A stretch of 64,000 bases of DNA from Nitrospira sp. Lineage in GTDB: Bacteria > Nitrospirota > Nitrospiria > Nitrospirales > Nitrospiraceae. The notes under the pieces were generated by a model that searched no databases, was not told the DNA's origin, and saw only the letters and a list, made by a program, of their open reading frames with translations. Shown one piece after another: positions 1 through 64,000 of this stretch. The stretch's first letter is position 1, and the number at the start of each line of letters is the position of its first letter. The position numbers were made by a program, and so were the translations under genes. The stretch lies in the NCBI GenBank assembly GCA_030123565.1, contig CP126122.1, forward strand, positions 3,052,800 to 3,116,799, given 5' to 3'.

Positions 1-147
1 AGCGCCCACTCTTCCTTTCTACGCGACCTCCGCTCGCATGCCCAAAAATCAATCCTTCGGGTGATAGTCAGGGTACATCAATCTGTCTACAGTTTCACAT
101 CCATCACGGCGGGTTTTCCAATTGCGGCGTGAAAGGAGGGTGCAGCG

Positions 148-651
148 ATGAGGCCTACACTTTCCCTCGTTGTGACGATGACGGCGGTGCTGGTGGGTGC
201 TCCTGTGGCGGCAGAAGAACCGATTCTCTTTGTGCAGAGTTCGCACTCCGGCTTCAGCGGGGTCATCAGCAAGATCGAGTCCGGCATGCTCTTTGTCAAA
301 ACCGACACAAGTTTGCAGCCGCGCGTGATCAGCCCCAGGAAGGCGGAACGGGTCGGGCTGTACGACGCGAAGGTCGGAGAAACCGTGAACATGCTCGTGG
401 ATTCGGGAAACGTTCTGATGGACGTCTCAAGGACAGACCGGTTCTTTCCTGAGCATCACTTTGTTGCAGGCCAGCTTCATTATACGGATCCCTATTGGGG
501 CGCCATTCAGCTTTCGACCCCTGAAGGGCCGGCAAATTTTGACGTGGATCCACTGGCAGGTAGCAAGCTTTCCACGTTGCAGGAAGGCATGCCGGTCACC
601 ATTGAGTTAGACGCAGATAACGTCATGGTCGACATCCATTGGAGCCGGTGA
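148..651 (+). CDS. Exported hypothetical protein
   Basis: This 167-residue protein has an N-terminal signal peptide: a hydrophobic stretch at about residues 5-20 followed by a probable cleavage site after the Ala-Ala near residue 22. The rest is soluble and rich in beta-strand-like segments, with no cysteine pairs or catalytic motif. The ATG follows a strong AGGAGGG ribosome-binding site at good spacing, which supports the start. I do not recognise the family. It is most likely a periplasmic protein. A monocistronic unit is likely, because the next gene lies about 130 bp downstream with its own ribosome-binding site. The 147 bases before it show no convincing gene. Confidence 0.7.
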   Translation: MRPTLSLVVTMTAVLVGAPVAAEEPILFVQSSHSGFSGVISKIESGMLFVKTDTSLQPRVISPRKAERVGLYDAKVGETVNMLVDSGNVLMDVSRTDRFFPEHHFVAGQLHYTDPYWGAIQLSTPEGPANFDVDPLAGSKLSTLQEGMPVTIELDADNVMVDIHWSR

Positions 652-782
652 AGTTCGGCTTGTGTCGTATCAGTTGCCTCTTCAACGCAGTGCCAGGCTC
701 ATGCGGAGAGAGCGGCAGGAAGGCGCCACTGCGGTGCCCAACAGGGAGGAATCCCGTGTGATTCCAAGCTTGGAGGCAAACT

Positions 783-1097
783 ATGAGCGTCACATCCTAC
801 ACGAATATGACGGAAGCCATTCAGGATCTCAGGAAGCGAGGATTCGTAGCGAATTTCGAATTTCTCGATCAGGAGTTCCGAGACGTCGAGAGCGAGAAAT
901 CCTTTACGGCTGACGAACTGACTATCGTGGAACACTACCGGTTTGAAGGAGCCAGTGATCCAGAGGACATGTCCGTCGTATATGCCATCGAGAGTCAAGA
1001 TGGCACCCGTGGGATCATTGCCGACGCCTTTGGGGTCTATGCCAATCCTGAGCTCGGCGGATTTCTCAACAACGTCATCCTCCGAGAAGAGCCGTGA
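783..1097 (+). CDS. Small conserved protein (family often mislabelled phosphoribosylpyrophosphate synthetase)
   Basis: This 104-residue soluble acidic protein starts with an ATG that follows a GGAGG ribosome-binding site. Its pattern (an 'EAIQDLRKRGF' opening, a central 'YRFEGASDPEDMSVVYAI' segment, then 'GVYA') matches, from memory, a small family found widely in Bacteroidota and elsewhere. Databases often call that family phosphoribosylpyrophosphate synthetase. At about 100 residues it is far too short for that enzyme and has no PRPP-binding loop, so the label should not be copied. Function is unknown. There is no signal peptide or membrane segment. Confidence 0.6.
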   Translation: MSVTSYTNMTEAIQDLRKRGFVANFEFLDQEFRDVESEKSFTADELTIVEHYRFEGASDPEDMSVVYAIESQDGTRGIIADAFGVYANPELGGFLNNVILREEP

Positions 1098-1315
1098 GCG
1101 TCACAGGCACGCCATAACGCTGCGTCTACCTCTTTACGCCCCATAAGCGTTTCCCCGGCCTATCCACGTGGCGCTATCACTTCTTGTAGAACGCCGGTGC
1201 TTCGCTCAGCAGGGGAAAAATCTGGAATGAATCAAACCAAAATGCCGACCCAAATTTCCAGTGAACTTCCAATGGCGATTCATTGGAAACAGCAACAATC
1301 GTAAGTACTCGAAAC

Positions 1316-1391
1316 TGGTGAGTCGGCTGGGATTCGAACCCAGGACCCTCGCCTTAAAAGGGCGATGCTCTACCGACTGAGCTACCGACTC
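1316..1391 (-). tRNA. tRNA-Lys (anticodon UUU)
   Basis: On the minus strand the acceptor arms GAGTCGG and CCGACTC pair perfectly. The D arm, TAGCTCAGTCGGTAGAGC, is canonical. The anticodon loop CTTTTAA gives anticodon TTT, and the T arm carries GGTTCGAATCC. The discriminator base is A, and the 3' CCA is encoded (bases 1316-1318). It lies between the small plus-strand gene and purA. A TATGAT-like -10 element lies about 50 bp upstream on the minus strand, but I see no matching -35. Confidence 0.97.
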
Positions 1392-1515
1392 TCCCGAACA
1401 CGTATGCCACACATCGTCACTCGCGAGTCGTGACGGAGAGGGATCATAGCACTGACCATGGGTGATTCGCTACGGCGAGATATGCGCCTCCGGGAACAAC
1501 TCCAACATTCTAACG

Positions 1516-2838
1516 CTATCGCGAACGCTTCGGCCGTGCGCGTCGGCCGGCCTTGAGCGGGTTGTGAAGAATGATGGTCTCGTCTCGCCGCGAGCCGGTG
1601 GAAATCATGTCGATCCGGCACTCGGCCAATTCCTCGATCCTCGTAAGGTAGCGCTTGGCCTCCGCTGGCAGGTGCCTGTAACTGGTGACTCCGGTGGTGG
1701 GCGCATTCCAGCCGCGCACTCGCTCGTACACCGGCTCGCAATTCGTCAGCGCCGACAAATCCGACGGCATCTCGCGGATGAGTTTTCCGTTCACTCGATA
1801 CCCCGTGCAGACCTTCAGTTCTTTACGTCCGTCGAGTACATCCAACTTCGTCACTGCGAGCGACGACAAGCCGTTGATTCTCGTCGCGTGGCGAACCACG
1901 ACGCTATCGAACCAGCCGCAGCGTCGCACCCGTCCGGTCACTGAACCAAATTCCTTTCCACGTTCCTGCAGCCAGCCGCCCACCTCATCGGTCAATTCGG
2001 TCGGGAACGGTCCGCTTCCGACCCTCGTGGTATAGGCCTTCGTGATGCCCATCACCGCGTCGATTTTCGTGGGCCCTACACCGGTCCCGGTGCAGGCACC
2101 GCCGGCCGACGAACTCGACGAGGTGACATAGGGATAGGTGCCGAAGTCCACATCCAGATGCGTTCCCTGGGCTCCTTCGAACAAGACGGTCTGCCCCGCA
2201 TCGACCGCTTTGTTCACGGCCATGGCGGTGTCGATGATATAGCCCTTCAGTCGGTCGGCGTACCCCATATACTGCTGATACACCTTCTCCAATTCGAAAC
2301 AATCCACTTTATGAAGTTGCTCGAGCAACCAATTGATGTCGACCAGATTTTCTTCCAGCTTCTGCTTGAAGAGCAGCGGATTGAGCAGGTCACCCATGCG
2401 GATGCCGATCCGCGCCATCTTGTCGCCGTAGGACGGCCCGATCCCGCGTCCGGTGGTCCCGATTCGACGCACTCCCTTGGACTGTTCGGACGCTTTGTCG
2501 ATGGCCTTGTGGTAAGGCAAGATCAAGTGGGCGCGGTCGCTGACGGCGAAATTCTTGCCGATCTTCACCCCCTGCGCCTGCAGGTGATCCATTTCCTCGA
2601 TCAAATCTCCGGGATCGACGACCACACCGTTGCCGATGAGACAGCGCGTCCCGCGGTACAGGATACCGGACGGAATGAGACGAAAAATGAACGTATCGCG
2701 CGCGTTGATGACCGTATGGCCGGCGTTGGATCCGCCCTGATACCGCACGACCATGTCGGCATCCTTGGCCAGGATATCGACAATCTTCCCCTTGCCTTCG
2801 TCGCCCCATTGGGAGCCGATGATGACGAGATTCGCCAT
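1516..2838 (-). CDS. purA: Adenylosuccinate synthetase
   Basis: This enzyme makes adenylosuccinate from IMP, aspartate and GTP, the first committed step to AMP. The N-terminus carries the hallmark WGDEGKGK loop (residues 11-18) with catalytic Asp13. The GSNAGHTV segment holds the catalytic His41. Further family blocks are present: GTTGRGIGPSY, SGPFPTEL, the arginine-rich RVRRCGWFD, and the KLDVLDG guanine-binding region. Length (440 residues) is normal apart from a short basic tail after residue 425. It stands alone between two tRNA genes; no other purine genes are adjacent. Confidence 0.98.
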   Translation of the reverse strand: MANLVIIGSQWGDEGKGKIVDILAKDADMVVRYQGGSNAGHTVINARDTFIFRLIPSGILYRGTRCLIGNGVVVDPGDLIEEMDHLQAQGVKIGKNFAVSDRAHLILPYHKAIDKASEQSKGVRRIGTTGRGIGPSYGDKMARIGIRMGDLLNPLLFKQKLEENLVDINWLLEQLHKVDCFELEKVYQQYMGYADRLKGYIIDTAMAVNKAVDAGQTVLFEGAQGTHLDVDFGTYPYVTSSSSSAGGACTGTGVGPTKIDAVMGITKAYTTRVGSGPFPTELTDEVGGWLQERGKEFGSVTGRVRRCGWFDSVVVRHATRINGLSSLAVTKLDVLDGRKELKVCTGYRVNGKLIREMPSDLSALTNCEPVYERVRGWNAPTTGVTSYRHLPAEAKRYLTRIEELAECRIDMISTGSRRDETIILHNPLKAGRRARPKRSR

Positions 2839-3012
2839 TGTTCGCTGCCTACGCTCCTTTTTTCCTGCCGGACTCGAAAAAAAAGCCCTGACCTCGTACC
2901 GATCAGAGCCGGAAGGGCAACATGGTAGGATTCGCCCCCCTGTTTGTCAAGAACGGTTTTCTCACATTCCCTGCGGGTATTGAGCGAGGGTTTTCCATTG
3001 CTTTTCCTTCAC

Positions 3013-3110
3013 GGAGGTGTAGCCCCTCAATTCTTCCCTGCGCGTGTCCAACGAGCACTGTTTTATCGTGCGCGTTGCACGAGCAAGAAGGATTGAGGGA
3101 CTGCACCTCC
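3013..3110. repeat. 98-bp imperfect palindrome
   Basis: The two halves are inverted copies of about 45 bases each. GGAGGTG, then CCCTCAAT, CTTC, CGTG and GCGCAC or a close variant recur in the same order on both arms, around a short T-rich centre (TGTTTTATC). Several arm differences are T/C changes that keep G-U pairing in RNA. Transcribed, it would form one long hairpin. It lies between purA and tRNA-Ala in otherwise noncoding DNA. It resembles a REP/MITE-type element or a long structured RNA. I saw no second copy in the window. Confidence 0.7.
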
Positions 3111-3125
3111 CCTCCCACCCTTTTC

Positions 3126-3155
3126 TTGACTGCCAAAAACCGGCCATGCTAGATT
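3126..3155 (+). promoter_or_regulatory. Probable sigma70-type promoter of tRNA-Ala
   Basis: A -35 element TTGACT is separated by 18 bases from a -10 element TAGATT, which is preceded by TG (extended -10 style). The predicted transcription start falls about 60 bases upstream of the tRNA-Ala gene. Assignment rests on sequence match and position only. Confidence 0.5.
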
Positions 3156-3221
3156 GCAGAGTTACGTGTGTGGCTGGTGCTGTTTTCCCGTTCCGATGCA
3201 CATGTGACATCAAGCTTGCGT

Positions 3222-3297
3222 GGGGCTGTGGCGCAGTTGGGAGCGCGCGTGAATGGCATTCACGAGGTCGCCGGTTCAATCCCGGCCAGCTCCACCA
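3222..3297 (+). tRNA. tRNA-Ala (anticodon GGC)
   Basis: The acceptor stem GGGGCTG/CAGCTCC contains the G3-U70 wobble pair, the alanine identity element. The anticodon stem CGTGA/TCACG closes a loop with anticodon GGC. The T arm has GGTTCAATCCC. The discriminator is A, followed by an encoded CCA. The gene lies just downstream of a promoter-like sequence and the 98-bp palindrome. Confidence 0.97.
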
Positions 3298-3456
3298 AAC
3301 AACGCTTGTTTGCCTGTACGAGTTCGAACCTGGCTGAGACATTCACGATCTACGAGTCATTCCCTTGACAGGCCGTCTGTGTGAACGCAGGTGCTGACCG
3401 GCTACATTAAGCGCCTCGCCGAATGTTTCACCCCAAACCTCTAACATTGCCGATCC

Positions 3457-5298
3457 ATGTTGCAGCTTGAATCCGTCCATAAGCAATTTGCCACGAAGGT
3501 CCTGCTCAACGGGGCGACGGCACACCTGCGCCCGGGAGCCCGTGTCGGTCTGGTGGGGCCCAACGGTGTCGGCAAGACGACGCTCTTCCGGATGATCCTG
3601 GGCGAGGAATCTCCCGACGACGGTTCCATCCGCAAGCGGCCTCGACTGCGCATCGGCTACCTCCCGCAGGAATTGGAAACGATCGTCGGGAAAACGGTGC
3701 TGGATGCCGCGCATCGAGACCTGTACCCGGAGCATGAGGCCAAACGCATTCTCTCCGGCTTGGGCTTCTCAGAAGCCGATTTCCTGCGGCCGATCGAGAA
3801 CCTCTCCGGCGGATACCGCATGCGGGTCGCCTTGGCGCACTTGCTGCTGTCGAATCCCGACGTGCTCATGCTGGACGAGCCGACCAACCACTTGGACAAG
3901 CCGACGCAACGTTGGTTCGAACGATTTCTCCTCGACTCCAACCTCACACTGCTGGTCATCAGCCACGACACGAGATTTTTGGACGGGATCACCACACATA
4001 TTTGGGAACTCCGCGATCGAACCATTCAGGAATACCGCGGCAACTATACGAAGTTCCAGGAATTGCGCGCGGCCCGGGATGCCCAAATCGAGTCCGCCGC
4101 CAACCGGCAGGCCAAGGAAGTGGCCCGCGTCCAAAGCTTCATCGATCGCTTCCGGTACCAGGCGAACAAAGCCAAGCAGGTGCAGTCGCGGATCAAGCAG
4201 CTGGATAAGGTGAAGCTGATCGAGCGGCAGCGCGATACGAAGCGCGTGCGGTTCAAATTTCCCCTTCCCGCCGCGAGCGGCCGGCATGTCCTGGAACTCA
4301 AGGGCGTGGCGAAGAGCTACGGGGAAAAGGTCATCTACCGCTCCCTCGATTTCACGGTGGAGCGAGCCCAGCGGGTGGCGCTGGTCGGCGAGAACGGGGC
4401 AGGCAAGAGCACCTTGCTCAAAATACTGGCCGGCGCGCTGCCGTTCGAAAAGGGATCCCGGCATGTGGGGCATGGGGCGACCCTCCACTACTTCGCCCAA
4501 CATCAGGCGGAATCGCTGAATCCTGAAGATACGATCTTGGAGTCGTTGGCCGAGGTGTCGGCGCAGGCTGAGATGAATTTTCTGCGCGGCATTGCCGGCG
4601 CATTTTTATTCTCCGGCGACGACCAGAAAAAACCGATCAAGGCGTTGAGCGGCGGCGAACGCAATCGCGTCGCCTTGGCCCGCATGCTGGTGGAGCCGGC
4701 GAACACCCTGCTGCTCGACGAGCCGACCAACCACCTGGATCCGGCCTCGGTGGACATGCTGACGGATGCCCTGACCGATTTCCCCGGCACGATCGTGTTC
4801 ATTTCCCACGATCCCACCTTCCTTGCCCGCGTCGCCACCAGGGTGGTGGAGATCGAGGACGGTCAGGCGAAGAATTATTTCGGCGACTATGAGTACTTCC
4901 TCTGGAAGAAGGCCCAGGAATTCGAATCGATCAAGGAGACGAGCAAGGAACTTGGCGCCGCTCAGTCGGGCAAGGCGGCCGGCCCCACGAAGGCCATGGC
5001 GTCGCAGGTTCAACCGAAGCCTCAGGGAGGAGACCGCCGAGACCTGACCAAAACGCAGGCGCGCCTTGAGAAACAAGTGTCGCGCGCGGAGGCCGAGATC
5101 GCCACGATGGAAACGAAGGTGAAGGCACGTGAACAGGAACTGGCGGATCCGGCACTCTATCAGGAATTCAGCCGGTGGAACGATTTGCAGCGAGAACAAG
5201 AAGGCTGGAAGAAAGAGCTGGAGCGGCTCACGGCGCGCTGGGAATCGTTATCGGAAGAGCTGCAGGGGGTGCGGGGAAAACTGACGGCGGCCGGTTAG
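3457..5298 (+). CDS. ABC-F family ATPase (Uup/EttA-like)
   Basis: This 613-residue soluble protein has two ABC cassettes and no membrane domain. It is the layout of ABC-F proteins, which act on the ribosome as translation factors. Cassette 1 has Walker A GPNGVGKT (residues 34-41), signature LSGGY (about 116-120) and Walker B LMLDEPTNHLD. Cassette 2 has GENGAGKST (about 311-319), LSGGERNRVALA and LLLDEPTNHLD. The linker (about 200-260) is charged and helical. The C-terminal 110 residues are predicted coiled coil rich in Glu, Lys and Arg, as in Uup. No clear ribosome-binding site precedes the ATG. Its stop overlaps, in opposite orientation, the stop of the PilZ gene. The exact ABC-F subfamily is not settled. 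Confidence 0.92.
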   Translation: MLQLESVHKQFATKVLLNGATAHLRPGARVGLVGPNGVGKTTLFRMILGEESPDDGSIRKRPRLRIGYLPQELETIVGKTVLDAAHRDLYPEHEAKRILSGLGFSEADFLRPIENLSGGYRMRVALAHLLLSNPDVLMLDEPTNHLDKPTQRWFERFLLDSNLTLLVISHDTRFLDGITTHIWELRDRTIQEYRGNYTKFQELRAARDAQIESAANRQAKEVARVQSFIDRFRYQANKAKQVQSRIKQLDKVKLIERQRDTKRVRFKFPLPAASGRHVLELKGVAKSYGEKVIYRSLDFTVERAQRVALVGENGAGKSTLLKILAGALPFEKGSRHVGHGATLHYFAQHQAESLNPEDTILESLAEVSAQAEMNFLRGIAGAFLFSGDDQKKPIKALSGGERNRVALARMLVEPANTLLLDEPTNHLDPASVDMLTDALTDFPGTIVFISHDPTFLARVATRVVEIEDGQAKNYFGDYEYFLWKKAQEFESIKETSKELGAAQSGKAAGPTKAMASQVQPKPQGGDRRDLTKTQARLEKQVSRAEAEIATMETKVKAREQELADPALYQEFSRWNDLQREQEGWKKELERLTARWESLSEELQGVRGKLTAAG

Positions 5299-5672
5299 TC
5301 CGTGGACTTCAGCGTCTCCTCGAGGTAGTAGTACAACCAGCGATTCTTCTCTTTCGTCACCAGGTCATCCCACACCACCCCGATCAACATCCCCTTCTCC
5401 CACGGCTTGACCCAGGCGACCGTGGCGGTTAATTTTTCCTGTTGTTCGACGCGATCAGGGTCCAAAAACGCCAGCGACACGGTGATCTTGTCGCCGACCG
5501 GCAGCGTCTCTTTGGAATGGAGTCCTGCGCCGATCTTGTTGACGTTGTTGAGGACCGCCGTAAACCCCTTGGCTCCGCTCTGGGGCGACACCAGGGCCGA
5601 CCCGATCAACGTCGCCCGGACATATTTCCGGCGCTCGTTCACAGTCTCCGCTGAACCGGACTGACGTGCCAT
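5295..5672 (-). CDS. PilZ domain protein
   Basis: This 125-residue protein has an N-terminal 'ERRKYVR' segment (about residues 13-19) and, some 35 residues later, 'NNVNKIGAGLHS'. Together they match the two-part PilZ signature for cyclic-di-GMP binding (RxxxR, then D/N-x-S-x-x-G). The serine of the second half is replaced by Asn, so ligand binding may be altered. The upstream open frame runs into rarA. I chose the ATG after a GAGG-like site that leaves rarA intact. The TAA overlaps the TAG of the convergent ABC-F gene (shared TTAG). Function beyond possible cyclic-di-GMP response is unknown. Confidence 0.75.
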   Translation of the reverse strand: MARQSGSAETVNERRKYVRATLIGSALVSPQSGAKGFTAVLNNVNKIGAGLHSKETLPVGDKITVSLAFLDPDRVEQQEKLTATVAWVKPWEKGMLIGVVWDDLVTKEKNRWLYYYLEETLKSTD

Positions 5673-5733
5673 GGGACCTCGGCCCTCAGTATAGCGAGAT
5701 ACGCAGGTTTGTCCAGCCCCTTTCTTCATCGAT

Positions 5734-7029
5734 TTACGGGGTTCGTGGGCGGTAATAGCGCTTGCCTTGGAGGGAATCGGGAAGGTGGCCCTGATCGGTT
5801 TTGGCCGCGGGGTCGTCATGCACGTACCGATACCCCTTGCCGTACCCGATCTCCTGCATGAGCGAGGTCACCGCATTGCGCAGATGCAACGGCACGCCGA
5901 GATTACCGTGGCGGCGCGCGTCCTGTAGGGCCTCTTGCAGACCCACGTAGGACGCATTGTCCTTGGGCCGCGTGGCGAGATAGGTCGTGCCCTGGGCCAG
6001 GTTGATCTGGGCTTCCGGAAGTCCTACGAACTCCACCGCCTGCGCCACCGTGTTGGCCACAACCAGGGCCAGCGGGTCGGCATTACCGATGTCTTCCGAC
6101 GCAAAAATCACCATCCGCCTCGCGATGAACCTCGGATTCTCTCCCCCCTCCAACATGCGCGCGAGCCAGTAGAGGGCCCCGTCCGGGTCCGAGTCGCGCA
6201 GGCTCTTGATATAGGCCGAGATGAGATTGTAATGCTCCTCACCCGCCTTGTCGTAGCGCAGGGCTTTCTTGAGCAAGGCGGTTTCCAACACCTGTTCGTC
6301 GATCGTCCGTGAGCCGTCTGAGCCGAGAGGTGTTTGGCCGGCCACGAACTCCAACGCCGTCAACAGACTTCTGGCATCGCCGTTGCCGAACGCGATCAGC
6401 CGTTCACGCGCGGCAGGAGACAATGTGACTCGCAGGGAACCGAGGCCCCGCTCGGCATCGACAAGGGCACGATCCAGGATCGAACCGAGGGCTTCTTCCG
6501 TCAGCGGCTTCAACAGCACCAGAATGGAACGAGACAACAACGGCGCGATCACTTCAAACGAGGGATTTTCCGTCGTCGCCCCGATGAGCACCACGGTCCC
6601 CCGTTCGACATGCGGAAGAAACGCATCCTGCTGCGTTTTATTGAAGCGGTGAATTTCATCGACGAAGAGCGTCGTCGCCCGCCCCATGGCCCGCCGCTGT
6701 TCCGCCGCCCTAATAATTTCCCGCAGCTCCGGAATGCCGCCGGTTACCGCTGAAAATGGCACGAAGTGGGACTTGGTGTGGTGGGCGATCAACCAGGCCA
6801 AGGTTGTTTTTCCACAACCAGGCGGCCCCCAGAAAATGACGGAGGACAGCTCATCCCGCTCGATCGCTTTCCGCAGCGGACGATCCGACCCCACCACCTC
6901 ATCCTGCCCGACGAGGTCGTCGAAGTTGCGAGGACGCATGCGCTCCGCCAGCGGCACCTTCCCGGGACGGGTGACATCCCGGGCTGGGGCGAACAGATCT
7001 CCTGTCGAATCATGGGATGACATCGTCAT
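5734..7029 (-). CDS. rarA: Replication-associated recombination protein A (AAA+ ATPase)
   Basis: This is a clamp-loader-like AAA+ ATPase of the RarA/MgsA/WRNIP1 family that acts at stalled replication forks. Counting from the chosen ATG (431 residues), Walker A GPPGCGKT is at 68-75, Walker B LFVDEIHRF around 121-129, and sensor-1 'TTENPSF' about 25 residues later. The C-terminal half carries the family blocks 'YNLISAYIKSLRGSDPDAAL'-like, 'ARMLEGGEDP'-like and a terminal 'GYRYVHDDP' block. A longer frame upstream to about 7134 lacks family similarity. The ATG at 7029 follows an AGGCAGG site; a second ATG lies two codons later. Confidence 0.93.
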   Translation of the reverse strand: MTMSSHDSTGDLFAPARDVTRPGKVPLAERMRPRNFDDLVGQDEVVGSDRPLRKAIERDELSSVIFWGPPGCGKTTLAWLIAHHTKSHFVPFSAVTGGIPELREIIRAAEQRRAMGRATTLFVDEIHRFNKTQQDAFLPHVERGTVVLIGATTENPSFEVIAPLLSRSILVLLKPLTEEALGSILDRALVDAERGLGSLRVTLSPAARERLIAFGNGDARSLLTALEFVAGQTPLGSDGSRTIDEQVLETALLKKALRYDKAGEEHYNLISAYIKSLRDSDPDGALYWLARMLEGGENPRFIARRMVIFASEDIGNADPLALVVANTVAQAVEFVGLPEAQINLAQGTTYLATRPKDNASYVGLQEALQDARRHGNLGVPLHLRNAVTSLMQEIGYGKGYRYVHDDPAAKTDQGHLPDSLQGKRYYRPRTP

Positions 7030-7174
7030 GGCCTGCCTGAGAACCGTCTTGCATTCTATACGTCGCCTGGGAAGCCGCGCAAACGAGTCCCGCCCTCGCA
7101 TCACGACAAGCCCCTTGATTCTCCATTCAAGCAATGGTACCTCCCACGTACTCTTGCCCGCAAAGGACCCGCCG

Positions 7175-7966
7175 ATGTTTTACGACGCCAATGAGATTCG
7201 ATTGGCCTACGACGACCAGGGTGCCGGCCTGCCGCTCCTGTTCCTCCATGCCTTTCCGCTGAATCGTTCCATGTGGAAGCCGCAAGTCACGGCGCTGTCC
7301 AGAAAATTCCGGACGATCGCCATCGATCTGCGAGGGCACGGCGAGTCGGACGCCCCACTCTGGAGCTTTTCACTCGACCACTATGCCGACGACGTCTGTG
7401 CCTTGCTCGACCACCTGGCTATCAAGCAGGCAGTCCTGGTCGGGTTGTCGATGGGGGGCTATGTCGGTTTTGCCTTCTCGCGAAAATACGGGAACCGCTT
7501 GAAGGCGTTGGTACTGGCCGATACCAGGGCACAGGCGGACAGCCAGGAGGGTCGAACCGGACGGTTCCATTTAGCCCAAACGGCGTACGGTCGGGGTGCC
7601 GAGGCGGTCGCCCAAACCATGCTCCCCAAACTGCTTGGGCCCACGTCATTGCGGACGAAACCAGACCTGGTGGAGTCCGTTCGGAACATCATCCACCAGA
7701 CGCCGGTCAGCGGTATCGTCGTCGATCTGATGGCGATGGCTGGTCGACCGGACTCGGTTCCTCACCTCCGCACCATCGCCTGTCCCACACTCGTTGTGAT
7801 CGGCCAGGAAGACAACACCACCCCCCTCGCCGACGCCCAACTGATGGCGTCAGAAATACCAGGCGCCCGGCTGGCAGTGATTCCCGCCGCCGGACACTTG
7901 AGCAACCTGGAACAGCCCGATGTCTTTAATGAGCTGGTGAAGGGCTTCGTCGAGGGGTTGCGGTAA
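7175..7966 (+). CDS. Alpha/beta-fold hydrolase
   Basis: This 263-residue soluble hydrolase resembles 3-oxoadipate enol-lactonase (PcaD) and BioH-type esterases. The nucleophile elbow is GLSMGG with Ser92. The acid is Asp213 (in GQEDNTTP) and the catalytic histidine is His241 (in AAGHLSN). The oxyanion-side 'HAFPLN' follows strand 3, and 'DLRGHGES' matches the family. The start follows AAAGGA at suitable spacing. Substrate cannot be inferred; no aromatic-degradation genes are nearby. It is divergent from rarA and convergent with folE. Confidence 0.88.
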   Translation: MFYDANEIRLAYDDQGAGLPLLFLHAFPLNRSMWKPQVTALSRKFRTIAIDLRGHGESDAPLWSFSLDHYADDVCALLDHLAIKQAVLVGLSMGGYVGFAFSRKYGNRLKALVLADTRAQADSQEGRTGRFHLAQTAYGRGAEAVAQTMLPKLLGPTSLRTKPDLVESVRNIIHQTPVSGIVVDLMAMAGRPDSVPHLRTIACPTLVVIGQEDNTTPLADAQLMASEIPGARLAVIPAAGHLSNLEQPDVFNELVKGFVEGLR

Positions 7967-7987
7967 GAGTCCGAAACGGCGAACTCG

Positions 7988-8632
7988 CTAACTCCCGTCT
8001 CTCATGCTGATGCCACGAATCAATGTCAAAAACTCTTCACGCGTCTGCTGTTGCGTGCGAAAGACGCCCAACATCGAACTGCTCACGGCAACCGTATTTT
8101 GCTTTTCGACACCCCGCATCATCATGCAGAGGTGCCGTGCTTCCATCACCACGCCCACACCGTGCGCGTTCAGTTTTTTCTTGAGGGTCTCGGCAATCTG
8201 CACCGTCAGCCGTTCCTGAACCTGCAGCCGCCGGCTGAAGGCATCAACCACCCGTGGGATCTTGCTGAGCCCGACGACTCTCTTGTTCGGCAGGTACCCC
8301 ACATGGCACTTTCCGAAAAACGGCAGCAGATGGTGCTCGCACATGCTGAAGAAGTCGATATCTTTGACGATCACCATTTCATCGTATTCGATCGGGAACA
8401 GGGCCCCGTTAAGCAGGTGATCGATATCCTGTCGATACCCCTGCGTCATGAACCGCATGGCCTTGGCGACACGCTTCGGCGTATTCAGCAATCCGTTTCG
8501 CTCGGGCGTCTCTCCCAATTCAAGAAGAAGACGCCCCACCAATGTCTCGATCGGATCCTCATCGATCGGCCCGCCGTTTCGCGATGGGCCCCGCGACCGT
8601 CCGGCTCGAGACCCCGACACCACCTTAGCCAT
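7988..8632 (-). CDS. folE: GTP cyclohydrolase I
   Basis: It converts GTP to 7,8-dihydroneopterin triphosphate, the entry step for folate, biopterin-type pterins and queuosine. The zinc ligands are visible: Cys98 and His101 in 'MCEHHLLPF', and Cys169 in 'RHLCMMMRG'. 'VGLSKIPR' and 'QERLTVQI' are also conserved. The chosen ATG gives 214 residues and overlaps the stop of the upstream PTPS gene (ATGGCTAA), with GAGG at normal spacing. Alternative starts lie at 8644 (ATG) and 8671 (GTG). It is the last gene of the minus-strand operon. Coupling to PTPS suggests that the two enzymes act in series. Confidence 0.96.
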
Positions 8633-9074
8633 GCCTGACCTCATCTGCTCTCCGCCGGCCTTCTGCAGCACCGGCGTATTCGAAATAATTGTCTCGCGTT
8701 TCGATCACGCCGACTTTCTCTAACCGCCCCCTTGGAATCTTTTCAACGAGGAGATCCCAAATGAGCAGCACCAGATTTTCGCCGGTTGTAGTCTGATCCC
8801 TGAACCCCGCATCCTGGTTCAAGTCCCGATGGTCGAACCGTTGTACTATGGTCCGCTCGACCATCTCATCGAGCTGCTGTACATCGAGAACCTGGTGCGT
8901 AACCGGATCGATGTGGCCCTTCACCGATACGAACACCACATAATTGTGTCCATGTCCGTTCGGATTGTTACATTTGCCGAAGACGGCCCGGTTCTCATCC
9001 GCCGACAGTTGGTCGGTGTGCAGGCGGTGCGCTGCGCAGAAGCGATATCGGCGAGTGATCGTGGCCTGAGACAT
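8625..9074 (-). CDS. 6-pyruvoyl-tetrahydropterin synthase, PTPS-II-like
   Basis: This 149-residue member of the PTPS/QueD family (COG0720) has zinc ligands His16, His41 and His43 (AAHRLH and HGHNY). The catalytic Cys35 lies in '[14 protein letters not shown]', giving C-x5-HGH. That spacing and the surrounding residues match the animal-type PTPS of tetrahydrobiopterin synthesis, not the C-x3-HGH of QueD. Further shared blocks are 'IDPVT', 'FDHRDLN' and 'TTGENL'. The start ATG was chosen by family alignment; upstream sequence in frame is unrelated. Its end overlaps the folE start. Likely substrate: dihydroneopterin triphosphate from FolE. A queuosine role cannot be excluded from sequence alone. 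Confidence 0.9.
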
Positions 9075-9207
9075 CGAGACGCTCTCCCGAAGGAATATCA
9101 GAATAAACAAGCCGGGAGGGCTTCCTCTGGAACAGGGAGCCACTCCCGGCTTGCTGCTTCACTCAATGAAGAATCGACGCTCCGGTTGCGCGACAACCGA
9201 AAATCTC

Positions 9208-9528
9208 TTACGCACTGAAAGAACTGCCGCAACCGCAGGTCGTCTTCGCTTGCGGGTTCTTGATCGAGAACCCGGATCCCTGCAGGCTGTCGACATAATC
9301 GACTTCAGCGCCCTGGAGCAATGGTGCGCTCTGGGAGTCCATGATGACTTTCACATCACCCTTTTCGATGACCGTATCATCGTCGGCCATTTTGGATTCG
9401 AAAGCCATCCCGTATTGATACCCGTGGCATCCTCCGCCACGGACATAAATCCGCAGACCGACCACATCCTTCTCTTCAGTCATGAGTTCTTTTATCTTCT
9501 GCTCCGCCAGCTGCGTAATCGTCACCAT
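9208..9528 (-). CDS. A-type iron-sulfur carrier (HesB/IscA/ErpA family)
   Basis: This 106-residue protein carries the three invariant cysteines of A-type carriers: Cys34 in 'GGGCHGYQY', and Cys98 and Cys100 in the C-terminal 'TCGCGSSF'. It would accept or deliver Fe-S clusters to client proteins. Its position directly after a ferredoxin and a NuoF-like Fe-S flavoprotein suggests it serves these products. The exact subtype (IscA, ErpA or SufA) is not assigned. Confidence 0.93.
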   Translation of the reverse strand: MVTITQLAEQKIKELMTEEKDVVGLRIYVRGGGCHGYQYGMAFESKMADDDTVIEKGDVKVIMDSQSAPLLQGAEVDYVDSLQGSGFSIKNPQAKTTCGCGSSFSA

Positions 9529-9591
9529 CGTAGGTCCTCCTTCTCATCTACATGTTCGGCACGTTGCGTTAGTCTACCACCTCTCGGGAGC

Positions 9592-9948
9592 TTACGGAAG
9601 CCCGGCGCCCCGATTCTCTGCCTCGCCCGACGACGCTGTCGTGGGTTGCTCCCATTTGGTTTCCGGAACCCGAACCACGACATCACCCAACACCCTCGCC
9701 TGGCAACCGAGCCGATGCCAGGGCTCAGAGAGGGCCTCTCGATCCAACAGATCCTGTTCATCAAAATCTATCTCGGAAAGGTTGTCCTCCCCCATCTGCA
9801 CTTCGACCCGGCACGTCGTACAGGACGCATTGCCGCCGCAATCGTGATTGAGATCGAATCCCAGGGCCTTGGCTGCTTCCAACAGCGTCAGGTTCGCTTG
9901 AACCTCGCCGCTCTTTCCCTGCGGATGGAGAAAACTGACACGCGGCAT
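9592..9948 (-). CDS. 2Fe-2S ferredoxin (adrenodoxin-type)
   Basis: This 118-residue ferredoxin has cluster ligands Cys37, Cys43, Cys46 and Cys82, a C-x5-C-x2-C...C pattern typical of adrenodoxin/ISC-type ferredoxins. The body ends near residue 98. A polar, Pro/Ala-rich tail of about 20 residues follows. Only nine bases separate its start from the NuoF-like stop, so the two are almost certainly co-transcribed. It may be the electron partner of that flavoprotein. Confidence 0.92.
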   Translation of the reverse strand: MPRVSFLHPQGKSGEVQANLTLLEAAKALGFDLNHDCGGNASCTTCRVEVQMGEDNLSEIDFDEQDLLDREALSEPWHRLGCQARVLGDVVVRVPETKWEQPTTASSGEAENRGAGLP

Positions 9949-9957
9949 CCGATTCCC

Positions 9958-11259
9958 CTATGCGTTCGCGCCGGCCCCCGCCTTGGCCGGTTGAAATGGA
10001 CAGCGCTGCATCTGAATATGTTCTTCGAATTCGTGCCGGAACAGCCGGAGACTGCTCTGCACCAACACTGCCGCACCGGTGACCAATGTGCAATACCCTG
10101 TGCCCTTCACGAACCCACACAGCTGCAACAAGGAGTCGAGATCCTTCTGGCTTCCCTCCCCACGCTCGATTTTATCCATCAGCGTCGCCAGATTGATCGT
10201 GCCCATCCGGCAGGGAGGACATTGCCCACAACTTTCGCCCTTGAAGAAGTTCGAGTATTTGAGGGTGGCTGCAACCATGCAGGTGGCATCGTCGATCACA
10301 ATGGTCCCGGCGGAACCGAGCCCGGTTCCGGCCTTCTTGAGCGAATCGAAGTCCATCGGAAGGTCCAATTGGTCCGCCGTCACCATCGAAAAGGCAGGGC
10401 CTCCGGGAAACACCGCCTTGATCTTGCGTCCATCGGGGACGCCGCCCCCGCAGGTTTCCACGAGTTCTCGAATCGTAATGCCCATCGGCATTTCATACAC
10501 ACCGGGCCTGTTCACCGCCCCGCTGAGCGAAAAGAGCATGGTCCCGGGACATTTCTCCGTGCCCACTTGAGCAAACCAGGCCGCGCCATTTTTCAGGATC
10601 TTCGGAATATTGCAGAGCGTCTCGACATTGTTCACCAACGTCGGTTTGCCGTACAGCCCGAAATCGGTCGGATAGAAGGGCGGCTTTTGACGCGGCATCG
10701 CCGGACGACCCTGCATCGACTCCAACATGGCCGTCTCTTCACCCGCCACATAACTCCCATGGCCGGAAAACACTTCGAGATCGAGGTCGATGCCTGTACC
10801 AAAAATATTCTTTCCCAAGAATCCGCGTTCCCGCGCCTGGGCGATCGCCTTTCTCAGGTTGGCTTCCTCTTCCTCATATTCATGATTCACGTAGATATAG
10901 GACGCTTTGGCATTCACGGTCCGAGAAGCGATCAGGCACCCCTCGATCAGTTGATGGGGAATGTACTTGAGCAACTCACGGTCCTTGAAAGTCCCCGGTT
11001 CATGCTCGCCTGCGTTGCAGACGAAGTACCGCTCCTTCACCCGATGGTGGAGCACCTTGTCCCATTTCGTACCGGTGGGGAACCCTGCCCCTCCACGCCC
11101 CCGCAAACCGGCCTTCTTGATTTCTCCGACGATGGCGTCGGGCGTGAGGTCTGTCAGGCACTTTCGCCAAGCGTCATACCCGCCGACTCGAAGGTAGGGA
11201 TCGATTTCCCAGGGAGCCCCTTCAAGTTTCTGCAACACCCTTGGTTGAGGTAGGGTCAC
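9958..11259 (-). CDS. NuoF-like NADH-binding flavoprotein (51 kDa subunit family)
   Basis: This 433-residue protein has the FMN-binding glycine-rich loop GRGGAGFPTG (54-63) followed by TKW. It also has the NADH/FMN block 'CNAGEHEPGTFKDR' (81-94) and the 4Fe-4S ligands Cys344, Cys347, Cys350 and Cys390 ('SCGQCPPC' and a later 'GYC'). It is the size of complex I NuoF, but no other nuo gene is near: no NuoE and no NuoG. It starts with GTG after a GAAAGGGA site, about 37 bases below a good promoter. With the adjacent ferredoxin it may form an NAD(H):ferredoxin reductase, or it may join subunits encoded elsewhere. Confidence 0.9.
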   Translation of the reverse strand: MTLPQPRVLQKLEGAPWEIDPYLRVGGYDAWRKCLTDLTPDAIVGEIKKAGLRGRGGAGFPTGTKWDKVLHHRVKERYFVCNAGEHEPGTFKDRELLKYIPHQLIEGCLIASRTVNAKASYIYVNHEYEEEEANLRKAIAQARERGFLGKNIFGTGIDLDLEVFSGHGSYVAGEETAMLESMQGRPAMPRQKPPFYPTDFGLYGKPTLVNNVETLCNIPKILKNGAAWFAQVGTEKCPGTMLFSLSGAVNRPGVYEMPMGITIRELVETCGGGVPDGRKIKAVFPGGPAFSMVTADQLDLPMDFDSLKKAGTGLGSAGTIVIDDATCMVAATLKYSNFFKGESCGQCPPCRMGTINLATLMDKIERGEGSQKDLDSLLQLCGFVKGTGYCTLVTGAAVLVQSSLRLFRHEFEEHIQMQRCPFQPAKAGAGANA

Positions 11260-11302
11260 GGTTGTTCCCTTTCGAGGGCAGCGCCCAGGTTAGCAAGGCT
11301 GT

Positions 11303-11332
11303 ACTATAAGGCTGCCCCTGAGTGGCCGTCAA
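11303..11332 (-). promoter_or_regulatory. Sigma70-like promoter of the nuoF-like operon
   Basis: On the minus strand a TTGACG -35 element is followed after 18 bases by a TATAGT -10 element. The predicted start lies roughly 35-40 bases upstream of the GTG of the NuoF-like gene. It would drive the five-gene unit nuoF-like, ferredoxin, A-type carrier, PTPS, folE. The rest of the 250-base noncoding stretch up to the PuuD-like gene shows no gene. Confidence 0.6.
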
Positions 11333-11509
11333 GCCAAGGTCGCCGGATTAGGCCTGAATCTCAACCAGTTAGGACTGATAGGCCTAGAATGGATCGGCCC
11401 AAAGACTCGCAGGTGTTCCCTGTACGTCGGAGAATTGCTCAAGACAAGAAAAAGGGGACCGATCACCCTCTCGAATGACCAATCCCCATAGTGCTCCTCA
11501 GCCGCACCG

Positions 11510-12097
11510 TTACTTGAAATGGCTCCCGGCTCCCATGAAGAACAACATGGGAATGGACAACAAAAAGTTGATGCGCGAGGCGATCAACGCTGTTTTTCCC
11601 CATTGAGCCATCTCCGGCGGAGCAGGAGTACCCTGCGCCGCAGCAGTCACCGCCGCAATGACCTTTTTTTGGTTCGGCCAAATGATTCCGTGGACATTCC
11701 CCATCATGATGATGCCGAGCAGCCCGCCAATCCCCAGCGCGATGGCCCCTGTTCCCCCCTTCGAATAGAGGTAGCCGTAGAGCACGACACCTGCGAGGAC
11801 GGTGACCGTGGCGCCGTGACGGAACCAATTCAACGCGGCAGGCATCAGCTTCGGAATCACGATGTTCTTCGTCGGCCCATCCAGGCTCTTGAGGAAGCCC
11901 GCATTGATGAGGTTGAAAAAGTACAGCAACCCGATCCAGGTAATGCCGGCCAGGAAGTGGATCCAGCGGACGATCAGGCCGAACCAGTCGGCCTCCCCCG
12001 CTCCCACTCCGGCCATCCCCAGATACACCACTATCAATCCGACAGCGAGCGCAAATCCTGCACCCAATGTCTGATACGGATCTTCGAGAAATTTCAT
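11510..12097 (-). CDS. PuuD/Urate_ox_N-like membrane protein
   Basis: This 195-residue integral membrane protein has five or so hydrophobic helices. The 'RWIHFLAGITWIGLLYF' segment and the later 'GNVHGIIWPNQ' segment resemble the membrane domain of PuuD-type urate hydroxylases (Pfam Urate_ox_N). Their conserved histidines are thought to lie near heme or metal. The cytochrome c domain of full PuuD is absent. No other purine catabolism gene is adjacent, so urate oxidation is doubtful and a general membrane redox role is possible. The ATG follows a GGGGGA site. Confidence 0.7.
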   Translation of the reverse strand: MKFLEDPYQTLGAGFALAVGLIVVYLGMAGVGAGEADWFGLIVRWIHFLAGITWIGLLYFFNLINAGFLKSLDGPTKNIVIPKLMPAALNWFRHGATVTVLAGVVLYGYLYSKGGTGAIALGIGGLLGIIMMGNVHGIIWPNQKKVIAAVTAAAQGTPAPPEMAQWGKTALIASRINFLLSIPMLFFMGAGSHFK

Positions 12098-12152
12098 AGG
12101 TCCCCCAACTCAAACGGTTTAATGCAAGGCACGTTCTCTACTGTAGGCGGTT

Positions 12153-12175
12153 GAGGCTTGTCAAGCAAGCTGCCT
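12153..12175 (-). terminator. Weak hairpin downstream of mdh
   Basis: Bases GAGGC and GCCTC, with inner TTG/CAA pairing, can form a small stem-loop about 25 bases past the mdh stop. It has no clear T tract. It could end the mdh transcript before the PuuD-like gene, but the support is weak. Confidence 0.3.
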
Positions 12176-12200
12176 CTCACGCAATCAGGAAGAAGGCCGG

Positions 12201-13142
12201 TCACGCGGTCAACAGACGATCGACGACCGCGCAGAGTTCCCGCACCGCGCCGGCAGAAGCCTGCAGCGCCGTCCGTTCCTCGGCGGTCAGGTCGTATTCG
12301 ACGATGGATTCGCCGCCGCCGCGACCCAGCCTGACTGGCACGCCGACGATGACATCCTTCAATCCATACTCACCTTCGCAGAGCATGGCGCAGGGGAGCA
12401 CACGTTTTTCGTCCTTCATGATCGCCTCAACCATATCGACCACGGAAGCAGAGGGCGCATAAAACGCGCTGCCGGTCTTGAGCAAACCCACGATCTCGGC
12501 ACCGCCGTCCTGCGTGCGCTTGATCAGCGCCGCAAGCCGCTCCGGAGACAGCCTGTCCGTAATCGGCTTGCCTGCCACGGTCGTCTGCCGCACCAACGGC
12601 ACCATCGTATCGCCATGCCCGCCCAGCACCATCGCCTGCACATCCGTCCCCGGCACGTTCAATTCTTCGGCGACGAAGGACCGCAACCGCGCCGTGTCGA
12701 GTACCCCCGCCATGCCGAGCACCCTCGATTTCGGCAAACCGCTGACCAGCCGCGCCACATGCACCATGGCGTCCAACGGATTGGTCACAAGGATGAGGGT
12801 GACGTTTGGCGAACGGGCCACCAACTCCCGGACCACCGTCTGGACGATTTTGGCGTTGGTCGCCAGGAGTTCATCACGGCTCATCCCCGGTTTCCTGGGA
12901 ATGCCCGACGTAATGACTGCGATGGACGAGCCTGCCGTCTCCTCGTATCCGTTCGTCCCGACGACTCTGGTGCTATAGCCGCAGACGGGCCCCGCCTGGG
13001 TAATGTCCAAGGCCTTCCCTTGTGGAATGCCCGGCACGATGTCGACCAGCACGACATCATACGCATTTTTCTCAGCCAGCCGTTGCGCGACGGTCCCGCC
13101 GACATTGCCCGCGCCCACTATCGTAATTTTCGGTCGCCCCAT
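12201..13142 (-). CDS. mdh: Malate dehydrogenase (LDH-like type)
   Basis: This NAD-dependent enzyme interconverts malate and oxaloacetate in the TCA or reductive TCA cycle. The dinucleotide loop is GAGNVGG (10-16), and Asp35 at the end of beta-2 favours NAD. The substrate-specificity loop '[11 protein letters not shown]' carries the two arginines typical of malate dehydrogenase rather than lactate dehydrogenase. Catalytic Asp149 ('GVLDTARLR') and His176 ('GGHGDTMVP') are present. Length of 313 residues is normal. It is the last of three minus-strand genes after the CbbO-like gene and a hypothetical gene. Confidence 0.97.
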
Positions 13143-13213
13143 CAGCTCACCTCGTGAAGCGTGAAGCGAGATACGTGAAGTGCAACGTCCCCTTACACCT
13201 CACCCCTTACCCT
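13143..13213. repeat. Short degenerate GTGAAG-type repeats between genes
   Basis: The gap between mdh and the next gene contains repeated short words of the form (A/C)GTGAAG on one side and CACCTCACCCCTTACCCTTCACG on the other. These are roughly inverted to each other. A similar 'ccacccttcacgcg' string occurs near 20366. This looks like low-complexity intergenic repeat DNA; no function is evident. Confidence 0.4.
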
Positions 13214-13624
13214 TCACGCATGTTCGTGTCCCGTCCAGCCCCCGACTTTGAAATTGATCGTGCAGACGAAGTTGTCGCCATCGTAAAAATTCACTTTGAT
13301 TTTTTTCTTGCCGTACGTGGCCGCTAAAAACTCCTCCGGCGCATCGACCAACGGTTGATACCCTCCCGGCGGATATTCCCCCAGCTCATGGAAAACCACA
13401 ATCATGCCGGATTTGACTTCCTGCAGAATCTTGGCGGAACAGCGGGGATAAATTTCCCAGAACTTGGCGTCGATCTCATCCCGCGTCGGCTCCGGCCGTT
13501 CCTCGCCGGGCTTGAAATCTCGATTGGCAAACTTCGCCTGCCGCCGCACATAGGGATACTGATGGCCGGTAAACAGCTTATAGAGCCAAGGCGGCACGGT
13601 CTGTTGCCCATGTTGATTACTCAT
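13214..13624 (-). CDS. Hypothetical protein downstream of CbbO-like gene
   Basis: This 136-residue soluble protein has no recognised domain. The C-terminal 60 residues are strand-rich ('KKKIKVNFYDGDNFVCTINFKVGG') and end with a His-rich tip, 'GHEHA'. The N-terminal third contains aromatic residues and arginines. The ATG was chosen over an upstream TTG. It lies 27 bases after the CbbO-like stop and is probably co-transcribed with it, so it may belong to the same functional unit. Confidence 0.65.
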   Translation of the reverse strand: MSNQHGQQTVPPWLYKLFTGHQYPYVRRQAKFANRDFKPGEERPEPTRDEIDAKFWEIYPRCSAKILQEVKSGMIVVFHELGEYPPGGYQPLVDAPEEFLAATYGKKKIKVNFYDGDNFVCTINFKVGGWTGHEHA

Positions 13625-13651
13625 ACCTGCTTCCAACGCGCCTTCAGCGCG

Positions 13652-16600
13652 TTACACGGTCAGCCGATGGTAAATCCTCGGCAGCTTCTCCGGCAACCCC
13701 TCCACGCGATCGATCACCACGAATCGAACCTCCCCGTACATCCGGCGCAGGTAGGGATCTGCCTGCTTGTCGATCGTGATGCAGACCGGTTCGATCCCTG
13801 CCGCGCGGGCCTCCCGCAGAGCCATGCGCGTGTCTTCCAGCGAATAGTCGTCCTTGTAGCCATCATCCAAGGGGCGGCCGTCGCTGAGCACCACCAGGAT
13901 CCGCGTCTTCGCCCTGCGGGCAAGGAGCTTACGCGTCGCATGGCGAATGGCAGCCCCGTCCCGATTCTGCTGCAAAGGGGCCATCCCCCCCAATTTGGCT
14001 CCCGCCCGTCCGGTCACCGGTTCATCGAATTCCTTCACGACAATGAACTCCACCTGCTGCCGCCCCTGCCCCGAATAGCCGTACAGGGCGAACTGGTCTC
14101 CGATCGCCGAGAGGGCTTCACATAAGAGCACCAAACCCTGCTTTTCGATGTCGATGATGCGCCGGCCCTCTCCTACCTGGCGGCTGGTTGATCCACTCAG
14201 ATCCACCAAGAATGCGGCAGCGACCTCGCGTTCCCGTTTCTCGCGCCGCACATAGATCCGCTCCGACGGCTCGATGCCTGCCGCAAGATCCGCCAAGCGG
14301 CCGACGACCGCATCCATATCCAGGTCTTCGCCGTCGAGTTGGCCGGACATACGGCGGAGTCCGGGAGGGCGCAGGCTTTCAAAATACCGCCGCAACAGGC
14401 CGACCGTTCCCCGTTGCGCCGCCAAGGTATCCTCCACGAAATCGGACGACCCCTCGACCGCCTCACGCTCCACCACCCGGCACCAGTTCATCCGGTAGTC
14501 CTGAATGGCGGCATCCCATTCACGATAGCGAACTGCCTTCCCGGCCCCAACCGGCTCGTCCTTGATTTTCGGCCCTTCACCCTCAACCGCCAACAGTTCC
14601 TCCACGAGCGACGGCGGGCGGCGACCTGGAACCAGCACGTCCTGCGAGGCCTGTTGCGAGCGAGCCGTTCCCGTTCCGGACGAACCTCCGGAATCACCGG
14701 CCAGACCGGCGCCCTCGCTATCGCCATGGCCTGAGGCGGCTTTCTGTTCAGGAGGAGAATCGGTCCGGTCCCGCACCAAATCGGGGTCCATCGCGCCGCG
14801 ATAGTCCCAGTTGTCCATCGAACGGTACCGGTCCGAAAGATCCTCCGACGATCTCGGCGAAGGGATCGATTGCTCCTGAGCCTCCGATTCATCCTGAGCT
14901 GGGACAGTTTCCCGCCGGATAACCAGCAGCTCGTCCAAGCGCACGTAGAGGCGGTCGGCCAAGCGCACGGCCTCCTCGGCGGTCGCCGTCTGGTGGAAAA
15001 TCGCCCGACAGATCCCCCACAGTTGCTCCACCTCGCCCTTCACGACGTCTGGCACCGTCACCGGCTCCGCATCGGCGGTGGTGAGCAGCAGCAGCTGATC
15101 GACGACCATTTCTCGCACGGTCATCCCATGGGACAGGCTGCGGACCGCCGTTGCATCCTTCGCGATCAGCGCCAAGTCCCGGCTCAGCCCCGGATATTCA
15201 GCACGCAATAAATATTCGACCCTGGCATCCTCGACCAGGGCCCAAAGGTCGCGGATCAGGCCAGGCTGGGGGTAGCGCGCAAACAGATCCCCCAAGGTCC
15301 TGGGCTCTTTCGAGGCGGGGCGCCCATAGCGCCGCACGAGATCCTCGTCCAGGTCCCGTAAGCGGGCGATGGGAAGGTCGAACGTCCCGAACTCCAGATG
15401 TCCGGCCTCATGGGCCGCCATCACCATATAGAGACGCACATTCTCGTCGAACGTCGGATAGCGCCGGACGATCGAAGGCAACCCGATGCTCCGGCCGTCC
15501 TCGCTCACCGTGGCACGAACCATCGGTTGAGCCGGCTCCAGCGAATCCGGCAGACCATGGATACGTAGATCACGTCCACAGAGCGCCTGCGCAAAGAGTT
15601 TCACCCGCCGGGTAATCTGCCGCAACGGCACACCGCTCATGGCTCGAGACACAGCGCCTAGGGCCTTCTCCGTTTCCATCGCGAAATAGGCCCGGCCCGC
15701 GTCCAGACTGTACTCCAGCACCTCCATGCCGGAAGCGAACCAGGATTGGAATTTTTGTTGCGCCTCCTCGTCGGAGCCGATCAAGGCCACCAATTCTGGA
15801 CAGCGTCGGACATAGGCCAGCGCAGTCTCGGCATCACGTTCCGCCACCAGCAGACCGTACCGAAGCACCTGGGTCCGCCATTCATCGGTGGGAAGCCGGC
15901 GGAGGAGCGCGGGAGCCTCCGACAACAAGGCAATACCGGCCTCCAGCGATCGCTCCGCCAGCTGCGCGCCTAAGCGAATCACCTCGTTCCGCTGGGCCTG
16001 CTCGGGCATATCCGCCAGGATGGCCGGACTCGTCCTGAAAAACTCCAACACGCCCAGATAGTCCGGTTTGCCCAGACTATTTTCGACGATCAGTTTCATC
16101 CCGAACTGCACCCAGGGCCGGGCACCCTCAAGGGTCAGGAGCGGAGCGATCGAGGGAATCTGCCTGATATATTCCACCGCCAAGGCGAAATCAGTCTCTG
16201 CCAGCTCACAGGCCAAATCCATCCACCTGTGCCAATCCGCTTGAGGGAGCACTTCGACCAGCCCAGGAGCGATCCGGATGAATTCGATCGCGACATTGGC
16301 ACTGCGATCCGCCAATTCCAACCCGTTCTCCAACACGACCGACCGCTTTGGGAGATCGAGGAGTCCCAGCAACAGCGGACTCTCCCTGAAAAACCTCAAC
16401 GCCAGGGCGCCGGAATCTGCCGCTATCGCCACTCCGAGATCGAGCCATGGAAGGATATCGGCCAGCAGCCCCCGCCGTTGCATGTCCACCAACGCCTCGA
16501 CGGCGCTCCCGGCGGCCTTCGGCGCCTGCTTCGTCAGTTCGTCGAGCAACAGCCACACCGCGTCAAGGGTGTCGGCTCTGACGGCCGATTCGGCGATGGC

Positions 16601-16684
16601 CTCGACCATTGCCACGGCGGAATCCCGACCCAGTTGGCCGGACAGCCGATCACACAATTGTTGAGAAGAACGCCCCAACGCCAT
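13652..16684 (-). CDS. CbbO/NorD-like VWA domain protein
   Basis: This 1010-residue protein (from the ATG) has three parts. The first third is built of about six degenerate helical repeats of some 40 residues, each ending in a motif like 'ALRFFRESPLLL'. The middle includes a zinc-protease-like 'AAHEAGHLEFG' segment and a long acidic/polar linker rich in Ser, Glu and Gly. The C-terminal 200 residues form a von Willebrand A domain with MIDAS 'DLSGSTS' and 'LSDGRPLDD'. This is the layout of NorD/CbbO proteins. They act with a MoxR-type AAA+ partner (NorQ/CbbQ) as activases or metal-insertion chaperones. The partner is encoded 3.6 kb away. An in-frame TTG further upstream would add 25 residues. 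Confidence 0.85.
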   Translation of the reverse strand: MALGRSSQQLCDRLSGQLGRDSAVAMVEAIAESAVRADTLDAVWLLLDELTKQAPKAAGSAVEALVDMQRRGLLADILPWLDLGVAIAADSGALALRFFRESPLLLGLLDLPKRSVVLENGLELADRSANVAIEFIRIAPGLVEVLPQADWHRWMDLACELAETDFALAVEYIRQIPSIAPLLTLEGARPWVQFGMKLIVENSLGKPDYLGVLEFFRTSPAILADMPEQAQRNEVIRLGAQLAERSLEAGIALLSEAPALLRRLPTDEWRTQVLRYGLLVAERDAETALAYVRRCPELVALIGSDEEAQQKFQSWFASGMEVLEYSLDAGRAYFAMETEKALGAVSRAMSGVPLRQITRRVKLFAQALCGRDLRIHGLPDSLEPAQPMVRATVSEDGRSIGLPSIVRRYPTFDENVRLYMVMAAHEAGHLEFGTFDLPIARLRDLDEDLVRRYGRPASKEPRTLGDLFARYPQPGLIRDLWALVEDARVEYLLRAEYPGLSRDLALIAKDATAVRSLSHGMTVREMVVDQLLLLTTADAEPVTVPDVVKGEVEQLWGICRAIFHQTATAEEAVRLADRLYVRLDELLVIRRETVPAQDESEAQEQSIPSPRSSEDLSDRYRSMDNWDYRGAMDPDLVRDRTDSPPEQKAASGHGDSEGAGLAGDSGGSSGTGTARSQQASQDVLVPGRRPPSLVEELLAVEGEGPKIKDEPVGAGKAVRYREWDAAIQDYRMNWCRVVEREAVEGSSDFVEDTLAAQRGTVGLLRRYFESLRPPGLRRMSGQLDGEDLDMDAVVGRLADLAAGIEPSERIYVRREKREREVAAAFLVDLSGSTSRQVGEGRRIIDIEKQGLVLLCEALSAIGDQFALYGYSGQGRQQVEFIVVKEFDEPVTGRAGAKLGGMAPLQQNRDGAAIRHATRKLLARRAKTRILVVLSDGRPLDDGYKDDYSLEDTRMALREARAAGIEPVCITIDKQADPYLRRMYGEVRFVVIDRVEGLPEKLPRIYHRLTV

Positions 16685-16818
16685 AAGTTGCACAACCCTT
16701 TTGAAGGAAGTTGTGGATTGTAAAGGACACAATTTCGCTTGTAAACTGTGGCTTCGCAATCAGGCAGGCACGCAAACAGACAGACGAATCACTCTGTAGA
16801 TGTCACGTGGGGGAGCGG

Positions 16819-17265
16819 ATGGCTGAGCCGAGCAAAGAAAGCCTCGACAAGATGTGGAAGTATGTGAAGGGCTTCGCGGAAAAGAGCGGGACTGCCATGC
16901 ACCCGAACCAGGCCGTCACCAATGCCGTCGTGCAGGGTCTCGCCGCCCACATCGACGAGCTGGGCAAGCCCCTCTGCCCCTGCAACTTTTATCCCGATAA
17001 ACAGGCCGAGGCCAAGTTGCGGCGGTGGATGTGCGCCTGCGACGAGATGCAGATCTATAAGTATTGTCATTGTCTGCTCTTCGTCCGGGAAGACGGCATG
17101 CCGATCACCGAGTACCTGCCAGAGGACCACGAGGGCCGTCAATGTTACGGCCTCATCACCGATCCCACTCCGGACAAGGGCCGCGCACTCCGGCATAAGG
17201 CGCTTCCGATGGCACAGAAGAAACCCGACTCCTCCGCAACGGCAGAGCGCTCGTCACAGCCGTGA
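16819..17265 (+). CDS. Ferredoxin-thioredoxin reductase catalytic chain-like protein
   Basis: This 148-residue protein contains the six conserved cysteines of FTR beta chains at the correct spacing: C53-P-C55, C72-A-C74, C83-H-C85. These bind the 4Fe-4S cluster and form the active-site disulfide that passes electrons from ferredoxin to thioredoxin. The second motif is CAC where the plant/cyanobacterial enzyme has CPC. No FTR variable chain is present. The start ATG follows a GGGGGAG site; an extended upstream frame is unlikely. Its TGA overlaps the GTG of the next gene. Confidence 0.9.
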   Translation: MAEPSKESLDKMWKYVKGFAEKSGTAMHPNQAVTNAVVQGLAAHIDELGKPLCPCNFYPDKQAEAKLRRWMCACDEMQIYKYCHCLLFVREDGMPITEYLPEDHEGRQCYGLITDPTPDKGRALRHKALPMAQKKPDSSATAERSSQP

Positions 17266-18509
17266 TCCCAGCTATCCGGCCGGATCGGAACCTCCTCGTC
17301 TCTTTCGCGCTTTCAGCCCTGTCCCTCGTAACATATCTCTCCGCCACCGGCTGCCTCAGCACAATGGAGGCGGTCGATCCAAGGACCTTGCCGGTCGACA
17401 CAGCCTCAGCCCAACGCCTCCACAGCCACGTGGCATTTTTAGCAGCCCCTGAGCGGACAGGCAGGCGACCGGGCTCAGCGGGAAACCGTCAAGCCGCTCA
17501 ATACATCGAAGAGCAGTTTCGGGCGGTCGGCCTCCAGCCACTCCCTTCCCTCGGCGGGTATCGACAGCCGATCTCTGCCCTGATCGGCGACAACCTGATC
17601 GGCATCGTACCGGCCGCTACTCCCTCGGATGCCACCAGATGGATCCTGATCGGCGCCCACTATGACCATCTCGGCGGCCCCTACCTCGGCGCGGACGACA
17701 ACGCCTCCTCGATCGCCATCCTGATTGAAACTGCCCGGCAGATGACGCGCCTCTCCAACCACGGAATCCTCTTTGTGGCCTTCAACAGCGAGGAATCTCC
17801 TTACTTCGGAACCGCCGAAATGGGATCGCAGTTTTTCTTCCATCACCTGCCGATGGAAATCGGCAGCGCGGCCCACTTCCAGACCGTGGTCATCATGGAC
17901 CTCATGGGCGGGGTACAGTGGGAACCGCTGAAGAATTCGATCTTTGCCACCGGCGCGGAAAAAAGTCCCGGCCTGTATCGACGGGTGAAGGAAATGGTGG
18001 AACCGCCGCTCACCGTCTTACCGGTGGGGATTCATCTCGTTGAAGAAATTCCCGGTCGCGGACATAAAGCATTCAGCGATTACGATGTCTTTCGCAACCA
18101 TCGCGTGCCGTTTCTCTTCCTTTCAGCCGCTCGTACCCCCCGGTACCATACTCCACGGGATGTCGCCGGAAGCCTGCATTACGAGCGGATGGCCGCCACC
18201 GCCGCATGGCTGCGACGCCTCCTCCTCTTGATCGATCACGACGAGGCGCCCTATACGTTCGATGCCCATCGCTTGGAGTTCGCCGATGAAGTGGCGGCAT
18301 TCCGTACGATCGTCGAACAGGCGGCGCAAGAGGACAGCCTGATCCCCGGCACGTCACGATGGTCGCTGGCCAAGTTGAGAAAGGATGCGGAATGGCTGCG
18401 CACCGTCGACCATTCGTCGCCGACGCCGCAGCAGTTGGAGCGGTTGGAGCGGATCTCGATCCGTCTGCAGTGCCTGCTGGCTGATTATTCCGGCTGTTTC
18501 ATGTTCTAA
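17262..18509 (+). CDS. M28 family zinc peptidase, lipoprotein
   Basis: This 415-residue aminopeptidase-like protein has an N-terminal lipobox 'SATGC' (Cys31), so it is probably membrane-anchored in the periplasm. The M28 metal ligands are visible: His133 ('GAHYDH'), Asp145 ('GADDNASS'), Glu177/178 ('NSEES'), Asp213 and His296 ('RYHTPRD'). The start GTG overlaps the TGA of the FTR gene (GTGA), which implies translational coupling. Why a periplasmic peptidase should be coupled to a cytoplasmic redox protein is unclear. Peptide or protein substrate unknown. Confidence 0.9.
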   Translation: MIPAIRPDRNLLVSFALSALSLVTYLSATGCLSTMEAVDPRTLPVDTASAQRLHSHVAFLAAPERTGRRPGSAGNRQAAQYIEEQFRAVGLQPLPSLGGYRQPISALIGDNLIGIVPAATPSDATRWILIGAHYDHLGGPYLGADDNASSIAILIETARQMTRLSNHGILFVAFNSEESPYFGTAEMGSQFFFHHLPMEIGSAAHFQTVVIMDLMGGVQWEPLKNSIFATGAEKSPGLYRRVKEMVEPPLTVLPVGIHLVEEIPGRGHKAFSDYDVFRNHRVPFLFLSAARTPRYHTPRDVAGSLHYERMAATAAWLRRLLLLIDHDEAPYTFDAHRLEFADEVAAFRTIVEQAAQEDSLIPGTSRWSLAKLRKDAEWLRTVDHSSPTPQQLERLERISIRLQCLLADYSGCFMF

Positions 18510-18565
18510 GCCTATCCACAGCCTTTCCACCCTGAGGAAGGCCTCGCCTTCCGCTGCCGACAATG

Positions 18566-19018
18566 CTACTGCCAACCGGCTGTCTCGTACCCCTTTTCCT
18601 TGAGGCAACGTTCCACGAATGCCGCATAATCCCGCTGCGGCTCCAGCGTCTTGTAGGCCCCACCAAGAAGTCCCAACAGACCGCCGACCGCTCCTCCCGC
18701 CGCCGCGCCGATTGCAACGCCCGTGGGGCCGCCGATCAATCCGGTGGAGGCCCCCACTGCCGCCCCGCCGATGATCCCCAGCGTGGCGCCGGCGCCAGCA
18801 TTCCCGCTCCGGTTGGTTCCATGGTGCAGACCCGCACGCTCGGCCTTCAGGCTGCACAGCGCCACTTCACGCTCAGCAGTTTCCTTGCCATACAGTTGCA
18901 ATTTGGTATTGGACTTGAGGATGGGCTCGGGCCCCGCACAGGCAGCCAGACCGACCACGGTCAGGAGGATCAGGACTCTGGACGATCGGCCACGTTCATG
19001 ACACCACCACCTCGCCAT
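18566..19018 (-). CDS. Glycine-zipper lipoprotein
   Basis: This 150-residue protein starts at an ATG after a GAGAGGA site. It has a signal sequence ending in the lipobox 'LAAC' at about residue 27. The middle is dominated by a glycine-zipper run of GxxxG steps (about residues 76-122) that would insert in membrane or self-associate, as in 17-kDa surface antigens and SlyB-like outer-membrane lipoproteins. The C-terminus is polar with a single Cys. It follows the DUF167 gene by 11 bases and is probably co-transcribed with cbbQ-like and DUF167. Confidence 0.75.
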   Translation of the reverse strand: MARWWCHERGRSSRVLILLTVVGLAACAGPEPILKSNTKLQLYGKETAEREVALCSLKAERAGLHHGTNRSGNAGAGATLGIIGGAAVGASTGLIGGPTGVAIGAAAGGAVGGLLGLLGGAYKTLEPQRDYAAFVERCLKEKGYETAGWQ

Positions 19019-19029
19019 CCGTTTTCCTC

Positions 19030-19365
19030 TCATTCGATCCCAAGTCGTTCGCACACCTGCTCGACGGATCGCCCCTTCACAAACAGACGTTTTCGCCTGC
19101 CGCCCGCTCCCGCGAGAATTTCTATGGCATTGAGCGGTAGGTCACAGCGGCGGGCAAGGAATCGACACAATTCGTCATTGGCGGCCCCGTCGCTCGGCGG
19201 CGCAGCCACACGGATCTTGAGGGCGTCACCATAGAGGCCGACACATTCGGTACGGGAGGCCTTGGGCTGCACGTGCACCGAGACCGCGACCCCGCCTGGT
19301 ATCGCACGAACGGCCTGTTTCCCTGTCGTGGTGGAATTCTCTCGCGAAGTATCGGAGCTGGTCAC
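19030..19365 (-). CDS. DUF167 (YggU-like) protein
   Basis: This 111-residue protein matches the DUF167/YggU fold: 'VHVQPKASRTECVG', 'LKIRVAAPPSDGAANDEL' and 'IEILAGAGGRRKRLFVKG'. The biochemical role of the family is unknown. It starts with GTG after AGGA. It sits 47 bases after the cbbQ-like stop in a minus-strand run, and the overlap with nearby genes is minimal. Confidence 0.88.
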   Translation of the reverse strand: MTSSDTSRENSTTTGKQAVRAIPGGVAVSVHVQPKASRTECVGLYGDALKIRVAAPPSDGAANDELCRFLARRCDLPLNAIEILAGAGGRRKRLFVKGRSVEQVCERLGIE

Positions 19366-19412
19366 GAAGTTCCTGCAGAGGCAATCTCAACGCATCAAGC
19401 CGGAGAACGTGA

Positions 19413-20252
19413 TCAGAAGATCGCCTTCACGACTTCGACGATGCTGCGCAGCATATCCTGGTCGTCGGTGATCGGACGGGCGATGGCGACTTCGCAAGCC
19501 CGGTCGGCCGGAACGCCTTGCTTGATCAACGTCGCCGCATAGATCAGCAATCTGGTGCTCACGCCTTCTTCCAGCCCATGGTTCTTGAGATTCCTGACCT
19601 TCTCGGCGACCTTGACGAGCCGCTGCGCAACCTCGATGCTCACCCCGGCTTCATGCGCCACGACGCGGCTCTCGATGTCCGGCAAGGGGTAGTCGAACTC
19701 GATCGCCATGAACCGCTGCTTGGTGCTCTGTTTGAGGTCTTTCAGAATGCTCTGGTAGCCGGGGTTGTAGGAAATGACCAGCATGAAGTCTTCGACCGCT
19801 TCGATCACCTGCCCCTTCTTTTCGATCGGCAGGAGACGCCGGTGGTCGCTCAACGGATGGATGATGACGGTCGTGTCCTTCCGCGCCTCGACGATCTCGT
19901 CCAGATAGACGATGGCCCCCTGCTTGACGCCGAGGGTGAGCGGACCGTCCATCCAGACCGTCTCCTGCCCCTTCAACAGGTAACGGCCGACGAGATCGGA
20001 TGCGGTGAGGTCTTCATGACAGGCCACGGTAATGAGCGGACGGCCCAGGCGATGGGCCATGTGTTGGACGAACCGCGTTTTCCCGCAGCCCGTCGGCCCC
20101 TTGAGCATGACCGGCATGTGATTCCGGGCCGCGATCGTGAAGAGCCCGACCTCGCCCCGAACCTCGGCGTAGAAGGGTTCGCGCTCGATTCGATAGCGAT
20201 CGATTTCACGTTCCTGCCCTTTCGGAGCCGAAACAGTTCGCTCCTCGTTCAT
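19413..20252 (-). CDS. CbbQ/NirQ/NorQ-like AAA+ ATPase (MoxR class)
   Basis: This 279-residue AAA+ ATPase has Walker A GPTGCGKT (52-59), Walker B 'IVYLDEI' (about 114-120) and a sensor-1 'SYNPGYQ'. The C-terminal CbbQ_C-type region follows ('[10 protein letters not shown]...[13 protein letters not shown]'). Such proteins form hexamers and work with a VWA partner (CbbO/NorD) to activate Rubisco or NO reductase. The window holds the partner-type gene but no Rubisco or nor genes. The ATG was chosen by alignment with the family; extra in-frame sequence exists upstream. Confidence 0.92.
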
Positions 20253-20373
20253 TCCGTTATCCCTGTTCTGTTGTGAACGGCCTGTACAAGTCGCCACGAT
20301 AAACGGAAACGAACCGGAAGTTCAAGCTGCCGGCCCGGCATACACGAGTGCCCCTTCATCCGCCCTCCACCCT

Positions 20374-23300
20374 TCACGCGACTTTCGAGCCGTCGAGCAC
20401 TTCGCGAACCTTCTGGGCGAGGGTACTGGGGGTGAAGGGTTTTTGCAGGAACGAATGTTCGGTATCGACACCGCCTTTTGAAAAGGCAGGGTGGTCCGGG
20501 TAACCGGACATGTAGAGCACCTTGACCTCCGGACGCACCGTGGCCAGTTTTTCGGCGACTTCCGGACCGCTCATTTGCGGCATCACCACGTCGGTGAGCA
20601 GCAAGTGGATCGGACCCAGATGTTTGGCGCCGGTCAAGAGCGCTTCGATCCCATGCCGTGCCTCCAACACCGTATACCCGTGCAACCGGAGTGTTTCATT
20701 CACCAGCCGGCGAACACCAGGTTCGTCTTCCACCAGCAAGACCGTTTCCCGCCCCTTGATCGGATCACCCCCGGCTGCCACCGACTCGGTTCCCTGGGCG
20801 GCCCCATCCACCCGCGGGAAGAAAATCTTGAAAGTCGCTCCACGACCAGGCTTGCTCTCCACCTCGATAAACCCGCCGCTCTGCTTGACGATCCCGTAGA
20901 CGGTCGACAGCCCGAGCCCCGTGCCCTTCCCCTTTTCTTTGGTGGTGAAAAACGGCTCGAAGATATGCGACTGTGTCTCTTCGTCCATACCGTGGCCCGT
21001 ATCGCGCACGACCAGCGCGATATAGGAGCCGGGCTCGGCTCCCATCGGTGGGCGGTTTCTCCGGTTCCCGAACTGCACATTGCTGGTTTCCACGGTCAGC
21101 CGGCCGCCGCTCGGCATGGCATCGCGGGCATTCACCGCCAGATTCATGATCACCTGCTCCACCTGACCGGGATCGGCCTTTAGTTGCCCCACGTCAGGGT
21201 CCAGGACCGTACAGAGCTCGACGATGTCCTCGCCCAACAGGCGCCGCAACATCCCTTCCATATTGTGGATGACGGCATTGAGGTCCAACACCTTAGGGGC
21301 GATGAATTGTCGGCGGCTGAACGCCAGCAATTGCCCGGTGAGGCCGGAGGCGCGATCGGCCGCCTTCTTCACTTCCTCCAGTTCCTTCCGGAACCCATCG
21401 GTCGGTGCCAAACGACTCAAGACCAATTCGCTATACCCGCGAATGACGGTCAACATGTTGTTGAAATCGTGGGCGACCCCGCCGGCCAGTCGTCCGACGG
21501 CCTCCATCTTCTGAGATTGTTGGAGCTGGACTTCCGTACACCGGAGCGCGTCCTCGGCCCGTGCCCGCTCGCCGAACTGTCCGATCTTGAGGCCCACGTC
21601 GGCCACCATTTTCAACAACTGTTCATCCGGCTCCTTGATCTCACGCCGGAACAGCTCGATGACCCCTTCGACCTCGGTGCCGACCCGAACGGGAAATCCG
21701 AACGCGCCGTGTAATCCCACTTTCGCGGCAGTGTCGGCGCGGGGAAAATTCGACTCCTGAGCCACATCCATGATCCAGGTCGGCTGTCCGCCCTGCCAGA
21801 TACGTCCCGGGAGCCCCTTGCCGAGGGCAAACGCATGTTGCCACGTGGCCAGGACAAACTCTTCCGCATTCAAACCGGGCGATTGCCAGACTTCGAGACA
21901 ACGCAGCACGCTCCCCTGGCGATCCAGCCGCCAGAACACGCCCAATTCCCATTCCAAACTTTCACAAATCGCCTGCAGGATCTTGGGGCCGGCCTCTTCC
22001 AACGTGCGGGACTCCGCCAGCACCCGCGTCACGGCATACTGCGACGCCAACTGACGTTCCGTGCGTTTCCGGGCGGTGATATCCCGCACGAACGCGCTGA
22101 AGATATAGGCGTCGCCGAGTCTGGCGGGGGAAATGGTGATTTCGACGGGAAATTCGTGGCCGTCACGATGGCAGGCCAGCATTTCGATCCGACGGTTGAG
22201 GATCGCACCCTCTCCCGTCTCCAAGAAATGGCGCAAGCCCTGCTCATGCGCCTCTCGATCGCGGGGAGGAATCACCGTCTCCGATACACGGTGGCCGAGG
22301 GCTTCCTCCCGCTGCCATCCGAAAATGTTGGCCGCCTGGGCGTTCCAATCCGTAATGATGCCGGCCGCATCCATGGAGATGACGGCATCCAGCGCCGTAT
22401 CGACGATGACGCGGTTTCGTTCCTGGCTTTGCAGCAGTGCCGCCTCCGCCGCGCGAGCCCATTCACTTTCCTGTTGCGCCTGTCGATACTCACGGCGCAA
22501 CTGCCCGGTGGCCCACAACAGCAACCCCACCATCGGAAGCCATACCACCACTCCGGCAATCCCCAACTTCCACATCATGGCTCGGATCGGCAACAGAATG
22601 ACGTCGCGATCCATCCGCAGGAGAATCGTCCACTGAAAACCGGGATAGTCGTTGTATCCCTTTGTCCGGGCATACCCCGTGACTACCGGCACGTGCCGTC
22701 GCGCATGTTCTTCCTCGACATAGCCGGGCTTACCGGTCCCGCTCAACACCGCCGACGGCAGGCCGGCCTGCTTCAGATTGACCCGGTCGATGCCGGAGAG
22801 GGTCGAGTCCACGAAGATGACACCTTCTTTGGTCAAAAACTGATACTCGAAGGGTCCTCCAGCTCCATTGCTCTGTTGAATCTCACGTATTGTTTCAGTG
22901 AGCACCTCTTCGAGCCTCTGCAGCCCGATGCGGGTCGTGACGACACCGAGGAACTCGCCCTTGGCGCCGACGATCGGAGAGGTAAAGGCGATCGATTCGA
23001 TCTTACGATTCGGTTCATGTGTTTCGACTTCATCGACCCGCACCGCACCGGTCTGCCGCACCCCTTCGAACCACCCGCTCCGACCGTAATCCTGACCGAT
23101 GATGGACTGGTCCGTCGCCGCAACCATGCGTCCCTGGCTATCCGTCACGCCCAACCAGAGATAGACGGGGGCATAGGTGCTTTTCATCCATTTCAGGTAT
23201 TCGCTGATCGATCTCTTGTCGAGAGGTTGCCCCGAAAGCGCACGGGCCAGCATGCGCACATCGCCATGGCGCTCGAACAGCAACCGGTCCAGTTTGTCCG

Positions 23301-23475
23301 CGATTTCGGATGCCGCCAACGTCAGGTTTTCTCCGGTCGCCTCGACCATCCGCACCTCGATCGATCGGAGCATCACCACTCCGATGACGAAGGCCACGAT
23401 GGTCATACCGACGATTAAGAGAGGCAGCCAGGGGTACGAACGTCGCGCAGAACTTGCGGGGGGCGAGGGGGGCAT
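20374..23475 (-). CDS. Hybrid sensor histidine kinase (Cache-PAS-GAF-HisKA-HATPase-REC)
   Basis: This 1033-residue membrane kinase has TM1 at about 16-36 and a periplasmic dCache-like sensor to about 300. A second TM lies near 315-335. Then come a PAS domain (about 355-475, 'GWQREEALGH'), a GAF domain (about 495-640), the phospho-acceptor box 'GGVAHDFNNML', HATPase ('NLAVNARDAMP', 'DTGHGMD', 'GKGTGLGLS') and a C-terminal receiver (about 905-1030, 'LLLTDVVMP' with the acceptor Asp and 'LQKPF' Lys). The start ATG lies two bases after the stop of the YkgJ-DUF2156 gene, so the two are co-expressed. The signal sensed is unknown. Confidence 0.92.
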   Translation of the reverse strand: MPPSPPASSARRSYPWLPLLIVGMTIVAFVIGVVMLRSIEVRMVEATGENLTLAASEIADKLDRLLFERHGDVRMLARALSGQPLDKRSISEYLKWMKSTYAPVYLWLGVTDSQGRMVAATDQSIIGQDYGRSGWFEGVRQTGAVRVDEVETHEPNRKIESIAFTSPIVGAKGEFLGVVTTRIGLQRLEEVLTETIREIQQSNGAGGPFEYQFLTKEGVIFVDSTLSGIDRVNLKQAGLPSAVLSGTGKPGYVEEEHARRHVPVVTGYARTKGYNDYPGFQWTILLRMDRDVILLPIRAMMWKLGIAGVVVWLPMVGLLLWATGQLRREYRQAQQESEWARAAEAALLQSQERNRVIVDTALDAVISMDAAGIITDWNAQAANIFGWQREEALGHRVSETVIPPRDREAHEQGLRHFLETGEGAILNRRIEMLACHRDGHEFPVEITISPARLGDAYIFSAFVRDITARKRTERQLASQYAVTRVLAESRTLEEAGPKILQAICESLEWELGVFWRLDRQGSVLRCLEVWQSPGLNAEEFVLATWQHAFALGKGLPGRIWQGGQPTWIMDVAQESNFPRADTAAKVGLHGAFGFPVRVGTEVEGVIELFRREIKEPDEQLLKMVADVGLKIGQFGERARAEDALRCTEVQLQQSQKMEAVGRLAGGVAHDFNNMLTVIRGYSELVLSRLAPTDGFRKELEEVKKAADRASGLTGQLLAFSRRQFIAPKVLDLNAVIHNMEGMLRRLLGEDIVELCTVLDPDVGQLKADPGQVEQVIMNLAVNARDAMPSGGRLTVETSNVQFGNRRNRPPMGAEPGSYIALVVRDTGHGMDEETQSHIFEPFFTTKEKGKGTGLGLSTVYGIVKQSGGFIEVESKPGRGATFKIFFPRVDGAAQGTESVAAGGDPIKGRETVLLVEDEPGVRRLVNETLRLHGYTVLEARHGIEALLTGAKHLGPIHLLLTDVVMPQMSGPEVAEKLATVRPEVKVLYMSGYPDHPAFSKGGVDTEHSFLQKPFTPSTLAQKVREVLDGSKVA

Positions 23476-23477
23476 GG

Positions 23478-24995
23478 TCAGGACTCCGTCACTATGTAGT
23501 TCGGCAACAATCGCGCGGGACGGTACCACCGTTTGGAGCGGGCCAAAGTCGGCAGGCCGGAATCATCCATCGTATTGATCCAGCATGCCCCTTTGGCGCG
23601 GGCTTGGCGACAGAATTCACGAAAGACAAAGGGGGCCAGCCCCGCGATCGTCCGATCGGCCGCTTCCAACAAGACGCAGAACACCGATCGGTTCAACCAC
23701 AGCCCCATCGTATAGGCGCGGATGCGACCGCCCACTCGGACCACGGCTCCGGTGAGTCCAAGCTCATGGGCATCGGCCAAGGCCCTCTCATGCGCACCGG
23801 CGGCATCCTGTAACAATGCATGCGCCCAGTCATCGGCACCGGCCTGCTGTTTCTGTTCGCTCCATTCATGAAACAGACTGAGGCAAGCCGTTCGATCGCG
23901 CTGGTCGTAGGCTTCCAACGTTCCGCCCTGTTCCCGCATGAACCGGTTGCAGGCCGCCCGTTGCGACCGATAGGAATCACCGGTTAAGTCGGTCAGGTCG
24001 GCCGCATCGTAGAGATAGTCGGAATCCTTGGCAGCCACCCGATAGCCCAACGCGCAGATCTCAGCGACAGAAGCTTCCGGTACGTTTTCCACCCGCGTCA
24101 CCGAGGACGCGCCGTTGCGTTCCCGCATGAAGCGAAAAGCGGCGGCCAACGGCGGCCCGAGCGGCCCGGCCCCTAACGGCGGCAAGACCATGAACAGACC
24201 ATCGGGCGATTCGGCAAACAGGCAGAGGTGGTGGTGGAGTTCGGCCCACGAATAGGTCAACCGATGCCGCCAGATGTAATGGTAGGCGAACGAAGCAGCC
24301 GCGAGGGGCGCCTCGCGATAGCCGGCAGTGACAGCCAGGGCCGCCTCCACGCGCCCTCGGTCCTCAAGGGTGAGGGGTCGGGTGGTGATCGGCGCCTTAC
24401 CCTGCCGTACCAGCTCAGTCACCCGGTCGAGGGACCGCAACGGGATGACATCCTCTTGAAATCGTCCGATGAGCCTGGGATAACACGCGATGACGGCGGC
24501 CCTGGCATCCTGCTCGATCCATTGCGCGATCTCCTCCGCCGCCTGGTGGATGATCGGTGAGGTCTGGTCCCGCATGTAAGGACATTTACTGTCCCACCCG
24601 AGCAGGACATGGGTATGTGCCGCATCCCACATCAATGCGAAGGGGTACAGCCGGCAGTCCAGGGGACGGACGTCATAGATCCGGCACCGCGAGGTCGCAC
24701 TGTCGAACGCCGGACAGACGTAGCCCTCACCCACCGGATTCGGCACCAGATCGATTTGTGTCCCTTCTGCCTGTGAAAAGTGTTCCGGCGCAAGGCCTGC
24801 CGCAATCGCCGCGTCGATTTCCTCCGCCGTGAAAAACGGCCGCAAGAAACTGTCTCGCTCAGGAAACCGGCAACAGACCTCACAGTGCAGGCAGGTTGCG
24901 CTCGGAACGATTTGTAGGGGAGAGCCTGCCATGGATCGCGAGCGAGTCGTTAGGGAGACTGGAACGAATGTGCTCGTCATGAGATGTGCGCGCAT
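23478..24995 (-). CDS. YkgJ-type cysteine cluster domain fused to DUF2156 (LPG_synthase_C)
   Basis: This 505-residue protein has two parts. Residues 35-42 hold CLHCEVCC, and later 'YVCPAF', 'RCRIYDVRPLDCRLYPF' complete the YkgJ/CxxCxxCC domain that chelates Zn or Fe-S. From about residue 220 the DUF2156/phosphatidylglycerol lysyltransferase-like GNAT fold begins ('SFAYHYIWRHRLTYSWAEL', 'DSDYLYD', a C-terminal 'AKGACWIN' and 'RWYRPARLLPNY'). No membrane helices are present, unlike MprF. Proposed role: transfer of an aminoacyl or acyl group, with a metal-binding accessory domain. Two ATG codons (24995, 24980) and one at 24932 are possible starts; none has a strong ribosome-binding site. Confidence 0.82.
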   Translation of the reverse strand: MRAHLMTSTFVPVSLTTRSRSMAGSPLQIVPSATCLHCEVCCRFPERDSFLRPFFTAEEIDAAIAAGLAPEHFSQAEGTQIDLVPNPVGEGYVCPAFDSATSRCRIYDVRPLDCRLYPFALMWDAAHTHVLLGWDSKCPYMRDQTSPIIHQAAEEIAQWIEQDARAAVIACYPRLIGRFQEDVIPLRSLDRVTELVRQGKAPITTRPLTLEDRGRVEAALAVTAGYREAPLAAASFAYHYIWRHRLTYSWAELHHHLCLFAESPDGLFMVLPPLGAGPLGPPLAAAFRFMRERNGASSVTRVENVPEASVAEICALGYRVAAKDSDYLYDAADLTDLTGDSYRSQRAACNRFMREQGGTLEAYDQRDRTACLSLFHEWSEQKQQAGADDWAHALLQDAAGAHERALADAHELGLTGAVVRVGGRIRAYTMGLWLNRSVFCVLLEAADRTIAGLAPFVFREFCRQARAKGACWINTMDDSGLPTLARSKRWYRPARLLPNYIVTES

Positions 24996-25009
24996 TGTAG
25001 CACTATCAG

Positions 25010-26710
25010 GTGGAGCGTCCTACTGTTCGAGTATTTTCTCCCTCTCGTCCGACTTCGCGAGGGACTGTGGCCGGAGGAACTCTGCGCTCCACCGACTTGT
25101 ACCGGCGCAAGGGGCCATGGTACGATTTGCTCCACCTCGAATCCAACCGCGCGTGTGGTGCATGCGATTGCGCTGCGAGCCTCGAGGACATTGTATTGGC
25201 ACTTGCACAACATCCACGTGAGCCGTTGAGCTCCGACGAAGCCCGCCGACGTTGTCTCGCAATCCGTGATGACCTAGTTCGCGCCGGAGTCTACGGCCCT
25301 GCCGAGGCGGGAGGCGGGAGGGCATCAACTGCCGCTGACGGCCTGCCGCCACGGTTCCGCCTGGCGCCGAAAGCCTTTCCACTTGCCCCCTCCGAGGTCG
25401 CCTTCTTTCAAGAGTTGGGACAGACCCTCCTGGCTTTCTACAGGGCCTTGAACCGCCTCTATCAGGACAGCACCCGTGGGATCCAGCCAGGGTGGGTCGC
25501 CGCCTATCTCGACCAAGGCAAACCGGAATCACTGGTCACCTACAGCCGGATGAACCGCTTTCGCCATCTCATTCCCGGCATCATTCGACCTGATGTGATT
25601 CCCACCGCCGACGGCATGGTTATCACGGAGCTGGATTCCGTTCCCGGCGGGATCGGCCTGACCGGCTGCTTGACCCGCGCCTATGACGAACAGGCAACCT
25701 TCGACAATCAAACGCCGGACCGGCAGGCTCCACATTCCCCCTTGATCGCCGGTCGTGACGGCATGTTGCAGGGATTCGCCGCCATGTTGCATACCCAGCA
25801 AGGCGAGCAGGAGGGATGTCTCGCGATCGTCGTGTCCGATGAAGCGAAAGAATACCGACCTGAAATGGAATGGATGGCCCAACGTCTGCGGGAGATCGGC
25901 TGTGACGCCTATTGCGTCGAACCGCGGGCCCTGCATTTCTCGGAAGAAGGCCTGTTCCTCGAAGGACCGGCGGGCCGGCGGACCGTCGGGCTGATCTATC
26001 GTTTTTTTGAACTCTTCGACCTGAAGAACATCCCCAAATCAGAACTCGTCATGTATGCCGCCAAAAAGGGACTGGTCACCGTCACGCCGCCGTACAAGCC
26101 CGCCCTCGAAGAGAAACTGGCGTTCGCCCTGTTCCACCATCCGGAACTCGCCCCCTTCTGGGAGCAGACCCTGGGCCCCGAGGCGAACGCGACGCTGCAA
26201 CGATTGCTGCCTCGCACCTGGATCCTCGATCCGCAGCCCGTCCCCCCGACGGCGGTCATCCCGCACCTCACGATCGGCGGGCGAGCGGTCTCGGACTTTC
26301 GCCGCCTGGCCCAGACCACACAGAAGGAACGGCAACTGGTGCTCAAACCGTCGGGATTTTCGGAACTGGCCTGGGGCAGTCGCGGCGTGTCCATCGGTCA
26401 TGACCTGCCGCAAATCGAGTGGGCCGCGGCCTTGGAACAGGCCCTCCAGGCCTTTCCGACGACCCCCTACGTGCTGCAGGAATTCCACAAGGGCCGCCTG
26501 TTCGAGTCCTCCTATCTCGACGATCGAACCGATACGGTGGTGTCGATGTCCGGCAGGGTCCGCCTCTCGCCCTATTATTTCGTCGTCGGCGACAAGGCAG
26601 AACTCGGCGGAATCCTCGCCACCCTCTGCCCGGCGAACAAGAAAATCATCCACGGCATGGTCGATGCTATCATGGCTCCCTGCGCGATGGCGCCGAGCGC
26701 CCATTCGTGA
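25010..26710 (+). CDS. ATP-grasp-like protein (circularly permuted type), function unknown
   Basis: This protein has up to 566 residues. Its C-terminal third contains 'LVLKPSGFSELAWGSRGVSIG', an aromatic 'IEW', then 'PYVLQEFHKGRLFES'. This order resembles circularly permuted ATP-grasp enzymes, which join acids and amines. Earlier blocks ('MVITELDSVPGGIGLTG', 'SRMNRFRHLIPGI') are also well formed. I do not recognise a named family. The start is uncertain: GTG at 25010 lies only 14 bases from the divergent gene's ATG; a GTG at 25067 or a TTG at about 25195 would leave room for promoters. It heads a plus-strand run that includes a glutaredoxin-like gene and kamA. Confidence 0.65.
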   Translation: MERPTVRVFSPSRPTSRGTVAGGTLRSTDLYRRKGPWYDLLHLESNRACGACDCAASLEDIVLALAQHPREPLSSDEARRRCLAIRDDLVRAGVYGPAEAGGGRASTAADGLPPRFRLAPKAFPLAPSEVAFFQELGQTLLAFYRALNRLYQDSTRGIQPGWVAAYLDQGKPESLVTYSRMNRFRHLIPGIIRPDVIPTADGMVITELDSVPGGIGLTGCLTRAYDEQATFDNQTPDRQAPHSPLIAGRDGMLQGFAAMLHTQQGEQEGCLAIVVSDEAKEYRPEMEWMAQRLREIGCDAYCVEPRALHFSEEGLFLEGPAGRRTVGLIYRFFELFDLKNIPKSELVMYAAKKGLVTVTPPYKPALEEKLAFALFHHPELAPFWEQTLGPEANATLQRLLPRTWILDPQPVPPTAVIPHLTIGGRAVSDFRRLAQTTQKERQLVLKPSGFSELAWGSRGVSIGHDLPQIEWAAALEQALQAFPTTPYVLQEFHKGRLFESSYLDDRTDTVVSMSGRVRLSPYYFVVGDKAELGGILATLCPANKKIIHGMVDAIMAPCAMAPSAHS

Positions 26711-26784
26711 GGTGACCTGATGGGCGGAACATCACCATCGGACGATACGCGCATGACCCGTCGCCCTTGTTCAACGGAGAGACA

Positions 26785-27030
26785 ATGGCACTGACGCTCT
26801 ACCATGTCCAATGGTGTCCGGACTGCGCCGTGGTGCGGGATCGGCTCAGCGAACTGAACATTTCCTACGACGAGGTCGTGGTGCCGGATTTTCGCCCGAT
26901 GCGCAAACAGGTGTATGACGTATCCGGCCAGTACTATGTCCCGGTCCTGAAAGACGGGGACACCGTCCTGACGGAGACCCACGATATTCTCGCCCACCTG
27001 GAAACCCACTACAGCAAGGCAAACCCGTGA
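26785..27030 (+). CDS. Glutaredoxin-like protein (CPDC motif)
   Basis: This 81-residue protein has a thioredoxin-fold N-terminus with 'YHVQWCPDC' (Cys at about residues 11 and 14). It also has the cis-Pro region 'YYVPVLKDGD' and the 'LTETHDILAHLE' helix seen in glutaredoxins and GST N-terminal domains. ATG follows a GGAGAG site. It would reduce disulfides or bind glutathione. It lies between the ATP-grasp-like gene and kamA. Confidence 0.85.
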   Translation: MALTLYHVQWCPDCAVVRDRLSELNISYDEVVVPDFRPMRKQVYDVSGQYYVPVLKDGDTVLTETHDILAHLETHYSKANP

Positions 27031-27147
27031 GATCCTGTCCGGAACCGAACCCCGAGCATCGAGGGTCATGGACAGGGCCCGAAGCCTCGCAGGCACCGTC
27101 CCGCGAGGCTCGACAGATCGGACCAGCATCAGCGAAAGGATAGAGAC

Positions 27148-28281
27148 GTGGAGGACTGGAGACGCATCCTGGCTCAGAGTGTCGTGAAGCCGAAGGACCT
27201 GGCAGACCGGCTCGGTGTCGATCAAAAAGAAATCGAAGACATCGTGGGGGACTACCCCATGCGGATCACCCCGACCGTGTTGGCCACCATCAAGGAAAAG
27301 GGTGATGCGATCTGGAAACAGGTCGTCCCGGATCGCGCCGAAATGGCCGATGCCGACGCGGAGGACGATCCGCTCGAAGAAGACCTGATGAGCCCTGTGC
27401 CCCACTTGGTCCACCGGTACCCCGACCGCGTCCTCCTGATGGTCACCAACCAATGTCCGATCTATTGCCGGTTTTGCACACGCAAGCGACTGGTCGGCAA
27501 ACCGGGCTTCCTCAAGAAAGGCGAGCTGGACCGGGCCATCGCCTATCTGCGCGAGCACCAGGAGGTGCGCGACGTGATCCTGTCGGGGGGAGACCCCCTG
27601 TTGCTGCCGGATCATCTGCTTGAACGTATCCTCAAATCGCTCCGGACCATCCCCCACTTGGAACTCATCCGGATCGGCTCGCGAGTGCCGGGCAGCCTGC
27701 CCGAGCGCATCACGCCAAAACTCTGCGAGATCGTCAAAAAATATCATCCCCTCTATATGAACCTGCATTTCAACCACCCGGACGAACTGACGCCGGAGGT
27801 CAAACGCGCCTGCGGCATGTTGGCCGACGCCGGGGTTCCCCTCGGTGCTCAGACTGTGTTACTCAAGGGGGTCAACGACGACCCCGAGGTCATGAAGCGG
27901 CTGGTGCACCAGCTGTTGCTGGCGCGCGTGAAGCCCTACTACCTGTACCAGGCCGACTTGACCAAGGGGACGAACCATTTCCGGACTTCAGTGGAAACGG
28001 GGCTGCGGATCATCAAATCGTTACAAGGCCACACAAGCGGCATGGGAGTCCCGCATTTTGTGATCGATGCCCCTGGAGGCGGCGGCAAGATTCCGCTGCT
28101 GCCGGCGGACTATCTGGTCAATCTGGATGAAGACGGCGCCGTGCTGAGAAACTACGAAGACAAGACCTACCACTACCCCCAGCCGGGAGCGGGGCAGGGA
28201 CGCGAGCTGCCGATGGTCGGTGCCCATCCCTCCTGGGCCTCGGCAGGCAACGGCTGCGACGGAGGGGTGGACCACCTGTGA
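27148..28281 (+). CDS. kamA: Lysine 2,3-aminomutase (radical SAM, PLP)
   Basis: This 377-residue enzyme isomerises L-lysine to L-beta-lysine. The radical SAM motif is CPIYCRFC with Cys103, Cys107 and Cys110. The PLP lysine is Lys314 in 'DAPGGGGKIP'. Asp270 and Asp307 lie at the same spacing to that lysine (37 and 7 residues apart) as the lysine-binding Asp pair of clostridial KamA. This favours lysine over glutamate as substrate. It starts with GTG after AAAGGA. No ablB-type acetyltransferase follows. Its stop overlaps the next gene's GTG. Confidence 0.92.
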   Translation: MEDWRRILAQSVVKPKDLADRLGVDQKEIEDIVGDYPMRITPTVLATIKEKGDAIWKQVVPDRAEMADADAEDDPLEEDLMSPVPHLVHRYPDRVLLMVTNQCPIYCRFCTRKRLVGKPGFLKKGELDRAIAYLREHQEVRDVILSGGDPLLLPDHLLERILKSLRTIPHLELIRIGSRVPGSLPERITPKLCEIVKKYHPLYMNLHFNHPDELTPEVKRACGMLADAGVPLGAQTVLLKGVNDDPEVMKRLVHQLLLARVKPYYLYQADLTKGTNHFRTSVETGLRIIKSLQGHTSGMGVPHFVIDAPGGGGKIPLLPADYLVNLDEDGAVLRNYEDKTYHYPQPGAGQGRELPMVGAHPSWASAGNGCDGGVDHL

Positions 28282-29429
28282 CTCGTGCAGCTTCTGCGAA
28301 GGGGATTCTGCCTTACCAGCAGATCGTCCAACTCATCCCACGCGGCGTCATCACGTCCGACTGCCCGATTGAAGACCGGCAGATCCAGCCGGCCAGCCTG
28401 GACTTGCGGCTGGGAAAGAAAGCCTATCGCCTGCTCAGCAGCTTCCTGCCGGAGTTGTCCCCCATCAGCAGTCGTCTCAACGTCCTTGATTTTTATCAGT
28501 CCGACCTCGTGATGTACGAGATGGACCTCACCCAGGGCGCCATCCTCGAAAAGGGCCATGTGTATCTGGTGCCCCTCTTGGAGCATCTGGACCTGCCTAC
28601 CACCATCCGCGCCCGCGCCAATCCGAAAAGCACCACCGGCCGATTGGATGTGTTTACCAGGGTCGTCACGGACCTGAATACCGGCTTCGATGAGATCCGA
28701 GCCGGCTACCGAGGGCCGCTCTACCTGGAGGTGGTGCCGCGTTCCTTCGCCATCAAGGTGCGCACTGGCTATTCGCTGAACCAGATTCGCTTCGTACGGG
28801 GGGATGCCACCGTACCAGACGCGACCCTGCAGAAAATTCACGCCTCGGATCCCCTATTGTTTCACAACGCGCCGAACCCGAAGCCGCTTCGGCCGAGCGA
28901 GTTCCGAACCGAACGGGGGCTCTTCTTACGGATCGATCTCACCGGCAGCGACCGCGAGGACGAGGTGGTCGGCTACAGGGCCAAGAAAAACAGCCATGTG
29001 ATCGACCTCTCGAAAATCGGCCACTATGCAGCCCTGGACTTCTGGGAACCCTTGAAACGACACCGGCAGGACAGCCTCCTCTTGGAACCGGAAGAATTTT
29101 ATATCCTGGCGTCCAAGGAACGCATCAGGGTGCCGCCCGGTTATGCCGCCGAAATGGTGGCCTATGAAGCGGCCTGCGGGGAGCTGCGCACCCACTATGC
29201 CGGATTCTTCGACCCCGGTTTCGGCTACGGTGACGGCAAGATGCGGGGCACGCAGGTCGTCCTCGAGGTCCGCCCGCACGATGTGCCGTTCCTCATTCAT
29301 GACGGGCAAACCTTCTTCAAAGTAGTGTATGATCGAATGCTGGAGATGCCGACAGAGGTATACGGCACGGCGCTTGGCTCGTCATACCAACGACAAGCCC
29401 TCACCCTCAGCAAACATTTTAAGGCCTAA
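28278..29429 (+). CDS. dcd: 2'-deoxycytidine 5'-triphosphate deaminase, two-domain form
   Basis: This 383-residue protein is about twice the length of E. coli Dcd. Both halves have dUTPase-fold motifs. The first half has 'QPASLDLRLG' and 'ARANPKSTTGRLDVFTR'. The second half has 'PPGYAAEMVAYEAACGELRTHYAGFFDPGFGYG', which includes the AG-F-DPGF block of dCTP deaminases. It would convert dCTP to dUTP for thymidylate synthesis. The GTG start overlaps the kamA stop (GTGA). Function of each half is not separated here. Confidence 0.9.
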   Translation: MTRAASAKGILPYQQIVQLIPRGVITSDCPIEDRQIQPASLDLRLGKKAYRLLSSFLPELSPISSRLNVLDFYQSDLVMYEMDLTQGAILEKGHVYLVPLLEHLDLPTTIRARANPKSTTGRLDVFTRVVTDLNTGFDEIRAGYRGPLYLEVVPRSFAIKVRTGYSLNQIRFVRGDATVPDATLQKIHASDPLLFHNAPNPKPLRPSEFRTERGLFLRIDLTGSDREDEVVGYRAKKNSHVIDLSKIGHYAALDFWEPLKRHRQDSLLLEPEEFYILASKERIRVPPGYAAEMVAYEAACGELRTHYAGFFDPGFGYGDGKMRGTQVVLEVRPHDVPFLIHDGQTFFKVVYDRMLEMPTEVYGTALGSSYQRQALTLSKHFKA

Positions 29430-29431
29430 CC

Positions 29432-29845
29432 ATGGCAGCACCCAGCGACCTCCCGGATCCTTCGAATCGTCCGCCCACGCCCCGATCGAACCGCCACGAC
29501 CATGACGACGAAGGCGGCTCCGAACGCCAGGCCCATGTCGTCGGCATGATGATCGGCACTGCCTTGATGTTCATCGGCTTCCTGAACGTGTTTCTGTCGA
29601 TCAGCGGCGGATTCGAAATCAACGTGGTCCCGCTGTTGATCTACTTCGGCGGCATCGCGGTCTGGGCCAACGCCGTGGTCGAAAATCCGACCATCCGTTA
29701 TTCCTTGATGGCGGGCTCCATCCTGATCAGCTTGGCGTTTTTCCACTATGGAGAGGTCTTGTTCTGGCACAAGCAGGTGGTGTTCTGGTCCACCATCGCC
29801 GTCGTGATGTACTTCATGTTCAACGAACCGAAACGGGCATCCTGA
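29432..29845 (+). CDS. Small membrane protein
   Basis: This 137-residue protein has a polar His/Asp-rich N-terminus (about residues 1-34) followed by four hydrophobic helices (about 37-58, 63-82, 88-105, 112-130). There is no recognised domain. It begins two bases after the dcd stop, so it is co-translated with it. Function unknown. Confidence 0.75.
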   Translation: MAAPSDLPDPSNRPPTPRSNRHDHDDEGGSERQAHVVGMMIGTALMFIGFLNVFLSISGGFEINVVPLLIYFGGIAVWANAVVENPTIRYSLMAGSILISLAFFHYGEVLFWHKQVVFWSTIAVVMYFMFNEPKRAS

Positions 29846-29854
29846 GGACCGACG

Positions 29855-30637
29855 GTGCTCCAAGCCATGGAGCAGAGCGCTGAACAGGTTGGTCACCCTC
29901 CTGCCTCGTTGACGATCGCCGTCATCATCCCGGTCTTGAATGAAGCCCGGCATATCGACGGGACCCTCTCCCACACCGCTTCGTTGGGATTCAACGCCAT
30001 CATCGTCGTGGACGGCGGCAGTTCCGACCAGACCTGCTCCATTGTGGAATCCTGTGCCAACCGTCTTCTCACAGCCCCCCTGAACACCCCAACATCAGTT
30101 CCTTGTTCGATCAGGCTCCTGTCGGCGCCGCCGGGGCGCGCTCGCCAGCTCAATGCTGGTGCAGCAGCCGGCCGGTGCGACGTGCTGCTGTTCCTCCATG
30201 CCGATACCCACCTCCCGCCCAACGCCAGACATGCCGTCACGGAGGCACTTTCCGACCGCGCCTGCATCGGCGGACGGTTCAATGTCCGCTTCGACTCCGA
30301 TCGCCTGTCGGCACGTATCATCGGGACCATGATGAACCTGCGCTCCCGCTTGAGCGGTATCGCCACCGGCGACCAGGCCCTCTTCGTCCGGCGTGAGGTC
30401 TTTGAACGGATCGGACGGTTCGCGGAGATTCCGCTCATGGAAGATATCGAGCTGGCACGCCGCCTCAAACGGGCCGGATGCCTCGCCCCACTGACAGAGT
30501 GCGTGGTGACGTCCTTTCGCCGATGGGAGCAGAACGGCCCCATCCGCACAATTCTGTTGATGTGGACCCTGCGCTTCCTGTACTGGATCGGGGTGAACCC
30601 GCATCGATTTCAACATTTTTACGGCATGGTGAGATGA
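29855..30637 (+). CDS. Family-2 glycosyltransferase (TIGR04283 type)
   Basis: This 260-residue GT2 protein has the nucleotide-sugar fold: 'AVIIPVLNEARHI', 'IIVVDGGSSDQT', 'LLFLHADTHLPP' (DxD-like), 'GRFNVRFDSD', and the acceptor-side 'MEDIELARRL' followed by 'RRW'. It matches the family often found beside arsenosugar synthesis genes, but no arsenic-handling gene is in view. It has GTG (29855) or ATG (29867) as start. It is adjacent to the second protein of the usual pair. Confidence 0.88.
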   Translation: MLQAMEQSAEQVGHPPASLTIAVIIPVLNEARHIDGTLSHTASLGFNAIIVVDGGSSDQTCSIVESCANRLLTAPLNTPTSVPCSIRLLSAPPGRARQLNAGAAAGRCDVLLFLHADTHLPPNARHAVTEALSDRACIGGRFNVRFDSDRLSARIIGTMMNLRSRLSGIATGDQALFVRREVFERIGRFAEIPLMEDIELARRLKRAGCLAPLTECVVTSFRRWEQNGPIRTILLMWTLRFLYWIGVNPHRFQHFYGMVR

Positions 30638-30641
30638 ACCG

Positions 30642-31394
30642 ATGAGCGGGACGACGCCGGGGCCACGAGAGAAGGGATCGGCAGCCTTGGTCATCTTCGC
30701 CAAGGCTCCCATCCCAGGCCAGGTTAAAACACGGCTCTGTCCCGCGCTGACCGAAGACGAGGCGGCAACGCTTCATGGAAGCTTCGTCCTGGACACGCTC
30801 GAACGGACCAAGGCAGCCGTCGGCAAGTTCAAACTTCCGGTCGATCGTTTTCTTGCCTGTGCTCCATCAAGCACCCACGTCTTTTTCAAGATCATGGAGG
30901 CTCGCCATGGAGTCACGCTCCTCGACCAACAGGGTGAGGACCTCGGCCCCCGGATGCAGCAGGCATTCGACAGCCTCTTTTCGCGCGGCTATCGGCAAGT
31001 CTGCCTCGTCGGTACCGATGTGCCGTCGCTGCCGCTCACGCATTACCGCGATGCAATCGGATCACTCGCGCAACATGATCTGGTGATCGGTCCGGCCAGG
31101 GATGGTGGGTACTATTTGATCGGCTTGACCAAACCTTGCCCCGCTCTATTCACGGCTATTCCCTGGTCGACCGATCAGGTCCTGGCGCTCACGCAGCAGA
31201 AGGCTGCGGCAGCGGGGTTGAAGACGACGCTCCTGCCGGCATGGAGAGACATCGATACTCTCGACGATCTCCAGGCGTTGATCGACGACAGCGCAGTGGA
31301 TAAGAAACGCCCGAAACAAGAGCGGGTGTTTTCGATGAGAACGGCGGGCACGTTGGAGCTGCTCGCGAAACGCCTTCGAACCAGGCAGCCTTAA
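30642..31394 (+). CDS. DUF2064/TIGR04282 glycosyltransferase-like protein
   Basis: This 250-residue protein has a nucleotidyltransferase-like fold: 'LVIFAKAPIPGQVKTRL' at the N-terminus, 'DLGPRMQQAF', 'CLVGTDVPSLP' and 'VIGPARDGGYYLIGL'. It belongs to the family paired with TIGR04283 glycosyltransferases. It begins four bases after that gene, so the pair is one unit. Its enzymatic activity is not established. Confidence 0.88.
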   Translation: MSGTTPGPREKGSAALVIFAKAPIPGQVKTRLCPALTEDEAATLHGSFVLDTLERTKAAVGKFKLPVDRFLACAPSSTHVFFKIMEARHGVTLLDQQGEDLGPRMQQAFDSLFSRGYRQVCLVGTDVPSLPLTHYRDAIGSLAQHDLVIGPARDGGYYLIGLTKPCPALFTAIPWSTDQVLALTQQKAAAAGLKTTLLPAWRDIDTLDDLQALIDDSAVDKKRPKQERVFSMRTAGTLELLAKRLRTRQP

Positions 31395-31404
31395 CGGGGG
31401 ATCC

Positions 31405-32139
31405 ATGTCGAACAATGTCGCCCTTATCACCGGCGGAGCAAAGGGAATCGGGCGGGCCATCGCGCTCGATCTTGCCGCGCAACAATGGTCCGTCGCCATC
31501 TGCTACCGCACCAGTGCCGCAGCGGCGGACGAGACCGGGAAGGCGATCGTGGCCCGCGGCGGGCAGGCCCTCGTTCTGCAATGCGACGTGTCCGATCCGG
31601 AGGCCGCGAAACGGTTGGTCTCACAGGTCGAGGGGGAGTGGGGCAGGATCGACGCGCTGATCAATGGGGCCGGCCCCTACCATCGCGTGAACCTCTTCGA
31701 TGAAACGACCGCGGGCTGGCGCGAGATGTTCGACGGAAACCTGCATCCCATTTTTTACCTTGCGCAAGCGGCGGCGCCGGGCATGAAGGCCAGAAAGCGG
31801 GGCCGGATCATCAACTTCAGCATGGCCAATGCCGACCAGATGGTGGCCCAGCCGGACGTGACGGGACATTATATCGCCAAGGCCGGCGTGTTGATCCTCA
31901 CGCGTACCCTGGCAAAACTGCTGGCCCCCCACGGCATCACGGTCAACGCCATCTCTCCCGGCTTCATCGATTCCGGCAGTGCGCCGCCTGCGGAATTGGC
32001 GGCAGTGGTCAAACGCATTCCGGCCGGGTATGTCGGGAGCGTGGCGGACACAGTGGCAGCCGTGCGGTACTTGCTGAGCGAAGACGCGCGCTACGTCAAC
32101 GGTGCCAACCTACACCTCAGCGGAGGGTGGGGAATTTAA
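31405..32139 (+). CDS. SDR family oxidoreductase (FabG-like)
   Basis: This 244-residue short-chain dehydrogenase has the NAD(P) loop 'TGGAKGIG' (9-16), 'INGAG', a serine in 'NFSMANAD' and the catalytic 'YIAK' (Tyr about 154). Its end, 'NGANLHLSGGWGI', is like the C-terminal FabG signature. Basic residues after beta-2 ('CYR') favour NADPH. The substrate cannot be told apart between 3-oxoacyl-ACP and pteridine-type reductions. It closes the plus-strand run and is convergent with the HAD-UbiA gene. Confidence 0.88.
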   Translation: MSNNVALITGGAKGIGRAIALDLAAQQWSVAICYRTSAAAADETGKAIVARGGQALVLQCDVSDPEAAKRLVSQVEGEWGRIDALINGAGPYHRVNLFDETTAGWREMFDGNLHPIFYLAQAAAPGMKARKRGRIINFSMANADQMVAQPDVTGHYIAKAGVLILTRTLAKLLAPHGITVNAISPGFIDSGSAPPAELAAVVKRIPAGYVGSVADTVAAVRYLLSEDARYVNGANLHLSGGWGI

Positions 32140-32151
32140 CGGAGCATAGGC

Positions 32152-33588
32152 TCACTTCGCGAGGAGGAGAATGGCGCCGATCATCGCCGCCATCACATAG
32201 CTCTTGGGGTCCCGAACGGCGAACACGACCGGATCGTCGTCCATCTTGTTCCGATAGGCCAACATCCAGATCCGGCAGATCCAATACAACATCATCGGGC
32301 AGACTAGCCATAGGATCTCCGAATGGGAATAGAGCACCAGCACCTCCTTGCTGCTGATGTACAGCGCCAACACCAGCACCGCCAGAAGGCCGCTCGCTGA
32401 ACCAATGCTCGAAATATACTCGAGATCCATTACCCGATAGCCGCGTCCATGCAACTCCTTACCGTCGGCCTGGCTCATGAGCCTGAGTTCGGTAAACCGT
32501 TTGACCAGCGCAAGGCTCAGGAACAGAAACAACGAAAAAGTCAGCAGCCAATGGGAAGGAATCACCCCGGTCGCGGCTCCGCCGCCGTAGACCCGCACGG
32601 TATAGAGCTGAGCCAGCACGATTACGTCCACCAACACGAATTGCTTCAAGTAGAACGAATAGCCGGTCGTTAAGAACAAATAGCCGGCCAGCACGAACCA
32701 AAACAATTGCGGAAGCGCCAAGGCCAGTAACGCACCCAAAACCAGACACCCCGCCGCCAACAGGAGTCCAAATGGAATAGAGAGTTTGCCCGATGCAAAT
32801 GGACGATTCCTTTTTCTGGGATGCCGACGGTCGGACCCCAGGTCGAGACAATCGTTGAGAATATAGACGGAAGAAGCCGAGAGGCTAAAGGAGAGAAAGG
32901 CCAGCCCCGCCTGCAGCATCAGAGTCTGGTTGGTGATTTGATGGGAGGCGACGACCGGGACGAATACCAGCACATTCTTAGCCCACTGGTGCACACGCAA
33001 GGCCTTGGCGAGCAGCTTCAGCCATTCCACTGGCTCATTGAAGACCCGGCTGACCGTGGTGAGCGCCTGGGCACGATTCACCAATCCGGCAGGCGCATTG
33101 ACGACGATCGCTTCATTCGCCTCGGCCCACACCGGCAGATCGGCCGTTGAGTTTCCTGCATAGGCGAACCGGCGGGCGCCGTATCGCTCGACCAGGAGCG
33201 CGACCTTGCGCGAACCCTTGAGGTTGACCGAGGCATCACTGCCGAACACCCGATCATCAAACAGTCCGAGATGGGCCGCGACCGCTCGCGCAAACGTGAC
33301 GTGACTGGCGGTGGCCAAGGCCAGTTCTCGGCCGGCTCGGCGCTCACCGGAGAGAAATTCGACCAGTTCTTGCTGATAGGGAAGGGTCGCGACGTCAAGC
33401 GTCACTCGGCGGGCAATCTCATGCTTGAAATGGGCTTTTCCCTTCAGCAGCCAGAAGGGCAGCAGAAAGCACAAGAGCGGACCCTGCTTGAGCAGAGCCA
33501 GCAGGGATTCCCACAGGAGGTCGCTCTTGATGAGGGTCCCATCAAGGTCGACACAGAGAGGGCTTTTGCCTCGGAGATCCTCACCCAT
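32152..33588 (-). CDS. HAD hydrolase-UbiA prenyltransferase fusion
   Basis: This 478-residue fusion has an N-terminal HAD domain with 'DLDGTL' and a C-terminal UbiA-family membrane part with 'LNDCLDLGSDRRHP' (NDxxDxxxD) and several helices. This layout is seen in prenyltransferases related to decaprenyl-phosphate ribose synthesis (DprE-type pathway) and other lipid-linked steps. Substrate is not known here. An in-frame TTG upstream is less likely than the chosen ATG. Confidence 0.88.
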   Translation of the reverse strand: MGEDLRGKSPLCVDLDGTLIKSDLLWESLLALLKQGPLLCFLLPFWLLKGKAHFKHEIARRVTLDVATLPYQQELVEFLSGERRAGRELALATASHVTFARAVAAHLGLFDDRVFGSDASVNLKGSRKVALLVERYGARRFAYAGNSTADLPVWAEANEAIVVNAPAGLVNRAQALTTVSRVFNEPVEWLKLLAKALRVHQWAKNVLVFVPVVASHQITNQTLMLQAGLAFLSFSLSASSVYILNDCLDLGSDRRHPRKRNRPFASGKLSIPFGLLLAAGCLVLGALLALALPQLFWFVLAGYLFLTTGYSFYLKQFVLVDVIVLAQLYTVRVYGGGAATGVIPSHWLLTFSLFLFLSLALVKRFTELRLMSQADGKELHGRGYRVMDLEYISSIGSASGLLAVLVLALYISSKEVLVLYSHSEILWLVCPMMLYWICRIWMLAYRNKMDDDPVVFAVRDPKSYVMAAMIGAILLLAK

Positions 33589-33672
33589 ACTCGGCAGGAA
33601 GGATTCTATCGGCAAGGGAAAGACCGGACAAGAACTTCTGCGGAATGTGATCTCAGCGATGCACCTGCCGCC

Positions 33673-33999
33673 TTACTGGGTTCCGAACGCCTTCTTCAGC
33701 AGAGGCACCACTTCGCCCTTGGCTTCCATCGGGTCCAGAATGTCCGTATCACCGTAAAATTGACCATCGATGAACACCTTGGGGAGAGTCGGCCAGTTCG
33801 TCAACCTGGTCAACGCTTCACGCTTGGCCGGCTGCGACAACACGTCGATGACTTCATAGGGATAGCCATATTTCTCAAAAAAATGCATGGTTTCCCTGGT
33901 AAACCCACACATCGGCATGGTCTTCGTCCCCTTGCCGTAGATCAGAATCTTATTGGCTTTGATTTCTTTTTGGATCTCTTCTTCGATCGGGTCAGCCAT
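33673..33999 (-). CDS. Grx4-type monothiol glutaredoxin (CGFT variant)
   Basis: This 108-residue protein has the monothiol glutaredoxin layout: an N-terminal 'IEEEIQKEIKANKILIYGKGT', then 'MPMCGFT' with Cys31, 'WPTLPKVFIDGQFYGDTDIL' and a C-terminal helix. The usual motif is CGFS; here the Ser is Thr. Such proteins hold a 2Fe-2S cluster and hand it on. It is co-encoded with BolA 11 bases upstream, the classic partner. Confidence 0.93.
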   Translation of the reverse strand: MADPIEEEIQKEIKANKILIYGKGTKTMPMCGFTRETMHFFEKYGYPYEVIDVLSQPAKREALTRLTNWPTLPKVFIDGQFYGDTDILDPMEAKGEVVPLLKKAFGTQ

Positions 34000-34010
34000 C
34001 TGTTCCTCCC

Positions 34011-34253
34011 CTATTTGGCTTCATCCTTGGTTTTGGCGGTAATTTCCAAGGCATGAATACGGCCGTCTTTCATCGGAGCGGCCAACGCTTGATACACCAT
34101 GCGGTGCCGGTCTAGGAGATTCTTGCCGACGAACCCGTTCGAGGTCACCCGCACGATCAAATGGTCCCGCGTCCCGGTCTTGTCGATCACGGTCACCACT
34201 GCGTCAGGAAACAGCTGACGGATGAAGGCTGTCACGGACTCGTCGGAAATCAT
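34011..34253 (-). CDS. BolA family protein
   Basis: This 80-residue protein has the BolA layout: 'VTVIDKTGTRDHLIVRVTSNGF', then 'NLLDRHRMVYQAL' and 'IHALEITAKT'. BolA proteins bind Grx4 and share a 2Fe-2S cluster. The conserved His ('RHRMVYQ') is present. The ATG was chosen by family length; upstream in-frame residues are not family-like. No strong ribosome-binding site is seen. Divergent from the small exported gene. Confidence 0.93.
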   Translation of the reverse strand: MISDESVTAFIRQLFPDAVVTVIDKTGTRDHLIVRVTSNGFVGKNLLDRHRMVYQALAAPMKDGRIHALEITAKTKDEAK

Positions 34254-34426
34254 CGGTGAGAGATTAACGCATCTGAGAAGTCGAAGGCAACCGAACCGCT
34301 TGGAGGTCGATGGCCGATCGCATATCACTGCGCCATGGATGGCAATTTATCCGACGGTCCGCTAGACTATGCCCCTGCGCGGACTCTGTTCCTGTACGCC
34401 CCTTACAAGCTGAAAGGAGCCTCGGC

Positions 34427-34792
34427 ATGTTCCATCGCGACGCTCTTTGTCCTCGGGCCCTCACACGAAACACCCTGTTCGCATTGGTACTCGTCCTCGG
34501 ATGCCAGACGACCCTTACGGTCCCGATGGCCTCAGCCGCCGGTCCAGGAACCGAAGCCATTCAAGGTTTGGGCAGCTATCTCCTGACCCTGCCCTATGGC
34601 GGCATCAAAATGGCCGTGGCGGTGCTGGGTGCGGTCGTCGGAGGGCTGGGATTCGTATTCACGGGCGGCGACAAAGCGACCGCCGACAAGATCTGGGCCC
34701 CATCGCTGGGCGGCGAGTATGTCATCACGCCTGACCACCTTCGCGGCGAGAAGGATCTGCATTTCTTCGGCAAGAGTCCTGCCAAGGGATGA
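34427..34792 (+). CDS. Small exported or lipid-anchored protein
   Basis: This 121-residue protein begins at an ATG with AAAGGAG upstream. It has a signal sequence with 'LVLGC' (Cys about 26), a possible lipobox. A second hydrophobic, glycine-rich segment lies at about 59-80. The polar C-terminus carries 'GEYVITPDHLRGEKDLHF'. No domain is recognised. Probably a small envelope protein. Confidence 0.7.
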   Translation: MFHRDALCPRALTRNTLFALVLVLGCQTTLTVPMASAAGPGTEAIQGLGSYLLTLPYGGIKMAVAVLGAVVGGLGFVFTGGDKATADKIWAPSLGGEYVITPDHLRGEKDLHFFGKSPAKG

Positions 34793-34900
34793 TCCCTACG
34801 TCAAGGGACTGGTCCTGCCTTGGCCCTGTTGCCTGGACCGACTTTTTCTGCCGTTCGCGGTTTCCACCCGGTTCAGGCTGCCGGTGGTGCATTTCACCAG

Positions 34901-34925
34901 ACCTGGTGGATACCAACCACCAGGT
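34901..34925 (+). terminator. Hairpin downstream of the small exported gene
   Basis: A perfect nine-base stem, ACCTGGTGG and CCACCAGGT, encloses a seven-base loop. It lies about 110 bases past the stop and about 145 bases before the receiver gene. There is no T tract, so the hairpin might be a terminator of another kind or simply a structured RNA. The rest of this 278-base gap shows no gene. Confidence 0.4.
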
Positions 34926-35070
34926 TCACAGCCCTCCTTGCCGGCTTTTTCATAACCTACTGAAATCCTATCGTTCCGTCGGCTCTTCCTCCTGGCATAT
35001 CTGTTGCTGTTCCTCAACGACAAACAAGCCCACGGAACAACCGGCCAACACAACTACCAAGGAGGGGATC

Positions 35071-35505
35071 ATGGGAGAATTCAAATCTGGCTTCTTCATG
35101 AGTGAGTCGAGCTGCAACGGTCGTGTGCTCGTCGTCGATGATGAACCGGACATTCGCAAAGTCGTCCGCATGACCTTGCAGAAGGCCGGGTACGAAGTGA
35201 TCGAGGCGGAAAACGGTGAAAAGGCCATTGAAGCCATCAATACCGGCGAAAACCGGTTGTTGCTGGACGTCCTCATCTGCGACATCCGCATGCCGAAAAT
35301 CAACGGCGTCGAAGCCATTGCCTACTTCCAACAGGAATGGCCGCGCGTGCCGATCATCGTCTTGACCGGCTTCCCGGACACCGACATGGCCACCTCGTTT
35401 TTGCGGAGCGGCGTCGTCGACTACCTGGTGAAACCGGTCGAGGGAGAAAAGCTGCGCACGGCGGTGGCCAGGGCCATGGAACAACGGGAACTGGCTCGGC
35501 TGTAG
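35071..35505 (+). CDS. Stand-alone response regulator receiver
   Basis: This 144-residue protein is a single receiver domain with a short N-terminal extension. The acidic pocket is 'VVDDEPD', the phospho-acceptor is Asp71 ('LICDIRMPK'), the switch Thr is in 'IVLTGFPD', and the Lys is in 'DYLVKPV'. There is no output domain. The ATG follows AAGGAGGGG. It is the first gene of a four-gene signalling cluster and may be phosphorylated by the kinases that follow. Confidence 0.92.
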   Translation: MGEFKSGFFMSESSCNGRVLVVDDEPDIRKVVRMTLQKAGYEVIEAENGEKAIEAINTGENRLLLDVLICDIRMPKINGVEAIAYFQQEWPRVPIIVLTGFPDTDMATSFLRSGVVDYLVKPVEGEKLRTAVARAMEQRELARL

Positions 35506-35540
35506 GGCTGGCTGCAAACATCCTCCACCATCCCTCCACT

Positions 35541-35567
35541 CCGGGGAGGTTGCAGGAATCTCCCCGG
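35541..35567 (+). promoter_or_regulatory. GC-rich hairpin between receiver and kinase genes
   Basis: CCGGGGAG and CTCCCCGG form a perfect eight-base stem around an 11-base loop in the 150-base gap between the receiver and the Rossmann-kinase gene. A G-rich run follows and there is no T tract. It could attenuate transcription or mark an RNA-processing point so that receiver and kinases differ in amount. Confidence 0.4.
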
Positions 35568-35658
35568 CAAAGGGGGTAGAATGGTGGCGGGAGAGGTCGA
35601 GCCACGCCCTCGATGATCGACCAGGTCCAACCTGCGGAGGAAACCATGGAATACGGCC

Positions 35659-36708
35659 ATGAACAACTCTCCGACTAAAATCGCCATCGTCGGCGCCGGA
35701 AAGGGCGGGATCGCAGTTCTGGAACTCCTCCATCAGATCCCGGGCGTCGAAATCGTCGGCATTGCAGACAAGAATCCCGACGCCCCGGGCCTCAAGCGGG
35801 CGCGCGACCTGAACGTGCAAGTCGCCGAACAGGTTCAAGACCTCATCCGGAATCACGGCGTCACCCTCATCATGGATGTGACCGGTGACCCGGCGATGGG
35901 GCCGCTCATTCATGCTTCCAAGCGCCCCGGCTCCGAGGTCCTGAGCGGAGCCGCCACCAGACTCTTGTGGAACCTCGTCCAACACCAATCGAAATTGGAA
36001 GCCGAGTTGTTCCAGGCCGACAAACTGGCGGGGATCGGCTCCTTCGCCGCCGGCATCGCCCACGACATCAACAACCCGCTGCAGTTGATCCTCGGACTCG
36101 CCGAGAACCTGACGGATGAACAGGACCTCGACGCCGTACACGAACAGGCGCGCGACATCGTCGAAGCCGTGAAGCGCACCAGCGCGATCTGCCGCGACCT
36201 GACCCGTTACGCGAGGCGCAACGCCGCCGGCGATACCACGCCCGTCAACCTCAATATGAAAATGGACGAAGCGCTGAGAATCGCCCGCTATGCGGTCGCG
36301 CTTCAGGACATTACGGTCGTCAAACGGTATGCCGACCAGCCCACCGTGATCGGAAACCCCGACGAACTGCTGCACGTCTTCGTCAACCTGATCACGAACG
36401 CGATCCAAGCCATGAACAACCGCGGCACGTTGACGCTGCAAACCACCGTCGGGCCGGACGGAGAAGTCAGCGCCTCGGTCAGCGACACGGGATGCGGCAT
36501 TCCCAAGGAAGCGTTCTCGAAGATCTTCGAACCGCTGTACACGACGAAACCGCCCGGGAAGGGCACGGGATTGGGATTGTACAATGTGATGTCGGTGATC
36601 TCGAAGATGGAAGGTCACATTTGCGTCGAAAGCGACGTCGGCGTCGGCACGACCTTCCGGATCGAATTTTCACAAGTTCAGCCGACGATGTCAGGCGCAG
36701 CCCTATGA
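35659..36708 (+). CDS. Histidine kinase with N-terminal Rossmann-type domain
   Basis: This 349-residue soluble kinase begins with a nucleotide-binding-like fold. It has GAGKGG (12-17) after a beta strand 'KIAIVG', then 'VEIVGIADKN' with an acidic end of beta-2, and 'TLIMDVTGDP'. This fills about residues 5-105, as in small NAD(P)-dependent dehydrogenases. From about 110 the kinase core follows: H box 'AAGIAHDINNPLQ' with His135, N box 'NLITNAIQAM', 'DTGCGIP' and 'GKGTGLGL'. There is no membrane segment. The fusion suggests a sensor of NAD(P)(H) or a related ligand. Its TGA overlaps the ATG of the next kinase. Confidence 0.85.
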   Translation: MNNSPTKIAIVGAGKGGIAVLELLHQIPGVEIVGIADKNPDAPGLKRARDLNVQVAEQVQDLIRNHGVTLIMDVTGDPAMGPLIHASKRPGSEVLSGAATRLLWNLVQHQSKLEAELFQADKLAGIGSFAAGIAHDINNPLQLILGLAENLTDEQDLDAVHEQARDIVEAVKRTSAICRDLTRYARRNAAGDTTPVNLNMKMDEALRIARYAVALQDITVVKRYADQPTVIGNPDELLHVFVNLITNAIQAMNNRGTLTLQTTVGPDGEVSASVSDTGCGIPKEAFSKIFEPLYTTKPPGKGTGLGLYNVMSVISKMEGHICVESDVGVGTTFRIEFSQVQPTMSGAAL

Positions 36709-39185
36709 CGACCGCCTCGAGCCCCCTCTCAAAGGCCAACGGATGGGGACTGAAACGCAAGCTGATCGTCTCTATGCTGCTGGTCGGCGTGGTCCCTCTC
36801 CTGCTCGGCCTCGGCATGGCCTTTTTGCAAGGTTCGAAAGAAATCCAGGTCGTCAGCGGCGAAAGTTTCCAGGCATTGGCCACGGAGGCGGCCCGCAAGC
36901 TGGACCTGCTCGTGGCGGAAGAGGTGGCGCGAACCTCCCGCATTACGGTCCATCCGGACATCGTCCGTGAGCTGGAACACCGGCGCGACGCGCTGCAGAC
37001 CCCCGACAAAAGCCCCACGCACATCGCACTGGCCCGGCAGCGGGCAGGCTGGGAGGCGAAGGATCCCGCCGTGGTGAAAGCGCTCACCGAGAATTCCACC
37101 GCCCTCCTGTTGCAGGGCTTCTACGTCGGGGCGCACAGCGAGCCCGACCAGCTCCTGCCCCAGGTCGTCCGCGCCGCCACCAAGAAGCTCTTCATCACGG
37201 ATGTGCAGGGAAACCTCTTTGCGGCCCTCTCGACGAAACCCGACTTCGGCCATGCGAACAACGAGTGGTGGAAGGGGACCTACAACAAAGGGGTCGGCCA
37301 GCTCTTCATCGAAGACCTCCACTTCGATGACCAGGCCAATGCCTATGTGTTCAGCATTTCGCTTCCGATCATGGACAGCCTCCGTTATGAAGTGGTCGGC
37401 GTCCTCCATCGCGTGATCGATGCCAAGGAATTTTTCTCTCCCTCGACCCATCCCATTCGATTCGGCAAAACCGGCCATGTGATGCTGATCGACAGCCGGG
37501 GCATCGTCCTCAGTTGTCCCATCCTTCCTACCGGCGTTCGCCTCTCGGACCCGACGCTCATCCCCCAAGTGACCCTGCGCCAGCCAGGCTGGGTGACGGC
37601 CGACAGCGACGGGCACGGCGGCAGCGGCACGGCCATCATCGGGTTCGCCCCGCTTCCGGAGACCAGCCGCGCCACGAACGGTTCCCTGGAACTGGGCGCC
37701 TGGCATACCTTCGTCTGGCAGTCTTCCGACGAACTCTTCGCGCCGATCCGGCACCTCATGTTGTGGATGGTGATCCTTGCCCTGGTCGCGCTCGGGTTGC
37801 TCGCCACCCTGGGGTATCTCGCCGCCAGCCGAATCGTCACTCCGGTCCGCCGGCTGCAGGAAGCCGCGCGACTCATCGGACGCGGAGAGCTGCGCGAACC
37901 GATCCAGATCCGCACGGGGGATGAATTGGAAGAGCTGGCGGTCGAGTTCAACCGCATGCATGCCCAACTGGAAACCGCCTTTGCCGGGTTGAACACGCAG
38001 GTCGAAGAAAAAACGCAGGAAGTGCAATATCTCCAGAAATCCACCGATCAGGTCCTTGACGCCGTACCGACCCCGATCATCATGGTCGATCAGCAAAACC
38101 GGGTTCAATATATGAATCGTGCGTCACGGGAGGCCCTCGATACCAATGGAAGCGACTGGTCCGCGCGCTCGCTCTTCGACCTGCTGCCGATAGATCACGG
38201 CCACCGCGAGGCCCTGCAACGGGACCTGCGGCTGGTCGATCAGGGGGTTCCGAGAGACTCTCCCCTCTCCGATCCGGCCCTCGCTCCGAAAGAAGCGCGC
38301 GACCCGTTGGCCCCGGCCCTCGGCCATGCATCCTCTTCGAAGCGCCACGAACTGACGATCGGCAATCATGTCTATCACTACGAATGGTTCCCGCTGGAAA
38401 GCCGCAGCGGCGCGGGGAAGCGGTTCGGACTCGTCCTGCGCGATACCACCGATGAAAGCCGGTTGCAGGACCAGCTGATTCAAGCAGAGAAATCCGGCAG
38501 CCTCGACGTCCTGACCGCCGGCATCGGGCATGAACTCAACAACCCGCTCTTCGGCATTCTCGGCCTGGGCGAGGCGATTCAAGAAGAAGTCGATCTGGCC
38601 CGCGCGAAGAGTTATGCGCAGGATATCGTCGATCACGGCAGGAAGATGGCGGCGATCATCCGCGACTTCACCGGGATGGCGGCGCGTGAATCGAAAAACC
38701 AACGGGTGCCGGTGGATGTCACCGCCCAGTTGGAGCAAGCCCTGATGATCATCCAGACCTCGCATGATTGCCTGGGGGTCAATGTCCAGAAACATTATGT
38801 GACACTGCCCCCTGTGACGGCGCTCCCGGACCAACTTCGGCTGGTCTTCATCAACGTCCTCACCAATGCCATCCAGGCTATGGGAGGCCGGGGCGACCTG
38901 TGGTTGAGCACGGAGGAACAGGGCGGCGTGATCACCATCAAGATCCGGGACAACGGGCCGGGCATTCCCAAGCAACATCTCGGCAAAGTCTTCGACCCGT
39001 TCTTCACGACGAAGGGACAAGGAGAGGGTTCCGGCCTCGGCCTGACCGTGGCGCAACGGCTGATCAAGAAATTCGGCGGGGAAATCAGGCTGGAGAGTCC
39101 CGAAGGACAGGGCACGACCTGCATCATCACCCTGCCGACGGACAAGGCAGGGGTGCGGAAGGAGGAGTCATGCATTTCATCCTGA
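36705..39185 (+). CDS. Sensor histidine kinase (Cache-HAMP-PAS-HisKA-HATPase)
   Basis: This 826-residue membrane kinase starts with an ATG overlapping the upstream stop (ATGA). It has TM1 (about 20-40), a periplasmic Cache-like region (about 45-330), TM2 (about 350-370), HAMP, a PAS domain (about 445-590), the H box 'GIGHELNNPL' (His about 607), N box 'NVLTNAIQAM' and G boxes 'DNGPGIP' and 'GSGLGLT'. It has no receiver. It would use the single-domain receiver encoded upstream or another one. Confidence 0.92.
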   Translation: MTTASSPLSKANGWGLKRKLIVSMLLVGVVPLLLGLGMAFLQGSKEIQVVSGESFQALATEAARKLDLLVAEEVARTSRITVHPDIVRELEHRRDALQTPDKSPTHIALARQRAGWEAKDPAVVKALTENSTALLLQGFYVGAHSEPDQLLPQVVRAATKKLFITDVQGNLFAALSTKPDFGHANNEWWKGTYNKGVGQLFIEDLHFDDQANAYVFSISLPIMDSLRYEVVGVLHRVIDAKEFFSPSTHPIRFGKTGHVMLIDSRGIVLSCPILPTGVRLSDPTLIPQVTLRQPGWVTADSDGHGGSGTAIIGFAPLPETSRATNGSLELGAWHTFVWQSSDELFAPIRHLMLWMVILALVALGLLATLGYLAASRIVTPVRRLQEAARLIGRGELREPIQIRTGDELEELAVEFNRMHAQLETAFAGLNTQVEEKTQEVQYLQKSTDQVLDAVPTPIIMVDQQNRVQYMNRASREALDTNGSDWSARSLFDLLPIDHGHREALQRDLRLVDQGVPRDSPLSDPALAPKEARDPLAPALGHASSSKRHELTIGNHVYHYEWFPLESRSGAGKRFGLVLRDTTDESRLQDQLIQAEKSGSLDVLTAGIGHELNNPLFGILGLGEAIQEEVDLARAKSYAQDIVDHGRKMAAIIRDFTGMAARESKNQRVPVDVTAQLEQALMIIQTSHDCLGVNVQKHYVTLPPVTALPDQLRLVFINVLTNAIQAMGGRGDLWLSTEEQGGVITIKIRDNGPGIPKQHLGKVFDPFFTTKGQGEGSGLGLTVAQRLIKKFGGEIRLESPEGQGTTCIITLPTDKAGVRKEESCISS

Positions 39186-39772
39186 CAACGGTCCGAAGAG
39201 GGCCGCTGTGGTTGGCGCTGATCCTGGTCTGCGCCTCGACCTACCAACTGCAGGCAAAGGATGCCGCGCCGGTCGCGCCGCCCGCAGGGATTCCCCCGGA
39301 AAAAGTCGCGGACTACGTGCATGCCGTCCTGGATGCCGACCGTACGATCTATACCAACCAGGTCGTCAACCGCATGCAGGGCAAAGGCATCGTGTCCGCC
39401 GCGGAACATTGGGAACATGAAAACGCCTTGCCGCTTCCCGCACAATTCCTCCAGCAGTCGGGCAAACTGGTCGCCGAATCGGGACGAGGCATTCGTTATC
39501 GCCTCATCAGCCTCTGGCCGATCTATCAACGCAATGCCCCCGCCACCGATCTGGAGCGCCGCGCCTTGGAAAGTTTTGCCCAGACGCCCGACCGCCCCTT
39601 CACCGGCATCGTCACCAGCGGCCGCAAGCAATATTTTCAGGCCGTGTATTCGGACCGCGCCGTCTCGACCGCCTGCATCAAGTGTCACAACAGCCATCCC
39701 TTGAGCCCCAAGCGGGACTTCGCACTCAACGATGTCATGGGTGGGATGACGATCACCATCCCGCTGGACTGA
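39170..39772 (+). CDS. Exported DUF3365/Tll0287-like c-type heme protein
   Basis: This 200-residue protein has a signal peptide (about residues 1-28). Its DUF3365-like body carries 'DADRTIYTNQVVNRMQGKG' and 'LPLPAQFLQQ', and one heme motif 'CIKCH' near residue 169. Tll0287-type proteins are heme-containing PAS-like sensors. The ATG lies inside the upstream kinase gene after AGGAGG, so production is coupled. It may supply redox or ligand input to the two kinases in the periplasm. Confidence 0.88.
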   Translation: MHFILTTVRRGPLWLALILVCASTYQLQAKDAAPVAPPAGIPPEKVADYVHAVLDADRTIYTNQVVNRMQGKGIVSAAEHWEHENALPLPAQFLQQSGKLVAESGRGIRYRLISLWPIYQRNAPATDLERRALESFAQTPDRPFTGIVTSGRKQYFQAVYSDRAVSTACIKCHNSHPLSPKRDFALNDVMGGMTITIPLD

Positions 39773-39942
39773 CCGGGTCGGTCGGCAGGCTGAAGCGAGG
39801 AGGGAAGACCTGCCCCCGCCCGGAGGTCCATGCCGGTCTGGAGCTCCTCGCCGAGGGGAGCGCGATCCTTACTGACGGGATAGGGAAAAGGGGGAGAACG
39901 AAGGGGACAGAACTCAACGAGGTGAGCCGCGGCTATGAGGCG

Positions 39943-40377
39943 TCAGGCATGTTCTCCCATCGCGGTCGCCTTGGGACGTTGCGAGGCAAGCTCCCGGACA
40001 TTGCTGGGCAGTTTCTGCGCCTCCTCGCCCCAGGACGCGACGCCCATATCCGAGAGGCCTTGAAACTTTGCGCCGTCTTCCATGGAAAACGCCGGTGCGT
40101 GGACTTCGCCGACGAGGATGCCGGTTTTCAGCAATTGAAGCCGTTCCGTCGCCGTCACGGTCGCCTTGATTTTCCCGCTGCTGATGATGGTGCCGGCATG
40201 GATCGTTCCCTGCACGACGCCGTCCTCGCCAATGACGACGGTCCCTGCGGTGTGAAGGTCTCCTTCCAGTCGGCCGTCGATGCGCACCGTCCCCTCGACT
40301 CGAATCTCTCCCTTGAGCAAGACGCCCTTGGCCAAGAGGGTGATATTGTCGCTTTCCACAAAGCCGGTCTTCTTCAT
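39943..40377 (-). CDS. Bactofilin
   Basis: This 144-residue cytoskeletal protein has the beta-helix core: repeated short strands such as 'GVLLKGEIRVEGTVRIDGRLEGDLHTAGTV' and 'GTIHAGTIISSGKI'. It has variable polar ends. Such proteins form filaments that shape cells or anchor wall enzymes. The ATG follows AAGGAG. The next gene on the same strand is a class A penicillin-binding protein, which fits a role in wall growth. An upstream ATG (40431) has poorer support. Confidence 0.93.
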   Translation of the reverse strand: MKKTGFVESDNITLLAKGVLLKGEIRVEGTVRIDGRLEGDLHTAGTVVIGEDGVVQGTIHAGTIISSGKIKATVTATERLQLLKTGILVGEVHAPAFSMEDGAKFQGLSDMGVASWGEEAQKLPSNVRELASQRPKATAMGEHA

Positions 40378-40463
40378 CGTGCGCTCCTTGTCGCAAACGT
40401 TGGCGGGTGAACTGGAGGACCATCCGAACATGGACCGAGCCTACACCAGCTTTTCGATCGCTC

Positions 40464-42764
40464 CTAGGAAAAACCAAAACTCCGTTTCAACCGTTCCCAG
40501 AATCCGCTGCCGTGCACTTCGCAGTAGATCGAGGGCTCCGTGCCGTCGATAAATAATTCCGCCGACCGTTGCGGACAACGCGAGGTGGCCAGTTGACCGG
40601 TCTGGGGATCGATGTCGCGCGTGACGACGGCCGGCGGCATCACAAAATCGCGCGAGGCGGCCGGCTGGATCTGCCGCATGAAGTCCACCCAGAGCGGCAG
40701 CGCGGCCTGCGCCCCGGTCAGGTGCAGCGCCTCTTCACCATCGAATCCCACCCAGGTTCCGACGACCAACTCCGGGGTATAGCCGACGAACCAGGCATCG
40801 CGGTACCCGTCCGTCGTGCCGGTCTTCCCCGCCACGATGCCTCGAAGGCCCATCGCCTTCGCTTTCACCGCCGTTCCGCGCTCCACAACCCCCTTGAGCA
40901 ACGACGTCACGACATAGGCCGCTTGCGGAGATACGGCCTGATGTCGCTCGGGCGTATGGCGCCAGGCCGGAATCCCTTCCGCCGTCATGACGGTCTGCAA
41001 CGCCGTCGGAGCGATGACCAGGCCCTCGTGCGCGAGGGCTCCGAATGCCGAGGTCATCTCCAGAAGCGACACGGCGGACGTGCCCAAGGCGATGGAAAGG
41101 TTGTCGGCCAGCGGGCTGCGGATGCCCAAACGTTGCGCCGTTTGGAGGATTCGTTTCGTCCCGACGGATTGCGCGATCTTCACGGCCGGCACGTTCAGGG
41201 ATTGTTCCAACGCCGTCCGCAGCGACACCGCGCCGTGGAACCGATGGTCATAGTTCTGGGGCGACCACACCCCGGCGCCCGACTCGAACGTCACCGGTTC
41301 ATCGACGATCAACGTCGCCGCCGTGATCGGCGGCCCGCCGGCCAATTCGCGGCGGGCGTCCAGCGCCGCGAGGTAGACCAGGGGCTTGAACAACGAGCCG
41401 GGCTGGCGCCTGGCCTGCACGGCACGGTTGAATTGGCTGGTTCGATAGTCGCGACTGCCCACCATCGCGAGAATGGACCCGGTCGTGGGATCGACCGCAA
41501 CCAACGCGCCCTGCACCGGGTCGGCGCGGTCCGTCAGCGCCGGATAGGCGGTTTCCAGCTTGGCGAGGCCATCCCCCACCGCTTGCGTGGCCAGCCGTTG
41601 CAGCACAGGGTCGAGCGTCGTATAGACCCTGACGCCGTCCGGAAGCGGTGCACCGGTCGTCTCCTCGACCTGTCGCAGAAGGTAGTCGATGAAAAACGGC
41701 GCATCGGCCAATGTCTCTTGCGGCGGCATGACCCGGACCGGTGTCGCCGTCGCCTGTTTCCAGTCGTCGTCGCTCAGGAGCCCCTGTTCGTGGAGCCGTC
41801 CCAACACCACATCGCGGCGTTGTTTGGCCGGCACGGGATTTCTGAGCGGCGAATAGGTGTTCGGCCCCTTGATCATCCCCACCAACAAGGCCGTTTCCTC
41901 CAGGCTGAGCGCGGCTACAGGCTTCCCGAAATACCGATGGGCTGCCTCCCCCACCCCGTAGATCGAGACGGACCCGACCTGCCCGAGATAGATCTCGTTG
42001 AGGTAACTTTCGAGAATGGCCTTCTTGCGATACTTCGCCTCCAACACCAGCGCGGCGATGGACTCCTTGAGCTTTCTTCCCAGGGTGCGTTGCGGGGAAT
42101 AGAACAGATTTTTCGCCAGCTGCTGCGTAATCGTACTGCCGCCCTGAATGACCGTACCCCGCACCACGTTCGTCCACACAGCCCTGGCCACGGCGACCGG
42201 ATCGATGCCGGGATGGCTGAAAAAACGGCGATCCTCGATGGCCAACAACACATCGATGAACCGGGCCGGCATGTCGTCGTACGGCACCCATTCCCGCACC
42301 TGCCGCGAGGCCCCGCGCAAGCCGCTGATCAGCTGCGGTTCCAGATAGGCAGGGAACAACTCGTCGCCGTGCTCGATCGACAGGACCTTCAAGACCCGCC
42401 CTTGTTCGAGGGTCAAACGGATCGGCGACGGCCTGAAATGGAGGTCGGGAAACTCATGCAGATAAATATCGATTTCGGCGGGAGCGAGGCGATACTCACC
42501 AGGCGCATGCACCGCCGTCTCGATGGCGCGATAGCCGAGCCGATTGAGCCGTTCGATGAGATGCGAGGAGGCGATATCAAGGTCCGGTTTCAGCAGAAAC
42601 GGCGCGCCGTAGATCAGGCGAGGGGGATGTTCGTCGCCGGCGGGCAAGGCCAAGCTGGCCGACAGGTACAATCCATAACTCGCCACAATCCCCGCAGCGA
42701 GCAGGGCGACGCCGACCAAAACCAGGCTCCCTCGCACCACCCAGCCTCTACCGAACGTCACCAC
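40464..42764 (-). CDS. Class A penicillin-binding protein (PBP1-type)
   Basis: This is a bifunctional peptidoglycan synthase of about 766 residues. After one N-terminal TM ('LVLVGVALLAAGIVASYGLYL') and a UB2H-like region comes the GT51 domain with 'EDRRFFSHPGID' and 'GGSTITQQLAKNL'. The transpeptidase domain has the SxxK motif 'GSLFK', SxN near 'SLN' and 'KTGTT'. It looks like PBP1b. The N-terminus of the open frame runs on to 42899; I chose a GTG after GGGGATG as the most likely start. Confidence 0.93.
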   Translation of the reverse strand: MVTFGRGWVVRGSLVLVGVALLAAGIVASYGLYLSASLALPAGDEHPPRLIYGAPFLLKPDLDIASSHLIERLNRLGYRAIETAVHAPGEYRLAPAEIDIYLHEFPDLHFRPSPIRLTLEQGRVLKVLSIEHGDELFPAYLEPQLISGLRGASRQVREWVPYDDMPARFIDVLLAIEDRRFFSHPGIDPVAVARAVWTNVVRGTVIQGGSTITQQLAKNLFYSPQRTLGRKLKESIAALVLEAKYRKKAILESYLNEIYLGQVGSVSIYGVGEAAHRYFGKPVAALSLEETALLVGMIKGPNTYSPLRNPVPAKQRRDVVLGRLHEQGLLSDDDWKQATATPVRVMPPQETLADAPFFIDYLLRQVEETTGAPLPDGVRVYTTLDPVLQRLATQAVGDGLAKLETAYPALTDRADPVQGALVAVDPTTGSILAMVGSRDYRTSQFNRAVQARRQPGSLFKPLVYLAALDARRELAGGPPITAATLIVDEPVTFESGAGVWSPQNYDHRFHGAVSLRTALEQSLNVPAVKIAQSVGTKRILQTAQRLGIRSPLADNLSIALGTSAVSLLEMTSAFGALAHEGLVIAPTALQTVMTAEGIPAWRHTPERHQAVSPQAAYVVTSLLKGVVERGTAVKAKAMGLRGIVAGKTGTTDGYRDAWFVGYTPELVVGTWVGFDGEEALHLTGAQAALPLWVDFMRQIQPAASRDFVMPPAVVTRDIDPQTGQLATSRCPQRSAELFIDGTEPSIYCEVHGSGFWERLKRSFGFS

Positions 42765-42854
42765 CGCATCCCCATGTCCGTGAGCATACGCGATCCCGCA
42801 AACGAAATCACATCCGTAGGGACCACCGGGCGGAGCCCCGGTGAAGCTCCGAGC

Positions 42855-42883
42855 TTGACAAACCCTCGTCCGTCCCATTAGAT
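42855..42883 (+). promoter_or_regulatory. Probable promoter of the FadL-type porin gene
   Basis: A perfect TTGACA -35 element is followed after 17 bases by TTAGAT, a modest -10 match. The predicted start is about 55 bases upstream of the porin ATG. The assignment rests on the match and position alone. Confidence 0.45.
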
Positions 42884-42947
42884 GAGCCACGAAGTGCAAT
42901 GGGCCTACGCTCTTGTACCTAGACCATTCAGGACAAGGAAACTACCG

Positions 42948-44432
42948 ATGACCACGACGCCACCATTCGATGTCAGCGGCTCCCACTGTATGCAAATGCC
43001 TACAGTGGTTCAGGGGCGCCGAGACGACGGCAGTCCTCGTCGGCCCTGGAACCGGGCCGAAATCTCCATCGCGCGCCAGCTCATCCTCTGGAGCACACTC
43101 GGCATCGCACTGGCGGCAAATCCGGCGGCGGTGTCGGCGGGGAGTTTTCAGATCTTCGATCACAGCGCCTCAGCCGCGGGCCAAGCGTCGGCGTTCACCG
43201 CACAGGCGGACGATGCCTCGGCCGGGTACTACAACCCGGCGGGCATGACCCAGCTTCGCGGGGTCCAGTTCTCGGCCGGCACGACGCTGATCGGGGGCGG
43301 GTTCTCATTTCAAAATGCCGCGGGCACGCAGGTGAACGGCGATCTTCGCGGCAGCGTCGCACTTCCTCCCCCTTCGAACTTCTATGTGACCGCCAACTTG
43401 AAGCACCTCGGCATCGGGTCGTCCGACAGCGCGACCGTCGGCCTGGCGGTCTTCAACCCGTTCGGCACCTTGACCCGCTGGCCGGACAGCGGTCCCTTTG
43501 CCACCGCCACCACCAAGGCTGCGTTCGAATTGATCGACATTCGCCCCTCCGTTGCCTTCCGGCCGCTCCCCGACCTAGCCATCGGGCTGGGGGCCGATAT
43601 TTACACTTTTTCCGGAATCTTCGGTGAAGGGCAAGTTGAGCGGCAGTTCCGCTGGCCTGGAGGGCTCGGGATCCCGGCAGGGACCGGCATGGAACTGAAC
43701 GGACGCGACACTGCAGCCGGCTTCAACGCCAGCCTGCTGTATACGGCGCTGCGGAACGAAGACGGCCTTCCCCTCGCCAACATCGGTTTGATTTACCGCA
43801 GCCAGGCCACCCTCCATCTCGACGGGCAATTGCTTGCCGGCGGTAATCTCATCGCAGACGCCCGCACCACCTTCGTGGTCCCGCAGGTCCTCACCGGCGG
43901 CGTCGCCATCTGGCCTGTCCGCAATAGGGAGCGCGAGTGGAAATTGGAATTGGACATCGACTACACCGGCTGGAAATCGGTTCGCAATCTGGATACGACG
44001 CTCTCGAACGGCCTCACCATCGCCACTCCCGCCAATTGGAGCAGCGGCTATACGGTCATGATCGGGACGGAACACAAGTGGCTCAAACCAGACCCCTTGC
44101 CGGACTGGGACATCGCCTTGCGCGCCGGGTACTGGCATTCACAAAAGGCGATCCCGGACCAGACATTCAACCCTGCCATACCGGACGGCGACCACCATGC
44201 CATCTCCACCGGAATCGGCTTCATGTGCCGGGAAAAGGGTCGCTTCCTTGGCATCATTCCCTGCGGAGGATCGGACAAGGCCTTCAGCCCCAAGGGATTC
44301 GGCATCGATCTGGCTTACAAAGCGGTGCTGTATGAATCCAGAACCATCGCCGGCAATCTGAATCCGACCGTGAACGGGACCTACCACACGACGTTGCATG
44401 TAGGCTCCCTGAATCTGCGCGTGAATTTTTGA
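42948..44432 (+). CDS. OmpP1/FadL family outer-membrane transporter
   Basis: This 494-residue beta-barrel protein begins at an ATG after AAGGAA. A signal peptide with a long polar N-terminus ends near residue 64 ('AVSAGSFQ'). The plug/hatch signature of FadL-type porins follows: 'SAAGQASAFTAQADDASAGYYNPAGM'. The body has alternating strands, and the last residues end in 'LRVNF' with C-terminal Phe. It would transport hydrophobic compounds such as fatty acids. It is divergent from the PBP gene. Confidence 0.9.
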   Translation: MTTTPPFDVSGSHCMQMPTVVQGRRDDGSPRRPWNRAEISIARQLILWSTLGIALAANPAAVSAGSFQIFDHSASAAGQASAFTAQADDASAGYYNPAGMTQLRGVQFSAGTTLIGGGFSFQNAAGTQVNGDLRGSVALPPPSNFYVTANLKHLGIGSSDSATVGLAVFNPFGTLTRWPDSGPFATATTKAAFELIDIRPSVAFRPLPDLAIGLGADIYTFSGIFGEGQVERQFRWPGGLGIPAGTGMELNGRDTAAGFNASLLYTALRNEDGLPLANIGLIYRSQATLHLDGQLLAGGNLIADARTTFVVPQVLTGGVAIWPVRNREREWKLELDIDYTGWKSVRNLDTTLSNGLTIATPANWSSGYTVMIGTEHKWLKPDPLPDWDIALRAGYWHSQKAIPDQTFNPAIPDGDHHAISTGIGFMCREKGRFLGIIPCGGSDKAFSPKGFGIDLAYKAVLYESRTIAGNLNPTVNGTYHTTLHVGSLNLRVNF

Positions 44433-44536
44433 TGCCCTGCGCAGATCGTGCTAGAGTGTTCCCTATCCGAGGTCCGCACGTCTCATTATCGGAGCCGCGT
44501 CACGCATCGTAGCCGCCCCTGTTTGCAGGGTGGACG

Positions 44537-46927
44537 ATGGGTGGTTGGGTAAGCGAGGCTTCCCCGATGGAGCGACCGGCCCACAGCGATCCTGCTCCCG
44601 ATCTTCAAGCCGAACAAGTCAAGGTCTTGTACCGGACCATGCCCACCGGCGTGGCGGCGAGCTTCGTCAATGCCGGCATCCTGGCCGCGGTGGAATGGGC
44701 CGTCGTTCCCCATAGGCCTCTGCTCCTCTGGGTCACCATGATGTGGCTCGTGGCGGGCTCGCGTGCGTTGCTGATCTATGCCTATCGTCGCGCGGTTCCC
44801 ACATCGTGGCGCAGCGCCGATTGGCACCGGTGGATGCTCGTAGGCACGACCCTCTCGGGCATCGGGTGGGGGAGCAGCGTGTACTTTCTCACCCCCGAGC
44901 TTCCGCTTCCCTATGAGCTGATACAGGTGTTCGTGCTGGGAGGCATGACGGCGGGCGCCGTCTCCGTCTTGTCGGCCTCGCTCCCGATATTCCTCTGTTA
45001 TGCCCCGGCCGTCACCGTTCCCCTGCTCGCTCATCTTTTTCTCAGCAACCACGAGTTTCACCTGCTGATGGGGATCATGGGCACGCTGTTTCTCCTGGCC
45101 ACCACCCATTCGGCCTGGAATTTCAACCGCGTGATGCTCTCGTCGATGAGCCTCCGACTGGAAAATCTCTCGTTGGTTCAATCCCTGACCGTACGCACGG
45201 AGGCGGTGGAACGGCTGAACCAGGAGATCACGAAGGAAATCCACGATCGCCGGCTCATCGAAGAGCGATTGCGAACCGCCCAGAGCGACCTTGAACAACG
45301 CATCGCCGAACGCACGAACGACCTGGCGCGCGCCAACGCCAGGCTGCAGGAGGAGGTCCAGGAACACAGGCGCACGGAGGGCGCACGACTCTCCAGCGAA
45401 CAACGGTTCAATTATCTGACCGACAATCTCAACCAGGGCGTGTGGTTCGCGCAGGTGCAGCCGCCGCAGGTCCTCTACGTCAATCCTGCCTTCGAACGGA
45501 TCTGGGGCCTGCCTGCCGCGCGGTTTTACGACAATCCGAAACTCTGGCGGGACTGTATCCATCCCGACGACCGGCGGCTCGTCACCGAAGCCTATGATGC
45601 GGAGATCGCCGATCCGAACGGACACGATCTGCAACGGATCTATCGAATCGTGCGCCCGGACGGACAGATCCGTTGGATTCACGACCGGATGGTCGTCCAC
45701 CATTCCCCCACGGGAGAAGTCGATCGCCTGAGCGGCATCACGGAAGATATTACGGAGGCCCGCGAACTGGAAGACCAATTGCGCCAGGCGCAGAAAATGG
45801 ACGCCGTCGGCCGGCTGGCGGGAGGCGTGGCCCACGACTTCAATAATGTCATGACGGTGATTCTGGGGTACAGCGCCGTCCTGCTCCAGGAATTGAGCCT
45901 GGACTCCTCGGCCCGGCACTTCGTCCAGGAAATCCAGCAGGCCGGCGAACGCTGCGCCGCGCTCACCAGCCAGTTGTTGGCCTTCAGCCGGAAACAAATG
46001 TTGCACCCGGTGTCGCTGGACCTCCATCGAGTCATCAGAAATCTCATGGCGCTGCTGAAAAGTCTGATCGGCGAACACATCACGATCGTCCTGCAACTCG
46101 ACCCCACGCCGCGCTGGGTCAAGGCCGACGCCGTGCAGCTCGAACAGATCCTGCTCAACCTGGCGGTCAATGCCCGCGACGCGATGCCGCACGGAGGCAC
46201 GCTCACCCTTGAGACCGACCAGGTCCTTCCCCATCAGGTCTGGGGACCGGAACATCGGCAACGTTCCGCCCGCACCTATGTGCGACTGCGCGTGCATGAC
46301 ACCGGGGCCGGCATCGACCCCGCCACACAGGCAAAAATATTCGAACCCTTCTTCACCACCAAGCCGCAGGGCCGCGGGACCGGACTCGGCCTCTCCACTG
46401 TCTACGGCATCGTGCATCAAAGCGGCGGGACGATTACGGTCGACAGCGTGGTGGGGCAAGGCACGACCATGACCGTGTTCCTGCCGGAAGTCCCCGCCTT
46501 GCAACCGGCCCTGCCTCCCGCCGCCCCTCAACCGGACGGCAAGCCGGGAACGGAAATCATCCTCCTGGTGGAGGACGAACCAGCCGTGCGGTTGCTGACC
46601 CAGCATATTTTACGGACCCACGGGTATACGGTTCATGAAGCGGAAGACGGCATCCAGGCCCTGGATCTGATCCGTCGCAGCGCGCTGCATATCGATCTGC
46701 TCGTGACCGATCTGGTGATGCCGGGGATGAACGGAAAGGATTTGGCCGTGCGGCTCCGAGGCCATTTCGGAGCCTTGAAGGTCATCTACATGTCGGGGTA
46801 TAGCGACAAACCGCTCGCCACGGGAGATGAGGCCCAGGGCCAGACGGCATTTCTTCAGAAACCGTTCCTGCCCGAAGACTTGATCCGCACGGTGCGCGAG
46901 ATCCTCCACGCCGTGTCACCGGCTTGA
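44537..46927 (+). CDS. Membrane hybrid histidine kinase (multi-TM, PAS, HisKA, HATPase, REC)
   Basis: This 796-residue protein has about six TM segments (about 45-210) in place of a periplasmic sensor. A coiled coil follows (about 220-280). Then come a PAS domain ('LNQGVWFAQV' to 'GITEDITEA', about 290-405), an H box 'GGVAHDFNNVM' (His about 435), HATPase ('NLAVNARDAMP', 'DTGAGID', 'GTGLGLS') and a receiver ('LLVTDLVMPGMNG', 'LQKPF'). A second ATG lies ten codons downstream. It is convergent with the symporter gene, with one base between the stops. Confidence 0.92.
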   Translation: MGGWVSEASPMERPAHSDPAPDLQAEQVKVLYRTMPTGVAASFVNAGILAAVEWAVVPHRPLLLWVTMMWLVAGSRALLIYAYRRAVPTSWRSADWHRWMLVGTTLSGIGWGSSVYFLTPELPLPYELIQVFVLGGMTAGAVSVLSASLPIFLCYAPAVTVPLLAHLFLSNHEFHLLMGIMGTLFLLATTHSAWNFNRVMLSSMSLRLENLSLVQSLTVRTEAVERLNQEITKEIHDRRLIEERLRTAQSDLEQRIAERTNDLARANARLQEEVQEHRRTEGARLSSEQRFNYLTDNLNQGVWFAQVQPPQVLYVNPAFERIWGLPAARFYDNPKLWRDCIHPDDRRLVTEAYDAEIADPNGHDLQRIYRIVRPDGQIRWIHDRMVVHHSPTGEVDRLSGITEDITEARELEDQLRQAQKMDAVGRLAGGVAHDFNNVMTVILGYSAVLLQELSLDSSARHFVQEIQQAGERCAALTSQLLAFSRKQMLHPVSLDLHRVIRNLMALLKSLIGEHITIVLQLDPTPRWVKADAVQLEQILLNLAVNARDAMPHGGTLTLETDQVLPHQVWGPEHRQRSARTYVRLRVHDTGAGIDPATQAKIFEPFFTTKPQGRGTGLGLSTVYGIVHQSGGTITVDSVVGQGTTMTVFLPEVPALQPALPPAAPQPDGKPGTEIILLVEDEPAVRLLTQHILRTHGYTVHEAEDGIQALDLIRRSALHIDLLVTDLVMPGMNGKDLAVRLRGHFGALKVIYMSGYSDKPLATGDEAQGQTAFLQKPFLPEDLIRTVREILHAVSPA

Positions 46928-46928
46928 G

Positions 46929-48392
46929 TCACTCCACCGGCGTGGCGAGGGGCGGGCGGCGCGCAGGGTAGGCCAATCCGGCTGAGCGACCGACCCGTTG
47001 CGGGAGCAGCGATCCCGCCACCATGCCGACGACTGCCGCCAAGAACCCGACCAACTGCGGCGGCCACACCGGATCGAACGGACCGGACAATTCCAATGTG
47101 ATCCACGTGCCGAGCCCGGTCGTGATAGCGAGCAACGCCCCCTGCGTGGTGGCCTTGGGCCAATACAATCCGGCACACAAGGGCACGAATGCCGCCACGA
47201 GCGTGACCTTGTAAGCGCTCTCGACCATTTTGAAAATACTCGCCTCAGAATTGAGGGCGAACAGCAGCACGGTCGCCGTAAAACCGATCAACACCGTCCG
47301 CATCACCCGCAACAAGCCGTGGTCGCCGATCGTGGGCATGAACCCCTTGACGATATTCTCGCTGAACGCGACCGACGGCGCGAGCAACGTGGCCGAGGAG
47401 CAGCTCATGATGGCGGACAGCAGCGCGCCGAAAAACACGATCTGCGCCGCGACCGGCGTGTGCTGCGCGATCAGCGTGGGCAGCACGAGTTGGGAGTCCC
47501 GTTTCAGCAGCCCCGCCACCTGCTCTGGATCGATCAGGGTCGCCGAATAGGCCAGGAACATCGGCACGAATGCGAAGCAAAAATAGAGCGATCCTCCGAG
47601 CACCGATCCCCGCACGGCCGTCCGTTCGTCCCGCGCCGAGGTAATCCGCTGAAACACATCCTGCTGCGGGATCGATCCGAACATCATCGTCACCCATGCG
47701 CCGAGAAACGGTATCCAGGCATCGAGTCTGGCCGGCGGAAAGAAGTCCAACTTCCCCGCCGCCGCCGCATGGGCGACCACCTGTTCCACCCCTCCGGCCA
47801 AGCCGCTCACCACCGACCCGATGTAGAGCATGCCGCCCATGATGATGGTGATCTGGACGAAATCGAGAACCGCCACGGAAAACATGCCGCCGAAGGTGGT
47901 GTAGGTCAGGACGATCGCCGCCCCCAACACCATGCCGGCCGGCTGGCCCATCGCGCCGTCCGTCACGATGTTGAACACCAGTCCGAGCGCCTTGATCTGC
48001 GCCGACACCCACCCGAGGTAAGACGCCACGATGCACAGAGTACAGAGGACCTCGACGGCCCGATTGTACCGGAGGCGGTAATAGTCCCCGATCGTGAGCA
48101 GGTTCAAGCGATACAACCGGCGGGCGAAGAACAAGCCGGCCAGAATCAAACAGAGGCTCGATCCGAACGGATCGGCCACCACCGCGCGCAAGCCGTCCTT
48201 GACGAACGTGGCCGAAATACCCAACACGGTTTCTGCGCCGAACCAGGTCGCAAAGACCGTCGCCGTTACCACGGGAAGGGGCAAGCGCCGGCCGGCTACG
48301 GCAAAATCGCCGCTGCTGTGGACGCGGGTCGCTGCGTAGAGCCCGATCCCTACCGAAAGGGCAAGATAGAGAATCACGAAGGCGAGGAGCAT
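46929..48392 (-). CDS. Sodium:solute symporter family transporter
   Basis: This 487-residue integral membrane protein has about 12-13 helices. It shows the SSS family start 'LVGVGLYAA'-like ('LSVGIGLYAATRVHSSGDFAVAGR') and the segment 'FATWFGAETVLG'. It also has 'YTTFGGMFSVAVLDFVQ' and 'LYWPKATTQGALLAI'. These match sodium-dependent carriers (pantothenate, proline, or others). Substrate unknown. The ATG has no clear ribosome-binding site. Confidence 0.9.
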   Translation of the reverse strand: MLLAFVILYLALSVGIGLYAATRVHSSGDFAVAGRRLPLPVVTATVFATWFGAETVLGISATFVKDGLRAVVADPFGSSLCLILAGLFFARRLYRLNLLTIGDYYRLRYNRAVEVLCTLCIVASYLGWVSAQIKALGLVFNIVTDGAMGQPAGMVLGAAIVLTYTTFGGMFSVAVLDFVQITIIMGGMLYIGSVVSGLAGGVEQVVAHAAAAGKLDFFPPARLDAWIPFLGAWVTMMFGSIPQQDVFQRITSARDERTAVRGSVLGGSLYFCFAFVPMFLAYSATLIDPEQVAGLLKRDSQLVLPTLIAQHTPVAAQIVFFGALLSAIMSCSSATLLAPSVAFSENIVKGFMPTIGDHGLLRVMRTVLIGFTATVLLFALNSEASIFKMVESAYKVTLVAAFVPLCAGLYWPKATTQGALLAITTGLGTWITLELSGPFDPVWPPQLVGFLAAVVGMVAGSLLPQRVGRSAGLAYPARRPPLATPVE

Positions 48393-48563
48393 GGGACCAT
48401 TCGCGTTGCGGTGTGGATACACCGGACGGCCGAGGTGCGAGGGGGATTGTACAGAGAGACCGCCCGGTGTGCAATGCTGCCGCTCGTGATCGCTGTCGAA
48501 ACAGCCGACGGATGAGAACAAACGTTTCGTTGACTTCTCGCCTCACTATGGTACGAATGGTCC

Positions 48564-48794
48564 ATGCGTTACTCACTCTACTTCGCATGGGCCGCGGCAG
48601 TCCTGTCGATCTGCATCCTGACGACACTCGCATCCTTTCCGGACCTCCCGGATGAGGACAGACAGTCCGAACCGAAAGTCATCGCGGGGACTGAGAGACT
48701 CCGGACCATCAAGATCCAACGCCTGCGGTGCAATCCTCTCAAATCTTCCTGCCACCTCTCCAGGCAGAAGCTGCAACACAAAGTGCCAGCTTGA
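48564..48794 (+). CDS. Possible small exported protein
   Basis: This 76-residue frame has a signal-like N-terminus ('YFAWAAAVLSICILTTLA') followed by a polar, Lys/Arg-rich tail with two cysteines. A ribosome-binding site is not clear, and no homolog family is recognised. It occupies an otherwise empty 435-base gap between two minus-strand genes. It may be a real small gene or chance. Confidence 0.35.
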   Translation: MRYSLYFAWAAAVLSICILTTLASFPDLPDEDRQSEPKVIAGTERLRTIKIQRLRCNPLKSSCHLSRQKLQHKVPA

Positions 48795-48827
48795 CCGCAG
48801 TCGACTCCAGTCGGCCTGCAGTGCAGG

Positions 48828-49778
48828 TCAGGATAACGGAATCTGCCCCTTGTTCGCCGCCAGCCACTGGTCGAACGTCAATAACCCCGGGTTGAGTGCC
48901 CGCGCGACGGCCGGATTGCGCGCGCCGCAGAACGCCTCGTTGAAATCACGTTTGAATTGAAACATGTTGCCCACATCATCGGCTCCAGGGAAATCGAAAC
49001 TGCGGTAGACCTCCGGCGGGACCGCGTTGTAACGCACCTCCTGGCCGAGGGCCCTGGTCAAGGCAGCGGCCATTTGTGATCCCGTCAGATGCTCCCCTGC
49101 CACGCCGATGGTTTTCCCGACATACGCGTCCCGCTGCTTGAGCAGCCCCAACGCGCACTTCCCGATGTCTTCTGCCGCGATGCCCGGCAACCTGGCGTCG
49201 CCCATCGGCAAGGTGAAGGCCAACCTGCCGTCCGGCCCCTTTTTCGGCCCCATGCCGAAATGGATAAGATTGTCCCAATAGAAGGAGGTCAGCAAGAAGG
49301 TCGTAGGCACTCCGAGCTGCCTGAAGACCTGGTCCGCCTCTCCCTTGGCATCGAAGTGCGGCACCTTATACTTTCCCAGGAGCGTCGGCATTCGATTGTC
49401 GGCGAGGGGAATCCAGCGGCGCGTGTCCTCCAGCGTGGACCAGATCACATGCTGCAACCCCGCTGCCTTGGCCGCCTTGGCCATCGCCTCTGCTTCAGCA
49501 AACTCTCTCTCCGGAGAAAGATGCGCCCAGAAAAAGGTGACACAAAACGCCCCATAGGCCCCGGCAAAGGCCCGTTTCAGACTCTCGACGTCTCCGACAT
49601 CCGTCGCAACGACTTCCGCACCGAGTCGAGCCAGCTCCTTCGCCTTGTCCGAATGCACATCTCTGGTCAAGGCACGAACCGCCATCCCGCTGGTTCGATC
49701 GACGAGAATCGCCCGCGCCAACCCGCCGCCCTGCAGACCTGTGGCTCCGACAACCGCAATAATCCGCTTGTCTCCCAT
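48828..49778 (-). CDS. NmrA-like NAD(P)-binding protein
   Basis: This 316-residue atypical SDR has the loop 'VVGATGLQGGGLARA' (9-23) and the NmrA/HSCARG-like features 'VRALTRDVHSDKAKEL', 'GAYGAFCVTFFW', and the Tyr-lacking central 'GKYKVPHFDAKGEADQVF'. It is probably a redox sensor or an oxidoreductase with NADP preference. ATG follows AGGAGG. Confidence 0.88.
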   Translation of the reverse strand: MGDKRIIAVVGATGLQGGGLARAILVDRTSGMAVRALTRDVHSDKAKELARLGAEVVATDVGDVESLKRAFAGAYGAFCVTFFWAHLSPEREFAEAEAMAKAAKAAGLQHVIWSTLEDTRRWIPLADNRMPTLLGKYKVPHFDAKGEADQVFRQLGVPTTFLLTSFYWDNLIHFGMGPKKGPDGRLAFTLPMGDARLPGIAAEDIGKCALGLLKQRDAYVGKTIGVAGEHLTGSQMAAALTRALGQEVRYNAVPPEVYRSFDFPGADDVGNMFQFKRDFNEAFCGARNPAVARALNPGLLTFDQWLAANKGQIPLS

Positions 49779-49938
49779 GTTATAACCTCCTATCTAGATC
49801 GCACGCCGAAGTTACCTCCCCTCGCCCACCCACTGTCAACCCATGACGACCTGTTGCGTTCCATCCAGTAAAGGCTGGATCTGGTCTTGGCCTGCGATGG
49901 CATGATAGGCTGTCGATAGCTAGCCAGGGAGGAATACC

Positions 49939-50439
49939 ATGGTACGTCCAGCGACCGATCGAATGGCATCTCCTCGGCAATGGGTTGCAGCGTTGGTACT
50001 CGGTTTCGTCGTCGTCCTTCCTGCCGCCCCCGCCCATGCCGCCGACTCCTCAGGCCCCTGGGAATGTTCGAATTACACGGGCGACGCACACACGCGATGC
50101 CTCCAAGCCTTCATTGATATCCAACGTGATAAAATTTCGAAACTGGAAGCGGAAGTCCAACAGCACCAGAGCACCGTCGGCCAGTTGAAAGAGCAGGTCG
50201 ATCGGCAGAACGCCATGACCGCCGACCTGCAGCGACAGATGAACGAGCGCCCCTCGATTACTGCTCCGATCACGCCCTATTACAATTACCCTTACCCACT
50301 GTACAGCTACCCCTCCATCGGCTTTGGACTTTACCTCGGACGGCCTTGGTTTTATGGATCTCCCTTCTACGGCAGACCCTATGCCTGGGGTCCTCGCTAT
50401 TACCGGCCCTATTATGGACATGGGCATCGCCGCTGGTAA
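49939..50439 (+). CDS. Exported coiled-coil protein with Tyr/Pro-rich tail
   Basis: This 166-residue protein has a signal peptide ending near 'AHA' (residue 34), one Cys pair ('WECSNYTGDAHTRC'), a coiled coil (about 60-100), and a tail rich in Tyr, Pro, Gly and Arg, ending 'HGHRRW'. ATG follows GGGAGG. Family not recognised; it may be a surface or matrix-associated protein. Confidence 0.75.
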   Translation: MVRPATDRMASPRQWVAALVLGFVVVLPAAPAHAADSSGPWECSNYTGDAHTRCLQAFIDIQRDKISKLEAEVQQHQSTVGQLKEQVDRQNAMTADLQRQMNERPSITAPITPYYNYPYPLYSYPSIGFGLYLGRPWFYGSPFYGRPYAWGPRYYRPYYGHGHRRW

Positions 50440-50497
50440 CCACGTCCGAGCCGTCGGCCCTGAGATCGAAACGCACCGACCTGGGTAGCAGCTATTC

Positions 50498-51442
50498 ATG
50501 CCGGGACAACCTCAATTTCCTCTCGAACAGACTGCGGCAGGAGAGTTTCAACGGCAGGCCGATGCCTTCCGCAATTGGGTCACTGCAGACGGCAACTCCG
50601 GCTACCCAGCCGCAGCAGGACGGTATCACCTGTATGTGTCCTTGGCCTGCCCTTGGGCGCACCGCACGATCATCGTCCGTAGCCTCAAACGTCTGGAACC
50701 GGTTATCGGCATGACGGTGGTCGATCCGATCCGTGACGAACGGGGCTGGGCCTTCCGCAACGGCCCCGGCCACTCCCTCGACCCCATCAATGGATTTCCG
50801 TTTCTCAACGAGGCCTATGTCGCGACCGACCCAGCCTACCGCGGTCGCGTCACCGTGCCGGTGTTGTGGGACAAGGTGACCAACCGGATCGTCAGCAATT
50901 CAGACGACGACCTCATGCGCATCTTCAATAGCGAGTTCGATCGATTCACCGACAGCAAGGTGGATTTGTATCCGGCTCCGCTGCGCCCTGCCATCGACGA
51001 GTTGAACAGCTTCATCTATGAGAACATCAACGACGGGGTCTATCGCGCCGGCTTCGCCACCTCGCAACAGGCCTATGAACGGGCGGCCCACCGACTGTTC
51101 GAAGCGTTGGACCGGTTGGAGACCAGGCTCCGCGACCGCCGCTATCTCTTCGGGCCACAGTTCGTCGAATCCGATTGGCGGCTGTTCGTCACGTTGCTGC
51201 GGTTCGATGCCGTCTACCACGGCCATTTCAAATGCAACCTCCGGCGCATCATCGACTACCCGAACCTCTCCGGCTACCTCAAGGATCTCTACCAGATCGC
51301 AGGCGTCGCAGACACCGTCGATTTCGACCACATCAAGCGGCACTACTATGTCACGCATGACGACATCAACCCGACCCGCATCGTCCCGATCGGCCCGCAA
51401 CTGGATCTGCTGAGCCCACATGGACGGGCCCGGCTCTCCTGA
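50498..51442 (+). CDS. yqjG: Glutathionyl-hydroquinone reductase (YqjG/ECM4-type GST)
   Basis: This 314-residue GST-family enzyme has catalytic Cys51 in 'SLACPWAHRT', the CPWA motif typical of S-glutathionyl-(chloro)hydroquinone reductases. Other blocks are 'GHSLDPINGFPFLNEAY', 'TVPVLWDK', 'SNSDDDLMRIFN' and a C-terminal helical domain with 'ESDWRLFVTLLRFDAVYH'. It reduces glutathionylated hydroquinones. No other quinone gene is adjacent. Confidence 0.95.
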   Translation: MPGQPQFPLEQTAAGEFQRQADAFRNWVTADGNSGYPAAAGRYHLYVSLACPWAHRTIIVRSLKRLEPVIGMTVVDPIRDERGWAFRNGPGHSLDPINGFPFLNEAYVATDPAYRGRVTVPVLWDKVTNRIVSNSDDDLMRIFNSEFDRFTDSKVDLYPAPLRPAIDELNSFIYENINDGVYRAGFATSQQAYERAAHRLFEALDRLETRLRDRRYLFGPQFVESDWRLFVTLLRFDAVYHGHFKCNLRRIIDYPNLSGYLKDLYQIAGVADTVDFDHIKRHYYVTHDDINPTRIVPIGPQLDLLSPHGRARLS

Positions 51443-51546
51443 CTGCAGCTCCCAGCAGCCGCCCAAACAGACAACTTTCTTACCCATCCTGCGCGTCGGA
51501 CAGGCTTTCCATCAGGCAAGGCCACAGACGAGCCAACGCGATCCTA

Positions 51547-51718
51547 GCAGGCTGCTCAAAATGGTCGTCCAGCAAGGCCGCAAGGAGCGACATGAGTGAG
51601 GCGTGACGTTCTTACCCGCCCAACCCCGAGTCTGTGGAACAGACTCTTGCCCTCGGGGGTACGTCGCAACGAGAGTCGCGACTGAGAACGAAGCGGGCGG
51701 CCATTTTCAGCAGTCGCC
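51547..51718. repeat. 172-bp palindromic MITE-like element
   Basis: The two ends are inverted copies of about 24 bases (about 19 identical): 'GCTGCTCAAAATGG' on the left and a close inverted match on the right. Toward the middle a perfect seven-base stem, GAGTCTG and CAGACTC, lies around base 51637. No frame in it codes for a recognised protein. It lies in the 350-base gap between the GST and FKBP genes. It looks like a MITE or a structured repeat. Confidence 0.6.
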
Positions 51719-51729
51719 CAAGTATTTTC

Positions 51730-51759
51730 TTGAGCCGCATGGGTTCCATAGCATATGGT
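51730..51759 (+). promoter_or_regulatory. Possible promoter of the FKBP gene
   Basis: TTGAGC and TATGGT are separated by 18 bases. The -10 matches the consensus at four of six bases. The predicted start lies about 30 bases upstream of the FKBP ATG, just outside the palindromic element. Assignment is tentative. Confidence 0.4.
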
Positions 51760-51795
51760 GAGCGGAACCGTGCTTCTCAGCAGAAAGGATCGCCC

Positions 51796-52467
51796 ATGCG
51801 CCATGTGATCGGTGCCCTCTCCGCAGTCGTCCTCCTCCTTTCCTCAGCAGCCTGGGCAGCCGACCCGGCCAACGATGAACAGAAAACGCTCTATGCGCTC
51901 GGCATCGCCATCAGCCAATCGCTCGGGCCCTTCACCCTGAACGAACCGGAACTTGAGTTCGTCAAGGCCGGCTTGGCGGACGGGGTGCTCAAGCGACCGC
52001 AGAAGGTCGACTTGCAGGTGTTCGGTCCGAAGATTCAAGAGCTGCAGCAAAGGCGGGCCTCCGCACTGGCCGAAGTCGAAAAGAAAGCCGGGGCCGGGTT
52101 CCTCGCCAAGGCCGCGGCGGAACCAGGCGCGAAGAAAACGGAGTCGGGCGCCATCATCACCACCATCAAGGAAGGCAAGGGTGCGACCCCGAAAGCCACC
52201 GATACCGTGAAGGTCCATTACCACGGGACGTTGACCGACGGCACCGTCTTCGACAGCTCGGTCAAGCGCGGCGAACCGGCGACCTTCCCGCTCAACCAAG
52301 TCATCAAGTGTTGGACCGAAGCGGTGCAGCTGATCAAGGTCGGCGGCAAGAGCCGGTTGGTCTGTCCGTCGGCGATCGCCTACGGCGACCGAGGGTCACC
52401 TCCGGTCATCAAGCCTGGCGCCACGTTGGTGTTCGAAGTCGAGCTGCTGGACATCGTCAAGCAGTAG
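51796..52467 (+). CDS. Exported FKBP-type peptidyl-prolyl isomerase
   Basis: This 223-residue protein has a signal peptide (about residues 1-22, 'AAWA'). A helical FKBP_N-type dimerisation region follows (about 25-115). The FKBP domain comes last (about 125-222) with 'VKVHYHGTLTDGTVFDSS', 'GGKSRLVCPSAIAYGDRG' and 'LVFEVELLDI'. It assists periplasmic protein folding. ATG follows AAAGGA. The open frame runs further upstream into the palindromic element, which is not part of the protein. Confidence 0.94.
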   Translation: MRHVIGALSAVVLLLSSAAWAADPANDEQKTLYALGIAISQSLGPFTLNEPELEFVKAGLADGVLKRPQKVDLQVFGPKIQELQQRRASALAEVEKKAGAGFLAKAAAEPGAKKTESGAIITTIKEGKGATPKATDTVKVHYHGTLTDGTVFDSSVKRGEPATFPLNQVIKCWTEAVQLIKVGGKSRLVCPSAIAYGDRGSPPVIKPGATLVFEVELLDIVKQ

Positions 52468-52470
52468 TCC

Positions 52471-52526
52471 CTCACGGGAGGACTCTACCGAGCGATACAG
52501 CGATACAACGGTAGAGTCCTCCTGAG
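52471..52526. terminator. Bidirectional terminator hairpin
   Basis: A 14-base perfect stem, GGAGGACTCTACCG, pairs with CGGTAGAGTCCTCC, with a few more pairs below it. It encloses a loop made of a tandem 8-base repeat, AGCGATAC twice. It lies directly after the FKBP stop and before the convergent DUF4832 gene, and can serve both strands. A C/T-rich stretch follows on the plus strand. Confidence 0.75.
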
Positions 52527-52600
52527 GCATTCTCTCTTTCCCCCCTCGCATACCTTGAAGAATCTTCCTGTGGGATGAGCGTGGTCCGCGGCATGGCGAT

Positions 52601-54043
52601 TCAGCGGATCGTCACGCTGGAGATCGGATACCACCGGTCCGTCCGTTTCCCTTCGATCGCCAGATCCACGTGGGCGGAACGACCATCCTCGGAGAGAATC
52701 GCCACATCGAGCGAATAGAGGCCGGATGGGACGGTCTCCGGCACCGACAGCGTATCGGTCACCAGATGAGAGCCGGGCAGCCATTGCTTGAGGTCTGCTT
52801 GGCTGCTCCACTGCGCGAGGACCAGGTCCGAACCAGATCGAAGTCGATAGGCCAGGGGCCAGGCGTGATAGATCGGCGCCACGCCGATATTCTCCCAGCG
52901 GGACCGGAGGACGAGGGGCTGTCCGGCCCCGGTCTCCGATGAATGAGTCAGTTCGCGCAGGACGAATCGATAGCCGATCTTCTTGAGAAATTCATCGAAA
53001 CGCGGCCGCCAGGCCGCAGGTATGGGTTTAGATTTTGCGTTCAGGACCGACAGGTGCCATTCGAGTCCCTTCTCCAAGATGCGATCGAGATCGAACCCGC
53101 GATCGTACCAGTCCTGAATGTAGCCGCAGACTTCAAACTGAACCGGTCCACGCTTCCAGGCCTCGCCTACGACGGGATTCCGCACGACCGGCGCATAGCC
53201 ATGCTCCATATGGTTCCAGGCCTGCCCGAAATAGTTGAAGTCGCCGTAACAGTCTCCGCGCCAGCCGGCCCCCCTGGCGGTCGCGTATTCCAATTGACCA
53301 CCATGGAGCATGACGAGGGGCGTACCGGAAAAATATTTGAAGTACCAGTCCGTGATCGCAATCTGGTTGGCCTCGGTCGGGAAATACTCCTTGCACTGCA
53401 CCTCCACTCCTTGACAGCAGGCCGTATTCCATTCCCCCCAACAGCCTACGGAACCGATATCCACATGGTCGATATCGACGGAATGTCCGTACCTCTCGCC
53501 GAAGGCGCGGAGGAGCCGTTCGTGGTAATCGAGAAAGATAGGGTTGTTGTAGTCCGGAAAGGTCCCGTCCGATTCTTTGACGCTGGCCACTCCCTTGTCG
53601 AGCAACCATTGCGGCGTACCGGTCTTGTACTCGGACACGATGCGGATGGCGAGCGTCTCACCCTTGGCCTTGGCCTGTTCGATCACCCGATCGACAAGCG
53701 CGAAGTTATACTGCCCCTCCGCCGGTTCAAGCTCCGCCCAGGGCCAGCGAAAGTAGGCCACGGTCGCGCGGGGGTACTCCTCGACCGTCGGCGGATGGCC
53801 GAAGCCGAAGTGAAAGTCGGCGAACCCCATTCCTGGGTTGTACAGGATCTCGTCGATTTCACGAGGGTGGACCGTCACGGTCCTCTCGGACAGCTGTGCG
53901 GTCGCCACTGCTGGACGAGCCTGGTTGTTTGCAGTCGCACCTATAGGTCCCGATGGGCCGGCCATCGTATTGGTGTGACTACAACCAACCGCCACAACCA
54001 ACAGCATCGCGACCGCCAAGCCCCTCCCTCTCAACCCCAACAT
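52601..54043 (-). CDS. DUF4832 lipoprotein, glycoside-hydrolase-like
   Basis: This 480-residue lipoprotein has 'VAVGC' (Cys21). The body carries the DUF4832 layout: an N-terminal TIM-barrel part ('NPGMGFADFHFGFG', 'YFRWPWAELEPAEGQYNFALVDRV', like beta-galactosidases) and a C-terminal beta-domain ('RSRWENIGVAPIYHAWPLAYRL'). Catalytic acids were not assigned. Substrate unknown. ATG follows AAGGAGGAG. The 180 bases upstream hold no gene. Confidence 0.85.
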   Translation of the reverse strand: MLGLRGRGLAVAMLLVVAVGCSHTNTMAGPSGPIGATANNQARPAVATAQLSERTVTVHPREIDEILYNPGMGFADFHFGFGHPPTVEEYPRATVAYFRWPWAELEPAEGQYNFALVDRVIEQAKAKGETLAIRIVSEYKTGTPQWLLDKGVASVKESDGTFPDYNNPIFLDYHERLLRAFGERYGHSVDIDHVDIGSVGCWGEWNTACCQGVEVQCKEYFPTEANQIAITDWYFKYFSGTPLVMLHGGQLEYATARGAGWRGDCYGDFNYFGQAWNHMEHGYAPVVRNPVVGEAWKRGPVQFEVCGYIQDWYDRGFDLDRILEKGLEWHLSVLNAKSKPIPAAWRPRFDEFLKKIGYRFVLRELTHSSETGAGQPLVLRSRWENIGVAPIYHAWPLAYRLRSGSDLVLAQWSSQADLKQWLPGSHLVTDTLSVPETVPSGLYSLDVAILSEDGRSAHVDLAIEGKRTDRWYPISSVTIR

Positions 54044-54226
54044 ATCTCCTCCTTTCCTGTCGGCATCGCGGCCCGCCCTCGGCCGTTCCTTCCCCCAACG
54101 CCGGTCGCGCGGACTTGGACAGGACTGTCTCTCAGACGACAGTCCGCCGATTGAAGCCGACTGTGGGGTCGCGCGGTAAATTGTGGTAGGGTACGCCGCT
54201 GGTTGACCAGGGAACCCCTTCCCGGC

Positions 54227-55111
54227 ATGTTGAATCTTTTCTCACAGGCCTCTCGATCCGACGCCGTCGTCATCACCGGCGCCTCCACCGGCATCGGTGC
54301 CGCCTGCGCCCTCGCGCTCGACAAGGCGGGGTATCGTGTCTTCGCCGGTATCCGCAACCAGGCCGACGGCGACAGGCTCCAGCGCCAAGCCGGCCCGCGC
54401 CTCATGCCGATTCGCCTCGACGTGACCGACCCTGCTTCGATCGCGGCGGCCAGCCATACCGTCACGGCCATGATGGGCGACCGCGGCCTCGCGGGCCTGC
54501 TCAACAACGCCGGGATCGGCGTCGCGGGGCCCGTCGAACTGTTACCCCTCGCCGATTGGCGGCGGCAGTTCGAGGTGAACCTCTTCGGACTCATTGCGGC
54601 CACCCAGACGTTCCTGCCGTTGATCCGCCAAGGACGGGGACGCATCATCAATATGGGTTCCCTTGCCGGGCGCGCCTCCATGCCCTTCATGGCTCCCTAT
54701 GCCGCTTCGAAACATGCGCTGGAAGCGGTCACCGATGCGCTCCGCATCGAGTTGCAACCTTGGGGCATCCGCGTGGCGATCATCGAGCCCGGCGCGATCG
54801 CGACTCCCCTGTGGAGCAAGACCAACAAAGACATCGAGAACTGGGAGGCGGCCTGGAGTCCCGACCTCAAGGGTATCTATCAAGAGGGCTTCACCCGTAT
54901 CAAGGAAGCGGCGGCAGCGGCAGGAGAACGGGCCCAGCCGGCCTCCGTCGTCGCCGAGGCCGTGACGCACGCCCTGCGATCGCGCCGACCGAAAACCCGG
55001 TACCTCATCGGCTCGGACGCGGCCATCCGTTCCTATCTGGCCCTGCTCCTTCCGGATCGCCTGAACGATTGGCTGATCACCAGGATCGTCAAGCTGCCGC
55101 GGCGCCGCTGA
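54227..55111 (+). CDS. SDR family oxidoreductase
   Basis: This 294-residue short-chain dehydrogenase has 'VITGASTGIGAA', 'LLNNAGIG', a Ser in 'INMGSLAGRASMP' and 'YAASKHALE' with the catalytic Tyr and Lys. It resembles retinol/17-beta-hydroxysteroid-type dehydrogenases. A TTG 24 bases upstream is a less likely start. It is convergent with the lipoprotein gene that follows. Confidence 0.88.
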   Translation: MLNLFSQASRSDAVVITGASTGIGAACALALDKAGYRVFAGIRNQADGDRLQRQAGPRLMPIRLDVTDPASIAAASHTVTAMMGDRGLAGLLNNAGIGVAGPVELLPLADWRRQFEVNLFGLIAATQTFLPLIRQGRGRIINMGSLAGRASMPFMAPYAASKHALEAVTDALRIELQPWGIRVAIIEPGAIATPLWSKTNKDIENWEAAWSPDLKGIYQEGFTRIKEAAAAAGERAQPASVVAEAVTHALRSRRPKTRYLIGSDAAIRSYLALLLPDRLNDWLITRIVKLPRRR

Positions 55112-55117
55112 TTGCGC

Positions 55118-55888
55118 TCAACGTTTCGCCACCCGGACCATATCGATGACCTGCCCCTGTGCGTCGAGATAGATCGACACCAGTTCGTTGGGAGCCAATT
55201 GCTCGATCGCCGGTTGGAGCAAGGGCCGCACGGGAAAGGATTGAATGTCGTCGCTCTTCATGCGCAGGCGCACCCGCCCATCGCCGATGGTGACAAAGGC
55301 GCCTTCCACCCGCCGCCGCGGCGCCTGCGGCGAAGACCCCGCCAGATCGCGCGGCTTCCCCAGCGACAACACATCGACGAGAAGGATGGCCCGATCGAGA
55401 GCAAAATCGGCTGCTTCCCCGACCTCGAGCCGCGCCAGCTTTTCCAGCGTGACCGTCCGCGCATAAAACGCCACGTCCCTTCCCGAGTCCAGGCGAATCG
55501 TCACACGCTCCTTCTCAGGGTTGAACGGCTTACCCAAAGAGCCGCGAAAAATCTTGGTCGGCGGGGTGTCGGCGGGACGCTGGTACGCCACGATCTCGTC
55601 CCGATCGTTGACCAGAATCTCCACAGCGCTGCCGGCCTGCAGTCCACGGGCCTCGTCACCGCCTGCTTCGAGCGAGAGGAAGCGCGGGGTCCGTTCACCG
55701 GTCTCGACCTGCATGCGGTCGCCGGTGATGCTGCTGATGGTGCCCTTGATCAGCCGAGCGCTCGCCAAGATGCCGGGCACCGGTTTCAACTCTTCGATAC
55801 TGAGGCCCGACATCAATTTGACCGAGCTGCTGCAACCGGCCATCGCCCAGGCCATAATCACCATACCGACCAGAACAAACTGTTTCAT
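55118..55888 (-). CDS. Lipoprotein of unknown function
   Basis: This 256-residue protein has a signal sequence with lipobox 'AMAGC' (Cys19). The mature part is made of short repeated beta-strand-like modules with 'VEILVNDRDEIVAYQRP' and 'VSIYLDAQGQVIDMVRVAKR', which share a 'D...G.V..' pattern suggestive of OB- or SH3-like repeats. ATG follows GCAGGAGG. The frame continues upstream beyond the ATG, but that part is unlikely to be translated. No family name assigned. Confidence 0.75.
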   Translation of the reverse strand: MKQFVLVGMVIMAWAMAGCSSSVKLMSGLSIEELKPVPGILASARLIKGTISSITGDRMQVETGERTPRFLSLEAGGDEARGLQAGSAVEILVNDRDEIVAYQRPADTPPTKIFRGSLGKPFNPEKERVTIRLDSGRDVAFYARTVTLEKLARLEVGEAADFALDRAILLVDVLSLGKPRDLAGSSPQAPRRRVEGAFVTIGDGRVRLRMKSDDIQSFPVRPLLQPAIEQLAPNELVSIYLDAQGQVIDMVRVAKR

Positions 55889-56074
55889 TCGCCTCCTGCC
55901 CATTACCGCCCACGCTCCTGGTTGACGCCGATCATAAAACAGACCGGCCCCGCCTGGCGAGGCCGAGCGGCAGAAGAATGAACAGACTTTGAGTTGTGGG
56001 CAGCCTCGCAACCCGCTTGCAGTCTTGGCACACATCGCCGCATCATCATGTGCACCTTCCAGGAAAGACGCCCC

Positions 56075-57193
56075 ATGACACCCCTTGACGCTCTCCCGCT
56101 GTTGATCGAACAGGGCACCTGTTATGCCTTGTTCGCCTACGACATTGGCATGGCCATCAATCTGGATGAAGCGGAACGGCACGTCTCCGCCATCAAGGAA
56201 CGAGGACGGATCCGCCATAAGGCGCGCGCCCCGCACTATTTCGAGTATCGACCGGCGCCGCTACGCCTGACACAAGAAACGGTCCCTCTGGCGTTCGGCA
56301 ACTACCGGTCGAGCGAAGCCGTGGATGTGATGCTGTATGACTTCGGCGCGGTGACCGTCATCTATCGCATTCCGATCACCGGACCATTTGACGACCTGCT
56401 GAGCTTGAGCGAAATTCTCTATGAGAACGACGCGCTGCTGGCGGAGTCGCGCCATCGCCTGGATCAGCTGGTGCGTGACATTCGTCCGGCGATCGAGCGT
56501 CCTTCGACCTCGAACGAGGTCGAGGACTATCTGATTTTTTCCATTGAGCGTTGCGCGCCATCGGCCATCCATACATTCGGAGCCCCCTACGATCCGATAT
56601 TTGCCCACGTGCTACGCAGCGAACGCACGCCCCTGTCCGACCAGGAAATCCATGAAGCGACTTCTTGTCGAATTTCATTCAGCCGGAATGACAGCGCGCT
56701 CATCGACTGGAACGCCGCCATCGTGTTCGGACAGGAGATGGACGACGTGCGGGCGGTCCTGGAGTTTGTGAACGTCGAGCTGCTCGAAATGCGCACGCTG
56801 GACGAACAACTCGATAAGGCGCTCGACCAAGGTTATGACGCCCTCACGCGCAAAACCGGACGAAGGCTCTGGTTACCCGGCTCGCACGAAGGCGCGCTGA
56901 CGCACATCGCGCAGCTGCAAGTCGACAGCGCCGTGCTCTTCGAACGAGTGGCCAACACCCTCAAACTGCTCGGCGATCAATACCTGGCCAGGGTGTATCG
57001 ATTGGCCTCGCAGCGGTTTCACCTCGAAGCCTGGGACGCCAGTATCATCAGGAAACTACAAACATTGGAAAGCATCTATGGAAAGATGGCCGACCGGGCG
57101 ACGACCCAACGCATGGAATATCTCGAATGGATCATCATCGTGCTGATCGCCATCTCCATTGCCATCTCGTTCCTTCCAATGACCGGTCACTGA
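56075..57193 (+). CDS. RMD1/DUF155-like protein with C-terminal membrane anchor
   Basis: This 372-residue protein has the DUF155-type region: 'VDVMLYDFGAVTVIYRIP' near residue 85, then long helical segments. A C-terminal hydrophobic helix ('IIIVLIAISIAISFLP') makes it tail-anchored. In yeast and bacteria such proteins are implicated in membrane or sporulation processes; the bacterial role is not established. A start at 56048 would add nine residues. Confidence 0.65.
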   Translation: MTPLDALPLLIEQGTCYALFAYDIGMAINLDEAERHVSAIKERGRIRHKARAPHYFEYRPAPLRLTQETVPLAFGNYRSSEAVDVMLYDFGAVTVIYRIPITGPFDDLLSLSEILYENDALLAESRHRLDQLVRDIRPAIERPSTSNEVEDYLIFSIERCAPSAIHTFGAPYDPIFAHVLRSERTPLSDQEIHEATSCRISFSRNDSALIDWNAAIVFGQEMDDVRAVLEFVNVELLEMRTLDEQLDKALDQGYDALTRKTGRRLWLPGSHEGALTHIAQLQVDSAVLFERVANTLKLLGDQYLARVYRLASQRFHLEAWDASIIRKLQTLESIYGKMADRATTQRMEYLEWIIIVLIAISIAISFLPMTGH

Positions 57194-57280
57194 GGGCATC
57201 GTCACGAATCAAGCAGGCTAGGTTTCCTTGAACAGCTATGCTAGAAACGCTCCCGATACGCACACCGCCGGGGAGCATTG

Positions 57281-58480
57281 ATGTCGCACCCAACCACTAG
57301 GAAGTTATTCCATTGCCTGATCGGCCCCCTCGCCGTCCTGAGCCTGGCCGGTTGCCTGTCTCCCCCGACGCTCAACCGCGCCGTCCTGGCCTATGACGAG
57401 GCCATTACCGACGCGCTGTCGAAGGAACTGCTGATCAACATCGCTCGTGCGCACCATCACGAACCGATCCACTTTACCGGCGTGGCCAACATCGCGGCCA
57501 CCTTCGATTTTCGCATCAATGCCGGCGCGACCCCGGCGCTCACCGGCGAACATGGCCGCACGCTGGTGCCCCTCTTCGGGGGATCGATCGCCGAAAATCC
57601 CACGATCAGCATCGCCCCGATCGAGGGGGAAGAGTTCACCAAACGACTCCTCACCCCGTTCCAGGAAGGCAAACTCACCCTGTTGCTCCGGCAGGGGGTC
57701 GATATCGATCTCCTGCTGCGGCTCATGGCGAAGGAACTTCGTTTGAACGATGGGGGAGAAGAGGTGGCCTATCTCAACCGCCCCTCCGACAAGGATGGGT
57801 ACGCCATGTTTCGCAAAGTCGTCCTTCACCTGTCGGCGATTCAAGATGCCAATCGCCTCTATGCGGAAGCCTTGAGCTTCGAACGGACCTGGACGATTCC
57901 GGCGGAGTCCGTCACGGCGGAAGGCTTCGCCGCGCTGGAACAGCAGTACCTCGTCACCTATCAGCCCGATCGGCGCACCTATCGGCTGCGCAAGCCGGTA
58001 TCCGGACGGATCCTGATTACGAACTACGATCCCGCAACCCTTCCGCCGGAGGAACGCATCCGCCTGCATGAAGCGGCGGATCAACGGCCGGTGAACGACG
58101 TCTCATTCGACATTCGAGCGGGACATTACGGCGGGGACTGGCCGTTGCGGGGCGACTTCAGGCTGCGAAGCTTCAATGCCATGTTGAACTTTTTAGGGCA
58201 CGCAGTCGATGAGGACCGGGAGTATGCCGTGGAGAAGGATCCGCGCACGCCGCCGGTCGTCGAGAATCCCGTCAAGACAATGGACCTCCTGGTATCGGAC
58301 CAGGCTCCCGCCGCCCAGGACTTGGCGGTGCGATCCCACGGACGATACTACGCAGTCAATGCCGAAGGACCGCAAGCCCGCTGGAACCGCGAAGCGTTCA
58401 AACTGCTGTCCCAACTGTTTCAAATGACCGTGATCGACGTCCCGCGCACCGGTGTCCCCAGCATCACGATCGCGAAATGA
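57281..58480 (+). CDS. Lipoprotein of unknown function
   Basis: This 399-residue protein has 'LAGC' (Cys about 25) after a hydrophobic stretch. The mature part is soluble, with 'ALSKELLINIARAHHHEPIHFTGVANIA' near the N-terminus and no catalytic motif I know. The C-terminal domain ends 'LSQLFQMTVIDVPRTGVPSITIAK'. ATG is preceded by GGGGAG; a TTG one codon upstream is the alternative. Function unknown. Confidence 0.75.
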   Translation: MSHPTTRKLFHCLIGPLAVLSLAGCLSPPTLNRAVLAYDEAITDALSKELLINIARAHHHEPIHFTGVANIAATFDFRINAGATPALTGEHGRTLVPLFGGSIAENPTISIAPIEGEEFTKRLLTPFQEGKLTLLLRQGVDIDLLLRLMAKELRLNDGGEEVAYLNRPSDKDGYAMFRKVVLHLSAIQDANRLYAEALSFERTWTIPAESVTAEGFAALEQQYLVTYQPDRRTYRLRKPVSGRILITNYDPATLPPEERIRLHEAADQRPVNDVSFDIRAGHYGGDWPLRGDFRLRSFNAMLNFLGHAVDEDREYAVEKDPRTPPVVENPVKTMDLLVSDQAPAAQDLAVRSHGRYYAVNAEGPQARWNREAFKLLSQLFQMTVIDVPRTGVPSITIAK

Positions 58481-58629
58481 TCCGTAGCCGGACACGACTT
58501 CTATTCTTTTTCTTGCTCGGTCCCTTGCAACTCCCCCGGCCCCTCCAGTAGGGTTGGACCGACCGACAGAGCGCGGCAGTCAGCTCCTCGCCGTGAGTTG
58601 CAAGCCCATCTGTAGCCTGAATCACACCC

Positions 58630-59655
58630 ATGTACCCATTCGACATCGACCGCTCCATATTGCGGCTGTGGACGCCGCTCATCCTCAGCCTCCTGTTCAC
58701 CGCGACCGCCTGGGCGGACGAGGTCTATATGGCGAACGGCGATCGACTTACCGGCACGATCGTGAAAATGGAAGACCGTGTCCTCACCCTGCAGACCGAC
58801 TACGGCGGCGAGATCAAGGTCGATTGGGGAAAAGTGAAGCGCCTGACGGCCGACAGCCCGCTGAAGATCCTGGTCCCTGAAGAATCGCTTCCCCTCATCC
58901 GGGGATTTTTCTACGGCACGAACGGCCTCCGCGAAGTCACGGAACTGGGACCGGAAGGGCCGTTGCCCTTGGGAGACATCACCGCCATCAATCTCGAACC
59001 GGTCCGGCTGACCGGCACGATCACGGTCGGTGGAAACAGCACCTCCGGCAACAGCAGCACCAAGGCCTTCAACGGGGCGGCCCGCTTGACCTTGCATGCG
59101 CACCGCCAGCGACTGCTGATGGAAGGCAAATACAACTACGGCCAGGCCGGTGACCAGGTGACGGCCAGGAATTCTCTGGCGAGCCTGAAGCACGATTATT
59201 TCGTGACCAAGAAGGTCTTCATCGAATCGTTCGGCATGCTCGAAAAGGACACCCTGCAGAACCTGCAACTCCGCGCCACGATCGGCAGCGGCTTGGGTTA
59301 TCAGTTCTATGAAAGTGCCCGCACGACGCTCTCGTTGTCCGCCGGTCTCGCCTATGTGAACGAACATTTCACGACCGTCCCGTCGACGCAGACCCCGTCC
59401 GGACGCTGGGGGCTGCGGTGGGAACATGCCCTGTGGCCTGATCGGGTCAAGGTCTTTCACCGGCATGAAGGGTTCTGGGACGTCAAAGACGGCAACGCCT
59501 TCCGTCTCAACGCCGACCAGGGAATCCGAATCACGGTCTACAAGAACCTGTTCTTCAACGTGGAGTATGACCTCCGACTGAACACGCAACCGGCGCCGGG
59601 GCGAAAAAAAACCGACGAATCGGTGATCTTCGGCGTGGGGTATGAATTCAACTGA
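58630..59655 (+). CDS. DUF481 (YdiY-like) outer-membrane protein
   Basis: This 341-residue protein has a signal peptide ending near 'AWA' (residue 29). A small beta-rich region ('DEVYMANGDRLTGTIVKMED') comes first, and then a beta barrel of the DUF481 family ('TGTITVGGNSTSGNSSTKAF', 'NYGQAGDQVTARNSLASLKHDYFVTKKVF') ending in 'VGYEFN'. It overlaps the end of the convergent flavoprotein gene by eight bases. Confidence 0.9.
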   Translation: MYPFDIDRSILRLWTPLILSLLFTATAWADEVYMANGDRLTGTIVKMEDRVLTLQTDYGGEIKVDWGKVKRLTADSPLKILVPEESLPLIRGFFYGTNGLREVTELGPEGPLPLGDITAINLEPVRLTGTITVGGNSTSGNSSTKAFNGAARLTLHAHRQRLLMEGKYNYGQAGDQVTARNSLASLKHDYFVTKKVFIESFGMLEKDTLQNLQLRATIGSGLGYQFYESARTTLSLSAGLAYVNEHFTTVPSTQTPSGRWGLRWEHALWPDRVKVFHRHEGFWDVKDGNAFRLNADQGIRITVYKNLFFNVEYDLRLNTQPAPGRKKTDESVIFGVGYEFN

Positions 59656-60946
59656 GGGGATCGCCTGTCGCGCGAAGGCTCGCCGCCGCGGCAAGGCCCG
59701 CCGCCCGGCCGGTCGCCCAGGCCCATTGAAAGTTGAACCCGCCGATCCGGCCGTCGCAGTCGAGCAGCTCACCGATCATATAGAGACCAGGCACGAACTT
59801 CGATTCCATCGTGCGGAAGTCGACCTCCTCCAACGGAATTCCTCCTGCCGTCACTTCGGCGAAGTTCCACCCTCGATCGCGCTGCAGGGGAAACCGGAAG
59901 CGAGTGAGTCCTGCAAGTAGGCGACCTCGAGTACCTCGTGACACCTGCGAACTCGCCTGCTGCGGATCACAACCGATAGGGCGACAGAAGGCCTCGGCGA
60001 ATCGCTCCGGGACCAGTTCAGCCAACAGCTTCACCACAGAACGCCGGGGATGCTCGGTGGCCCGTGCAAGAAACCATCCACGCGCCTGGTCCGCCGTCCG
60101 GCCCGGCAGGAAATTCCCGTACACCTCCACTGCCAGGCCCTGCTCACGGGCAAGACACCAGAATCGACTTGCATCCATCACCACCGGCCCGCTGATGCCG
60201 AAGTGCGTCCACAACAGGCTGCCGGTCCGTCGATCGACCGGCCTGCCCTGCACTACCGTCTGCAATTCCACCTCCTGCGACAGCCCCGAGAGACTTTTAT
60301 GGAAACAGGTATCGTCGAGGACCAGGGCGACCAGGGCAGGAACCGTCGGTGTCACCCGATGGCCCAATCGGCGCGCAAGTTCATAGCCGAATCCATCGCT
60401 TCCTGAGCGGGGCAATGACCGCCCTCCCGTAGCAAGGATCACGCGCCGCGCGAGGACCTCACCCTGTCGATGGCGGATCAGAAATCGAGCCGGCCCGTTC
60501 CGGTTTGATTCTTCCGGACCGTCGATGCGCGCGATATCGACGACGCGATGGCCGGGACACAGCACCACACCGAGTTCCCGGCAACGACCGGTCAGCGCAT
60601 CGAGGACCGTCCGCGCCTTGTCGGTCACTGGAAAGAGTTTCCCGGTCTCCTCGCGCTTGAGTTCGACGCCGAGCGATGCAAACCACTCGACGGTGTCCTG
60701 GACGGGAAAGGCAGCCAGCACGTTGCGGACGAGGTGGCGGGTGCCGAAAAAATCGTCCGGCCTCACCGCATGGTGCGTGACGTTGCAGCGCCCTCCGCCG
60801 GAAACCAGGATCTTGGCCCCGATGGCGTTCGCACCATCCAGCAACAGAACGGTCGGACGCGGAGCCTGCTCTGCGGCAAAGATGCCGGCCGCCAGTCCTG
60901 CCGCCCCGGCTCCGACTATACAGAGATCGACCGTTGCCAGGGACAT
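59648..60946 (-). CDS. HI0933-type FAD-dependent oxidoreductase
   Basis: This 432-residue flavoprotein has the FAD loop 'VDLCIVGAGAAGLAAG', the 'GAKILVSGGGRCNVTH' block that defines the HI0933/BaiN family, 'ATGGRSLPRSGSDGFGYELA', and the C-terminal 'GGIPLEEVDFRTMESKFVPGLYMIGELLDCDGRIGGFNFQWAWATG'. ATG follows GGAGG. The substrate is not established for this family. Confidence 0.95.
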   Translation of the reverse strand: MSLATVDLCIVGAGAAGLAAGIFAAEQAPRPTVLLLDGANAIGAKILVSGGGRCNVTHHAVRPDDFFGTRHLVRNVLAAFPVQDTVEWFASLGVELKREETGKLFPVTDKARTVLDALTGRCRELGVVLCPGHRVVDIARIDGPEESNRNGPARFLIRHRQGEVLARRVILATGGRSLPRSGSDGFGYELARRLGHRVTPTVPALVALVLDDTCFHKSLSGLSQEVELQTVVQGRPVDRRTGSLLWTHFGISGPVVMDASRFWCLAREQGLAVEVYGNFLPGRTADQARGWFLARATEHPRRSVVKLLAELVPERFAEAFCRPIGCDPQQASSQVSRGTRGRLLAGLTRFRFPLQRDRGWNFAEVTAGGIPLEEVDFRTMESKFVPGLYMIGELLDCDGRIGGFNFQWAWATGRAAGLAAAASLRATGDPLS

Positions 60947-61093
60947 GATCCTCCGTAACGAAGGCGAGAAGAATGTCGGCGGCATGGTGCCCGTTGCGAC
61001 CAAGCCGCGCAATCACCAAAGTCTCTCATGGAAAAGCGGGACGCCTCTGTGTGAAGATCGACGCAACGTCCGGCTTGCGACAGGAACCGAGAG

Positions 61094-61417
61094 ATGTCCA
61101 TGCGCCGACCCCTGCCCCGATCCAGTCTGTTGCTCGTTTCGCTCTTGTCCGCCGGATGTGTCTTTCCAAACGGCACGCCGCTGGCGGACGGTCCGAGGGA
61201 CAGTGTGGTCTCCGCGGAGGTGGAGGCCAAGCTGGCCGAGGATCGACTGGAGAATTTGTCCGGCATCCTCGTGACCAGCGAACGAGGAACGGTCACCTTG
61301 ACCGGCACGGTTCAAAAGGCCGAACAGAAAGCGAGGGCGGCGGAGCTGGCTCGGCAAGTCAAGGGGGTGAGACGGGTAAAGAACGACCTGGAGATCCAGA
61401 CCACCATGCCGCACTAG
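61094..61417 (+). CDS. BON domain lipoprotein
   Basis: This 107-residue protein has a signal with lipobox 'LLSAGC' (Cys22). One BON domain fills the rest: 'SVVSAEVEAKLAEDRLENLSGILVTSERGTVTLTGTV' and a helix leading to 'VRRVKNDLEI'. BON domains bind phospholipid in the outer membrane. An ATG two codons later is a possible start. Confidence 0.92.
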   Translation: MSMRRPLPRSSLLLVSLLSAGCVFPNGTPLADGPRDSVVSAEVEAKLAEDRLENLSGILVTSERGTVTLTGTVQKAEQKARAAELARQVKGVRRVKNDLEIQTTMPH

Positions 61418-61449
61418 CAGCCGGGAGGACAGCGATGCCCTCTGCCCCC

Positions 61450-64000
61450 TTAAAAATCCTCGCGCTCCCCCTCGTCGACCTCATCCTCGATCATGGAATA
61501 GGCTTTTTGCGGCAGCGTGATGGCATTGACCAGGATATCGAAGGCCAATTGGGCCGTCCCCTTGACGCCGCTCATCAATGATTCGGCCGGCAGGTAACGA
61601 AGATCCGGACTACTCGCCGACCCTTTCAGCTCGAAAACGGCCGTATCGAATCCCTGTCGGTCCCCCGCCATGAGCCGGCCGAACAGGGGAACCCGTTTCA
61701 GCATGGCCGAGTAGGATCCAAGGGGACTGGTGGCGAGGACCATGTCGAATTCGTCCGCCATGAGATCATACCGGCCGGTCCCGCTGATCTTCAGTACGGG
61801 ACTGTCGAGCAGGAACTCCTTCGCATGGAGCACGCCGTTGTTGGCGGACAACACCACCTTGAGCCGGTCGAGCGGCAACCCGTCCTTGGCCAGATCGACC
61901 TCGCCTTGAAGCAGGGCGGGCAGATTCATGACCGACAGCAATTTCGAGATGACCGGCACGCGGTAAATTCTCCCCTCCTCGATCACGATCTGGATCGGTC
62001 GCCGGCTGGTCACCCCACCCAGGAGGGGACCGGTTCGCTCGAATTCCATCTGCACCTTGCCCGTCGTCGTGAGCCACCCAGTCATCACCGGTTTTTCCTC
62101 GACGAGGGTCAAGAGACGTTCGATGGGAACGCCGTTCATGCGGAAGGTGCTTTGGGCCTGCCGAACCCGCTGCCCTGCCCCCCGCACCTTGACCTGACCC
62201 GCCACATGCCCTTCGTTCGTATCCCCGCTGATTCGGTCGACCGTCAACAACCCATGGTCCCAGAGCACTCGACTCGAAAGGTCGGTGAGCAGGAACTTTT
62301 GATAATAGACATGATCCACAAACACGAATGCTTCCAGCCTTCCGTCCGACCACCAGGTCTTGCGGACGGGCCGGTCTTGATGGGGGACGGATGAACCCCG
62401 TTGGGACGGGACGAATGCCGCCACGTCGAGTTGTGAGGATTCGACGACCAAGCGGGCCTTCGGCGCCTCCGCCCAATGCGTGATGGAGCCGGACACCCGC
62501 AGGTCGCCGCCTCCCAGGTGAAACGCCATGCGCTGGATCTGGATGTCGTCTTGATCGAACCGCAGCGTCACGAACGCATCGCGGATCGGTTCGCTCAACC
62601 CTTCCACCTCGATGGCGCCTCGATCGAATCGCATCAGTCCGGACACGCGCCATGAACTGCGCTCCTTCATCTGCCCTTCCACATGCAACGCGGCGTCGAG
62701 GGTCCCTGCCTTGATCGGCCCAAGCACGATCCCGGCCGGCAGCTTCTTCACGGACAAGGTGCCGGACGAGACGTCTGCGGCGAAGTCCATGTCTCCGGAC
62801 AGGTGAACGGTCCCGGCCCCGGCGATCTTGATCGGAGGGAACAGCAGGCCCATGTGCCGAATCATCAAGACCTTGCCGCCGGACAGCCGGGCATCGAACT
62901 CAACGGCCGCGGGAGCGTACAGCGGCTTGGTCAGGACGTTCGGGATGCGCAGCGCGACGGACTCCAAGTCAAGCCTCCCCTTGACCCTCGGTTCCCCGAC
63001 GACACCGGTCACCGCTGCCTGCATGCGCATGGTGCCGCCCACGTCCGGTCGTGGACCGAGATCGATTTCCTTTTCAAGCAACGACCACAGCTCGGTCGCC
63101 TCCGCCGACAGGTTCAGCTTCACATCGGAATAGGCCGTACCGTCGGTCATGGTGACCGTGCCGTGACCTTCAAGCTTGGCTGGGCCAAGCAGCCCTTCAA
63201 GATGTTCGATCGTCACGACCGTCTGCTTGGCATGGATGCGGGCCTGCACCTGCCGCACCGGGGCTGAGAAGAGGGCGCTGCGGAATCCTGCGTCATGAAG
63301 CATGAGCAGGACATCGACGACGGCCAGCCGTTTCCCGCCGGCCGGTTGCCCCATGACATGGGCGATCATTTCGACCTCACCGGTCGCCGGTTGCATTCTC
63401 GTCAGCAGGTCGCGCAGAAGCGAAAACCCCTCGATCCGCTGTGCGGAATCGACCAACCCCGTCAAGGGAGCGGTCCCCAGAATCCTGACATCGATGTGCG
63501 GGTCATCGACCCACTGTGTCATGAGCAGATCCTCCCCCGTCAGGCGCACCGGCCCGCATTGTGCGCGGAGTCCGGTAATCCGAATCTGCTCCATATCGTA
63601 GACGATGCGGCCGGACAGGGCCTCGAGGGGGGGATAGCGCGGATCCAGCGTGAACCGTCCGTTTCGCACTTCGATGAGTCCGCTGACGCTCGGATGCGAG
63701 CCGGGCGCCAGCAGCCCCGACAGGACCATCGACTGCATCGTGACAAGCCCATCGATACCGTGCTCCGCCACTTGCGACCGAACCTGATTCGAGACCCATG
63801 CGGTGGGAATCTGACTCAGTGCCCGCGCCAGCGTCACCGGTGGGGCGGACAGCGTCGCGGAATACTGCGCGCGCGCTGTACCGAGACCGACCACTTCCGC
63901 CGTCCCCTGCAAGGAGAGATCCGACAGCTCGACTTTCCATTCATCTGCGGCGAGACCATACCCCTCGGCCCTGGGCGACAGTCGGAGATGGGCGGTCAGT
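61450..64000 (-). CDS. AsmA/YhdP-like protein (partial, 5' end beyond window)
   Basis: The reading frame is open to the right edge, giving at least 850 residues. It is rich in short alternating beta strands such as 'VSGSITHWAEAPKARLVVESS' and 'GTGRYDLMADEFDMVLATSPLG', with no membrane helix in this part. This matches AsmA/DUF3971/YhdP-type bridge proteins, which may move phospholipid between the membranes. The start lies beyond 64000, so an N-terminal TM is not visible. The C-terminus is acidic. Confidence 0.8.
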   Translation of the reverse strand, partial: LTAHLRLSPRAEGYGLAADEWKVELSDLSLQGTAEVVGLGTARAQYSATLSAPPVTLARALSQIPTAWVSNQVRSQVAEHGIDGLVTMQSMVLSGLLAPGSHPSVSGLIEVRNGRFTLDPRYPPLEALSGRIVYDMEQIRITGLRAQCGPVRLTGEDLLMTQWVDDPHIDVRILGTAPLTGLVDSAQRIEGFSLLRDLLTRMQPATGEVEMIAHVMGQPAGGKRLAVVDVLLMLHDAGFRSALFSAPVRQVQARIHAKQTVVTIEHLEGLLGPAKLEGHGTVTMTDGTAYSDVKLNLSAEATELWSLLEKEIDLGPRPDVGGTMRMQAAVTGVVGEPRVKGRLDLESVALRIPNVLTKPLYAPAAVEFDARLSGGKVLMIRHMGLLFPPIKIAGAGTVHLSGDMDFAADVSSGTLSVKKLPAGIVLGPIKAGTLDAALHVEGQMKERSSWRVSGLMRFDRGAIEVEGLSEPIRDAFVTLRFDQDDIQIQRMAFHLGGGDLRVSGSITHWAEAPKARLVVESSQLDVAAFVPSQRGSSVPHQDRPVRKTWWSDGRLEAFVFVDHVYYQKFLLTDLSSRVLWDHGLLTVDRISGDTNEGHVAGQVKVRGAGQRVRQAQSTFRMNGVPIERLLTLVEEKPVMTGWLTTTGKVQMEFERTGPLLGGVTSRRPIQIVIEEGRIYRVPVISKLLSVMNLPALLQGEVDLAKDGLPLDRLKVVLSANNGVLHAKEFLLDSPVLKISGTGRYDLMADEFDMVLATSPLGSYSAMLKRVPLFGRLMAGDRQGFDTAVFELKGSASSPDLRYLPAESLMSGVKGTAQLAFDILVNAITLPQKAYSMIEDEVDEGEREDF

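Follow-up and report, generated by a model that had tools for sequence, protein, structure and literature searches.

Residues 1-112 of a soluble histidine kinase of Nitrospira are predicted to form a Rossmann-fold domain that bears the marks of a mobile sensory input; its most likely ligand is NAD(H), the binding of which is still unproven. We consider it rather probable that this domain is a mobile cytoplasmic sensor that descends from a dehydrogenase's NAD-binding half and most likely responds to NAD(H), its ligand, its effect and its receiver (REC) partner being inferred; what our analysis documents is the fold, the conservation of the pocket, the fusion to multiple outputs, the input position, the continuous helix of the model and the conservation of the operon.

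The Kinase and Its Predicted Fold

The window considered here is the whole stretch of 64,000 nucleotides that was analyzed (bases 3052800-3116799 of a single 4.6-Mb contig), the relevant features of which are collected in table 1. In the kinase, Pfam places HisKA at residues 128-189 and HATPase_c at residues 232-338, and the H, N, and G boxes of histidine kinases are present, with H135, N247, D276, G278, and G304-G306 conserved in the alignment of homologs. HisKA directly follows the Rossmann domain, the C-terminal catalytic or substrate half of dehydrogenases being absent according to both Pfam and the full-length AF2 model, and Pfam finds no PAS, GAF, Cache, or HAMP domain in the protein. 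The first-pass annotation, made from the letters alone, had described a soluble kinase with a directly attached Rossmann-type sensor and without PAS, GAF, or membrane sensor, a description that the Pfam matches and the predicted fold bear out.

Table 1. Coordinates of the Kinase, Its Parts, the Genes of Its Operon, and the Paralogous Kinase (Window Numbering Unless a Locus Is Given)
Feature	Position	Strand	Evidence or remark
Stand-alone receiver (REC) protein, first operon gene, presumed partner	35071..35505	+	Pfam Response_reg 8.5e-30
Rossmann-fold soluble histidine kinase, 349 aa	35659..36708	+	ORF (ATG 35659, stop 36708); Pfam HisKA and HATPase_c; AF2 models
Rossmann input domain, aa 1-112	35659..35994	+	AF2 model; NAD-binding matches by Foldseek/VIA-align; family alignment
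beta-1 and GAGKGG glycine loop, aa 6-17	35674..35709	+	G12 and G14 conserved in non-redundant relatives (see text)
Asp37, acid ending beta-2, ribose-binding position of NAD-type folds	35767..35769	+	Asp or Glu in relatives (see text)
VTGD motif after beta-4, aa 74-77	35878..35889	+	T75 and G76 conserved (see text)
Continuous signaling helix, aa 97-153, from pocket edge to H box	35947..36117	+	Full-length AF2 model; Trp104 conserved (see text)
HisKA dimerization/phospho-acceptor domain	36040..36225	+	Pfam 7e-11; H135 (36061-36063) invariant in 22 homologs
HATPase_c catalytic domain	36352..36672	+	Pfam 2.5e-24
dCache-HAMP-PAS histidine kinase	36705..39185	+	Pfam; start overlaps stop of Rossmann kinase (ATGA)
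Tll0287-like exported c-type heme protein, CIKCH, last operon gene	39170..39772	+	PF11845 5e-20; overlaps end of preceding gene
Paralogous Rossmann-HisKA_3 kinase	L010:763-2076	-	Between nrdR and LuxR-type response regulator

The AF2 model of residues 1-125, built on an alignment of 34 sequences, has a mean pLDDT of 92.7 and a pTM of 0.82, and shows a five-strand dinucleotide-binding Rossmann fold with a long helix after it (strands at residues 6-11, 30-36, 70-73, and 93-95; helices at 15-24, 43-50, 59-63, 80-87, and 97-124). The structure prediction that had been suggested for this region thus recovers the proposed dehydrogenase-like fold of about 100 residues, with the GAGKGG loop (residues 12-17) coming after the strand 6-11 and Asp37 as the acidic end of beta-2. 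In the full-length AF2 model, which is a monomer, a single helix of 57 residues (97-153) holds H135, the last helix of the Rossmann domain being also the start of DHp helix 1; the direct junction to the H box claimed earlier is therefore reproduced, with the qualification that the linker helix between the domains is modeled with only moderate confidence (pLDDT 60-76).

As closest structural neighbors, Foldseek and VIA-align retrieved the NAD-binding domains of acetaldehyde dehydrogenase 1nvm (Z 12.4, rmsd 1.6, 94 residues aligned), of Gfo/Idh/MocA enzymes in NAD-bound form, of GenD2 with NAD (Z 12.4), of inositol dehydrogenases (Z about 11), and of the redox-sensing repressor Rex (7wb3, Z 9.9). 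A profile search of PDB sequences also returned acetaldehyde dehydrogenase (7.7e-6) and Rex (1.6e-4). Curated families recognize the domain only weakly. For residues 1-112 the Pfam matches remain below cut-off (DapB_N 8.9e-5, GFO_IDH_MocA 7e-4, CoA_binding 2e-3), the best of them, DapB_N, reaching 23.0 bits against a cut-off of 25.6, and the NCBIfam matches to acetaldehyde dehydrogenase (6e-6) and Rex (7e-5) are far below theirs (best 25.7 vs. 282). No sensor-domain family in Pfam or NCBIfam matches the N-terminal domain above cut-off, and most of its relatives lie at or below the cut-off of the general NAD-binding models of Pfam, which some exceed marginally. The Rossmann input domain is a family outside the curated catalogues.

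Conservation of the Putative Pocket

Conservation was evaluated on 118 domains sharing less than 70% identity with each other. Position 37 is Asp or Glu and position 48 is Ala in every one of the 118, G12 is found in 117 of 117 and G14 in 112 of 118, followed by A42 and G44 (109 each), T75 (106), G76 (99), and W104 (96). Eight of the ten most conserved columns belong to the four C-edge loops of the sheet, which comprise 24 of the 107 columns (p 7e-5). The loops had been fixed from the model before the columns were ranked, their exact bounds being our own choice. The earlier proposal would have failed if the fold lacked a nucleotide pocket or were conserved without the GxGxxG loop, and neither is the case, given that the dinucleotide-binding topology is present and that the glycine loop and the acid of beta-2 are precisely the conserved parts. 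Two of its elements need to be qualified. The first two glycines of GxGxxG are conserved as stated; at the third, position 17, 72 of the 118 domains have Gly and 38 have Cys, the latter belonging chiefly to the Desulfobacterota-type subfamily. Moreover, the suggested sensing of NAD(P)(H) should be narrowed, because the invariant acid at position 37 favors NAD(H) over NADP(H), nucleotide sensing itself remaining an inference.

The Cys at position 17 is seen, for instance, at loci L201, L204, L209, and L219 and in their relatives, often together with His at position 97, and thiol chemistry or a different ligand chemistry is possible in these variants. Judging from sequence alone, one ligand may not fit the whole family, in a third of which Cys replaces the third glycine and G97 is often His.

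Distribution and Fusion to Different Outputs

Searched with the domain profile, the genome of the window yields two members (E 1e-46 and 5e-42), the next match having an E value of 0.41; the domain is far beyond chance similarity. It occurs in about half of the Nitrospirota genomes sampled (109 of 198) and, at E 1e-8, in at least 85 of the 297 genomes from the phylum of a 'Deltaproteobacteria' assembly, a lower bound since the first-look candidates were only partly scored. Bacillota contribute one record, from Acetoanaerobium noterae (domain profile E 1.4e-22, MCPsignal 1.1e-19), in which the protein is a soluble Rossmann-MCP chemoreceptor (L213:2998-3780, + strand); this 2.6-Mb record is filed as a plasmid and is probably a chromosome. 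A search of plasmid records returned only the Acetoanaerobium record and a weak Rhodococcus match, and viral contigs gave no match to the Acetoanaerobium domain.

The search for the same fusion in other genomes, another follow-up suggested by the first-pass annotation, found it in many of them, as well as in other kinds of signaling proteins. Orthologs of the window kinase retain the Rossmann domain throughout the family, and among the 260 ORFs of our output survey, examples of which were checked with Pfam, the domain lies N-terminal to HisKA and HisKA_3 kinases, to PAS/GAF relays with kinases, to REC-REC-GGDEF hybrid kinases, to GAF-GGDEF, GGDEF-EAL, and GGDEF-HD proteins, and to sigma54 AAA+ proteins with HTH_8; in one group of ORFs a LuxR-type HTH comes before the domain, and stand-alone proteins of 150-186 residues are also found. 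The tree of the 118 non-redundant domains, whose resolution is weak owing to the shortness of the domain, requires the output class to have changed at least 14 times. Our main argument for considering the domain a sensory input is that this shuffling of outputs resembles the pattern of PAS, GAF, and Cache domains.

The Operon and the Paralogous Kinase

The REC protein and the dCache kinase neighbor the Rossmann kinase in nearly all of the orthologs sampled, and the Tll0287 gene is also adjacent wherever the ortholog locus is long enough, with the more distant locus L078 lacking a Tll0287 match. Within the genus, REC is 96-100% identical vs. 69-96% for the Rossmann domain. The Tll0287-like protein has no fused output; domains of this kind have been described as NO-binding c-heme Cache domains (PMC12889525). 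Upstream of the operon (34310-34792, + strand) lies a gene for a 160-residue protein without Pfam match, 64-71% identical within the genus.

The second copy of the domain in the genome, with 37% identity, is carried by a HisKA_3 (NarL-class) kinase adjoining nrdR and a LuxR-type response regulator. Kinase and regulator stay together throughout Nitrospirota and in several 'Deltaproteobacteria' assemblies, nrdR being present mainly in Nitrospirota. We weighed the upstream nrdR as a functional link to the paralog, but its position may instead reflect plain glyA-nrdR synteny.

Proposed Mechanism and Alternative Explanations

How might such a domain control the kinase? In Rossmann folds, the nicotinamide end of the dinucleotide sits at the sheet edge, by the loop after beta-5. 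We propose that the domain would read the NADH/NAD+ state in the manner of Rex, with the ligand lying over the glycine loop and the sheet ends of beta-4 (VTGD) and beta-5 (SGAA..LLW). Since the junction between beta-5 and the helix is at the pocket, a ligand would move the DHp helix: Binding or redox change could shift or rotate the 57-residue helix that runs from the end of beta-5 into DHp helix 1, and this movement would set the DHp geometry and hence the balance of kinase and phosphatase activity at H135. Phosphoryl transfer would probably be to the upstream REC, which would also serve the operon's dCache kinase, so that a cytosolic redox signal might be merged with a periplasmic one perceived by dCache and the c-heme protein. 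The direction of the effect, REC as the partner and the output of the pathway are all inferred.

The ligand itself has been neither observed nor predicted, and NAD(H) is an inference to which we give moderate preference. CoA, ATP, FAD, and SAM are also bound by dinucleotide-type Rossmann folds, and the domain might be a sensor for another nucleotide or metabolite such as CoA or acyl-CoA, ATP/ADP, ADP-ribose, or a sugar-like substrate together with a dinucleotide. The weak CoA_binding matches, the Cys/His variation in one subfamily and the very commonness of the fold among nucleotide binders speak for this possibility, which we nevertheless deem unlikely, because the best and most numerous neighbors are NAD-dependent enzymes and Rex, and because the acid at the end of beta-2 never varies in our alignment. 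Such an acid is characteristic of folds that bind the NAD ribose, and not of the CoA loop of succinyl-CoA synthetase; presumably, the filing of Rex under CoA_binding in Pfam would account for the weak match to that family.

The missing catalytic half, the existence of stand-alone versions and the capacity of Rossmann-fold proteins to act as scaffolds would also be compatible with a degenerate fold that has no small-molecule ligand and serves only in dimerization or docking, a partner protein or oligomerization being then the signal. Yet the conserved residues lie in the pocket loops rather than on the surface helices, and the glycine loop has been retained over many fusions and three phyla, which renders this explanation quite improbable. 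That the domain is a functionless relic, a dehydrogenase fragment accidentally joined to a kinase, could be entertained as long as only the single case of the first-pass annotation was in sight; it is hardly credible in the face of the genome counts given above for Nitrospirota and the other phylum, the functional signaling partners, the conserved pocket and the retention of the operon across the family, a conservation that contradicts it.

Relation to Known Systems

Among known NADH sensors, the one with the most similar sensing domain is Rex, which reads NADH/NAD+ (PMC8063818). Like that of Rex, the domain would be a stand-alone Rossmann domain acting as sensor instead of enzyme, and the two can be aligned in strand order, glycine loop and beta-2 acid. 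However, in Rex the N-terminus is formed by a winged-helix domain that binds DNA, and a helix is domain-swapped, whereas the Rossmann domain of the window kinase is itself N-terminal and belongs to a family driving kinase, cyclase, AAA+, and chemotaxis domains; acetaldehyde dehydrogenase and Gfo/Idh/MocA proteins, moreover, match it at least as well as Rex does. Indeed, the NAD halves of these enzymes provide the closest fold and the best profile matches, but they are followed by a catalytic half where our family has signaling domains. KidO of Caulobacter is an NADH-binding oxidoreductase-like protein feeding a two-component pathway (PMC7083601), differing in being a separate protein of oxidoreductase type and not a fused input domain. 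With HisKA-type soluble histidine kinases the window kinase has the H, N, and G boxes in common, its sensor belonging to no curated family. Our searches of the open-access literature for histidine kinases, cyclases, and chemoreceptors of Rossmann or NAD-binding type returned no description of the domain. Hence, the fold and Rossmann sensing as in Rex are already known; what appears new is the promiscuous fused input module, which we rate as a new sensory-domain family on a known fold.

The winged-helix domain of Rex (PF06971) was not found in the genome of the window and is present in only 2 of 118 Nitrospirota genomes. Because Rex is thus nearly absent from this phylum, it is plausible, and not shown, that the domain substitutes for it there. 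Whether we are dealing with an undefined NAD(H)-sensing family that feeds every main bacterial output in Nitrospirota, a Desulfobacterota-type phylum and Bacillota, and replaces the absent Rex, is in our estimate evenly balanced. The outputs reached include two kinase classes, synthesis and breakdown of c-di-GMP, sigma54 activation and chemotaxis. Redox sensing in bacteria is mostly ascribed to flavin or heme PAS/GAF domains, thiols, Fe-S clusters, and Rex; if our proposal is true, a Rossmann input of NAD type fused directly to kinases, cyclases, and chemoreceptors would connect the NADH/NAD+ ratio in a simple and general way with phosphorelay, second messenger and behavior, and the domain may be a widespread direct gauge of the redox state of the cell. 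Two signaling gene sets of the important nitrite oxidizers Nitrospira, highly conserved yet uncharacterized, would also gain a tentative function. The domain is small and soluble, and the proposal is readily testable.

Variant Architectures

Some proteins depart from the common arrangement. Tandem Rossmann pairs precede PAS-PAS-kinase modules at loci L197, L200, L203, L206, L208, L211, L220, L230, and L248, and tandem copies form two separate groups on the tree. Proteins of 770-797 residues with the order Rossmann-GAF-GAF (L175-L180, from several 'Deltaproteobacteria' assemblies) have a diverged glycine loop, GANKEG or GANKET. At two loci of one genus within the same order (L061:4851-5657 and L072:4851-5753, both on the - strand), the Rossmann domain lies inside a receiver domain, the alpha-4 region of which it replaces. 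No Rossmann kinase was found near these insertions; the host receiver is related to the REC of the operon, the flanking genes are unlike between the two loci, and ORFs of similar length occur in further genomes of that genus.
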